From a virus: a stretch of DNA of 35,308 nt. Below the pieces are notes generated by a model. That model was given only the letters and a program-made list of their open reading frames with translations, was not told where the DNA came from and did no database searches. Position numbers and translations under genes: made by a program. The DNA lies in IMG/VR virus record IMGVR_UViG_3300044946_000342, positions 1-35,308 of that record. One strand, given 5' to 3'. The number at the start of each line of letters is the position of its first letter. Position 1 is the first letter of the stretch. This document shows positions 1-35,308 of the stretch, piece by piece.

Positions 1-127
1 TGGCGCAAAGAAGCCGTGGACTTCCACCACTGCCGTGGCCGGTGTGCCGGTTTGCTTCACGCACACCGCGCTTTGCAGCGGCGCGATCAGCGGCGTGCGC
101 ATCCCTAAGAAGCTGGCCAGCGCTGGC
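1..127. repeat. Terminal direct repeat, left copy
   Basis: The first 127 bases are identical to 35182-35308. A repeat of exactly 127 bp is a common assembler k-mer length, so the simplest reading is a circular molecule of 35,181 bp written with a k-mer overlap and not a biological terminal repeat. The reading frame of the gene crossing the edge stays open across the join, which supports this. Confidence 0.95.
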
Positions 128-1671
128 GCGGCCGCCGTGACGGTGGAATACGTGATCGCGGAAAGGTTCGCCGTCCCCGTGCCGCAATTCGATCCCGTGC
201 CCGTCACCAGTTGTACTGCGCTCGCCGTGCCCGTGGTGGTGGTGTTCACCTGAATGTCCGTGACGTACGCGCGCACGGCAACGTTATTGATCGTGGTAGG
301 CGGCGCCTGGCATTGCGTGGTGGTGGCCGTGGAGATCGTGACGTTGCACACAAACTGATTCGGAAATTGCGCATCCTCACGGCTAACCTGCGCGCCCGTG
401 GGATCTGCCTGCACGGAAATCGCTGGCTGCGTAATGGTGGAAGGCGTGGTGCCCGTCAACTCTGCGGCCATCGCGCCGGCAGCCGTGCCGCTCGAGAGAG
501 TGAACGTGATGGTATCGGCCGCAGCGGTGGAAAGCGTGCTCCGCGCCCACACCACAATGCCGGAAGCCTGCTGGCCATCATTAAAGGTGATCTGCGTAAC
601 CGGATTCCACGTGCCGCCCTGCGTATCCGCCACGCCGCTAACGGTGCACGGCACCACGCCCGAGCAGCGCACCGCAGCGATCAGCGAACTATTGGCCAGC
701 GTATTGCCGGTGTAGGCCACCACGCCCGAGCCGCTAGCCAGATTGGCTTGGCGCACGGCCGTCGCCGGCGAAGAAAACAGCACAATCGCGGCAATATCCT
801 GCCCAGCCGGCGTGGAATTCGCAAACGTGCGCTGAAATTTTTGCCCTGCAGAGACGTTGGCCAGAAAGGCCATAGACATTTGTGGCGCGCCGCCCGTACA
901 TCCGCCAGGGAAGGCCGCCACGCACGCCCAGGGAGCCACGATCGAAGTGGCCGAAGCATCCGAGAGACTGGCTTCAAACGCTAGGCCGAATTCGCCGCTG
1001 GCAGTGGGCGTGGGCGTAGTGGCCACGGTGACGACGCCGGCCGTTCCGGACGGCACGCCCACGGATCCAGTATTGAAATTATCGATGCCTGTGGTAAGGA
1101 AATTCGTGTTTACGGGGAGCTGCAAGCCGCCATCGATGATCGGCAGCACGGCACCGCCGCTTTGCTGCTGCGCCACCACGCCTTGCACGTTGGCGGCGAG
1201 CTGGCCGCCGGTGCTGACTACCGTTCCCCCGGGCGGGCCGATCAGCGAACTAAAAGCGGTTTGCGCGCCGGTATAGCTTACGTTGTACTGCGCGCCGGGC
1301 GTGCAGGTGACCGTGACGATGATTTTGGGATAGTAGCCGGAAGCCTGAACGATATAGACCGTGCCGGGCCCAAGCGTATTCGCAAAAGAGATTTGCGGAT
1401 TCGAGATTTTATAGGTAGAGATGGCGTCTTGCGCGTCAATCTCCACCACCATAGAAGCGGCCGTGGAAATCACCGCTGCTTGGTGCGCAATTTGTCCGAT
1501 GTTGGTGATGAAATAGAATTGCGGCGCGCCACTGCAGGTGTTGGTGACGAAGGATTGCTGCACGGTCTGCAGCCCAACGTCGCCGATGAATTGCGCGCGG
1601 GCCACCTGCGGGAAGGCCATGCCGAGCAGAGACAGCAGCGCGGCGAACAGAAGTTTCTTTGCTTTAAGCAT
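1..1671 (-). CDS. Secreted beta-rich structural protein (crosses contig join; about 557 aa)
   Basis: The frame opens at ATG 1671 behind a good ribosome site (AGGGGG) and stays open to base 1. The stop TAG lies at 35179-35181 once the circle is closed, giving about 557 residues. The N-terminus is a clear Sec signal peptide (MLKAKKLLFAALLSLL, cleavage after ARA before QF). The rest is Thr/Ser/Ala/Gly/Val-rich with few charges, as in beta-sandwich fibre or surface proteins. The middle carries a recurring pattern seen in secreted beta-sandwich domains (N-x-L then V-x-D-x-x-G-x-T-W, then D-T-I-T-x-T-L-S). It is followed 19 nt later by the spike gene, so it may be a spike partner or host-attachment protein. 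The signal peptide is unusual for a virion protein. No specific family is assigned. Confidence 0.85.
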   Translation of the reverse strand, partial: MLKAKKLLFAALLSLLGMAFPQVARAQFIGDVGLQTVQQSFVTNTCSGAPQFYFITNIGQIAHQAAVISTAASMVVEIDAQDAISTYKISNPQISFANTLGPGTVYIVQASGYYPKIIVTVTCTPGAQYNVSYTGAQTAFSSLIGPPGGTVVSTGGQLAANVQGVVAQQQSGGAVLPIIDGGLQLPVNTNFLTTGIDNFNTGSVGVPSGTAGVVTVATTPTPTASGEFGLAFEASLSDASATSIVAPWACVAAFPGGCTGGAPQMSMAFLANVSAGQKFQRTFANSTPAGQDIAAIVLFSSPATAVRQANLASGSGVVAYTGNTLANSSLIAAVRCSGVVPCTVSGVADTQGGTWNPVTQITFNDGQQASGIVVWARSTLSTAAADTITFTLSSGTAAGAMAAELTGTTPSTITQPAISVQADPTGAQVSREDAQFPNQFVCNVTISTATTTQCQAPPTTINNVAVRAYVTDIQVNTTTTGTASAVQLVTGTGSNCGTGTANLSAITYSTVTAAAPALASFLGMRTPLIAPLQSAVCVKQTGTPATAVVEVHGFFAP

Positions 1672-1807
1672 TCAGCCCCCTACATATTGAATCTGTCGCG
1701 CTGTCCAGGACGAATCTTCCATGCGGCCACTGGCCAGCACCGAAAACGCCACCAAATACGGCATGCACGGAAGTGTAGGCGAATGTTTCCAATCGCTACC
1801 GTCATCC

Positions 1808-2491
1808 CTAGATCCAAACGTCTGCCGCTTCGATATCCGTTGGGTAGTTCCATCCAACGAAGCGGCCGCCAACGCGCTGGCCGGCAACGATCACGCCGCC
1901 ATCCGGCCCGGCGGGATTATTAAAGGCCACAAGCTGCAGCACCTGATTTTCAAAGATGCGGAAGCCGGGAATCTCCGTGGGGCTGGCGGGATTCCCCAGC
2001 GAAGCCGGAATGGAGTTGTAGGACGTGGCACCAGGCGGCGGCGTGCCATCCACCAAGATGCGCCAGATGATATCGCCTGTGCCCTCCACCCAGCCGCCGC
2101 CAACAAAATTGTTGGCCACTTTATAGATCACGCCGTTGCGGCCTGGCGGCACGACGTAAGAAACGATCACGGCGGTGGCGCCGATCGCGGGCAGCAGGAC
2201 GTAGTTATCCTGATCGATGTTTTCCCAGTTCTGGATCCCGCGTGGGAAGGTAACGTAATTGATCCCGTCAATCTTCATCGTTTGGACGGGATCGGGCTGA
2301 TCGGAATCGCCAGTGGCAGAGCCATCGGGGGGAGTGTCTTCGTAGACGGGCTGCTGCGCCTTCCGTTCCAGTAAGTCTTCGCAGGTAACGCCATCTGCCA
2401 AACCCTGCAGAGAGACGCGCGGATCGAAACGCCGGCCAGAAAGCGACATGCGCGGATTGAAGCGCCGCTGAAGATGAAAAACACTTGACAT
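1808..2491 (-). CDS. Putative jelly-roll minor capsid or vertex protein (227 aa)
   Basis: Residues 8-30 contain a small duplication (RRFNPRMSLSG then RRFDPRVSL). From about residue 85 the protein is a run of short beta-strand-like segments with turns (PPGRNGVIYKV, GDIIWRILVDG, FRIFENQVLQLVAFNN, GRFVGWNYP), a style typical of single jelly-roll virion proteins. It starts 3 nt below the stop of the membrane protein gene upstream and precedes the secreted protein at 1671 after a 136-bp gap. No catalytic motif is visible. The jelly-roll call is a judgement from strand pattern and neighbours, so it is moderate at best. Confidence 0.65.
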   Translation of the reverse strand: MSSVFHLQRRFNPRMSLSGRRFDPRVSLQGLADGVTCEDLLERKAQQPVYEDTPPDGSATGDSDQPDPVQTMKIDGINYVTFPRGIQNWENIDQDNYVLLPAIGATAVIVSYVVPPGRNGVIYKVANNFVGGGWVEGTGDIIWRILVDGTPPPGATSYNSIPASLGNPASPTEIPGFRIFENQVLQLVAFNNPAGPDGGVIVAGQRVGGRFVGWNYPTDIEAADVWI

Positions 2492-2494
2492 AAC

Positions 2495-3496
2495 TTAGAC
2501 TCCCCTCAAAAGAAAGAAACCGCCAATTACTATCGCGGCGATCGGGAGCCAATCGCCAGGCACTCCCGGCGCCGCTACTGCTGCCGCTGGCGTGGCGGTG
2601 GTGAACGAAGGCACGGAGCTGGTGGGCGCGGCTACGGTGTTGGGCGCCACGGGCGCGCTTGGCATGGTGGCTTGCGAATAAAACGGAGCGTAACTGCTTG
2701 CGGGCACAGCGGCTGCGGGCGCTGTGGTGTTTGGCCGCGATGGCGCTACTACCTGCACGGGCGCAGCGGCGGGCGCGTTCGCGGCGTTGATCATGTCTTG
2801 GAGCTGGCTTTCCATCACCAGGCAGATCGCTTCGAGCTCCATGTACATCACGCATGCGGCGTTGCAATCGTTATAGATGGCGCCCACAGCGCTGCGGAAA
2901 TCGCCTTTCAGCGATTCCAGCGCGGCGATGCCGTCTTGCGGCGTGGCCAAGCCGCTCGAGACGGCTTGCGCGATGATGCTCAGATAATTATTGGCTGCGG
3001 GGACGGCCGAGCAAAGCACCGTCTGCTCTTTGGCCACGGCTTGCGCGTGATGATTGATCAGCGTGCTAAAAAGCCCCACGATGGCGGAGACGGCGATCGA
3101 TACGCCCATCGTGATGGGCGCGGCCAGCATGCCGGCAGAAGTGGCGAGCTGCAGCCCTGTCAAGGCCAGTCCTGTGGAAGTTTGCGCCAGCTTTAGATCT
3201 GTCTGCGCGCCAGAGGGGGCGCCTGTGGCGGCCGCGCAGTCCACCGTACCGGGAATGTAAGCCACTTCGCCGGCGGCGCCCACCATGTGGCCCGCCGCAG
3301 CGGCGGCGGCGATGGCCGTTTTGCTGCCGGCGTTGACGTGAGCATCCGAGCCGATCACTTGCGCAGCGGCGGCGCTGGGAGACATGGCGCCAAGCCCGCG
3401 CAGCCTGCGATACACGCCGAGCGAACGCCCCCCGCCGGGATAGTGGCTCATCCCGTGACAACCACAATCGTGCCCGCTTGCGCATGCACAGCCCAT
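2495..3496 (-). CDS. Ala-rich tail-anchored membrane protein with Cys/His N-terminus (333 aa)
   Basis: The start at 3496 is chosen because its ATG overlaps the upstream TAA by one base (TAATG). The N-terminus is rich in Cys and His (GCACASGHDCGCHG) and may bind metal. A hydrophobic segment near residues 130-150 (TMGVSIAVSAIVGLF) is followed by a helical region with several Cys, a long Pro/Ala/Val linker, and a final hydrophobic anchor (DWLPIAAIVIGGFFLLRGV). This last architecture is shared with four proteins at 9.5-13.8 kb. It is probably a virion membrane protein. No named family is recognised. Confidence 0.8.
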   Translation of the reverse strand: MGCACASGHDCGCHGMSHYPGGGRSLGVYRRLRGLGAMSPSAAAAQVIGSDAHVNAGSKTAIAAAAAAGHMVGAAGEVAYIPGTVDCAAATGAPSGAQTDLKLAQTSTGLALTGLQLATSAGMLAAPITMGVSIAVSAIVGLFSTLINHHAQAVAKEQTVLCSAVPAANNYLSIIAQAVSSGLATPQDGIAALESLKGDFRSAVGAIYNDCNAACVMYMELEAICLVMESQLQDMINAANAPAAAPVQVVAPSRPNTTAPAAAVPASSYAPFYSQATMPSAPVAPNTVAAPTSSVPSFTTATPAAAVAAPGVPGDWLPIAAIVIGGFFLLRGV

Positions 3497-3816
3497 TACA
3501 CTGGAACGCTTTTGAAAGCGTCGATCTCCTCTTGAATCTTTCCGCAGATATCTTCTCGGCAAATCATCAGCGAACGGCGGTGATCTAAAGCCCTATGCAC
3601 GATACCTTTGTCGCCTTCCAAGTATTCGAGCGCGTTTTCTTTTGCTACTTCTTTCATCACGCTGATGATCGTGCCGCGCACCACGCGCGTTCCATCTGGC
3701 GGCAGAAATCCATCCTCGGCAACTACTCCGCGATGATTGATCATCACCGTAGGTTTGCTGAGAGGCGGTTTCCCGTCTCCGATAAGGTAATGAACAATGC
3801 GCGGTCCTGTTTTCAT
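3496..3816 (-). CDS. Hypothetical protein (106 aa)
   Basis: The ATG at 3816 overlaps the stop of the upstream gene, and the 3' end overlaps the next ATG by one base, so the gene is fixed by coupling on both sides. The protein is mixed alpha/beta and charged, with no signal peptide or membrane segment (MKTGPRIVHYLIGDGKPP...). It contains PTVMINHRGVVAEDGFLPPDG and a helical C-terminus with IQEEIDAFKSV. No family is recognised. Its position between two structural candidates suggests a capsid assembly or minor virion role, which is inference only. Confidence 0.75.
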   Translation of the reverse strand: MKTGPRIVHYLIGDGKPPLSKPTVMINHRGVVAEDGFLPPDGTRVVRGTIISVMKEVAKENALEYLEGDKGIVHRALDHRRSLMICREDICGKIQEEIDAFKSVPV

Positions 3817-4460
3817 CAGTCTGGCCAGTTGAATCGGCGCACCATGCCGAACAGCGCTACCTGGCATTCGTTGTTTGCGCCGCTGGTGTCTTGATTCTGG
3901 ATGATGATCAGCGCCTGCGAATTCGGCCCGCCAAAGCAATACGGCTCGCGCAGCATAAACGGCTGGCAGCCAATCGTTACGCCGCCGCATTGCAGCGCGG
4001 CCACCACGCCGCGGCCCGCCAGACGCACGCCCGGCTTCTCTTGCAAGTCGCCCATGATGCGCCGGCCCACATCCTGCCAGGTGTAATACCGCTTTTTGGC
4101 GTCGTAGATTTGCATGCGGAAGCCGCCGGCCTGCGTCGACGTCTGCATCAAACCAAAAAGATGAAACTCGCGCTGGAAGTTGATGCGTAGCTGCGTAGTG
4201 GCTAGCGCGGGGAGCAACGCCGTACCCACTTCCCAGCTCGGGCAATAGCCATCTTCAAAGCCCGGCGGATGTTTTTCGCCCAGGCGATAGACGGCGTGCT
4301 GATAACTGTCCAGCGGCAGCATGCGCGCCAGATAGTTGATCAACACGTTGGGATCTTTGCCGGGATTCATCGGCCGATGGAAGGATGCCGAGCGTCCCGC
4401 AGCGCTGGCTTGCGTGTTGCCGGAAGCGTTCGAATTGCCGTTGCCATCGCCTGCGTACAT
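3816..4460 (-). CDS. Putative structural protein (214 aa)
   Basis: The start at 4460 is preferred over an upstream TTG at 4499 because GGAAGGAT sits 7 nt before the ATG. The N-terminus is Gly/Asn/Ser-rich and probably flexible, then a globular region follows with aromatic and beta-type segments (QLRINFQREFHLFGLMQTS, YYTWQDVGRRIMGDL, QALIIIQNQDTSG). It ends FGMVRRFNWPD. It lies in the block with the likely capsid protein and is coupled to the 106-aa gene downstream. No homologue is recognised. A minor capsid or penton-type role would fit the neighbourhood. Confidence 0.7.
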   Translation of the reverse strand: MYAGDGNGNSNASGNTQASAAGRSASFHRPMNPGKDPNVLINYLARMLPLDSYQHAVYRLGEKHPPGFEDGYCPSWEVGTALLPALATTQLRINFQREFHLFGLMQTSTQAGGFRMQIYDAKKRYYTWQDVGRRIMGDLQEKPGVRLAGRGVVAALQCGGVTIGCQPFMLREPYCFGGPNSQALIIIQNQDTSGANNECQVALFGMVRRFNWPD

Positions 4461-4469
4461 TCGTGCTAT
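4441..4469 (+). promoter_or_regulatory. Plus-strand promoter for the lone 72-aa gene
   Basis: TTGCCA (4441-4446), a 17-bp spacer and TGCTAT (4464-4469) lie just before the plus-strand gene at 4493. A ribosome site (AGAGGTGA, 4482-4489) follows. The promoter is embedded in the 5' end of the minus gene 3816-4460. Confidence 0.55.
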
Positions 4470-4492
4470 CCTTCCGCCCCCAGAGGTGACAA

Positions 4493-4711
4493 ATGACAAG
4501 CTATCTGTGGAACGTCGAGTACATCTACTCAGATGAAAACATTCCGAAGCGAAGTAGCGGACCTAATTCCTTTGTCGCACCGGATCTAGACAACCTTCTG
4601 CAACTCGTTAAAACCCACATCGCAGAGTTGCCGTTTAAGTTCGTTGAAATCACAAAAATCTCCCGAGACGAACAAGTGATCATTGCACGCTCGGCCGCGG
4701 CCAGAGTTTGA
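4493..4711 (+). CDS. Lone plus-strand small protein inside the late unit (72 aa)
   Basis: This gene fills a gap of about 220 bp in the minus-strand chain where no minus frame looks coding. It has a strong ribosome site (AGAGGTGA, 3 nt before ATG) and a plausible promoter of its own at 4441-4469. The protein is soluble with a normal composition (MTSYLWNVEYIYSDE..., ...LLQLVKTHIAELPFKFVEITK) and no recognised domain. Its base composition is lower in GC than its neighbours. The 3' end overlaps the end of the convergent minus gene by 32 bp. The arrangement resembles a moron: an independently expressed insertion inside a structural operon. Confidence 0.75.
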   Translation: MTSYLWNVEYIYSDENIPKRSSGPNSFVAPDLDNLLQLVKTHIAELPFKFVEITKISRDEQVIIARSAAARV

Positions 4712-5114
4712 AGCCGCTGAAAACAATTTCTGTGACGTTGGGCGCGGCGCTGGTATCCGTGAAGAGCAGCGAATACACGCGCGTTGCCGGCATCACATAG
4801 GGCACCGCCAGAGGGAATGAGGCGTTTAGCGTCGCCGTGCCGGCCCAATTGTCGATGTTGATGCCGTTGAAGATGGCGCCGCCGGCCTGCGCTTGCGGCG
4901 ATGTGCCGATAAAGTCGCGGCCTGTGGCTTGTTCCTTCATCAACACCTTGAGCAAGCCGGATGTGCGGCTCGCGAGCGTCCACCACCATTCGAAATCCGC
5001 ATCGGAGAGAATTTGCAGCGCGTTGGGATCCTGCACGGCGCTCGCCGGCACGGTGCGATCCAGCACGTAGCTGAAATACTGCCGCTCGAATTGATCGTCT
5101 AAAGCTGAATTCAT
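4680..5114 (-). CDS. Putative beta-sandwich minor capsid protein (144 aa)
   Basis: The gene follows the likely major capsid gene after a 113-bp gap holding a terminator-like hairpin. GGAGAT precedes the ATG. The N-terminal half is helical with an aromatic cluster (DADFEWWWTLASRTSG). The C-terminal half is strand-rich, with the run ...FPLAVPYVMPATRVYSLLF and ...VTEIVFSGFKLWP, a pattern I associate with small beta-sandwich virion proteins. No membrane segment is present. The structural role is inferred from style and position. Its 3' end overlaps the plus-strand gene 4493-4711. Confidence 0.75.
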   Translation of the reverse strand: MNSALDDQFERQYFSYVLDRTVPASAVQDPNALQILSDADFEWWWTLASRTSGLLKVLMKEQATGRDFIGTSPQAQAGGAIFNGINIDNWAGTATLNASFPLAVPYVMPATRVYSLLFTDTSAAPNVTEIVFSGFKLWPRPSVQ

Positions 5115-5144
5115 TTCTATCTCCGAAGTGGGTTTCAGCCACTT

Positions 5145-5203
5145 TATAAAAAGAGACTAGCTACCGATGCTCACTCTCGCCATCATTCGATGGCAGTCTA
5201 GTC
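5145..5203 (-). terminator. Terminator-like structure after the capsid gene
   Basis: Read on the minus strand, GACTAG (5203-5198) pairs with CTAGTC (5160-5155). It encloses a second hairpin GCCATC/GATGGC (5179-5194) with a 4-nt loop. The outer stem is followed by TCTTTTTAT (5154-5146). It could terminate part of the transcripts after the capsid gene and so lower downstream expression. The outer stem is only 6 bp. Confidence 0.5.
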
Positions 5204-5227
5204 GTGATGCTTAACATCCTTTTCGAA

Positions 5228-6016
5228 TTAAAGGATCGCGCGCGCCAGCACGCCTTCCAAATACACATGGGCGTTGATGCCCGTACCCTGAACGCCGCCC
5301 GTGGCCGCGCCAGCCAAAGCCGCAATCGTGCTGAACGCCGCCACGCCGGTGATCGTTGGATCAAGGATCACAGCGAAGTTTTGGTTCTGCTCGATTAGCT
5401 GCCCGAGGATGGGCTCCATCGGATCCAAGCCGGGAATCTGCGGCATGGGATCGGTGATGGATGCCACGTTCTGCGCTGTCGGCCAGCCGTTGCTGGAGGT
5501 CAGTGCAGTTTGGTTGGTAGCCACCGCGGTGGTAACGGCTGCGCCGCTGACGAAACCGCCGGCACCTGCAGGCGTCTTGCTGACAATCGATTGCCAGTAA
5601 AGTTTTCCGGAAATCGATAGGTCAAACTGCGTCTGCCCGATGAAAGCGTTCAAGTCAGAAGGAGCCGCGTCCGAACGCACGATCGTTGCTGGGGCCTTGA
5701 CCAAGAATTTCTTGGGGGCGTCCAACATTCCGTTCTGGACAAGGTTGGTGTGGTACTCCGTTTTCGTGAAGGCCGCGCCGCCCGCCGGAGTATACGATGT
5801 GCCGATTGCCGTGGCGAAGAGCTGCTGCTTCGTCACCTGCGTGGCCACCGCTACGCCGTAAAAGTCGTAGATCGGCTGAACGAGATATTCGAGCTGACCT
5901 GCAACGATCGGGTTTTTGCGGAAACTCTGAAAATGCGGACGCCCCACTTCCTTTTCTTCCAGCACGGGCAAATGCGCGTAACGCGATTCGTACCGTGATG
6001 CATGTTTACTGTTCAT
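5228..6016 (-). CDS. Candidate major capsid protein (262 aa)
   Basis: A soluble protein without signal peptide or membrane segment, led by a strong ribosome site (GGGGTGA). Features: N-terminal region LPVLEEKEVGRPHFQSF, then VQPIYDFYGVAVATQV, the segment LFATAIGTSYTPAGG followed by TEYHTN, a strand-rich centre (FDLSISGKLYWQSIV), a flexible Gly/Ala/Thr region and a hydrophobic C-terminus. It stands alone between two hairpins, one a probable terminator, as a highly expressed gene might. Adjacent genes are small beta-rich proteins and a basic Ala-rich membrane protein. I recall similar YTPAGG...TxxHTN proteins in uncultured phage contigs but cannot check. The jelly-roll capsid assignment is inference. 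Confidence 0.6.
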   Translation of the reverse strand: MNSKHASRYESRYAHLPVLEEKEVGRPHFQSFRKNPIVAGQLEYLVQPIYDFYGVAVATQVTKQQLFATAIGTSYTPAGGAAFTKTEYHTNLVQNGMLDAPKKFLVKAPATIVRSDAAPSDLNAFIGQTQFDLSISGKLYWQSIVSKTPAGAGGFVSGAAVTTAVATNQTALTSSNGWPTAQNVASITDPMPQIPGLDPMEPILGQLIEQNQNFAVILDPTITGVAAFSTIAALAGAATGGVQGTGINAHVYLEGVLARAIL

Positions 6017-6063
6017 TTGTTTTCACCCCGCTTTCCGAACATGAATTTCGCTTCTGAAATCTG

Positions 6064-6092
6064 TCCGCGCCGTTCGCTAAAACCGGCGCGGA
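6064..6092 (-). other. GC-rich hairpin ahead of the capsid gene
   Basis: TCCGCGCCG (6064-6072) pairs perfectly with CGGCGCGGA (6084-6092), with an 11-nt loop. It lies in the 83-bp gap between the membrane protein gene (6100-6624) and the capsid candidate. No U-tract follows on either strand, so it is more likely an mRNA stabiliser or processing site than an intrinsic terminator. Confidence 0.5.
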
Positions 6093-6099
6093 GCTAACC

Positions 6100-6624
6100 T
6101 CATCCGTAGCTGCCTGCGTAGCGGCTGCGGAAGCGGTGATACCCGAGGCGGCCACTGACGTGGCTGCCTGCCGGCGGAGCTACCAGGACGGGGCCGGATG
6201 GAGTTGCCACCAGCGTGCCTGCGCCGCGATTGACCGGGATGTTGCCCGGACTTGCGACCAGGTACTGACTGGAAGCCGTGGGAATGCCAAACCAGCTTGG
6301 CGCATAGAGCCCCAAGCCGGGCGTGTTGATGCCCGCCTGCTTTAGAGCCTTTAGCACCGTGATGGCCAGCCCGCCTTTCAGCGCGTCGCCACCATGATCG
6401 CCGATCATCTTGCCCACGAAGCCCATGCCGATCGCTGCCGCCGCCGAAGCTGCTACGCCCGCCCAGCCCGTGCTGAAACTCGGCGCAACCATCCCCGGCA
6501 ATGCGGCGGCGCCGACTGCGCCCGCAGCAACGAATGCCGCTTCTTTCACAATGCCGCCGCTCAAGCCGAATGGATTCCTTCGGTGATGGTGGCGCTTGTG
6601 ATGATGCTTTCTGTGATATGCCAT
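6100..6624 (-). CDS. His/Arg-rich basic membrane protein with RRNP motif (174 aa)
   Basis: The start at 6624 is preferred over an in-frame ATG at 6669 because AAGGGGGG lies about 10 nt upstream. The N-terminus is extremely basic (MAYHRKHHHKRHHHRRNPF). Two Ala/Gly-rich hydrophobic stretches follow (residues about 22-70), then GDALKGGLAITVLKALKQAG and a Gly/Pro/Tyr-rich tail. The layout suggests an internal membrane protein with a nucleic-acid-contacting basic arm, useful for packing DNA under a membrane. The RRNP motif recurs in other late proteins. No family name is assigned. It lies immediately upstream of the capsid candidate. Confidence 0.8.
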   Translation of the reverse strand: MAYHRKHHHKRHHHRRNPFGLSGGIVKEAAFVAAGAVGAAALPGMVAPSFSTGWAGVAASAAAAIGMGFVGKMIGDHGGDALKGGLAITVLKALKQAGINTPGLGLYAPSWFGIPTASSQYLVASPGNIPVNRGAGTLVATPSGPVLVAPPAGSHVSGRLGYHRFRSRYAGSYG

Positions 6625-6677
6625 TTTTTGTTCACCCCCCTTCCGGCAAAAAGTCGTTTGTCTATTCAAGAAAATCG

Positions 6678-7364
6678 TTAGCCGGCGATGAACGATCCGC
6701 CGACGAAATACGCTTCGTACTTGCCGTCACTGTCCGGATGGATCTCCACCAGCAGCGCGCCATGTACGCCTTCGGACTTCATCCAGGTGATGCGGCCAAA
6801 GCCGGAATCTTTTCCTTTGCCGCAGAGCACCTGCAATTGCAGCAGCGGCTGAAAGATCAAATAGGTTTTGCCGCTGATGCGGTCCTTGATCGTGCCGCAC
6901 GCGCGATCGCCCACCACGGAGCATCCGGCAAAAAGCTGCGGGATGCGCGGAATATCTGGCTTGGTGCAATCCGCCGCCGGCGCCGTCTTAAAACCTGTCC
7001 AGCGCGGATCCGGAATATCCGGCAGCGCGTTCATTTTGAAAGGCAGCAGCAGATCGTTGCGATCGCGCGAGACGGCCAGGATGGGCGCGTTGTTATGGTG
7101 CAGCCAATCGAGCGTGCAAGCTGCCCACGCTTTGCGCTTCCACTGGCCAAAGCCGGCCATCATGCCGCGGCCGATATCTTTGCTCTGGCTCAAACCCGCG
7201 CTGCTGCGCTGCCCTTCCCATAAAACGCTGGTGAGTTTGCCGATTTTGGTGTATTCGCCGCGGCGGATGAAGTCCTGCTGGATGCGCAGCCGATCCGTAA
7301 GCGTAAAAGGCGAACTGGTGATGATCGATGCGCTGCGATTCGGTGCTGTGGCCGTTGCGGACAT
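6678..7364 (-). CDS. Putative virion protein (228 aa)
   Basis: The start at 7364 is supported by AGGAGATAGG directly upstream, which overlaps the stop of the 55-aa gene. The protein is globular with mixed strands. Segments include FTLTDRLRIQQDFIRRGEYTK, KAWAACTLDWLHHNNAP, a Cys-containing middle (SVVGDRACGTIKDRISGKTY) and a strand-rich end (GALLVEIHPDSDGKYEAYFVGG). There is no signal peptide or membrane segment. It sits just upstream of the basic membrane protein and capsid genes, so a structural or assembly role is likely. No homologue is recognised. Confidence 0.75.
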   Translation of the reverse strand: MSATATAPNRSASIITSSPFTLTDRLRIQQDFIRRGEYTKIGKLTSVLWEGQRSSAGLSQSKDIGRGMMAGFGQWKRKAWAACTLDWLHHNNAPILAVSRDRNDLLLPFKMNALPDIPDPRWTGFKTAPAADCTKPDIPRIPQLFAGCSVVGDRACGTIKDRISGKTYLIFQPLLQLQVLCGKGKDSGFGRITWMKSEGVHGALLVEIHPDSDGKYEAYFVGGSFIAG

Positions 7365-7365
7365 C

Positions 7366-7533
7366 CTATCTCCTATATTCCTTAACGCCTGTTACTTTCT
7401 CTCCCACAATCTCGGCGCCGGGAGTTTGCAACCATCTCTCTGCAATACTCTTGGCTTCCTCGGCAGTGGCAGCTTTCACCGTGTAGAAACCTTTGATCAG
7501 CGAGACTTCCCAATACTTTAGTTCCGGATCCAT
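7366..7533 (-). CDS. Small hypothetical protein (55 aa)
   Basis: ATG at 7533 lies inside the end of the upstream gene (16-bp overlap). The TAG at 7366-7368 is embedded in the ribosome site of the next gene, so the gene fits the chained operon. The protein (MDPELKYWEVSLIKGFYTV...AEEAKSIAERWLQ) has a beta-beta-helix-beta look, with a predicted amphipathic helix rich in Ala and Glu. This resembles small SPOR- or ferredoxin-fold modules in outline only. No family is assigned. Confidence 0.7.
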   Translation of the reverse strand: MDPELKYWEVSLIKGFYTVKAATAEEAKSIAERWLQTPGAEIVGEKVTGVKEYRR

Positions 7534-8558
7534 GGACCCTCGATCCGGTAGTCTCCGCCTTCGTAGAGCAGCCGTTTATTGCGCGTGTCAAACAAAACCG
7601 TGGGTAGCGCGCCGTTTTCTTCGCCGTGTTCGTGCTTCCACAAATCTTCGTCTGGCTCGGCCACGTGTTCTTTGCGGCATTGGTAATCGATGCGGCGTCC
7701 CTGGCCGAGCTCGACAATTCCGTTTCCTCTGTCGATGGCGCCAAACGCCGCAAGAGCTTCGGAAATGTCCTGCGCGCCGTCGACAAAATAAATCTGCCGC
7801 GCGCTGGAATCGCAAACCACCAAAGGCGGCCGCCCGCCCCACGCCTTTGGAAAATCGTGGCCCACGGCTTCCGATGCGCCGACGCGCTGGACCTGGCCGC
7901 CCTTTGCCGGCTTGATATAGAGCGCCACCAGCGGCCCGAGCTTCGCATAGCGGCCACGCGGCATGTGTGGCTCGTTATACACATCCATGAATTCCACTTC
8001 ACGGCCGGTAAACTCTTCCACAATCTCTTCCGTGGGCGGATTCGGCGCGGCCACCACTTCCACGCGCGGATTCGCGCCCATGATCAACAGCTCGGCAGGA
8101 TTGAAACGGGCATTAGCATCTTTTTTCTTGACCAGCGCTTTGACTGTTCCCGTTCCTGGTACGTAGTACGAAATTTCGAAATAGCCTCGCTTCGTGCCGA
8201 TCACTGTGGCTGCATAGTCTTTGCCATCGTGCCCGTGGAACTTGACATGATCTCCTATCGTTATTTTTGGATTGCGTTTTGCTTGGCCGTGCCGGGCTTG
8301 GCGAATCTGCGCAGCACGTTCACGTACTTCGCGTTTTTTCTGAAGCGCGCTTACATCGCGAGGATTGCTTCCGCTTGCTTCGGCCAGGCGAAGGATCTCT
8401 GGCCAGCTTCGTGATTGACCGATCACTTCCGGATGCCTGCGGACATATGAACGGATTACCTTGCCGACTTTGCGGCGATCATCGGAAAACACGGATTGTT
8501 GCAGCCATGTTTTCAGATGTTTCCGATCGTATGCGTCCATGCCGCCGCGTGCGCTCAT
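7518..8558 (-). CDS. Hypothetical protein with IGDHVxF module (346 aa)
   Basis: ATGA overlap with the upstream gene fixes the start at 8558. Residues about 1-95 are charged and helical. Near residue 95 there is AKRNPKITIGDHVKFHGHDG followed by a strand-rich stretch (AATVIGTKRGYFEISYYVPG), similar to a module in the protein at 8999-9556 (KIGDHVSF...LTGTIAKI) and suggesting an SH3/KOW-like barrel. The C-terminal half has GGRPPLVVCDSSARQIYFVDG and FDTRNKRLLYEGGDYR, which look like strand repeats. An (R/K)RNP motif is present. No membrane segment and no recognised family. It is probably a minor virion or assembly protein. Confidence 0.75.
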   Translation of the reverse strand: MSARGGMDAYDRKHLKTWLQQSVFSDDRRKVGKVIRSYVRRHPEVIGQSRSWPEILRLAEASGSNPRDVSALQKKREVRERAAQIRQARHGQAKRNPKITIGDHVKFHGHDGKDYAATVIGTKRGYFEISYYVPGTGTVKALVKKKDANARFNPAELLIMGANPRVEVVAAPNPPTEEIVEEFTGREVEFMDVYNEPHMPRGRYAKLGPLVALYIKPAKGGQVQRVGASEAVGHDFPKAWGGRPPLVVCDSSARQIYFVDGAQDISEALAAFGAIDRGNGIVELGQGRRIDYQCRKEHVAEPDEDLWKHEHGEENGALPTVLFDTRNKRLLYEGGDYRIEGPWIRN

Positions 8559-8998
8559 GTGGCCGCCACTTCTCCCGCGGTAAGCGGAGAACTGGAAGAA
8601 TGACGGCGCACTTCTATGTAATGGGCTTCACGGTGGCCATCGATGGCACGCGCCCAGCCAACGATCAGCGCTTTCCACGCCAGCGATTCGGCGGCAACGG
8701 CTTCCTCGTCCGTCAAATCTGGGAACTTCCTTCGATAGAAGCCCGATACGATCCAGAGAAGAAACTGTTCGTGATGATCCGGAACGCCTTCTGCTACAGC
8801 TTTACCGAGCAGATAAAAGCAGTAGGCGTGCGCGCGTTCCTGATCGTTCCAGAGGCGCACGCTGTAATCCACCGCGGGCGCGCCGCCAGGATGCTCTTTC
8901 ATGCGGTGGACGTGGCCGAGTTCGATGGAGCGTACCGGCTTGCCGGCATTCCAATCGTCCAGCGCTTGCAACACATCGGTTTTGATTCGCTGCGCCAT
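8555..8998 (-). CDS. Hypothetical helical protein (147 aa)
   Basis: The start ATG at 8998 follows the upstream TAA immediately (TAAATG), and the 3' end overlaps the next gene by 4 nt. The protein is mostly helical, with a His/Tyr-rich centre (GHVHRMKEHPGGAP, RAHAYCFYLLGKAVAEG, DHHEQFLLWIVSGFYRRKFPDL). It ends in a short Ser/Ala-rich tail. The hydrophobic run FLLWIVSGF is too short and mixed to call a membrane span with confidence. No family is recognised. Confidence 0.75.
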   Translation of the reverse strand: MAQRIKTDVLQALDDWNAGKPVRSIELGHVHRMKEHPGGAPAVDYSVRLWNDQERAHAYCFYLLGKAVAEGVPDHHEQFLLWIVSGFYRRKFPDLTDEEAVAAESLAWKALIVGWARAIDGHREAHYIEVRRHSSSSPLTAGEVAAT

Positions 8999-9556
8999 TT
9001 ACTCCGCTTTCGGAATTTCTACGACGTTCCCTTCATGCGCCTCGCCGAGTTTTTCAAGATTCGCCTCGAGCGCCGGCGACGCGGTTTCGGCTGCAACGGG
9101 ATCGATCACCGTCACATCGTCCACGTGCGCGTTGTCTATGCTGTCGGCTGGGTGATTGTCGAGCGCGATATCTACGATCGGCGCATCATCGTGAATCTTC
9201 GCGATGGTGCCAGTGAGGCGGATGGCTTTGTTGCTCATCCGCAAAAAGCTGACGTGATCGCCAATCTTCAAATCTTCTCTTGCCACTTTGCGCCCCTCTC
9301 TCGCCATCGCCAATAATTTCCCGCAGCCTGAATCTGGTGACGTAATCCAGTCCCCGTTCGTCAGGTATCCGTGCCAGCCACAATTGAGCAGCTTGATGCT
9401 TGCTGGCCCGATGGAAATCGTTTCACGATTGAAAGTGAATGGCGGATTCCGCAGGCTGTAGCAATTTCCGCAGCCTGGACACGCGATGAGAATCGCTCCA
9501 TCGGATGCTTCCTGCACTCCGCCTTTGACTTCGTATGTTCCATACGTCGCTTTCAC
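8999..9556 (-). CDS. Zn-binding hypothetical protein, DUF6527-like in part (185 aa)
   Basis: ATGA overlap with the upstream gene sets the start. The N-terminal 85 residues contain ACPGCGNCYSLR and later LLNCGWHGYLTNGDW plus SGCGK, a Cys/His set that looks like a small Zn-binding fold and is reminiscent of the DUF6527 family (recalled, not checked). Residues about 95-125 hold KIGDHVSF...LTGTIAKIHDD, a module shared with the 346-aa protein at 7518-8558. The C-terminal end is acidic and Ala/Glu-rich. Function is unknown. Its position inside the late unit suggests an assembly or virion-linked role. Confidence 0.75.
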   Translation of the reverse strand: MKATYGTYEVKGGVQEASDGAILIACPGCGNCYSLRNPPFTFNRETISIGPASIKLLNCGWHGYLTNGDWITSPDSGCGKLLAMAREGRKVAREDLKIGDHVSFLRMSNKAIRLTGTIAKIHDDAPIVDIALDNHPADSIDNAHVDDVTVIDPVAAETASPALEANLEKLGEAHEGNVVEIPKAE

Positions 9557-10563
9557 CGCCGCCGGCCACCACTAAAAAGATTCGGCACAATCAGCAAACC
9601 CGCAGCGCCGATGGCCAGCCACATGGCATTGCTCGTTAGCCACGTCTCGATCGCCGTCATAGGCGCGGCCGTGGTGGGCACCGCCGTTTTTTGCAGCGTG
9701 GCCAGAATCGTGTTGGCGGTTACGGTGTCGCCGGTGGCTTGCGCATGTGCCAGCGCCGCCGTAAGTTGCGCGTTCGTGGCGGTGTTGGATGTTTGCGCCG
9801 CCGCGGCGGTACTGGCGATGGTTTGCTGCACGTTGATGCTGGCCTTCCAATTTTGGAACGCTTGATAGCCGAAATAGACCGCCACCAGCACAGCGCCTAC
9901 GCCAATCGCCCACGCCACCACGGGAAGAATCCCCAAGCCGGTGAGCCCGGTGGGGACGTTGCCCGTCACGGTGCGATACGCATTGATGAAATTCTGCGCC
10001 AGAGATTCATACTGCGCGCGCTGCTGCTGCACCGCTTGCGTAAGCGCCGTGAACGCCGGCGAAGGCGTTACGCCTGATTGCAGATTTTGCAAATTGGCGG
10101 CGCTCACTTGCGCTTCAATCGTCTGCAGATCAGAATTCCATTGCTGCAGCATGCCCACGGCGTTCGTCCACGAAGCCTGATCGGTGGGATCGTAGCCCAG
10201 CACGTCTTGGAAATTCATTTCGCCGGAAAGGATCGCGTCGTGCTCCGCTTGCGTGATCGTGCCGCTAGCCAGCAGATCGTCCGCAGCGGTTTGGACTTGC
10301 GCATCGCTGCCAGAGTTTCCGTAGCTATCGCCGAGGCCGGCGAGTCCATGCATGCCAGAATGCGCGGGGAAAATTTCCCAGGGATCGAAAGGGCGATTGA
10401 ATTCATATTCGCCAAGCCCTGGCCCAGCGTGGAGCTGCCACGCTTCCGGCTTGAACGGATGATTTTGCCCGAGTCCGCTTAACGTGGCGGCGCATTGCGG
10501 ATTGGTGCTGGCATAGGGCCGAAAGCCCACTTTGTTTCCCGTGTCTGCAGCCATGTACGGCAT
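9553..10563 (-). CDS. Tail-anchored membrane protein with internal TM segment (336 aa)
   Basis: The N-terminal half is soluble and Gly/Asn/Gln-rich with GLG turns. Residues about 95-200 are helical (TITQAEHDAILSGEMNFQDVLG..., long Gln/Ala helix). A first membrane span lies near 208-235 (LPVVAWAIGVGAVLVAVYFGY), followed by an Ala/Thr helical stretch and a second span at the very end (MWLAIGAAGLLIVPNLF) closed by GGRRR. The final anchor plus basic tip is shared with neighbours. It probably sits in the virion membrane or bacterial inner membrane during assembly. It is one base below the preceding gene and coupled by ATGA to the next. Confidence 0.8.
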   Translation of the reverse strand: MPYMAADTGNKVGFRPYASTNPQCAATLSGLGQNHPFKPEAWQLHAGPGLGEYEFNRPFDPWEIFPAHSGMHGLAGLGDSYGNSGSDAQVQTAADDLLASGTITQAEHDAILSGEMNFQDVLGYDPTDQASWTNAVGMLQQWNSDLQTIEAQVSAANLQNLQSGVTPSPAFTALTQAVQQQRAQYESLAQNFINAYRTVTGNVPTGLTGLGILPVVAWAIGVGAVLVAVYFGYQAFQNWKASINVQQTIASTAAAAQTSNTATNAQLTAALAHAQATGDTVTANTILATLQKTAVPTTAAPMTAIETWLTSNAMWLAIGAAGLLIVPNLFSGGRRR

Positions 10564-10564
10564 C

Positions 10565-10795
10565 TTAGTAGTGGTACATCCTTGGACCGATTCGCTTTTT
10601 TGTTCGTTTGTCGCGAACCTGGTAGTAACCCCTTGGGGTAGAAAACAAAATTAGCGTGGCGGCTCCGAAGAGTAACAAACTTACATTCGGTAGCCCCGTC
10701 GTTGGATCCGTTTGCTCCAACCAATTCATAACGCCATCCTGCCCCATGCCGCTGAGAACGCCGCCGTTACAGCCTTGTGTCTTTGGGATTACCAT
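10565..10795 (-). CDS. Small single-span membrane protein with WLEQ motif (76 aa)
   Basis: The start overlaps the preceding TGA by one base (TGATG). After a short Gly-rich N-terminus the protein has GVMNWLEQTDP, a membrane span (VSLLLFGAATLILF) and a basic tail (RDKRTKKRIGPR). The WLEQ-linker-span order repeats the C-terminal end of the 330-aa protein at 11599-12591 (AMTWLEQPSS...), so the two look related. It is likely a minor membrane component of the particle. No named family. Confidence 0.75.
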   Translation of the reverse strand: MVIPKTQGCNGGVLSGMGQDGVMNWLEQTDPTTGLPNVSLLLFGAATLILFSTPRGYYQVRDKRTKKRIGPRMYHY

Positions 10796-11325
10796 CAGCG
10801 TTGTCCCATCGCGAAAGCGGCCATCGCCGCAGCGGCGAGTAATACAAAATTCGGCACACCGGGAATTACCGTGGCGGCCGTAAGAGCATTCGGCGCCGTG
10901 GCCACCGCCGGCAACGCAACGCGTGGCGATGGCGCCGTGGCCACGCCCGTGGCCGCCTTCGCGACGGCTGCGGCTCCCGTGCTGAGTTGCGCGATCGCAG
11001 AAGCGGCTTGCGCCGGCGTCATGGTGCCGGCCGCCGCGGCGCTTTGATAAAGCTGCGTCAATTGCGAAGGCGATAGGCTCGGCTGCATCGAAGAAACATC
11101 GCCGCTCGGCGCGATCAGCCCTGTGCTGGGATCGTAGGTGGAAGTTTCCATCGGCGAGACGGCGGGGATGGATGGCATCAGATTTAGAATCGTATCCGGC
11201 GTGGGAACGAGATCGCCGCTGGGATCGTACATCGTGGGATCCACGATATCTTGCCCGAGCTGCCAGCCCTGCAGATAGAGCGGAATCCGCGAAGCGCCCA
11301 CTGTATGCGGATGGCCGGGGATCAT
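10795..11325 (-). CDS. Ala/Pro-rich tail-anchored protein (176 aa)
   Basis: The start at 11325 is chosen for its ATGA overlap with the 37-aa gene upstream; an in-frame ATG at 11355 would run back through that gene. The soluble part is Pro/Ser/Thr-rich (VPTPDTILNLMPSIPAVSP), then a helical Gln/Ala segment (SPSQLTQLYQSAAAAGTMTPAQAASAIAQL), a long Ala/Thr/Val linker and a C-terminal anchor (PNFVLLAAAAMAAFAMGQR). The tip ends in Arg, as in the neighbouring anchored proteins. It is probably exposed from a membrane. No family is recognised. Confidence 0.75.
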   Translation of the reverse strand: MIPGHPHTVGASRIPLYLQGWQLGQDIVDPTMYDPSGDLVPTPDTILNLMPSIPAVSPMETSTYDPSTGLIAPSGDVSSMQPSLSPSQLTQLYQSAAAAGTMTPAQAASAIAQLSTGAAAVAKAATGVATAPSPRVALPAVATAPNALTAATVIPGVPNFVLLAAAAMAAFAMGQR

Positions 11326-11435
11326 CGGCACTTCTCTTTCAATGAGACGGCCCAATCGTAGACAAGCGGATACAGGCAGAGAGAGAGCATCCAGCCGGCT
11401 GCGATGATATCGGCGATCACGTATTCGCGATTCAT
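11322..11435 (-). CDS. Very small membrane protein (37 aa)
   Basis: The ATG at 11435 overlaps the stop of the upstream 56-aa gene, and its TGA (11322-11324) overlaps the next ATG, so it is bracketed by ATGA couplings on both sides. The peptide (MNREYVIADIIAAGWMLSLC...) has one hydrophobic helix at residues about 7-25 and a charged C-terminus (SLKEKCR). It fills an otherwise uncoded gap exactly. It could be a minor particle membrane peptide. No homologue is recognisable at this length. Confidence 0.7.
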   Translation of the reverse strand: MNREYVIADIIAAGWMLSLCLYPLVYDWAVSLKEKCR

Positions 11436-11602
11436 GCCGTTGTCGGCTTTCTCAGTAGGTTATAGGCGATCCCACTACCAGCCCAAAACGTTCCGACAAG
11501 AAATAAAATTTTGTTGTTTGGGAAGTGCTTAAAAATCGGCGTAGCAAAAATAATCCACAAACACGCTCCACCTAGCCAGATGGTTTGCAGAGTATTTTTC
11601 AT
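11432..11602 (-). CDS. Small two-span membrane protein (56 aa)
   Basis: The ATG at 11602 overlaps the upstream stop by 4 nt (ATGA), which is preferred to an in-frame start at 11701 that would lie inside the preceding gene. The protein has two hydrophobic helices (LGGACLWIIFATPIF and FLVGTFWAGSGIAYNLL) joined by a short polar turn (KHFPNNK), with a basic C-terminus. It is a hairpin-type membrane protein with no recognised family. It is part of the run of membrane proteins that begins the late unit. Confidence 0.75.
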   Translation of the reverse strand: MKNTLQTIWLGGACLWIIFATPIFKHFPNNKILFLVGTFWAGSGIAYNLLRKPTTA

Positions 11603-12591
11603 CGGCGCTTCCCCATCAGCATCGAAGCGGCTACGGCCGCGGCGGCGACAAGTCCCCAATTCGGGATGGATGGAAAGATCGAGCTCGGCTGCTCGAGCCA
11701 CGTCATAGCGCCGGCGGCGGTAAAGCCCGCACTCGGCGCAGCGGTAAGCTGCATCGTGGCCAGATTCTGCGCGACGGCGGACGCGGGAATTACCTGGCCA
11801 GTGGAAACATTCAGATAGTTGCCGCTGCCATCGTTCAGCGGCACCACTTCATTGGTGGCCACAGTAGGCGCCGGCGCGGGAGAAACCGGCGGCGCACTAT
11901 AAACCGGAATGCTTGGCGATGGCGGCGCAGGTGCGGGCGTTGCCGTGGGCTGATTTACCACGCTGGTGGCGCCCGAGGCTGGCGGCGCAGGTGCAGGCGC
12001 GGAAGAAACTACGGAAGATCCAGTGACCACAGCAATCGGCGCCTGCGGCGTGAACGTTTCGAAAATCGGCGCACCGCGCGATGGCAAAAAAACCGGGCTG
12101 CCATCCACCACGCTGATCGGGCCGCCGTCGACTCTGCGGAAGGCCACGCCCATATCGCCGAGCAGGCTGGAAGCTACGTCGCCAGGGGTGAAATAGTGCG
12201 GCGCGTTTTCTGCCAGCGAAAGAAAATCGTCTTCGCCGGTTTGTTTGAAGTCTGCAGGGAAAGATCCGGGCGCTACCGAGGTGCCCGCATGGCGGCGCGT
12301 CTGAAAGCCGCGATAGGTGTGCGCCGCGCCGCTCGCGTTTGGCCGAGGTGGTACTTCTGCCGAGCTGCGATAGATGCCGCGAGGATTCCTCTTCGAAGCG
12401 TGTACCGCATCGTGCGAAGACATGCCATCGCCGCGATCTTGTTCGTAGTCATCTTGAGGAAGGATGGTGGTGCCGGTGGCTTCCGTGTGCGTGAAGCCTT
12501 TGTAGTGGCCGCCGGCCGGGCCGCCGGGCACGGTGAGCCGCCAGCCGGGATACGCGAAATCCACCACGCCTTGATACGCGCCGACTGTCAT
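11599..12591 (-). CDS. Pro/Ala-linker tail-anchored protein (330 aa)
   Basis: ATGA overlap with the transglutaminase-like gene sets the start. The N-terminal 170 residues are globular, with DFAYPGWRLTVPGGPAGG, a KRNPRG motif and FTPGDVASSLLGDMGVAFRRVDG. A long Pro/Ala/Ser linker (about 185-250) follows, then a small domain (VVPLNDGSGNYLNVSTG), WLEQ and a terminal anchor (PNWGLVAAAAVAASMLM) ending GKRR. The layout is like a surface protein held by a C-terminal helix. It likely acts with the transglutaminase-like neighbour in the particle. No specific family is assigned. Confidence 0.8.
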   Translation of the reverse strand: MTVGAYQGVVDFAYPGWRLTVPGGPAGGHYKGFTHTEATGTTILPQDDYEQDRGDGMSSHDAVHASKRNPRGIYRSSAEVPPRPNASGAAHTYRGFQTRRHAGTSVAPGSFPADFKQTGEDDFLSLAENAPHYFTPGDVASSLLGDMGVAFRRVDGGPISVVDGSPVFLPSRGAPIFETFTPQAPIAVVTGSSVVSSAPAPAPPASGATSVVNQPTATPAPAPPSPSIPVYSAPPVSPAPAPTVATNEVVPLNDGSGNYLNVSTGQVIPASAVAQNLATMQLTAAPSAGFTAAGAMTWLEQPSSIFPSIPNWGLVAAAAVAASMLMGKRR

Positions 12592-13790
12592 CGGCGCCTC
12601 ATCAGCATCAACGCGCCGAGCCCGATAGCGGCGATCAAAATCCAGTTTGAGCTGCCGGTTACGGAAACGCCTGGCGTCACTGCGGCGGGATAGCCTGCAG
12701 GCGGCGCGGCACCTGGCGAATACGCCGTCTGGAAAGAAGCGTAAGGTCCGGAAGTGTAGCTAAACGGGCTGGCGGGCTGGCCCGAGGCCGCGCGAATAAT
12801 ATCCGCGATGCCTTGATCCACGGTGGCGATGGTGGACGAAGTGATTTGCCCAGAAGCGGGCGCAGTGGCCGCCGGCGAAGACGATGCAGGCGCGGCCGTT
12901 GTGCCGCCAAGCTGCGCGGCAAGCGCGTTTACCGCGGCTTGCATGCTGGCGGGATCGGCGGGGAAAGGCAGCGCTTGCAGTTGTTCGTTGCTGGCGCCCA
13001 TCGCGATCAGTTGGTTTATGGTGGCGGGATTATAGCCGTTGTTCGTGAGATCGTTGACGGCGCTTTGATCCGGCGGCGTTCCGATGAAAGCCATCGTGCG
13101 GTGGCGGCCCCCCGATCCTATCAACGTAGTGCGATGGCGAGCCACGCTGCCATAGCTTCCCATGCCGCTCACATGCGATTTGAAACGCTGATAGTGCCCG
13201 AGCGTCCCGCCGCCGATGAATGCCAGTTGTCGGGACCGATATCCAGAAAAAGCCCCCGGCAGATCGCCCTGCGAAGAATCCGAAAGGCTCCACCAGCGCG
13301 CGCGTGTGTAGGATGGCGGCGCAACTCCAAATTGCGAATCGCTGCGCGCGGGATCCATGGGGATCCATTGGCCATTGATCTGGCCTTCCACGTAGACGTG
13401 CGAAAATTCGTCGCCGTTCGCGGCTACCGTCATCAGCCGCGCGGGATAGCCGATGGCCATCAGCAGCGTGCCGAGCAGCATGGAGATATCGTCGCAATCG
13501 CCGGCGCGAATCTGCAGCAGCTCCGAAGGCGGATAGAGAGTCTCTTTGTTGACGGGATCTTTCGTGAAACGGATGTTGTTACGCACCCAATTGTAGAGCG
13601 CTTCCGCTTCCGAAGTATCGTCAAAGGCGGGGACGCCGCGCACGATATCTTTGGCGATGCGAAGGATGGAAGGATCGGCGATCGCTTCGTTCACCAAGCT
13701 GCGCATCTGATCGATTGTTTGGGAAACGCCGGCGTCGCCGCCCATCAGCGGCACTCGATAAAGCGGCTGCTGCGGAAACGCGATCGGCAT
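12588..13790 (-). CDS. Transglutaminase-like protein with C-terminal membrane anchor (400 aa)
   Basis: First gene of the late unit. Residues about 40-165 match the transglutaminase-like cysteine protease fold: ALYNWVRNNIRFT leads to the active-site Cys in IRAGDCDD (C99), the His in DEFSHVYVE (H131) and the Asp in WIPMDPAR (D146). Such domains cleave or cross-link amides, here possibly capsid proteins or cell-wall peptide. A Gly/Ser/His-rich region follows, then an Ala/Pro/Ser linker and a terminal hydrophobic helix (NWILIAAIGLGALMLM) ending RRR. It is coupled to the next anchored protein. The catalytic triad is seen. The substrate is unknown. Confidence 0.85.
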   Translation of the reverse strand: MPIAFPQQPLYRVPLMGGDAGVSQTIDQMRSLVNEAIADPSILRIAKDIVRGVPAFDDTSEAEALYNWVRNNIRFTKDPVNKETLYPPSELLQIRAGDCDDISMLLGTLLMAIGYPARLMTVAANGDEFSHVYVEGQINGQWIPMDPARSDSQFGVAPPSYTRARWWSLSDSSQGDLPGAFSGYRSRQLAFIGGGTLGHYQRFKSHVSGMGSYGSVARHRTTLIGSGGRHRTMAFIGTPPDQSAVNDLTNNGYNPATINQLIAMGASNEQLQALPFPADPASMQAAVNALAAQLGGTTAAPASSSPAATAPASGQITSSTIATVDQGIADIIRAASGQPASPFSYTSGPYASFQTAYSPGAAPPAGYPAAVTPGVSVTGSSNWILIAAIGLGALMLMRRR

Positions 13791-13837
13791 CAGGATTCTT
13801 TCGCCACGGGCGCAACTGTCTCTTTTTTACATCGATT

Positions 13838-13866
13838 GTGTCAATCACGCACGTACAGTACGTCAA
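13838..13866 (-). promoter_or_regulatory. Possible promoter of the late (minus) unit
   Basis: On the minus strand TTGACG (13866-13861), a 17-bp spacer and TGACAC (13843-13838) precede the first late gene (ATG at 13790). The -10 match is poor, so the late unit may need an activator. A second TTGACA lies at 13844-13839 without a good -10. The assignment is tentative. Confidence 0.3.
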
Positions 13867-13903
13867 GTACTCTGCCAACGTACGGGCAGGTACGACGCTG
13901 TAC
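13851..13903. promoter_or_regulatory. GTAC-rich operator-like array between the divergent units
   Basis: GTAC occurs at 13853, 13858, 13867, 13880, 13890 and 13900. The last three are spaced by exactly 10 bp, one helical turn. The first two form the dyad ACGTAC-A-GTACGT (13851-13863). The array lies upstream of the early promoter and overlaps the tentative late promoter, so it is a good candidate for a regulator switching between units. Confidence 0.55.
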
Positions 13904-13908
13904 GAAGG

Positions 13909-13938
13909 TTGACAGGTGCCCATTAGTGGGCATAAGAT
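13909..13938 (+). promoter_or_regulatory. Main early promoter
   Basis: Perfect TTGACA (13909-13914), an 18-bp spacer and TAAGAT (13933-13938). Transcription would start about 15 nt before the TTG start of the 449-aa gene. A dyad fills the spacer (separate entry). A second early promoter at 15370 shares TTGACAGGT and the GGGC before the -10. Confidence 0.75.
13917..13932. promoter_or_regulatory. Operator-like dyad within the early promoter
   Basis: TGCCCA-TTAG-TGGGCA is a perfect 6-bp inverted repeat lying exactly between the -35 and -10 boxes. A dimeric repressor bound here would block RNA polymerase. The regulator is not identified. Candidates are the small HTH proteins at 18383-18739 and 29819-30133. 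Confidence 0.6.
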
Positions 13939-13959
13939 GCCTTCCCAGAGGGAAAAAGA

Positions 13960-15309
13960 TTGGCCACAGACGCCCCCGTAGTCGAAAAAGTCACTAGAAC
14001 GCGCACCGTTACTGCCGCCGAGCTCGCGCAAGAGAAAACCGGACGCACCACACCAGAATTTTGGGAGTTTATCGAGAAGATGACGCCGCAGATGTGGGGA
14101 GACGATTTTACACTCTACATCTTGCGCGAGGATCCTAAGCCATCGCTCTATGGCGGCACGAACACTCTCGAAAAATGTCCTGGCTATATCGCGATGCCCG
14201 ATGGCACGAAGCAGCCGCTAAGTTCTCGCGAGGATATCGAGCTGGCCATCAAACAGAAGTATGGCGGCAAAGCGTTCCGGCTAATTTTGAAGCGCGCGAA
14301 TGGCGAGCGCATCTGCGAGGGGAAGTGCGTCAACGAAGCGCCACCGAAATATCCGAGCGACATGACGAATCCTTTGCCGCACGCCGCAGCCACTGATGCC
14401 AGCGTCGCCACCAGGGCAATCGATGCGATGGCTTCGCAGCAGCCAGACGCGCTGCGCCTTTCGATGGAAGTCTTGCGCAGCGCATCGGAAATTGTGATGC
14501 GCCACCAGGCACAGCCTGCAACGCCTGCGCCATCAGCAGATAGCGAACTGGACCGCGCTTTCAAACAGGCGATGATTCAGAAGTTGCTTGCGCCGCCGCC
14601 AGATCCCATCGAAACGTTTTTGAGATTGAAGCAAGTGCTCGGCGATGGCGGTGGTGGAAGTTTGGCTGGCAATCCGGTGATGGACCGCATCCTGAATGCC
14701 GCCGTGGAAAAGATTCTTAATCCCGCGCCGGCGATCACGGGCCGAACCACGTTGCTCGATATCGGGCGCGAATTTATTCCTGTGCTGGGGACGGTGATGC
14801 ACGAATACCGATTGTCTCGCGAAGCGGATGCACGCATCACAGAGATTCAGCGCAGCGCGATGCCGCCGCAGCAGCCGATGCCTGTCGCCCAACCGAATCC
14901 GCCAGCGCCAGCCGTCTTGCCCACGCCGCAGCCAGCCCCGCAAGCCGCACCGCCGCCGGCCGCGCAGGCGCTCACATTCCAGCAAATTGAAAATCATATC
15001 GCGAAGATCGTTACGAATATGGAATTCCCCACGGATGAAGCCGTGGACAAAGTTCTGGAATTCCTCTACGACACGGATCCGCGCATCGTGGGCGCGCTGC
15101 TGAATCCGCCATCGCTTGATCCACGCCTCAAACCAGGCAAAGACGGATTGATGATGCTCTTCACGTTTGAGCCGGAACTGAAAGGCTGCCTCTCGAACGT
15201 CCCGCGGCTTTCCGAGTTTCTAGATAAATTCATCGTGGCGGCCACGGAAGCGGAAGCCGCCGAAGCGCGTCTCCGCGATGCTGCGCCCGCTTCCACCACG
15301 CCCGCCTAG
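13960..15309 (+). CDS. First early protein, unknown function (449 aa)
   Basis: The start is a TTG at 13960 behind GAGGGA, because no in-frame ATG fits the promoter. An N-terminal domain (about residues 25-125) contains TPEFWEFIEKMTPQMWGDDF, YGGTNTLEKCPGY and KQKYGGKAFRLILKRANG. A helical central region follows, then DRILNAAVEKIL and LLDIGREFIPVLGTVMHEY. A Pro/Ala/Gln linker (about 325-355) leads to a helical C-terminal domain. There is no membrane segment or catalytic motif. As the first early gene it may act in takeover, replication or regulation, but the sequence does not say which. I recall similar N-terminal domains in uncultured phage contigs, unchecked. Confidence 0.8.
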   Translation: MATDAPVVEKVTRTRTVTAAELAQEKTGRTTPEFWEFIEKMTPQMWGDDFTLYILREDPKPSLYGGTNTLEKCPGYIAMPDGTKQPLSSREDIELAIKQKYGGKAFRLILKRANGERICEGKCVNEAPPKYPSDMTNPLPHAAATDASVATRAIDAMASQQPDALRLSMEVLRSASEIVMRHQAQPATPAPSADSELDRAFKQAMIQKLLAPPPDPIETFLRLKQVLGDGGGGSLAGNPVMDRILNAAVEKILNPAPAITGRTTLLDIGREFIPVLGTVMHEYRLSREADARITEIQRSAMPPQQPMPVAQPNPPAPAVLPTPQPAPQAAPPPAAQALTFQQIENHIAKIVTNMEFPTDEAVDKVLEFLYDTDPRIVGALLNPPSLDPRLKPGKDGLMMLFTFEPELKGCLSNVPRLSEFLDKFIVAATEAEAAEARLRDAAPASTTPA

Positions 15310-15311
15310 CG

Positions 15312-15328
15312 TTTTCCACAATTCCACA
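15312..15328 (+). other. Two DnaA-box-like sites
   Basis: TTTTCCACA (15312-15320) and AATTCCACA (15320-15328) resemble the DnaA box TTATCCACA (8 of 9 and 7 of 9 matches). They lie just after the first early gene and upstream of the helicase promoter. They may be chance matches or a secondary control site. Confidence 0.3.
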
Positions 15329-15369
15329 AGGTGTGCGTTATTGAACAGACACACGCCCGTTTTGCGTGC

Positions 15370-15399
15370 TTGACAGGTTCGCGCCGTTGGGCGTACCTT
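15370..15399 (+). promoter_or_regulatory. Promoter of the helicase gene
   Basis: TTGACA (15370-15375), an 18-bp spacer and TACCTT (15394-15399), about 100 nt before the helicase ATG. It shares TTGACAGGT, the spacer length and GGGC before the -10 with the main early promoter. Confidence 0.55.
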
Positions 15400-15499
15400 C
15401 CTTCGCGTCCCTGTTGAGACTGAGGGTTTGGTGCCGGGCGTTTAGGAAATTGGGCTCCTGCGCGCTCGGCACTTCCCTTCTCCGCAGTACGACAGCCCA

Positions 15500-16921
15500 A
15501 TGCCATCCGATTCCCGCTCACGAACTAGTGCCGACAATCCGCCGCCGCAAAATATAGACGCGGAGCGCTCCATCCTCGGCGCCGTCTTGCTGGATAACGC
15601 GGCGCTCGCCGTGGCCGCAAAGGATGTTTGCTCCGCCGATTTTTTCCACGCGCATCATCAGTTGATCTTCCGCCACATGCTGCGCCTCGCCGATGCGGGC
15701 TCGCCGATCGATCTGATCAGCCTCTCCGAATCGCTCCACAAAGAGCACACCATCGAAACGGCCGGCGGCGACCCCTATCTGGCATCGCTCGCCGATGGCA
15801 TGCCGCGCGTTTCGAACGTGGAGCACTACGCCAAAATAGTGAAAGAGAAAGAGCGCCTGCGCGCCATCATCCGCACCACGCACGATCTGCAGCAGCAAGC
15901 CTGGACGAAAGACGGCAACTCTCACCAGATTTTTGCAGACCTGGCCGAATTCCTGAAAATGTCCACGAACGGCAACGGGCATAACCAATTAGTTGCCGTC
16001 GACGTTCTAGACTTCCTGCAGTTGAAACTGGATCCCATTGATTTTGTGATTGAACCGATTCTGCCGGTCAGCAACTCCGCTATGATTTTCAGCCCCACCG
16101 GCGCGGGGAAAACCTACATCATGCTGCACATGGCGTATTCCGTGGCGATCGGCGCCGAGCAAGTCTTCGTGTGGGATATCCCGAAAGCGCGCCCCGTTGT
16201 CTACATCGACGGAGAAATGGATCAGCTCACGCTGCAGGAACGGCAAACGGAAATAGCAAAGGCGTGGACTCCCAGTATGCCGGCGCGTGGCTTTATGAAG
16301 ATCATCACGCCGGATCAGCAGCCTAAGTTTCCACCGCGGATCGATACAAAAGAAGGCCGCGCGCGGATCGAAGAGCATTGCATCGAAGGCGGGCTGCTGA
16401 TTCTGGATAACATTTCCACGCTCTGCCCTGGTGGAGACGATAAAGAATCGGAAGATTGGTCAACTACGCAGGAATGGATACTCGCGCTGCGCCGCCGTAA
16501 AGTGTCCGTGTTTTTGGTGCATCACGCGGGGAAGAGCGGCGATCAGCTTGGCACTTCGAAAAAAGAAATCCAGCTATCCTGCAATTTGAAACTGCGCACG
16601 CACGGAGAGTACACGGCAGAAGACGGGCTGCGCGTCGAATGCCGTATCACGAAGCTGCGGCGCCGCGGCAAGGATGGCCGCTTTTTTGTCAAGTGGGCAC
16701 AGCCGTTTGAGATTAGCTATCGCGTCAACGAAGGCGCAGCGGAGTTTTCTACGCGGCCGATGCTGGACATTCTGCGGAAGCGCGCCGTGCAATACCTGGT
16801 GGCGGGGATGCACGCCAACGATGTGGTGCAAGAAACTGGATTGAGTCGCTATTCAGTGCTCCGCCTCAAAAAGAAAATCACTGCGGATGGCATCGCCGCC
16901 GCCGAATCGTCCGACGAATGA
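15500..16921 (+). CDS. Replicative helicase: DnaB N-terminal domain joined to RepA-like ATPase (473 aa)
   Basis: Residues about 18-120 match the DnaB N-terminal domain (NIDAERSILGAVLLD, FHAHHQLIFRHML, YLASLADGMPRVSNVEHYA). The ATPase half is of RepA/AAA_25 type: Walker A SPTGAGKTY (198-206), VVYIDGEMD, Walker B LLILDN (about 300-305), then VFLVHHAGKSG. The C-terminal end (ANDVVQETGLSRYSVLRLKKKI) looks like a helix-turn-helix. It should unwind the element's DNA at replication forks. DnaB proteins usually carry a DnaB C-terminal RecA domain, so this RepA-type pairing is noteworthy. No strong ribosome site precedes the ATG. The gene overlaps the methylase gene by 4 nt. Confidence 0.9.
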   Translation: MPSDSRSRTSADNPPPQNIDAERSILGAVLLDNAALAVAAKDVCSADFFHAHHQLIFRHMLRLADAGSPIDLISLSESLHKEHTIETAGGDPYLASLADGMPRVSNVEHYAKIVKEKERLRAIIRTTHDLQQQAWTKDGNSHQIFADLAEFLKMSTNGNGHNQLVAVDVLDFLQLKLDPIDFVIEPILPVSNSAMIFSPTGAGKTYIMLHMAYSVAIGAEQVFVWDIPKARPVVYIDGEMDQLTLQERQTEIAKAWTPSMPARGFMKIITPDQQPKFPPRIDTKEGRARIEEHCIEGGLLILDNISTLCPGGDDKESEDWSTTQEWILALRRRKVSVFLVHHAGKSGDQLGTSKKEIQLSCNLKLRTHGEYTAEDGLRVECRITKLRRRGKDGRFFVKWAQPFEISYRVNEGAAEFSTRPMLDILRKRAVQYLVAGMHANDVVQETGLSRYSVLRLKKKITADGIAAAESSDE

Positions 16922-17850
16922 GCACGCGCCCATCTCTCGCGGCACCGCAACTCCGCGTGCGAAGGCCAGTCTTACGCTACTACGGCGGGAAGTGGCGACT
17001 CGCTCCGCGCCTTATCCAGCTTTTCCCGCCGCACCACATTTACGTGGAAGCCTTCGGCGGCGCTGCCAGTGTGCTGATGCTCAAGCCGCGCAGTGACGCG
17101 GAAATCTATAACGACCTGGACGGGGAAGTTGTGAACGTTTTCCGCGTCCTCCAGGATGAGGCCCGGGCCCTGCAATTAGAGAGACTGCTGCGCGTGACTC
17201 CGTTCTCGAGAGCCGAGTTTGTGAAATCCTACAAAGATCATAAAGATCCCGTGGAGCAAGCGCGGCGCACCATCATGCGGTCATTTATGGGCTTTGGTTC
17301 TGATTCGATCACGCACGTAAAAAGCGGCGTGATCCCAAACGGCTTTTGCACGCGCATCTATGACACCACGATGAGAACGGGTTTCCGCTTCAATTCAGTA
17401 CGATCAAACGTTTCGGGCGCGGAAGATTGGAGCCACTACCCTGATTACATCGCGGCTTTCTGCGCGCGGCTAAAAGGCGTGGTGATCGAGAATCGAAATG
17501 CGCTGCGCGTGATGGTGAAGTCTGACCGCTTCGATACTCTTCATTACGTGGATCCCCCGTACCCCTCGAGCGTGCGGAATCGCAACGCCTCGAAAAATCG
17601 GCTGGAACACAACTATCGCCACGAAATGTCCACCAAGCAGCATGAGAAATTGGCAGAAACGCTCCATTCTCTAAAGGGCATGGTAGTGGTGTCGAGTTAC
17701 CCTGGCGACCTCTACAAATCGCTCTTTCGCACGTGGGAAGTTGTGTCTTGGACCGGAGCGCAGTTTTGCCACGGCAGTCAGAAACGCACCGAATGCGTCT
17801 GGCTGAACCGCGCCGCGGTCGAGAATCAGCGTCAATCCAGCCTGTTCTAG
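16918..17850 (+). CDS. dam: D12-class DNA adenine-N6 methyltransferase (310 aa)
   Basis: ATGA overlap with the helicase gene sets the start. The S-adenosylmethionine motif is RYYGGKWRLA (20-29) with AFGGAASVLM following, and the catalytic motif is YVDPPYPSS with D212-P-P-Y215. IYNDLDGEVVNVFRVLQ is typical of the Dam family. Length is near the usual 270-300. No restriction enzyme gene is adjacent, so it acts as an orphan methylase, perhaps protecting DNA or timing replication and transcription. GATC is unusually common in most of this genome, which agrees with GATC as target, though target specificity cannot be read directly from the sequence. Confidence 0.93.
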   Translation: MSTRPSLAAPQLRVRRPVLRYYGGKWRLAPRLIQLFPPHHIYVEAFGGAASVLMLKPRSDAEIYNDLDGEVVNVFRVLQDEARALQLERLLRVTPFSRAEFVKSYKDHKDPVEQARRTIMRSFMGFGSDSITHVKSGVIPNGFCTRIYDTTMRTGFRFNSVRSNVSGAEDWSHYPDYIAAFCARLKGVVIENRNALRVMVKSDRFDTLHYVDPPYPSSVRNRNASKNRLEHNYRHEMSTKQHEKLAETLHSLKGMVVVSSYPGDLYKSLFRTWEVVSWTGAQFCHGSQKRTECVWLNRAAVENQRQSSLF

Positions 17851-18077
17851 TATTCCAACATATATTTTTCTCAAGATCAGGTGATCGCGCTCGCACAGGC
17901 GACCGCACAACCCCTATCGCGCGAAGTCTTGTGCGATTTTCACCTACAACCCCTTTAGAATGAATAGAGCGTGTGCGGTGTATGTGCGGTGTATAATTGC
18001 ATATTCATTGATGACAAAGGGTTTAGGTGTGTTTTTGTGCGGAGTGGGTATATGCGCACTTCCGAAACCGCACAAAA

Positions 18078-18097
18078 ATCGTATTCGTCGTATATCC
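18078..18097 (+). repeat. Copy 1 of a 20-bp imperfect repeat (ATCGTATTnnTCGTATATnn)
   Basis: This matches 18367-18386 at 16 of 20 positions. The second copy covers the -10 box and start codon of the gene at 18383, so the motif may be an operator for that gene's own product. Confidence 0.5.
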
Positions 18098-18102
18098 ACT
18101 AC

Positions 18103-18120
18103 TGTCGGAATAATCCGACA
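18103..18120. promoter_or_regulatory. Perfect dyad TGTCGGA-ATAA-TCCGACA
   Basis: Seven-base perfect arms with a 4-base spacer inside the iteron region. It is a candidate regulator or initiator binding site. Confidence 0.5.
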
Positions 18121-18309
18121 CCTAGAATCAGGAAGTAGTTTAGACACCCTCCCGCACAAAATCACTCTAACTCTTTTCTTTTCTTAGATAGTCGAAAAAA
18201 AGCCGCACAACTCTACGTTTAAGTCCTTAGTTTTTAATAGCCCGAACTGCGAAACCGCACAGCGCGCCGCACAGACCGCACACGCATGTATCTATTAGAC
18301 TTAACACAA

Positions 18310-18318
18310 TAATCCACA
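18310..18318 (+). other. DnaA-box-like site
   Basis: TAATCCACA matches the DnaA box TTATCCACA at 8 of 9 bases and lies in the AT-rich end of the iteron region. Confidence 0.4.
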
Positions 18319-18347
18319 ATAATTCGTGTGCGGACCGAAAATAGTGC

Positions 18348-18376
18348 TTGACAAAGAATCGTAAATATCGTATTGT
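18348..18376 (+). promoter_or_regulatory. Leaderless promoter of the second early block
   Basis: TTGACA (18348-18353), a 17-bp spacer and TATTGT (18371-18376). The expected start of transcription falls on or next to the ATG at 18383, and no ribosome site precedes that ATG, so the mRNA is probably leaderless. Confidence 0.7.
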
Positions 18377-18386
18377 TCGTATATGG
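18367..18386 (+). repeat. Copy 2 of the 20-bp imperfect repeat, over the -10 and start codon of the 118-aa gene
   Basis: It contains TATTGT (-10 box, 18371-18376) and the ATG at 18383. Binding here would block the leaderless promoter. Confidence 0.5.
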
Positions 18387-18739
18387 CAAGGGGTAAGCAA
18401 ATACGGGCATTACGGCCAGATCAGATCGCACGGCTTTTGCGATTCAAGAAAGCGCCACACGAAGGTGCGCCGCACGGTTACAGCTACCCACAGCTACGAT
18501 TGGCGATGGCGGCATCCTTCCGGTGGGAAACGCTAAAGAAAGCGCTTGGCGGGCATCCTGTGTGGGATCTGCACCATAATTGGATCGCAAGCTGGATCGA
18601 GCGGTATCTGCCAGCGCCGCCGGCGCCGGTCGATGGCAAAGCCGCGGCAAGCGGTGCCCGCAACGATGAGAAAGACGATGAAGTCAACGAAGACGCGGAA
18701 GCCGCCGGCACAGATGGAACTGTTCGCGGGAGCCGGTGA
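18383..18739 (+). CDS. Small HTH-like regulator or initiator (118 aa)
   Basis: Residues 1-75 are basic and helical, with YSYPQLRLAMAASFRWETLKKALGG resembling a helix-turn-helix (a Cro-like turn around MAASFRWETLKKAL) and HHNWIASWIERYLP as a closing helix. The C-terminal 45 residues are a low-complexity acidic tail (NDEKDDEVNEDAEAAG). Its own start codon lies in the 20-bp repeat that is also found in the iteron region, so it may bind there as autoregulator or origin-binding protein. This is inference from position and fold style. It is the first gene of a long chain of coupled small genes. Confidence 0.75.
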   Translation: MARGKQIRALRPDQIARLLRFKKAPHEGAPHGYSYPQLRLAMAASFRWETLKKALGGHPVWDLHHNWIASWIERYLPAPPAPVDGKAAASGARNDEKDDEVNEDAEAAGTDGTVRGSR

Positions 18740-18834
18740 TCCTGGCAAGGGATTCAGTGGACAGGTTCACGCTCTGGGATTGCTTGGATGGGAGGATGCT
18801 TTATGGTCGAAACCAATCGAAGTGCCGCTCCTGA
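18736..18834 (+). CDS. Possible coupled small peptide (32 aa)
   Basis: A GTG at 18736 overlaps the preceding TGA (GTGA) with GGGAG just upstream. The frame encodes a normal-looking peptide (MILARDSVDRFTLWDCLDG...). It runs 32 bp into the next gene. The coupling pattern equals that of neighbouring genes, but the peptide is short and a competing frame (18667-18941) is also open here, so the call is tentative. Confidence 0.4.
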   Translation: MILARDSVDRFTLWDCLDGRMLYGRNQSKCRS

Positions 18835-19018
18835 ATGGGAAGTGCTTGACGCTGGATCTGGCAGCTATACGCCGATCGCGCCAGGAACGATCATCATCAG
18901 CGGCCCGTGTATCGAATGCCGAAAAGACACGGAATCCGTAGTGCGCGGTGATTCGAATAGTGTTGTGTTCCTTTGCCCACCGTGCGGCAAAGCCATCCGC
19001 GAAGGGCGGCCCGCATGA
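18803..19018 (+). CDS. Zn-ribbon protein (71 aa)
   Basis: The start ATG at 18803 follows GGGAGG by 7 nt, preferred over an ATG at 18788 that would include the ribosome site. Two Cys pairs (PCIECRKD and LCPPCGKA) about 27 residues apart form a typical Zn ribbon in the C-terminal half. The N-terminal half is a flexible polar stretch. It may bind nucleic acid or a protein partner. It is the first of several small Zn-knuckle proteins in the early unit and is coupled by ATGA to the next gene. Confidence 0.75.
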   Translation: MVETNRSAAPEWEVLDAGSGSYTPIAPGTIIISGPCIECRKDTESVVRGDSNSVVFLCPPCGKAIREGRPA

Positions 19019-19185
19019 AGTACGAACTAAGTGTGCAGGTCAACATCCGGCCAGAAGGGTACTCATCCGGGCAGTTGGATTTACGCGAGACGCAAATCGT
19101 GGAGTTGACTACGCTTTCTGATGCCGCCGGTGTTCTGGTGAAACTCCATGAATTCTTCGAAGCGTTGAAAGCGAGGAAGGCATGA
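19015..19185 (+). CDS. Small hypothetical protein (56 aa)
   Basis: The start at 19015 overlaps the preceding stop by 4 nt, so an in-frame ATG at 18973 is rejected. The sequence begins with two probable strands (MKYELSVQVNIRPEG, LDLRETQIVELT) followed by a helix (AAGVLVKLHEFFEALKARK). It has no cysteine and no membrane segment. The fold looks like a compact beta-beta-alpha module. Function is unknown, and the product could form a complex with neighbouring small early proteins. Confidence 0.75.
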   Translation: MKYELSVQVNIRPEGYSSGQLDLRETQIVELTTLSDAAGVLVKLHEFFEALKARKA

Positions 19186-19589
19186 CTCCCGCCACGAAAC
19201 GCGCGCTGCGGCGGTTTGCGCTGCGCTGGCTGCGGAAGTTGGTCGACGTCGCCGACGATCGGCTGCACGCCGCCGAAGTGCAACTCCGAAAAGAATCCTC
19301 TGATGGGCAGGGATTTGTGACCATAGTTGAAGTAAACAGGAATGAACATGCGGGAGCGCGACATTCCCAGGCTGTGGACAAACCATTCCTGAGCGCTCAG
19401 GACAAAGCGAGTAATTGCCCCACTGTGACGGACGAAACGGCACAGGAAACGCCCATCAGAGGGAATAGCTTCGCGCAGTGGGAAGCGCGGCGCAGCGGCG
19501 TTGCGCCCGTATCCAAGAAAGCCGCGCGCCAACGCCGCGAAAAAACACGTATGACGGCGGCCGCCTTCGATCTCAAATACGCGCGATGA
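19182..19589 (+). CDS. Basic hypothetical protein (135 aa)
   Basis: ATGA overlap sets the start. The first 25 residues are strongly basic and helical (MTPATKRALRRFALRWLRKLV), then ADDRLHAAEVQLRKE, a polar low-complexity middle, and a basic C-terminus (KKAARQRREKTRMTAAAFDLKYAR). The product is likely to bind nucleic acid or a membrane surface. No family is recognised. The ends are helical and the middle looks disordered. Confidence 0.65.
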   Translation: MTPATKRALRRFALRWLRKLVDVADDRLHAAEVQLRKESSDGQGFVTIVEVNRNEHAGARHSQAVDKPFLSAQDKASNCPTVTDETAQETPIRGNSFAQWEARRSGVAPVSKKAARQRREKTRMTAAAFDLKYAR

Positions 19590-19774
19590 AAGTCAGCGAG
19601 TTTCTTCGGCACTACCAGATTACCGGCAAAGTGCCGGATGCAAAGGATCCTGCGGTCGCGTTTTGGGCGGGCTGGCTCATGGGAGGAAAGACACGGCTGG
19701 AAGTTAGCCTGGCGCAAGACATAGAGATGGCGGCGAAGGCCGCCGAGTTTATCGAAGAGCACGCGAAAGGATAA
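19586..19774 (+). CDS. Small helical protein (62 aa)
   Basis: The start ATG at 19586 overlaps the upstream TGA. The protein is soluble and helical (MKVSEFLRHYQITGKVPDAK..., AQDIEMAAKAAEFIEEHAKG) with an aromatic/Gly centre (VAFWAGWLMGGKTRLEV). No recognised domain. It ends 5 nt before the next gene, whose ribosome site (AAAGGA) overlaps its last codons. Confidence 0.7.
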   Translation: MKVSEFLRHYQITGKVPDAKDPAVAFWAGWLMGGKTRLEVSLAQDIEMAAKAAEFIEEHAKG

Positions 19775-19779
19775 AACTA

Positions 19780-20238
19780 ATGACAAAATCACCGATACTT
19801 AATTTCCTGTTAGGCGGGATCACTGGCGGGATCCTCGCCACGATCATCGTCCTGCACATTGTCACAAACCAAGTGCAGGCTGGCAACGCTGCGGTAAGCG
19901 CATCGATCGAGAGCGCCAATGCGGAAACGCAGAAGGCCGTCAACACCGCGCAAAAAGTGATTGCCGCGTGGCAGTCTCGCGCGGAAACCTGCGAAGCCAA
20001 GTTCGCCGTGGGCACGATCGTCTACCAGAAGCAGCCACTGGCCAGCTTCCCGATCCTGCATGGACTAGCTGCCTTTAATATCGTCGACGTAGGCGAGTCC
20101 AAGCCGTCGCTCTACATTCCCGCGCAGGTGGATATCTATACGGATCGCACGGATGTGCGCTATCAATGGTTTGACGGCCACACTGGCGAGGCAAAAGCGC
20201 CAGTATTGTTCGCGCATTCGCCCTCGGCGGTCCAATGA
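19780..20238 (+). CDS. Membrane-anchored exported protein (152 aa)
   Basis: AAAGGA precedes the ATG. One N-terminal membrane span (ILNFLLGGITGGILATIIVLHIV) is followed by an Ala/Glu/Gln coiled segment (NAAVSASIESANAETQKAVNTAQKV) and a strand-rich domain (AFNIVDVGESKPSLYIPAQVDIYTD) that would face the periplasm. It has one Cys (AETCEAK). An early-expressed envelope protein could act in superinfection exclusion or membrane remodelling. This is inferred from topology and timing only. It is coupled to the next gene by ATGA. Confidence 0.75.
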   Translation: MTKSPILNFLLGGITGGILATIIVLHIVTNQVQAGNAAVSASIESANAETQKAVNTAQKVIAAWQSRAETCEAKFAVGTIVYQKQPLASFPILHGLAAFNIVDVGESKPSLYIPAQVDIYTDRTDVRYQWFDGHTGEAKAPVLFAHSPSAVQ

Positions 20239-20450
20239 AACGCTGCGTCAAATGCGGATTACCCCAAGACGCTCATCGGGAAGGCGGGCACGCCTTCGCT
20301 TCGATGGACTTACCGGAAGGCCGAACGTGTAGTGACTGCATCCACATTCGATTCTGTACGCAATTCTTAGGCGACGTCGCGAAGAACACGTCGTGTGACT
20401 GGTATCCGATCAGGTTCGTGCTTTCATGCGCGGCGGCTCAGGTGCAATGA
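20235..20450 (+). CDS. Phage-type Cys-rich Zn protein (71 aa)
   Basis: Two Zn sites are visible: RCVKCGLPQDAHREGGH near the N-terminus, and CSDCIHIRFCTQFLG...TSCDWYPIRF in the C-terminal part. The second pattern (CxDC...C...CxxxPxRF) is one I know from small phage and prophage proteins of unknown function. The gene overlaps both neighbours by 4 nt and so is co-translated with the ATPase. It may be an accessory factor for DNA or RNA metabolism. Confidence 0.75.
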   Translation: MKRCVKCGLPQDAHREGGHAFASMDLPEGRTCSDCIHIRFCTQFLGDVAKNTSCDWYPIRFVLSCAAAQVQ

Positions 20451-22321
20451 CGGCAGCGATCCATCTCGGCTATGTGGTGGGCACCGGCGAACCTGTCGAG
20501 ATTCCGCTGCGGCATACCGCCGTGACCGGGCAGACGCAGGAATCCGGCAAAACCACCACGCTCGAGGGGCTGATCTCCCGCTCTGGACTGCAGGCGGTGG
20601 CCTACGTCACCAAGCGCGGCGAATCCAGCTTCCACGTGATGCATCCCATCCCGCCGTACTTCCAGGAACGCGCGGACTGGAAATTCGTGCAATCGCTGCT
20701 CGAGGCGTCCACTACCAGCAAAATGGACTTCAAGCAACCGTGGATTATGCGCGTCTCGGAAGCCGCCAAAACGCTGCAGGATGTGAGGGACAATCTAGAG
20801 CGCTTCCTGAACGGTGTCCGCGATACACGGCCAGTGAAAGCTAAGAAAGGCGCTGAACCAAAGGAACGCTGGGTACAAAAACCAGCCCGCGGCATGAATG
20901 CGGATATGTTTTACGTCCTTACAAAATACCTGGACGATATCATGCCGCAGCTCGGGCAGATGCCGTACACCACGGCGCTCGAGCTCGCGCCCGGGCTGAA
21001 CGTGATGGATCTGCGCGACTACGAATTCCCCCTGCAGGCGCTGGTGATTCGCTCCGTAACAGACCGCATCCGCGAACATCTGGACGGCACGATCAACATT
21101 ATTCCCGAGGCGTGGAAGTTCGCGCCCAAGTTCCGCGGATCGCCGGTGCGCCTGGCGGCGGAAGAGTACGTCCGCGAAGCCGCCGCTATGAAAAACTTTC
21201 TGTGGATCGATTCGCAAGATCTTGCCGGCGTGGCCGATGTGCTGATGCGCCAGGTGGGTGTGTGGCTCTTTGGCGTGCAGCGCGCCACGCGCGAAATCTG
21301 GCGCGCGCTGGAACACATGCCCGAAGGGCTGCCGGCCAAGCGGCCGCGGCCGGCGGATATCGCCACATTGAGCAAAGGCCAGTTTTACGTCTGCTTTGGG
21401 CGAGAGATGCACAAAGTCTACGTACAGCCGGCGTGGATGACGGCGGCACACGCCGAAGCCATCGCCCGCGGCGAGGAAGACGTCGAATCCGCCCGCGACA
21501 TTTTGAAGGAGTACGCCCATGAGCACGTTCAGCGATCCGCTAGTGCGGCCAATGGTAGAAATCCTGCGCGCATGCCCGAAAGTGGTGCAGGAAACGATAG
21601 TAAGTCAGGAGATGAGATCAGCGATCGGCCTGGCGCAACTAGAAGGGATAAGTCAAGAGCAACTGGCAGTGATCGTCACAATGTTAGTGATGATACTGAA
21701 ACGGTAGTCCAAACAAGTTCCCCGCGAGAAATGAGACAGCCCCATGAACCGGCTAGAACTGACACTGACAACGGAAGAGATCGCCAGCCTGCGAAGCCCG
21801 AAGCCGCACGTACAAGCGCTGCTGCGCGTGATGCGCGGCCCGTGGCATCGCATGACGATCCAGAGGAGGAAGCCATCTGGAAAGAAAAATACGAAGGGTT
21901 AAAGTACCAATTCGACATACTCAAACGCTCGTTTAATAATCTAGAGAAACACCATTCGGCGTGCTCTGCTGACAATGGGCACGCCGATCCCGGCATCTTG
22001 CAAGTCACCGCCACGCAGCCAATCATCAAAACAGCCATCGAAAAGCCCGAAGTCCAAGTGATAGTGAAACGTCGTGTAATCGAGATGGATGGCAGTACGG
22101 TGCAGGGCACGATCGCAATCTTGCTCAGCGAGGGATTCTTCGATCAATCACGGAACGCGTCAAGCGTGATTAAGGAACTGCGGCGCCGCGGTCTGTCTTT
22201 CAAAGACGGAACGGTGGCAGCTCGCTGCGGGGAAATCGCCGGCATGGGATTCCTGACACGTGAAGGCAAAGGCGACTATCAAGCTGTCCCCGGTATGAAA
22301 GTCAACGTGGTGGAAGCGTGA
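20447..22321 (+). CDS. HerA/FtsK-type ATPase with linker and winged-helix C-terminus (624 aa)
   Basis: The start at 20447 overlaps the upstream TGA (ATGA). Walker A is GQTQESGKTT (28-37), the Walker-B-like strand is INIIPEAW (about 215-223) with Glu but no Asp, and RGSPVRLAAEE, LWIDSQDLAGV and VGVWLFGVQ follow, as in HerA-like ATPases on plasmid and virus contigs. Residues about 358-486 are a low-complexity polar linker overlapped by two other frames. Then comes a coiled coil (WKEKYEGLKYQFDILKRSFNNL) and a probable winged helix (about 545-624). It could be the genome-packaging motor of a tailless phage or a DNA translocase. Packaging ATPases of small tailless phages are much shorter and lie with structural genes, so the role is open. 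Confidence 0.85.
   Translation: MTAAIHLGYVVGTGEPVEIPLRHTAVTGQTQESGKTTTLEGLISRSGLQAVAYVTKRGESSFHVMHPIPPYFQERADWKFVQSLLEASTTSKMDFKQPWIMRVSEAAKTLQDVRDNLERFLNGVRDTRPVKAKKGAEPKERWVQKPARGMNADMFYVLTKYLDDIMPQLGQMPYTTALELAPGLNVMDLRDYEFPLQALVIRSVTDRIREHLDGTINIIPEAWKFAPKFRGSPVRLAAEEYVREAAAMKNFLWIDSQDLAGVADVLMRQVGVWLFGVQRATREIWRALEHMPEGLPAKRPRPADIATLSKGQFYVCFGREMHKVYVQPAWMTAAHAEAIARGEEDVESARDILKEYAHEHVQRSASAANGRNPARMPESGAGNDSKSGDEISDRPGATRRDKSRATGSDRHNVSDDTETVVQTSSPREMRQPHEPARTDTDNGRDRQPAKPEAARTSAAARDARPVASHDDPEEEAIWKEKYEGLKYQFDILKRSFNNLEKHHSACSADNGHADPGILQVTATQPIIKTAIEKPEVQVIVKRRVIEMDGSTVQGTIAILLSEGFFDQSRNASSVIKELRRRGLSFKDGTVAARCGEIAGMGFLTREGKGDYQAVPGMKVNVVEA
21519..21707 (+). CDS. Out-of-frame small gene inside the ATPase linker (62 aa)
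   Basis: ATG at 21519 has an excellent ribosome site (AAGGAG, 6-7 nt upstream) in the +1 frame of the ATPase gene. The peptide looks real: MSTFSDPLVRPMVEILRACPKV, a helical middle and a hydrophobic C-terminus (LAVIVTMLVMILKR). The ATPase frame over the same bases is low-complexity Ser/Arg/Asp/Gly, as expected when the other frame is the constrained one. No family is recognised. This would be a genuine overprinted gene, or the mark of a fusion of formerly separate genes. Confidence 0.6.
   Translation: MSTFSDPLVRPMVEILRACPKVVQETIVSQEMRSAIGLAQLEGISQEQLAVIVTMLVMILKR
21744..21902 (+). CDS. Second out-of-frame small gene inside the ATPase linker (52 aa)
   Basis: It is in the same +1 frame, 36 nt after the end of the previous small gene. 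It begins MNRELTL-like (MNRLELTLTTEEIASLRSP) with a helical start and ends basic (RRKPSGKKNTKG), with HVQALLRVMRGPWHRM between. Only a weak ribosome site is visible, so translation might depend on coupling to the 62-aa gene. The ATPase frame here (RTDTDNGRDRQPAKPEAART) is low-complexity. Function unknown. Confidence 0.45.
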   Translation: MNRLELTLTTEEIASLRSPKPHVQALLRVMRGPWHRMTIQRRKPSGKKNTKG

Positions 22322-22674
22322 AAGCCTTTCTCGCAGGGGTAAAGCGGTGGTATATGCGGCGGTTTCGCGGCATTGTGGAGCCGCCGGCGCACGCCAAAGG
22401 GCAGGGAACCACCTGGCAGCAGTGGAAGAACCACATCTCGATATTTGAATGCAAATGTGGAGAGATCCTCGAATTCAGCCAAGCCGACTACAAAATCCTG
22501 TCGCAAAACCACATCGAAGGCTGCGAAGGCATCTTCGATAGCACCACGCACACGGTCGCCACTGGCAGGAGCCGAGCCATTGACCTGGTACCGTGCGATT
22601 GCCCCGTCACCGAAGCGCGCTACGTCAAAATCTGTCCGCAATGCCGCCGCGGCCACTGGAAGCAGGCGAAATGA
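22318..22674 (+). CDS. Cys-rich Zn-binding protein (118 aa)
   Basis: A GTG start at 22318 overlaps the ATPase stop (GTGA) and follows GGAAG. A basic helical start (MKAFLAGVKRWYMRRFRG) is followed by FECKCGEILEFSQADY, NHIEGCEG, LVPCDCP and KICPQCRRGHW: at least four Cys pairs or singles with His, enough for two Zn sites. It may bind nucleic acid. No family is assigned. It is followed by tightly packed small frames. Confidence 0.7.
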   Translation: MKAFLAGVKRWYMRRFRGIVEPPAHAKGQGTTWQQWKNHISIFECKCGEILEFSQADYKILSQNHIEGCEGIFDSTTHTVATGRSRAIDLVPCDCPVTEARYVKICPQCRRGHWKQAK

Positions 22675-22692
22675 GCGTGCGCCGAACGCATC

Positions 22693-22779
22693 GTGGACGG
22701 AAACCCGTGGGGATATCTCGCGCTTCGCGATCTTGCCGAAAGACACATGCCGGGCCGTTTCAAGGGGAGATACAACTGA
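22693..22779 (+). CDS. Possible small peptide (28 aa)
   Basis: A GTG at 22693 opens a frame that ends TGATG, coupled to the next gene. It lies in the same frame as the upstream 118-aa gene just after its stop. The peptide (MDGNPWGYLALRDLAERHM...) has a natural composition, but no clear ribosome site precedes the GTG. A competing frame from 22671 leads into the next protein. Tentative. Confidence 0.3.
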   Translation: MDGNPWGYLALRDLAERHMPGRFKGRYN

Positions 22780-23006
22780 TGAGCACAGAGCAGGGGAGCA
22801 CGATCCCAGCGCCACCGCTTCCGAAATGCCCGCATTGTAAGGAGGATTTGATAGCCATCAATGGCTTCCCCTACATGCTCGGCAACTTTACGGTGCTGTC
22901 CGTTTCCTGCTCAGCGTGCCGTATGGCACTGCTCTTTCAAATCTTTCAGAATCCCAACCGCATGCCGATGGATATAGAAAATCCTGATTTGTGGCGCCCA
23001 TCGTGA
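22779..23006 (+). CDS. Zn-ribbon protein (75 aa)
   Basis: The start at 22779 is supported by AAGGGGAGA and a TGATG overlap. An in-frame ATG at 22671 would add a basic, low-quality extension. Two Cys pairs (KCPHCKED and SCSACRMA) about 29 residues apart make a Zn ribbon around a strand-rich core (GNFTVLSVSCS). The C-terminus is short and polar. It is similar in plan to the 71-aa Zn ribbon at 18803, but without clear sequence relation. It may be a nucleic-acid-binding accessory protein. Confidence 0.75.
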   Translation: MSTEQGSTIPAPPLPKCPHCKEDLIAINGFPYMLGNFTVLSVSCSACRMALLFQIFQNPNRMPMDIENPDLWRPS

Positions 23007-23317
23007 AGCGGAAAGCGTTCAAAACGTCGCCGAGCGTGCGCATTCCGCGCGCGGTGATAGAAGCGAAAGTGGAAGAGCTGCATCAGCGGAAGAGGGACGA
23101 AAAACAGGCGCAGGCGCAGGCGGCTCAAATCACTTCCTTGCAGGCGTCCGTCTCTGCTGCGGCGCACGATAATGCCATCTACGTAGAAGCGCTACGCGAT
23201 GCCGTGAAACTGATCGACCTGATGCACTTCCGCGCAGGCAAACGCCCGTTGCCGCTTCTGGATGGCTCCGAAGTGAAACGGTTGGAAGAGATTCGTCTAC
23301 TCTCTCTGGGAGTGTAG
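23003..23317 (+). CDS. Coiled-coil protein (104 aa)
   Basis: The GTG at 23003 overlaps the upstream TGA (GTGA), preferred over a GTG at 22991. The N-terminal 20 residues are basic, followed by a long charged and Gln/Ala-rich coiled coil (AKVEELHQRKRDEKQAQAQ, AAQITSLQASVSAAAHDN), then a helical end (AVKLIDLMHFRAGKRPLP, VKRLEEIRLLSLGV). It is probably an oligomer or a partner-binding scaffold. No family is recognised. A structured RNA hairpin follows in the 89-bp gap before the next gene. Confidence 0.7.
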   Translation: MKRKAFKTSPSVRIPRAVIEAKVEELHQRKRDEKQAQAQAAQITSLQASVSAAAHDNAIYVEALRDAVKLIDLMHFRAGKRPLPLLDGSEVKRLEEIRLLSLGV

Positions 23318-23332
23318 ACGGACAGGCGGGGG

Positions 23333-23393
23333 AAAATCCAAATACCGCTGCGCCCACGAAAGTGGACGCCATTCCCCCGCCTGAAAAAATCCG
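23333..23393 (+). other. RNA hairpin with nested GAAA tetraloop stem
   Basis: CAGGCGGGGGAA (23333-23344) pairs perfectly with TTCCCCCGCCTG (23382-23393), a 12-bp stem. The 37-nt loop contains GCG-C-CCAC-GAAA-GTGG-A-CGC (23360-23379), a second stem capped by a GNRA tetraloop. No U-tract follows, so it is not a standard intrinsic terminator. A stabiliser, attenuator or protein-binding site before the DUF5131 gene is possible. Confidence 0.6.
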
Positions 23394-23406
23394 CTAAGAA
23401 GGACGC

Positions 23407-24396
23407 ATGGGCAAAACATCGATCGAGTGGACGGACGCATCGTGGAATCCCATCGTGGGCTGCACGGAAGTCTCCCCCGGCTGCGCGAATTGCTACGCCG
23501 CGCGCCTGGCGGCTTCGCGGTTGGCGCATGTTCCAGCGTACAAGGGATTGGCCATCATTCCACCGAACGAAGCCGTACGTGGCCAGCGGCACGTCCGCTG
23601 GACCGGCAAAGTCCGATGGCTCCGCGAACGTCGCGATGAGCCAAAGAGATGGAAAAAAGCGCGCCGCATCTTCGTCTGCGATATGGGCGATCTCTTCCAC
23701 GAAGACGTAAAAGACGAATGGATCGAGCACGTGATGACGGTATTCATGGACTGCAAGCGGCATACGTTCCAGGTGCTCACGAAACGGCCCGAGCGGATGT
23801 TTGCGTGGTTTTCGAAAGAATGGAAAATCCACGGCCATTGGGCGAAGCCGCTGCCCAACGTCTGGCTTGGCGTGAGCGTCGAGAATCAGCACTTTGCCTT
23901 CGAGCGCATCCCACTGCTGCTGGATACGCCGGCGGCTGTACGCTTCCTATCTTGCGAGCCGCTGTTAGGTCCGCTGGATCTCACTTGCAATTTATCTTCG
24001 GATGGCGTGCGTCCTGATGGGATACGGACAAACTTCCTCACTGGTCAGTGGTGGGATCACACCGGATACGAACAAACCAGGAACGAAAACAATCCCCACG
24101 GATTCCCACGCCAGAAACTTGATTGGGTGATCTGTGGCGGAGAGAGCGGGCCGCACGCGCGGCCCATGCATCCGGATTGGGCACGTTCGCTGCGCGATCA
24201 GTGCCAGGCGGCTGGCGTACCGTTCTTTTTCAAACAGTGGGGTGAGTGGGGACCGCCTTTTGCCGAAGGTCCGGAGGAACACATCGGCCCGCAATTTATG
24301 AAGACGGAATCTGGCGATTGGCTTACGAAGATCGGCAAAAAGCTGTCTGGCCGGCTTCTGGACGGGAGGGAATGGAATGAGTTTCCTGGCGTTTAG
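23407..24396 (+). CDS. DUF5131 (phage Gp37/Gp68) family protein (329 aa)
   Basis: AAGAAGGA precedes the ATG. The family signature is unmistakable: IEWTDASWNPIVGC, VSPGCANCYA (three Cys, suggestive of a metal or Fe-S site), RIFVCDMGDLFHEDV, FQVLTKRPERM, WLGVSVEN, RFLSCEPLLGPLDL, DWVICGGESGPHARPMHPDW and PFFFKQWGEW. Length is usual for the family. These proteins are common in phages and have been linked by their Cys motif to radical-SAM-like chemistry, but no activity is established to my knowledge. It lies at the end of the early unit with an ASCH protein, which hints at nucleic-acid modification or host takeover. Confidence 0.92.
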   Translation: MGKTSIEWTDASWNPIVGCTEVSPGCANCYAARLAASRLAHVPAYKGLAIIPPNEAVRGQRHVRWTGKVRWLRERRDEPKRWKKARRIFVCDMGDLFHEDVKDEWIEHVMTVFMDCKRHTFQVLTKRPERMFAWFSKEWKIHGHWAKPLPNVWLGVSVENQHFAFERIPLLLDTPAAVRFLSCEPLLGPLDLTCNLSSDGVRPDGIRTNFLTGQWWDHTGYEQTRNENNPHGFPRQKLDWVICGGESGPHARPMHPDWARSLRDQCQAAGVPFFFKQWGEWGPPFAEGPEEHIGPQFMKTESGDWLTKIGKKLSGRLLDGREWNEFPGV

Positions 24397-24535
24397 CTTG
24401 GCGCGCTTCTGCGCGACGCATCGTGAGTTTATCGTCGGCGTGCTGGCGGGCTCGCTCGCCGAGCTGCTGATCATCTACGCTTCCCGCTGGACGTGGGACC
24501 GTTGGCTGTGGCTGCGTTGGTTCTCCCACCAATGA
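24377..24535 (+). CDS. Small membrane protein (52 aa)
   Basis: ATG at 24377 follows GGGAGGG closely and overlaps the end of the DUF5131 gene by 20 bp. Its TGA overlaps the ASCH start (ATGA). The peptide has a central membrane span (FIVGVLAGSLAELLIIYA) and a Trp/Arg-rich C-terminus (RWTWDRWLWLRWF), which should lie at the membrane surface. Such small aromatic-basic membrane peptides can disturb membranes or act as exclusion factors. The function here is unknown. Confidence 0.75.
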   Translation: MSFLAFSLARFCATHREFIVGVLAGSLAELLIIYASRWTWDRWLWLRWFSHQ

Positions 24536-25005
24536 AAGCCATCACACTACATGAGCCGTGGGCGTGGTTGGTAGCTCACGGGTTAAAAGAAGTGGAAACG
24601 CGAAGCTGGTCGACGGACTACCGCGGGCCGCTGGCGATTCACGCTGGTAAAAAACGCGACGTAGACGGCATGATGCTCCATCTCAAGATGAATTCCGTTC
24701 GCGGATGCCCAGCGATTTGCCCGCCATTTGAAAAACTACCATTCGGCTGCATCGTGGCTACGTGCCAGCTTGTGGCTGTGTTGCCCACGCATCTGGTGGA
24801 GACGGAAGCGCGTAAGCTGAAACATCCGTTTGAGCCAAAGAATGGGTGGGACTGCGAGCGTCTCTTTGGAAACTACGTGGCGGGCCGTTTTGCGTGGATA
24901 CTGCGCGATGTGGCGCCCGTAGATCCACCGATCGAGGCGCACGGCTGGCAGCGTATATGGAACTGGACGCCCACCGCGGCGGCCGATCTCGGGCTTACGC
25001 CATGA
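24532..25005 (+). CDS. ASCH-domain protein (157 aa)
   Basis: The start at 24532 overlaps the preceding stop by 4 nt. The N-terminus (MKAITLHEPWAWLVAHGLKEVETRSW) and RGPLAIHAGKK are the hallmark of ASCH domains, PUA-like folds that bind RNA or modified nucleosides; some are amidohydrolases acting on N4-acetylcytidine. FGCIVATCQLVAVLPT continues the barrel, and the C-terminal RFAWILRDVAPVDPPIEAHGWQRIWNW is typical of the family. Phages often carry one. The substrate is not predictable from sequence. It is coupled to the last early gene. Confidence 0.88.
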   Translation: MKAITLHEPWAWLVAHGLKEVETRSWSTDYRGPLAIHAGKKRDVDGMMLHLKMNSVRGCPAICPPFEKLPFGCIVATCQLVAVLPTHLVETEARKLKHPFEPKNGWDCERLFGNYVAGRFAWILRDVAPVDPPIEAHGWQRIWNWTPTAAADLGLTP

Positions 25006-25160
25006 AGCCGGCGACGGAATCGGCGGTGTACCAGGCGCTGCGGCGCTTTGAAGAGCGGCATCCGCGCGGCGTGGTGCGCTACGTCATCAAAGGCCGCATC
25101 TTCGGCGTGAGCATCGGGCTCCGCTGGCGCGCCATCTGCGAAAAATTCCTAACAAAATAA
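25002..25160 (+). CDS. Last early gene, small basic protein (52 aa)
   Basis: ATGA overlap with the ASCH gene sets the start. The protein is basic (pattern ESAVYQALRRFEERHPRG, VVRYVIKGRIFGVSIGLRWRAICEKF), with a helix followed by two likely strands and a helix. It could be a small nucleic-acid-binding protein. No family is recognised. It is the final plus-strand gene before the convergent intergenic region. Confidence 0.75.
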   Translation: MKPATESAVYQALRRFEERHPRGVVRYVIKGRIFGVSIGLRWRAICEKFLTK

Positions 25161-25191
25161 CTTTTCCACGCTCGCGCTTGCCGCGCGAAAA

Positions 25192-25240
25192 AAACAGGCG
25201 ATGCGCGATGGTCGAACCACCGAAGGCGCATCGCCCGTTT
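25192..25240 (+). terminator. Probable terminator of the early unit
   Basis: GGCGATGCGC (25197-25206) pairs perfectly with GCGCATCGCC (25226-25235), extended by AAAC/GTTT across one mismatch. The loop holds a small GGT-CGA-ACC hairpin. Only a weak T-rich stretch follows on the plus strand, so efficiency is uncertain. It lies 31 nt after the last early stop codon. Confidence 0.5.
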
Positions 25241-25309
25241 GGATTTGCTTGCAGTGTGGTACTGCGTACTTCCTGTGGCGAGAGTGTATCGCGGGAAAAG
25301 GCAAAAGGG

Positions 25310-25388
25310 AAGGGGAGTGCGGCCCAGCCCTACGCGCGTCACGCTTCCAGCGTGCTACCTGAAAACGCCGGCGCTACACACTCCCCTT
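25310..25388. repeat. Long-range inverted repeat AAGGGGAGTG/CACTCCCCTT
   Basis: Perfect 10-bp arms at 25310-25319 and 25379-25388 enclose 59 nt, including a CACGCT-TCC-AGCGTG hairpin near 25350. It may form a branched RNA in either direction. Confidence 0.5.
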
Positions 25389-25419
25389 GCGGTTGGACGG
25401 AGAGATGCCAGTCTATCAC

Positions 25420-25475
25420 AAAAAATAGAGCCTCACAGTGCCGTCTACACGGCTTACCCTTCACTGTGAGGCTCT
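25420..25475 (-). terminator. Strong intrinsic terminator of the late unit
   Basis: AGAGCCTCACAGTG (25427-25440) pairs perfectly with CACTGTGAGGCTCT (25462-25475), a 14-bp stem with a 21-nt loop. Read on the minus strand, the stem is followed by ATTTTTT (25426-25420), a classical U-tract. It lies about 160 nt below the last late gene and ends the roughly 23-kb minus unit. Confidence 0.85.
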
Positions 25476-25637
25476 TGCTCTATGTGGGACGGCCCGCCGC
25501 TTTCACTTTACCTTTGCCAGTCACCGCCCGAGAATCTGCAGGCTTGCCGCGAGGCTACTGCGTAACTCGCATGCACGGTACTACGGCTGGCTACTGAACC
25601 GCTGCGGATTGCACCGCCCCTTTCCAGTGGTATCCCG

Positions 25638-26048
25638 TTACTTCGCCGCGGGCGCAGCAGGTGCCGCCGGCGGAGTGGCTGCGGGCGTCGACGCCTTCAA
25701 ATTGGCCCACAGGCTCTTGATATCGTTGATCAGCGTCTGATCGAATCCCACATTGAGCAGCTTCGATTCCACGGCGCTGCCGCCATCTTCAATCAGCGAT
25801 CCGATGGTGGATGCGGCATTCGCCGCCGTGGTGGCGTATTTGCCGGCGCCCGCGCTGATGGAATTGAGCAGCGTGGCCGCTTCCGGGCCGTACTGCGCGA
25901 TCAGCGCTTCCGCTTCCGGCACTTTGGCGGCTGCGCCCGTGATGAAGCTCACCACGGCGTGTTCCGCCACCGTCACATCGTGCCAAACTTTCGACCAAAA
26001 CGAAACTTTCGCTGGTGTCGTTACAACTGGTGTTGCTGGTGTGCTCAT
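25638..26048 (-). CDS. Last late gene, Ala-rich helical protein (136 aa)
   Basis: ATGA overlap with the gene upstream. The N-terminus is Pro/Thr-rich, then FWSKVWHDVTVAEHAVVSFITGAAAKV suggests an amphipathic or weakly membrane-bound helix, followed by long Ala-rich helices (AEALIAQYGPEAATLLNSISAGAGKYATTAANAAS) and a Pro/Ala tail ending in Lys. It is the end of the lysis-type block, so a membrane-active or chaperone role is possible. No recognised family. Confidence 0.75.
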   Translation of the reverse strand: MSTPATPVVTTPAKVSFWSKVWHDVTVAEHAVVSFITGAAAKVPEAEALIAQYGPEAATLLNSISAGAGKYATTAANAASTIGSLIEDGGSAVESKLLNVGFDQTLINDIKSLWANLKASTPAATPPAAPAAPAAK

Positions 26049-26233
26049 GTTCGCTCCTTTAATATACCGCTTGCATCGAGATGCATCCTGGCGTGCTTGC
26101 GAAGCAGTTCCGTAACTTCTAATTCTGCTTCAACAGGATTTGTTTTCTCCGAGAAAAACCAAGCATTACAGTTTAGACATACGCAACTGTATGTGGTTTC
26201 GCTTATAGGTTTGGTGAGATTGAGTAAAGCCAT
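26045..26233 (-). CDS. Small CxxC/HxxxH zinc-finger-like protein (62 aa)
   Basis: The start ATG overlaps the upstream TAA by one base (TAATG), so a longer in-frame start at 26293 is rejected. CVCLNCNAWFFSE is followed about 25 residues later by LLRKHARMHLD, a C2H2-like arrangement of two Cys and two His. Base composition is lower in GC than its neighbours. Function is unknown. It could be a regulator or a structural Zn module. Confidence 0.75.
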   Translation of the reverse strand: MALLNLTKPISETTYSCVCLNCNAWFFSEKTNPVEAELEVTELLRKHARMHLDASGILKERT

Positions 26234-26904
26234 TATTTCACCACCTGAGCGGCGCTGCCGGCCAGCGGCAGCAATTCTTTCACTAAGCCCCACCAGAGGT
26301 TCACCGGCTTTAGATACGTCTCGCGGGCTTTATCGGCGATCTGGCGCACATCGGTGGACGCGGCGGCGAGCTGCTGCATTCCATCGGCCATAGCTTTCGC
26401 CGATCCGGCCAGGTTGTCAAGCGCCATCTTGATCGAAGGATCCTGCACCTGCCCCTGCAGCGCCACGATCAGATTGTTCACGCGGTTTACGGACGCCTGC
26501 ACTTCCGCCATCGTGGCTGTGCCGCTAGCCAGCAGCGCGTTTAGATTCTGGATGGCCACATCGGTGTGCTGGATAGCCTGATCGAGATGCGCGGCGGCGG
26601 CGGTGAGGTTATCCATCGCCGGCTGCGCCTTTTGCACCAGCACGGTGGCTTGCGGGATCAGCCCTGGATGGCCTTTCGGGCCGTTCAGCGTGATATCGGT
26701 ATGTGCGATCAGATCGTGCGCGTCGGCCAGCACTTTGTTGGTTTCTATCAGTTCACGACCAGAGTTTTGCTTTAGATCGTAGCTTGACGATGAAAAATTC
26801 CACAAAGCGGCGTGGATCAGCGAGAGTTCGCCTTGCAGCCAAATCATTCCCCCGATCATTCCTCCGAGGAGTATGGCTAGCAAAATTTCGTTTACAGTTT
26901 TCAC
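26233..26904 (-). CDS. Membrane-anchored long helical protein (223 aa)
   Basis: A GTG start at 26904 overlaps the upstream TGA (GTGA). An N-terminal span (ILLAILLGGMIGGMIWLQG) is followed by about 170 residues of Ala/Gln/Asn/Leu heptad-like helix (TAAAAHLDQAIQHTDVAIQNLNALL, ASVNRVNNLIVALQGQV), as in DUF948-like or methyl-accepting-type stalks. The C-terminal end is amphipathic (WWGLVKELLPLAGSAAQVVK). It would project into the periplasm. Next to holin-like proteins it may act in lysis, as a spanin-type bridge, or in DNA delivery. This is inference. Confidence 0.75.
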   Translation of the reverse strand: MKTVNEILLAILLGGMIGGMIWLQGELSLIHAALWNFSSSSYDLKQNSGRELIETNKVLADAHDLIAHTDITLNGPKGHPGLIPQATVLVQKAQPAMDNLTAAAAHLDQAIQHTDVAIQNLNALLASGTATMAEVQASVNRVNNLIVALQGQVQDPSIKMALDNLAGSAKAMADGMQQLAAASTDVRQIADKARETYLKPVNLWWGLVKELLPLAGSAAQVVK

Positions 26905-27371
26905 GGTAAAGGGGCCGCGCCAGGCGCTGGCGGCGTCTGCGCGGCTGTGGGGCCGGCGGGAACATCGATGGAAGGCGCTGCGGGCGGCGGATACACGCCG
27001 TTGGCTTTTATGCCGCTCATCGTCTTGAGCAGCGCGCCCCAGGCGCCGCCAAAGGCCGTCCCTGTGACAAAGCCCACGCCGGCCATGATGATGGCGTTTT
27101 GCTTGGTGATCAGCTCCTCGGGCATAGCCATAATGTGGAAAATCAGCCGCATCGACGCCACAAAAAACCACGCGGAAAAGAGCGTGAGGATGATGATGTG
27201 CCCGCCGGCAGAGTTGATCGTATCCGTGAAGTCTTTGAAGCTGGCCATGCTCGGCAGCTTATTGGCAAAGGTGAGCAGCAGATAGATCAAGGTAAGCAAG
27301 CCGAGGATCAGCGCGTGCGGCCAGCCGAAAGTGAACCATTCTTCGCCCGTGCTGGTGGCAAACAGAATCAT
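26901..27371 (-). CDS. Holin-like three-span membrane protein (156 aa)
   Basis: The start at 27371 overlaps the upstream stop by 4 nt. Three hydrophobic spans are visible: ALILGLLTLIYLLLTFA, HIIILTLFSAWFFVASMRLIF and NAIIMAGVGFVTGTAFGGAWGA. They are followed by a Pro/Ala tail. The size is larger than the smallest holins but the topology and the position among cell-wall hydrolases suit a holin or pinholin. No named family is recognised. It is coupled to the helical protein below. Confidence 0.7.
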   Translation of the reverse strand: MILFATSTGEEWFTFGWPHALILGLLTLIYLLLTFANKLPSMASFKDFTDTINSAGGHIIILTLFSAWFFVASMRLIFHIMAMPEELITKQNAIIMAGVGFVTGTAFGGAWGALLKTMSGIKANGVYPPPAAPSIDVPAGPTAAQTPPAPGAAPLP

Positions 27372-27580
27372 TGAAAGGCCGCTTTCATCACTTTGTGGAA
27401 ATTCTCCCACATCTTGACCAACGCTTCGCCGAAAACTTCTCCAAACAAACTGCCAGTGCCGTGGCTATGGCGTATCCGAGTAAACCTAAAGGACTCATGG
27501 CGGCTCTTTTCGAGTTTGTCGATTCTCTGCTCGAGCTCGGCGATCTTTGTTTGGAGAGGAACGGATTCAACTAGACTCAT
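27368..27580 (-). CDS. Small coiled-coil protein (70 aa)
   Basis: ATGA overlaps at both ends fix the gene. The N-terminal half is a charged coiled coil (VPLQTKIAELEQRIDKLEKSRHE). The C-terminal half has a short amphipathic helix (GEALVKMWENFHKVMKAAF). There is no membrane span. A second short frame inside it (27388-27498) encodes a hydrophobic basic peptide, which is noted but not called. It is probably a partner of the adjacent membrane proteins in the lysis-type block. Confidence 0.75.
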   Translation of the reverse strand: MSLVESVPLQTKIAELEQRIDKLEKSRHESFRFTRIRHSHGTGSLFGEVFGEALVKMWENFHKVMKAAFQ

Positions 27581-27783
27581 CGCAGCGCCTTCCGCTGCGA
27601 AGAGACTATCACATCGTTTACGGTGTGGCGAGTGAGGTAGCGCCAAACGCCGCGCACCGCCAGCAGAAAAAACAGGATGCCGAGCAGCGCCATCGCAAAC
27701 GAAACGATCACGATAAAGCCCACCACGATATCCGCGCCGATGCTCTGCGCGGCCGCGTCCAGCATCTGCAAAAGTTCGCTCAT
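27577..27783 (-). CDS. Small single-span membrane protein (68 aa)
   Basis: The start at 27783 overlaps the upstream TGA by 4 nt. A single long hydrophobic helix (DIVVGFIVIVSFAMALLGILFFLLAV) is followed by a basic C-terminus (RGVWRYLTRHTVNDVIVSSQRKALR). The N-terminus is short and acidic. The topology would suit a small holin or antiholin, or a virion membrane peptide. No family is recognised. Confidence 0.75.
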   Translation of the reverse strand: MSELLQMLDAAAQSIGADIVVGFIVIVSFAMALLGILFFLLAVRGVWRYLTRHTVNDVIVSSQRKALR

Positions 27784-27953
27784 GTCGCAATCTCTCGCGC
27801 AAACCACACCGTCAAAACTTTCTTTTGGTATTTGCCGCACTTCGCGCATCTACGCTGCTGGCCTTCATACTGAACAGGCGCGCCAATGGGTTTAAGTCCA
27901 CACAGTTCCCACTTGTTCCACTGATGAAGCCAAATTCGGCAAAGCCAGTTCAT
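27780..27953 (-). CDS. Small Zn-knuckle protein, DUF1660-like (57 aa)
   Basis: The start at 27953 overlaps the upstream stop by 4 nt (ATGA). The pattern CRIWLHQW near the start and RRCAKCGKYQ in the second half matches the plan of DUF1660-type phage proteins (C...H...CxxCGxxQ), a resemblance from memory. It is basic and probably binds Zn through three Cys and one His. Function unknown. Confidence 0.7.
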   Translation of the reverse strand: MNWLCRIWLHQWNKWELCGLKPIGAPVQYEGQQRRCAKCGKYQKKVLTVWFAREIAT

Positions 27954-28540
27954 AGAGACGCCCACAGATCCATCCGCCGCATCGCGTTGGGGACGTAGTT
28001 GGGATCGAAGGTGGCCGCGCTGGGGCTGCCGCCATTCCAGCAGCGCAGCATCTGTGCGAAATCTTTGGTGACGTCGAGCTGAAACTGCGCGGCAAACTGC
28101 GCGAGCAGGCGCAGCGCCATCGCCAGGTGCATCGCGGGATCTTGCAGCGCGGCGATGGTTTTTACGGGCGCGCTCGATTCGAGGATGTGATAGCCCATGA
28201 TCTGGGTAAGTCCCCAGCTTGTCGCCAAAGCATCAACACGCTGGAAGGCATCAGAGGGAAGGTTTGCGGGGACGTTGACGGCGGGCACGGCAACATTGGC
28301 GACGTATCCGACCAACACGATTCGTTGGATGCTGCCGTAAGCCTCTTTGCGTCCCAGAAGTACTTCCCAGAGAGCAGCAAGCACGCCTTTTTCGAATCGT
28401 TTTGCATTGGAGTTTCCGCCCGTCTCATTGGCAATCAGCGCCGCCAGAAAGGACGCCGGCACGCTGGACGTGCTGCACGCCTCGGCGATCGCGCCGCCCC
28501 ATTTCGTCTGGATGGACTGCATCAGCTCGATGTCTGTCAT
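27950..28540 (-). CDS. Lytic transglycosylase/muramidase-like enzyme (196 aa)
   Basis: LAALIANETGGN places the catalytic Glu at residue 39, and ATSWGLTQIMGYH is the second hallmark of the lysozyme-like transglycosylase fold. LQDPAMHLAMALRLLAQFA and MLRCWNGGSPSAATFDPNYVPNAMRRM complete the family pattern. There is no signal peptide, so export needs a holin. It is the likely endolysin. A promoter lies just upstream, with transcription predicted to start 2-3 nt before the ATG and no ribosome site, so this mRNA may be leaderless and the lysis block separately expressed. Confidence 0.85.
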   Translation of the reverse strand: MTDIELMQSIQTKWGGAIAEACSTSSVPASFLAALIANETGGNSNAKRFEKGVLAALWEVLLGRKEAYGSIQRIVLVGYVANVAVPAVNVPANLPSDAFQRVDALATSWGLTQIMGYHILESSAPVKTIAALQDPAMHLAMALRLLAQFAAQFQLDVTKDFAQMLRCWNGGSPSAATFDPNYVPNAMRRMDLWASL

Positions 28541-28549
28541 TTCGCGAAG

Positions 28550-28578
28550 AGATAAACACCAAGAATGGTAACTGTCAA
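28550..28578 (-). promoter_or_regulatory. Internal late promoter for the lysis block (leaderless)
   Basis: On the minus strand TTGACA (28578-28573), a 17-bp spacer and TTATCT (28555-28550). The expected start is about 28543-28542, immediately before the ATG at 28540. This is the same arrangement as the early leaderless promoter at 18348. Confidence 0.65.
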
Positions 28579-28581
28579 GTC

Positions 28582-28701
28582 TTACTTTTTAAGGGCTGTG
28601 CTGATCTTTTCGCGAAGCCGCGCGGACAAACTACTTCGCCGATCAGATGCAGCTCGCTTCCACCAGTTCGGACATGACTCACACGTCCCCGGCGTAGTCA
28701 A
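28582..28701 (-). CDS. Possible small Cys-pair protein (39 aa)
   Basis: A TTG at 28701 opens a frame with TPGTCESCPNWWKR and a basic helical end (LSARLREKISTALKK). The frame is open further up (to an ATG at 28830) and could instead be a longer 82-aa protein overlapping the 128-aa gene. No clear ribosome site is seen. It fills the gap between the 128-aa gene and the lysis-block promoter. Confidence 0.35.
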   Translation of the reverse strand: MTTPGTCESCPNWWKRAASDRRSSLSARLREKISTALKK

Positions 28702-29065
28702 GCAAGTGTTCCCCGGCTCCGCTATGCCTTGCTCTTTGCGGCATGTGTTTTTTAGAACGCGCAAGATGTGTGCCCTTTCTAAGATCCTCGAATGTTGGAG
28801 GTTCCGGCTTCCAGATGAATTGCCCGCCATGACGCTCCGCGCTGCGATAGAGTTTCATGCGGAATTCTGGCTCAAGTTCCCACCAGCGCACCCGCCAAAC
28901 TTCGAATCGCGGCTTGACTATGCCCAACGGAGCGTCCGTCCGCCGTGCAATCTTCCTTACGCGCAAAACCAACCACGTTCGCTCTTTGGGAGTGTCGCAA
29001 TTCGTATGCAGAAGATCCCCGCGCTTAGGTGCTTCGCCGCGCGGAACTGTCATAACGAATGGCAT
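28679..29065 (-). CDS. Hypothetical protein (128 aa)
   Basis: The ATG at 29065 overlaps the upstream TGA by one base (TGATG), which rules out longer starts. The N-terminal two thirds look like a compact beta barrel (VPRGEAPKRGDLLHTN, RTWLVLRVRKIAR, FEVWRVRWWELEPEFRMKLYRSAE) reminiscent of PUA/ASCH-like small domains, though without the ASCH signature. The C-terminal 30 residues are His/Arg-rich, and another frame competes there, so the true end is a little uncertain. Function unknown. Confidence 0.65.
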   Translation of the reverse strand: MPFVMTVPRGEAPKRGDLLHTNCDTPKERTWLVLRVRKIARRTDAPLGIVKPRFEVWRVRWWELEPEFRMKLYRSAERHGGQFIWKPEPPTFEDLRKGTHLARSKKHMPQRARHSGAGEHLLDYAGDV

Positions 29066-29634
29066 CAAGCGGCTTCTGAATAAATCCACAGCGCAAAAAC
29101 GGCGAGGCCGCCCCACAGCAGCACATCGGTTACGGATGGGCTGGCCGGCGGCAGATATGCCCCTGCAGCAATCTCTGCGGGCGAAACGATGGGCTGGCCC
29201 GTCGACGCATCCAGCGTTAAAGGTTGCACGTTGGCAGGTTGCACGCTGGGAGCAAACGCCGCCACGGCGGCCAGCACTGCCGGCGATTCGTACATCCCAT
29301 ATTCGCCGCTGGTGTAGGTGCTCCACGGCGTGAAGCCGCCGGCGATGGCATAAATCGAATACGCGGCATTGGCGTTGGTTTGCGGATCGGCCAGATTCTC
29401 GCCGGCAAACTCCGGATGGGCTGCCAGGTAAATCTGCCAGAGCCCATACGATCCTTTGCCATCTCCCGCACTTGTTCGGCCGTAACGCCCTGGCACGTCT
29501 TGCGGCTCACTGAAATAATCGGCCGGATTGCCGCCGCTTTCGGCCAGCGCAATGTCCACCGCTGTAAGCAGATCGTTGCCGGTGAAGCCGGCGGCGGCGG
29601 CGTACTGCGCGATCTGTGCTGGCGAAAGGTTCAC
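29065..29634 (-). CDS. Membrane-anchored lytic transglycosylase-like protein (189 aa)
   Basis: VDIALAESGGNP gives the catalytic Glu at residue 32, and GSYGLWQIYLAAHP is the second lysozyme-fold signature; NANAAYSIYAIAGGFTPWSTY follows the SLT/lysozyme pattern. After an Ala/Pro/Val linker the protein ends in a membrane span (VLLWGGLAVFALWIYSEA). A muramidase with a C-terminal anchor resembles the virion-bound transglycosylase of membrane-containing phages such as PRD1 P7 in plan. It may open the cell wall during entry, while the soluble enzyme at 27950-28540 serves lysis. ATGA overlap at the 5' end. Confidence 0.85.
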   Translation of the reverse strand: MNLSPAQIAQYAAAAGFTGNDLLTAVDIALAESGGNPADYFSEPQDVPGRYGRTSAGDGKGSYGLWQIYLAAHPEFAGENLADPQTNANAAYSIYAIAGGFTPWSTYTSGEYGMYESPAVLAAVAAFAPSVQPANVQPLTLDASTGQPIVSPAEIAAGAYLPPASPSVTDVLLWGGLAVFALWIYSEAA

Positions 29635-29828
29635 TGGACATGCTCCACGGCGGCATCGGGGATGCCGCGCGAGCGCCGCACGTACCTTAGAAACTCATAA
29701 GGATCTAACTCGATAAACTTTTCGCACTGTGGAAGTTCATGGATAACCACGCATCCTTCTGCAGCGGCGTAGATTTGCCGGCCACAGGGGCACGAACCTA
29801 AAGGATCCGCTTTTATTTTTACCGGCAA
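29631..29828 (-). CDS. Small Zn-binding phage protein (65 aa)
   Basis: The start overlaps the upstream gene by 10 nt and the end overlaps the muramidase start by 4 nt. SCPCGRQIYAAAEGCVVIHELPQCEKF shows four Cys and a His, enough for one Zn site. DPYEFLRYVRRSRG follows, a C-terminal helix type I associate with small phage proteins of this kind (from memory). Function unknown. Confidence 0.7.
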   Translation of the reverse strand: MPVKIKADPLGSCPCGRQIYAAAEGCVVIHELPQCEKFIELDPYEFLRYVRRSRGIPDAAVEHVQ

Positions 29829-30133
29829 GGGATGCCTTCCTCTTCCAGCAGGATAGCAAGATCGCGCAGGGAACGGCGAAAGAGATGCTCCGAAATGGGC
29901 CGCGCCGCGATGTGGCGATAGACGATGGACTTGCCGACGCCCATACGCCTCGCGAGCTCCACGGGAGAAGAGCAGCGCAGCCGCGTCTGTACGATCACGG
30001 TAGCTCTGGCAAGCACGATGCCGTTGAACTGGCGGGAAGTCTCGCGCGATGCGGCGAAAATCTCTTCGCCGGTGAGCCGCGCGTATTCTTCCGCCGCGCT
30101 CAGTTCATGCGCGAGTTGTGCCGCTGTAGCCAT
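29819..30133 (-). CDS. Helix-turn-helix DNA-binding protein (104 aa)
   Basis: The ATG overlaps the preceding stop by one base. The first half is helical (ELSAAEEYARLTGEEIFAASRETSRQFNGIVLARATVIVQTR). A clear helix-turn-helix follows (SSPVELARRMGVGKSIVYRHIA), then a helical end with Glu-rich tip. The plan resembles the DnaA domain IV or small phage regulators. It could regulate late or early promoters (dyad at 13917, GTAC array at 13851). This is inference. Confidence 0.75.
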   Translation of the reverse strand: MATAAQLAHELSAAEEYARLTGEEIFAASRETSRQFNGIVLARATVIVQTRLRCSSPVELARRMGVGKSIVYRHIAARPISEHLFRRSLRDLAILLEEEGIPCR

Positions 30134-30531
30134 TACCAGCGCTCGGCTTTCCGGCGAATCTCTTCAAACGCTGGATGCCATATCGTTTCCGGCAAAAGCA
30201 CGACGGCGCAAAAGTTAACGTACGGCGAGGTGTCAGACCCTTTCATGCCATGATCTGGAAAAATCAGAATTCCTTTTTGTCCGTATTTCGGTGGACGATA
30301 CTCTTCGTTCCAAAAATAGAGAGGTTCTTTTTGTGCGGCGGCTATTCTGGCAGCTTCGTAGAGTTCATTTTCCTGCGATTGCGAGTGCGCGAAAAAATAC
30401 TCTCCGTGGACTTGCCTCTGCTCTGGCTTTATGTCGAGGATCCGCCCGATAGGTTGAATCTGTGCAGGCAAAGGCAAAGCGCCAACGGCACAGGCGGCTA
30501 CTCCCGCAGAAATAAAAGTTCGCCGATTCAT
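30133..30531 (-). CDS. Exported protein with twin-Arg-like signal (132 aa)
   Basis: The start at 30531 overlaps the upstream stop by 4 nt, rejecting a longer frame from 30600. MNRRTFISAGVAACAVGALP is a signal peptide with an RRTF motif like Tat substrates, cleavage near AQ. The mature part is globular and aromatic (YFFAHSQSQENELYEAAR, LYFWNEEYRPPKYGQKGILIFPDHG) with no disulfide pattern. It has the look of a small periplasmic protein. Its lower GC suggests it belongs with the imported secreted cassette. No family is assigned. Confidence 0.75.
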   Translation of the reverse strand: MNRRTFISAGVAACAVGALPLPAQIQPIGRILDIKPEQRQVHGEYFFAHSQSQENELYEAARIAAAQKEPLYFWNEEYRPPKYGQKGILIFPDHGMKGSDTSPYVNFCAVVLLPETIWHPAFEEIRRKAERW

Positions 30532-30818
30532 TCCTCGCGCTCCATCTCGATCACTTCGTCTTCGGCTTCGTCTGCTTCGCCGAAGACGGCATCCAGCCAT
30601 TCTTCCAGTTCGTCGCCATCGGCTGGCGGCAGCGCATCGATCTCCCGCGCAAACTCGATCGTCTCATTCGCGCGAAACGCCGGTCCATACTTTGGGCAAA
30701 TCTCCGCGTGGCCGCGCATCTCCGCTTCCGCGGCATGCTTCGTGGAGCCAAAGAAGACGTGCGCCATCGTCACTTTGCCGTCTGCGTCTACTTTGAAGCT
30801 GAATACGGCGGTGGCCAT
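30528..30818 (-). CDS. Acidic hypothetical protein (96 aa)
   Basis: The protein begins with strands (MATAVFSFKVDADGKVTMAHVFFGS), then AAEAEMRGHAEICPKYGP, and ends in a strongly acidic tail (DGDELEEWLDAVFGEADEAEDEVIEMEREE). It has no signal peptide or membrane span. The acidic tail may mimic nucleic acid or bind a basic partner. It is coupled by ATGA to the exported protein below and starts 14 nt after the upstream gene. No homologue is recognised. Confidence 0.75.
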   Translation of the reverse strand: MATAVFSFKVDADGKVTMAHVFFGSTKHAAEAEMRGHAEICPKYGPAFRANETIEFAREIDALPPADGDELEEWLDAVFGEADEAEDEVIEMEREE

Positions 30819-30832
30819 GCGACGGTTGTACG

Positions 30833-31039
30833 CTACTTGACTAAAAACTTCAATACTAAAGCCAGCACGGCGGAGAGCACCGATAAACCGATGGCCACAT
30901 AGATCGCGCGCTGGCCGCTTACGCCGTCCGCCAGAAGTTTGATGGCGTTGTCTCTAGATTTAAACTTTTCATCCGTCAAAGTGCGCTCGGCGGCGATGGC
31001 GCGGTCCACAAAGTCTTTACTTACAGGTTCTTCGCTCAC
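30833..31039 (-). CDS. Small tail-anchored coiled-coil membrane protein (68 aa)
   Basis: ATGA overlap at the 5' end. The first 40 residues form a charged helix (VSKDFVDRAIAAERTLTDEKFKSRDNAIKLLADG), followed by one membrane span at the C-terminus (AIYVAIGLSVLSAVLALVLKFLV). The helix-plus-C-terminal-anchor plan occurs in holin-associated and DUF1640-like proteins. It may be a lysis accessory or a particle membrane protein. Confidence 0.75.
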   Translation of the reverse strand: MSEEPVSKDFVDRAIAAERTLTDEKFKSRDNAIKLLADGVSGQRAIYVAIGLSVLSAVLALVLKFLVK

Positions 31040-31221
31040 TGCTTTTTCCTTACGAGAATGAATAGTTTCGCCCGGCTGGACTCCACCGTGTATTTATCGC
31101 CAACGATGCGCTGCGCGTTCTTCAAATCCTTGCCGTTCAGCTCTATATCGATGGAAACCCATTCCATTTCGAAAGTCTCTCGGAGTGCTTCCTTCCGTAG
31201 TAGAGGCAGGTTTGCGGACAT
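31036..31221 (-). CDS. Small hypothetical protein (61 aa)
   Basis: An ATG at 31221 gives 61 residues. An internal ATG at 31167 (MEWVSIDIELNG) with GAGAG upstream would give 43. The common part is a compact strand-helix module (WVSIDIELNGKDLKNAQRIVGDKYTVESSRAKLFILVRKK) with a basic end. It has no Cys and no membrane span. Function unknown. It is coupled to the tail-anchored protein below. Confidence 0.65.
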   Translation of the reverse strand: MSANLPLLRKEALRETFEMEWVSIDIELNGKDLKNAQRIVGDKYTVESSRAKLFILVRKKQ

Positions 31222-31231
31222 TTGCGGCGCA

Positions 31232-31294
31232 TCAGTTCAGCGTACCCCACACCGTGCCCGGAGCGATCTGCGAAACCACAGTGCGCCCGTGCAT
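31232..31294 (-). CDS. Possible tiny peptide (20 aa)
   Basis: ATG at 31294 lies 1 nt below the TGA of the 344-aa gene, and the frame (MHGRTVVSQIAPGTVWGTLN) ends in TGATG. The spacing fits the coupled pattern of this unit and the peptide has a natural composition, but at 20 residues it cannot be confirmed by eye. Confidence 0.3.
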   Translation of the reverse strand: MHGRTVVSQIAPGTVWGTLN

Positions 31295-31295
31295 G

Positions 31296-32330
31296 TCATT
31301 GTGTGAACACCTGTCCTGCTCGCGGCTTCCCAGTCGTAGCATCAAATCCTAGAATTGCTTTCACGTTGCCACCAGGACCACCCGTAAGAATCAGCGACGG
31401 TACGGAGAAGGTAAATGTCGGGAACATCAGTTTGCCTATCGGGTCCGTTACGCTGATGTCGATAGCAACCATCGCAGGGGCGACGTTGACGCCTCCCAAG
31501 CATGAAGCCGTCGCATTGGCATTCAGTGTCCCTGAGCAAATTGGGCTGTCGGGTCCGCTTACGTTTGGCGTCGAAAGCGAGAAAGATGCGCCTTGATAGA
31601 TGCTGGCGCTAGCGAGTGCGGAATAGTCAGTGCCGTCGCAGAGCGTGCAGTTAGCTAGTTGAACGCCGAATGTCAGAGAGTCGATGATGGGCTTTGGGCC
31701 AATGTTGGCATAAATGACACCGCCAATAGGAGCGACCTGACATGCAGGTGTTCCCGAACCGGAGAGAGTGATTGCGCTACCGTTCGATGGATTTATGACC
31801 GCATAGCCGAGAGCAGGCGAGCACGCCCCGCCCACGGCAAGTGCAAACTCCCGTGGAAGCGTAGCCCATTCAGATGGCGAGAGTGCCGTATGAACGAAAG
31901 TCTTGAAACCTGTCACCGTCGCTGTAATCGTTGTGCTTGCCGCCGATACAGGACAAGACCAAATCGACCCAGCCTCATTGGCCGTAATGCTAGAGACGAG
32001 CGAAACGCAGGTATCATTGTTGCTTGTTGTGACTGTTAGAACATCACCTGTCGGGTTCGTCGCGCAGCTATTCTCACAGAAAGAAACACCAACTAGATTT
32101 GTGTGGCCTACGACTTGGCCTGAAAGCGTAACGGCTGCGACGTTTGTTTGTGTCTTGACGCCAGCGGGGGCTTGAATAGGGGACTGCGCGGCAGCGATCC
32201 CGGCTAACAAGAGAAGCGCCGCCGCTCCTTTTGCTATCTTCTGTAACTGCTTCCATCGCTCCATCGTGAGTGTGACGTACTTTTTCAATTTCTTGCTCCA
32301 AAACACCACGTTTTTATCAGTGTTCTTCAT
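31296..32330 (-). CDS. Secreted Cys-rich beta protein (344 aa)
   Basis: The start at 32330 follows GGTGAAG and overlaps the upstream gene by 14 nt. A long basic N-terminal region leads to a hydrophobic segment and AAQ cleavage site (GAAALLLLAGIAAAQSP, about 35-51). The mature part is Ser/Thr/Ala/Gly-rich and strand-like, with paired Cys (SFCENSCATNP, NCTLCDG, PICSGTLNANATASC) that could form disulfides. It ends FDATTGKPRAGQVFTQ. GC and GATC content are clearly lower than in the rest of the late unit. It is likely an exported attachment or fibre protein working with the spike. Confidence 0.8.
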   Translation of the reverse strand: MKNTDKNVVFWSKKLKKYVTLTMERWKQLQKIAKGAAALLLLAGIAAAQSPIQAPAGVKTQTNVAAVTLSGQVVGHTNLVGVSFCENSCATNPTGDVLTVTTSNNDTCVSLVSSITANEAGSIWSCPVSAASTTITATVTGFKTFVHTALSPSEWATLPREFALAVGGACSPALGYAVINPSNGSAITLSGSGTPACQVAPIGGVIYANIGPKPIIDSLTFGVQLANCTLCDGTDYSALASASIYQGASFSLSTPNVSGPDSPICSGTLNANATASCLGGVNVAPAMVAIDISVTDPIGKLMFPTFTFSVPSLILTGGPGGNVKAILGFDATTGKPRAGQVFTQ

Positions 32331-32694
32331 GCTTCACCCCGACGCAGCGATATTTCATCTTCGCTCCGGGTTTAGCCTTTAGTTTGGCGAAGTAATTGGT
32401 GACGACTGGAGCTTTTCCTGGCAGCGTACCGCCCTCAAACGAGCATCCCGGCTCGCGCACAAAGTAATCAGGGAAAAACAAGATTACAACCTTTCCATTT
32501 TTAGGCACAGTCAATTCGCCCTTATATTCAATTCGCAGCTTTGCTTCTGGGTCGTCTGGATCGGGACTGTTTGGGTCAGCGTAAGGTGCGTGCGGCTTCT
32601 GATGACTAGCCGCATAAATGTGATGAATGATAAGTCCCCAAGAGATACAGCAACACCAAATGGCGGATATAAAAAGCCGAGTATGAGATTTCAT
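32317..32694 (-). CDS. Small exported protein (125 aa)
   Basis: The start at 32694 overlaps the spike stop by 4 nt (ATGA). The N-terminus is a hydrophobic export or anchor segment (LFISAIWCCCISWGLIIHHIY) with three adjacent Cys. The mature part is Pro/Asp-rich, then strand-rich (LRIEYKGELTVPKNGKVVILFFPDYFV, EPGCSFEGG, KYRCVGVKHEEH), with two Cys that may pair. It may be a chaperone or co-factor of the spike, given the coupling. No family is recognised. It belongs to the low-GC cassette. Confidence 0.75.
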   Translation of the reverse strand: MKSHTRLFISAIWCCCISWGLIIHHIYAASHQKPHAPYADPNSPDPDDPEAKLRIEYKGELTVPKNGKVVILFFPDYFVREPGCSFEGGTLPGKAPVVTNYFAKLKAKPGAKMKYRCVGVKHEEH

Positions 32695-35159
32695 GGTCCG
32701 CACCTCCGCGTAACCAGATAGGTCGTTCCGCCTGCTGTGGGAGTAAAATCCGCCGTAAATATAGGGGCTGTAGCTGAAAAGGTCGTTTGAGTAAAACCTT
32801 CGCCCGCTGCTCCGACATGCGTACCGCCGTGAATGTTTAATTCACAAACTATAGTTGCCGTTGGCAGCACATTCGTTAGCGTATCGGTGACTGTCGGGTT
32901 AGCTGCCGTAGTTGTTCCCGTCGTAATCGTCCAAGAGCATGTCTGTCCAGTTCCAGCAGCAGCCGTGACTGTGGCCGAACCAGTAGATTGCCATCCAGCA
33001 CTGAGCGCCAATTCCCCGTTCGTGCAAGCTACGCCCTGATTTGAAATGTATTGCGTGCTTTGAAGAGTTCCAGAGCCGGTCCATCCACCATTCGCGCCAA
33101 GTACAGGGATGAAGGCATAGGTGTGGCCCGCGCCCGTCTGGATATTCGCCACAGATGGCCCGGAATTGAGGCGCGTGCCGTAGACGAAAATGTTGCCCGC
33201 ATTGTTGAAGAGATTCGTGCAGGACGGACAGTAGAGTTGGCCGCCGTAGAAATTGACTGTACCGCTACCTAGATTGCTTACGAGAACAGCGCCCGCATTA
33301 CTGGTCGTGTCTTCTAGATAGCTGCCATGCAGGTCAACCGCCGTGGTCGAAGCAGCATCGAGACGGAAACCGATATTCGCCGTAGACCCGGCGAAAGTCC
33401 AATTCTGTCGAAAATTGAAGAACTGAACAGTTTCTCCGTTTGGCGTTACGGTAGAAACGAACCTAACCGAAGTGCCTCCGTTCCAAGTGCTACTGTTTGT
33501 GACGGAAATCTGTTTGAGATTTATACTACTTCCGGCATTCGATGTTCCAAAAACGACGTTGATACCCGCGCCGGGATTCTCGAAATAGACCGTATCAATT
33601 TGAATCTTCTCCATCGTTTTGCCGGATGGAGACCCGGTATTAGAATTGCCGAAACAGCCGTTAAAGTCGTTGGCCTCGAACGCGGAGTTCTTGTATTTCG
33701 ATTCAAAATCCGTCTCAAAGGTCGAGAATCCACACAGACCCCCTGCCGCATTGTGGAATCCCTGTATCCACAAGCCATCAATCTGATTGTGTGAAGAGTT
33801 GTCGAGCAGCATTCCGGCCACGACTTGCGTGGAACCTGTCGTTGCTTGTACGGACTGGTCTGCCATCAGCGCGAAATTTGAGAGATTAGAGAATGACCAT
33901 CCATTCGTATAGAACGCGCCGATATTATTGCCCGATGTTGGCCATGTGAAAACGCTACTAGTGCGAACGTAGATGAAAGACGCCGAAGTGCTTTGTCCCT
34001 CAATCCAAAGACCGGGAGAGAGTCCTGCCGTAAAGTTTTGTGATGGCCCACCCTCACCGCATGTTGCATCCGAGCCTATGCCAGTAGACGTAATGCACGT
34101 CAGGGGATACTGGAATTGAAGCGGCTGCTTGATAGCGAATCCGCCTTGTGGAAGATAACCACCACGAGCGAGAGCAGGAGTGCCGAGAACGGGGGCGGCC
34201 ACAACAGCAGCGGCCCAAAGCTGCATCGCAGCATCATCGTCGGTTCCGAAAGCTAATTTCGTGTTGGTGTATGTGGTCCCAGCCGTGATGGATACCGTTA
34301 CATCGGTTGAGGAATTGAAAGCCGTGATCGTACCCGTATTGATGGTGGTTCCAGAAGCGCAACCGGAAGTCGCGCATGACTCAAACCATTTGTTCGTTGC
34401 TCCAGTGCAGCCGCCTCCCGTTTGACAGTCCGTCGAAGCAAATCTAGCTGTTGCGCAAGTGACATGGTTGTTTGTCGTCATCCCACAGTTGAAGACTACT
34501 TTTGTGTCACCCTTTGCGCCATAAGCTGGATCAGTCGGAGCCAAGCCATAATAGCGATCATGGAAAGTATTAAGGTTCGCCCCACCAGCAATGATAGTGC
34601 CAGTCCCAGACGTGCTAATCGACCCTCCCGAACTGACCGTTACTGCCGTCGTGACCGGGAAGCCCCCGCCTGAAACGTTCGAAAGGCGCGGCGCGAGCGC
34701 GGAGAGCAGCGCGGAAATATCGATCGTATTGCTGGTGCAGGTGTTGGGCGTGTTCGTGCTGCAATTGATCGCGCTGGTGAACGTGAACGACTGCGGGCCG
34801 GTGCCAGCGGGCGGCGCGATCCCTGGCGTCATGTTGATAGTGAATTTCCACGTGGTGTTCGATGGATTGATGACGCCGCTATCCGCCAGGCGCATCGCAA
34901 AGCTGCCGGGCGCGCCCGTCCCCGGCGATGTGGGGCAGCCAAGCCCTACAGGGGAAGTCTGTGTGGTGAAGCCGCCGCCGTTAAGCGTGGCGCTGGCGCC
35001 GCCGGCCGTGATGAGCTGCGCGGAGATCGATCCGCAGCTCCATACGATGCCATCGACCGCGCCGGTGATGGTGCCCGTAACGGTGGTGAAGCCGCCCTGG
35101 CCCGCCGCCGGCAAGGCGGCGCCTAACAAAAGACAAACGGTTAGGAACAGTCTTCGCAT
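32691..35159 (-). CDS. Secreted pectate-lyase-like beta-helix spike (822 aa)
   Basis: The start at 35159 is chosen for GGGGGAT upstream and the signal peptide it yields (MRRLFLTVCLLLGAALPAAG, then QGG). Residues about 22-165 form a beta-sandwich-like N-domain (TVTGTITGAVDG..., MRLADSGVINPSNTTWKFTI). After a Gly/Ser linker (about 165-200) comes the start of a right-handed beta-helix of the pectate_lyase_3 type (DPAYGAKGDTK, DDAAMQLWAAAV, GGYLPQGGFAI), running to about 690. A C-terminal domain ends THVGAAGEGFTQTTFS...LVTRRCGP. Such proteins bind or cut surface polysaccharides. The N-domain is GC-rich and the rest is GC-poor and lacks GATC, so the gene is mosaic. Confidence 0.85.
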   Translation of the reverse strand: MRRLFLTVCLLLGAALPAAGQGGFTTVTGTITGAVDGIVWSCGSISAQLITAGGASATLNGGGFTTQTSPVGLGCPTSPGTGAPGSFAMRLADSGVINPSNTTWKFTINMTPGIAPPAGTGPQSFTFTSAINCSTNTPNTCTSNTIDISALLSALAPRLSNVSGGGFPVTTAVTVSSGGSISTSGTGTIIAGGANLNTFHDRYYGLAPTDPAYGAKGDTKVVFNCGMTTNNHVTCATARFASTDCQTGGGCTGATNKWFESCATSGCASGTTINTGTITAFNSSTDVTVSITAGTTYTNTKLAFGTDDDAAMQLWAAAVVAAPVLGTPALARGGYLPQGGFAIKQPLQFQYPLTCITSTGIGSDATCGEGGPSQNFTAGLSPGLWIEGQSTSASFIYVRTSSVFTWPTSGNNIGAFYTNGWSFSNLSNFALMADQSVQATTGSTQVVAGMLLDNSSHNQIDGLWIQGFHNAAGGLCGFSTFETDFESKYKNSAFEANDFNGCFGNSNTGSPSGKTMEKIQIDTVYFENPGAGINVVFGTSNAGSSINLKQISVTNSSTWNGGTSVRFVSTVTPNGETVQFFNFRQNWTFAGSTANIGFRLDAASTTAVDLHGSYLEDTTSNAGAVLVSNLGSGTVNFYGGQLYCPSCTNLFNNAGNIFVYGTRLNSGPSVANIQTGAGHTYAFIPVLGANGGWTGSGTLQSTQYISNQGVACTNGELALSAGWQSTGSATVTAAAGTGQTCSWTITTGTTTAANPTVTDTLTNVLPTATIVCELNIHGGTHVGAAGEGFTQTTFSATAPIFTADFTPTAGGTTYLVTRRCGP

Positions 35160-35178
35160 GGATCCCCCAAAACAAAAC

Positions 35179-35308
35179 CTATGGCGCAAAGAAGCCGTGG
35201 ACTTCCACCACTGCCGTGGCCGGTGTGCCGGTTTGCTTCACGCACACCGCGCTTTGCAGCGGCGCGATCAGCGGCGTGCGCATCCCTAAGAAGCTGGCCA
35301 GCGCTGGC
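35179..35308 (-). CDS. C-terminal end and stop codon of the join-spanning secreted protein (duplicate copy)
   Basis: This is the 3' end of the gene annotated at 1-1671. The stop TAG occupies 35179-35181 and the preceding codons encode ...HGFFAP. It is listed only so that the true terminus of that gene is not lost. Confidence 0.9.
   Translation of the reverse strand, partial: PALASFLGMRTPLIAPLQSAVCVKQTGTPATAVVEVHGFFAP
35182..35308. repeat. Terminal direct repeat, right copy
   Basis: Exact copy of positions 1-127. It duplicates codons for the C-terminal end of the secreted protein that spans the join. Base 35181 should be followed directly by base 1. Confidence 0.95.

Follow-up and report, generated by a model that had tools for sequence, protein, structure and literature searches.

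The ATPase gene and the reading frames in its linker

The window, that is, the whole stretch of DNA analysed, is the IMG/VR virus record IMGVR_UViG_3300044946_000342 and is 35,308 bases long. Downstream of genes for a DnaB-like helicase and a DNA methyltransferase it carries an ATPase gene, whose frame is free of stop codons from 20426 to 22321 (631 aa). The mechanically called ORF starts at 20426, and the protein is likely to start at the ATG at 20447, where its relatives begin. The features of the gene are as follows (residues numbered from 20447).

20447..21517, + strand: HerA/FtsK-fold ATPase motor domain; 94 relatives align from about 20447
21506..21511, + strand: AAGGAG, Shine-Dalgarno (SD) site of nested ORF 1, read from the sequence, with a 7-nt spacer
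21518..21862, + strand: ATPase-frame linker, predicted disordered (AlphaFold), about 121 aa from ILKEY to WKEKYE
21519..21707, + strand: nested ORF 1, 62 aa, +1 frame; LLR +24.4 nats over the ATPase frame
21744..21902, + strand: nested ORF 2, 52 aa, +1 frame; LLR +10.5; the same ORF is found in L027/L002
21860..22318, + strand: module of coiled coil and winged helix of the ATPase gene (AlphaFold)
about 21860-21970, + strand: predicted coiled coil (AlphaFold helix, residues 472-508)
21864..21869, + strand: AGGAGG ahead of the coiled-coil/winged-helix module, followed by 5 nt and an ATC at 21875 in the ATPase frame
about 22100-22285, + strand: predicted C-terminal winged helix (AlphaFold, three helices and strands, residues 552-613)

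The motor domain is predicted with pLDDT mostly above 90, and the best PDB matches to its structure are HerA (Foldseek, E 3.9e-15). This HerA-like fold, together with the Walker A motif G-Q-T/S-x-x-SGKTT, which is conserved in the motor across relatives, places the protein among the HerA/FtsK ATPases. A profile of the motor reached HerA among PDB sequences only at E 0.018, and searches of the motor in Pfam and PHROG gave no match. The motor fold is common to this ATPase and the HerA-family translocases 9x1m, 4d2i and 7wrw (PDB), at about 13-16% identity, but the ATPase adds to it a disordered linker, a coiled coil and a winged helix. The pLDDT of the linker is below 50 over residues 382-469.

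Among the neighbours of the ATPase gene are a small Cys-rich ORF just 5' of it, at 20235-20450, which matches phrog_10154 (E 3.8e-16), and a DUF5131/phrog_2045 protein downstream, at 23407-24396. The record also encodes a transglutaminase-like domain protein on the minus strand, at 12588-13790 (Pfam, E 9.5e-15).

The initial annotation had described a 62-aa ORF preceded by AAGGAG, and then a 52-aa ORF, in the +1 frame of the ATPase gene. Both are present, and both lie wholly inside the ATPase coding frame. The AAGGAG of the first is written in the ATPase codons for Leu-Lys-Glu; nested ORF 2 has no clear SD, and the RNA structure examined at the first nested start was nothing unusual. The ATPase frame has a G+C content at its three codon positions of 0.65/0.43/0.76 in the motor and of 0.65/0.57/0.41 over 21518-21901, where the +1 frame has a normal coding pattern, 0.59/0.35/0.60 in ORF 1 and 0.55/0.47/0.70 in ORF 2. 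The ATPase frame thus has its codon-position signature on both flanks and loses it over the nested ORFs, where the +1 frame gains it, and the earlier description of the linker as read through someone else's codons is apt.

Relatives, linker length and the turnover of nested genes

A sequence search with the motor found 23 relatives in IMG/VR, and a profile found 80, most of the 23 again among them. Another 15 motor relatives came from GTDB species genomes, and the analysis covered the 94 sequences whose motor was usable. The close relatives all come from metagenome assemblies. The motor matched nothing among annotated phages and plasmids at the limits used, and it is present in two of 399 genomes of one bacterial class.

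The motors closest to that of the window are those of L027 (= L002, 89% identity), L029 (= L004, 86%) and L028 (= L003, 85%), and in all three the motor and the winged helix share one frame. L027 has a 45-aa +1 ORF followed by the same 52-aa ORF as the window. L028 has a different +1 ORF, of 75 aa and with a CxxC...HxxxxH motif, which starts at the same site as that of the window; the identical SD site heads different nested ORFs in L027/L002 and L028/L003. L029 has a short ordinary linker and no nested ORF. Relatives with a conserved linker in the ATPase frame and stop codons in the +1 frame had been named beforehand as evidence against nested genes; L029/L004 indeed combines an ordinary short linker with +1 stops, but the loci with nested ORFs conserve the +1 frame rather than that of the linker.

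In all 79 complete sequences that have the C-terminal module, the window included, it stands in one open frame with the motor, and in none of them are the two encoded by separate genes. A further 13 relatives have the motor alone, their ATPase ending soon after it, and no recognisable winged helix was found in their fetched flanks or in their records, the latter searched with a weak probe. Three sequences, L084 among them, are cut by contig ends. The motor-only loci (L030, L031, L034, L042, L075, L080, L087, L088, L091, L094, L096, L098 and L101) group together on the motor tree, as sister to the clade that contains the window. In L063 and L073 (= L015 and L018) the C-terminal part is much longer and looks like three related repeats, which stand in place of the single winged helix. 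The C-terminal module of the window is 37-42% identical to those of L027 and L028, though the motors are about 90% identical, and this difference may reflect module swapping at the linker.

The linker, measured between two conserved motifs, is 121 aa long in the window, 95 in L027, 69 in L028 and 41 in L029, and the nested ORFs number two, two, one and none, respectively. Linker length tracks nested content in the family as a whole (p 6e-6), which suggests that the nested genes came with extra DNA and were not overwritten on an existing linker, although the direction of this change is itself inferred. Parsimony gives seven changes of nested state on the motor tree, a quick tree with some branches open. 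The nested genes of L044, L047 and L048 are unrelated to one another although the motors are about 90% identical, and L084, L086, L095 and L100 share nested genes in different combinations.

The nested proteins that we searched in Pfam and PHROGs are orphans, with weak hits only, for instance a zinc-finger-like one for L028 (E 0.017). No homologue of the 62-aa ORF 1 was found in Pfam, PHROG, IMG/VR, annotated phages or the relatives' records. For two nested families, and likewise for the 52-aa ORF of the window and the 107-aa ORF of L084, the copies found in IMG/VR lie only inside this ATPase gene, and for the nested proteins searched no stand-alone copy was found in IMG/VR, the annotated phages or the relatives' records. 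The predicted structure of one nested family is two helices, at low confidence. It is their turnover between phages, and turnover only, that points to an accessory role for these proteins, possibly of the host-takeover or counter-defence type.

Coding signal and selection in the two frames

A codon-position model was trained on the motor of each locus and applied to alternative-frame ORFs of at least 40 aa. Of the 86 such ORFs in the +1 frame of the linker, 28 scored above the ATPase frame, 25 of them by more than 5 nats. None of the 153 ORFs in control frames did so (linker +2, 0/39; motor +1, 0/50; motor +2, 0/64), and since no control ORF scores above zero, chance is excluded as the source of the coding signature of the window ORFs. 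Nor is a merely open +1 frame sufficient, because the other 58 linker +1 ORFs have no coding signal. One to three nested +1 ORFs are found in the linker at 21 of about 80 loci, and L084 has three in a row. L056 is counted, its ORF falling slightly below zero only when the upstream extension is included, and L072, with a 40-aa ORF at +0.7, is not. L035, L061 and L072 may contain additional shifted segments; these hold no 40-aa ORF with a clear coding signal and are left out of the count. An SD of at least 5 bases precedes 13 of 27 nested ORFs, as compared to 12 of 211 other alternative-frame ORFs (p 6e-8). Antisense ORFs in the linker beat the ATPase frame in 7 of 242 cases, five of the seven belonging to loci with nested ORFs in the above count. 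In four of the seven the antisense frame outscores the +1 frame over its span as well, and a few loci may therefore have antisense coding.

Homologous nested ORFs were available for comparison in three sets, namely ORF 2 of the window and two other nested families. The nested-frame dN/dS is 0.10 between the window and L027, on four changes only, and 0.26-0.60 in six pairs, whereas the ATPase frame over the same bases gives values of 0.7-2.8 where the ratio is defined, fairly close to those of the third frame. In ORF 2 as compared to L027 there are three synonymous changes and one nonsynonymous in the nested frame, and none and three, respectively, in the ATPase frame. The changes fall on ATPase codon position 3 in the motor, whereas in the nested region they fall on position 1, the third position of the nested codons, and this shift has a Fisher p of about 1e-6 to 1e-7 in three pairs and of 0.03 for the window and L027, the pairs sharing sequences and so not being independent. 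In the high-GC clade the nested genes lack homology, which makes the substitution analysis uninformative there. Where homologues are comparable, it is accordingly the +1 frame that is under purifying selection, and the ATPase frame less so or not at all, the point that the initial annotation had proposed to check. Its proposal of two genes nested in one is borne out by the coding signature, the substitution pattern of homologues, the SD enrichment and the recurrence across the family.

The ATPase frame is open through every one of the 19 distinct nested ORFs tested. By synonymous codon resampling the chance of this is 0.03-0.76 per ORF, singly unremarkable, and the joint chance is 5e-11 with the 19 ORFs treated as independent, the figure being the product of the per-ORF probabilities for an all-or-none event. 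Together with the one open frame in 79 of 79 sequences, this predicts that the host frame is coding as well. In motor genes there are 0.017 stops per codon in the -1 frame and 0.038 in the +1 frame. The ATPase frame is the -1 frame of a cassette, the one with the fewest stops, which explains why the cassettes sit in +1.

Probable small genes in a proposed slot of a DNA motor gene

We consider it very likely that the nested ORFs are small +1 accessory genes, internally initiated, in a hypervariable linker slot of a core motor gene. In such a gene a HerA-fold DNA motor would be joined to a winged helix by a disordered linker and a coiled coil, and the linker, tolerating almost any sequence of any length, would serve as the slot. 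Translation of each nested gene would probably begin internally on the ATPase mRNA, in many cases at an SD written in ATPase codons, and later genes in a row may start by coupling to the preceding one. In the ATPase frame the cassette would be read as linker of arbitrary sequence, with no constraint but to stay in phase and without stops. Phages whose motors are nearly identical would gain, lose and exchange such cassettes. On balance we favour a slot dedicated to this purpose, with modular +1 cassettes traded inside the core gene and the gene left unbroken; in this exchange the cassettes would, more probably than otherwise, be a multiple of three long overall and keep the host frame free of stops.

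It is conceivable, but in our view unlikely, that the ATPase frame is untranslated through the cassette and that its openness is incidental, the products being a motor cut short, the small proteins and, from a start of its own, a coiled-coil/winged-helix protein. Where the window has ATC after the AGGAGG many relatives have GTG or ATG, and in-frame sites of an SD with GTG or ATG are enriched in the relatives' linkers (42 as compared to 22.5 +/- 3.7 expected). The valine codon of the motif is GTG in 26 cases and GTC in 7, as compared to 845:903 in the motors. These figures suggest a short second product from an in-frame internal start, and would suit split products, as would the ATPase frame of the nested region being hardly more constrained in amino acids than the third frame. 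Against this explanation, the motor runs on into the C-terminal module without an intervening stop in all 79 complete sequences, and the joint chance given above is that of all tested cassettes leaving the frame open. The full arrangement of AGGAGG, 5 nt and GTG or ATG, at the place of 21864-21877 in the window with its ATC, is present in 38 of 77 relatives.

It is very improbable that the +1 frames arose by chance as ORFs in a disordered linker of biased composition and that the ATPase frame alone is coding. Disordered linkers are odd in composition, and open +1 frames without a coding signal do occur in them, as the 58 ORFs show. Odd amino-acid content alters ATPase codon positions 1 and 2, however, and what falls is the G+C of position 3, in L020/L103 from 0.95 to about 0.4; moreover, most relatives' linkers have a normal ATPase-frame signature, and selection acts on the +1 frame. 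With none of the control ORFs carrying a coding signature, we reject this explanation. Even less probable is a ribosome that shifts to +1 and back and so builds the +1 segment into the ATPase protein. The +1 segments do share one location, and the ends of many lie in the conserved coiled-coil region, but they have their own start codons, often an SD, and their own stops, and up to three stand in a row. We give next to no credence to the fusion, suggested in the initial annotation, of separate ATPase and DNA-binding genes across small genes by loss of stop codons, and reject it: motor and C-terminal module do evolve separately (about 90% and 37% identity between the window and L027), but the relatives, which were to be checked for separate genes, comprise 79 fused sequences and no split one, and on the tree the nested loci are surrounded by fused genes that lack small ORFs, which make up the majority.

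The nearest precedents are the embedded spanins (PMC6139136) and the in-frame lysin of mycobacteriophage Ms6 (PMC3111421). In Rz/Rz1 of lambda and other embedded spanins a small phage gene with a start of its own lies inside another, in a frame that is shifted, commonly to +1, and such genes are often missed by gene callers (PMC6139136). The nested genes here likewise lie wholly inside another gene, in a shifted frame and with their own start. Rz/Rz1 is, however, one fixed functional pair in lysis, whereas here the host gene is a DNA motor, and the orphans nested in it are unrelated, stand up to three in a row and are exchanged. They are not two-component spanins, the host being a HerA-fold ATPase and no lipobox being seen by eye in the nested sequences. 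In Ms6 the embedded lysA241 is in frame with lysA and arises by internal initiation from a consensus ribosome site (PMC3111421), which resembles the in-frame start before the coiled coil; lysA241 is a shorter form of the same protein, whereas the nested genes here would encode different proteins. Overprinted viral genes in general (reviewed in PMC8227390) likewise yield two proteins from a single stretch of DNA. In classical overprinting a new protein arises on top of an older one, but in the present gene the linker lengthens with the cassette, so that the host frame appears to be the passive reader. We found no description of such a nested slot in a HerA-like ATPase in the open-access literature.

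Most nested genes known in phages are single, fixed cases. Small orphan proteins that differ among near-identical phages are a pattern typical of arms-race genes, and a linker with a shift in codon-position signature offers a simple way to find further nested slots. If the reading given here is true, disordered linkers can serve as free coding space, and phages keep accessory genes where gene callers do not look.
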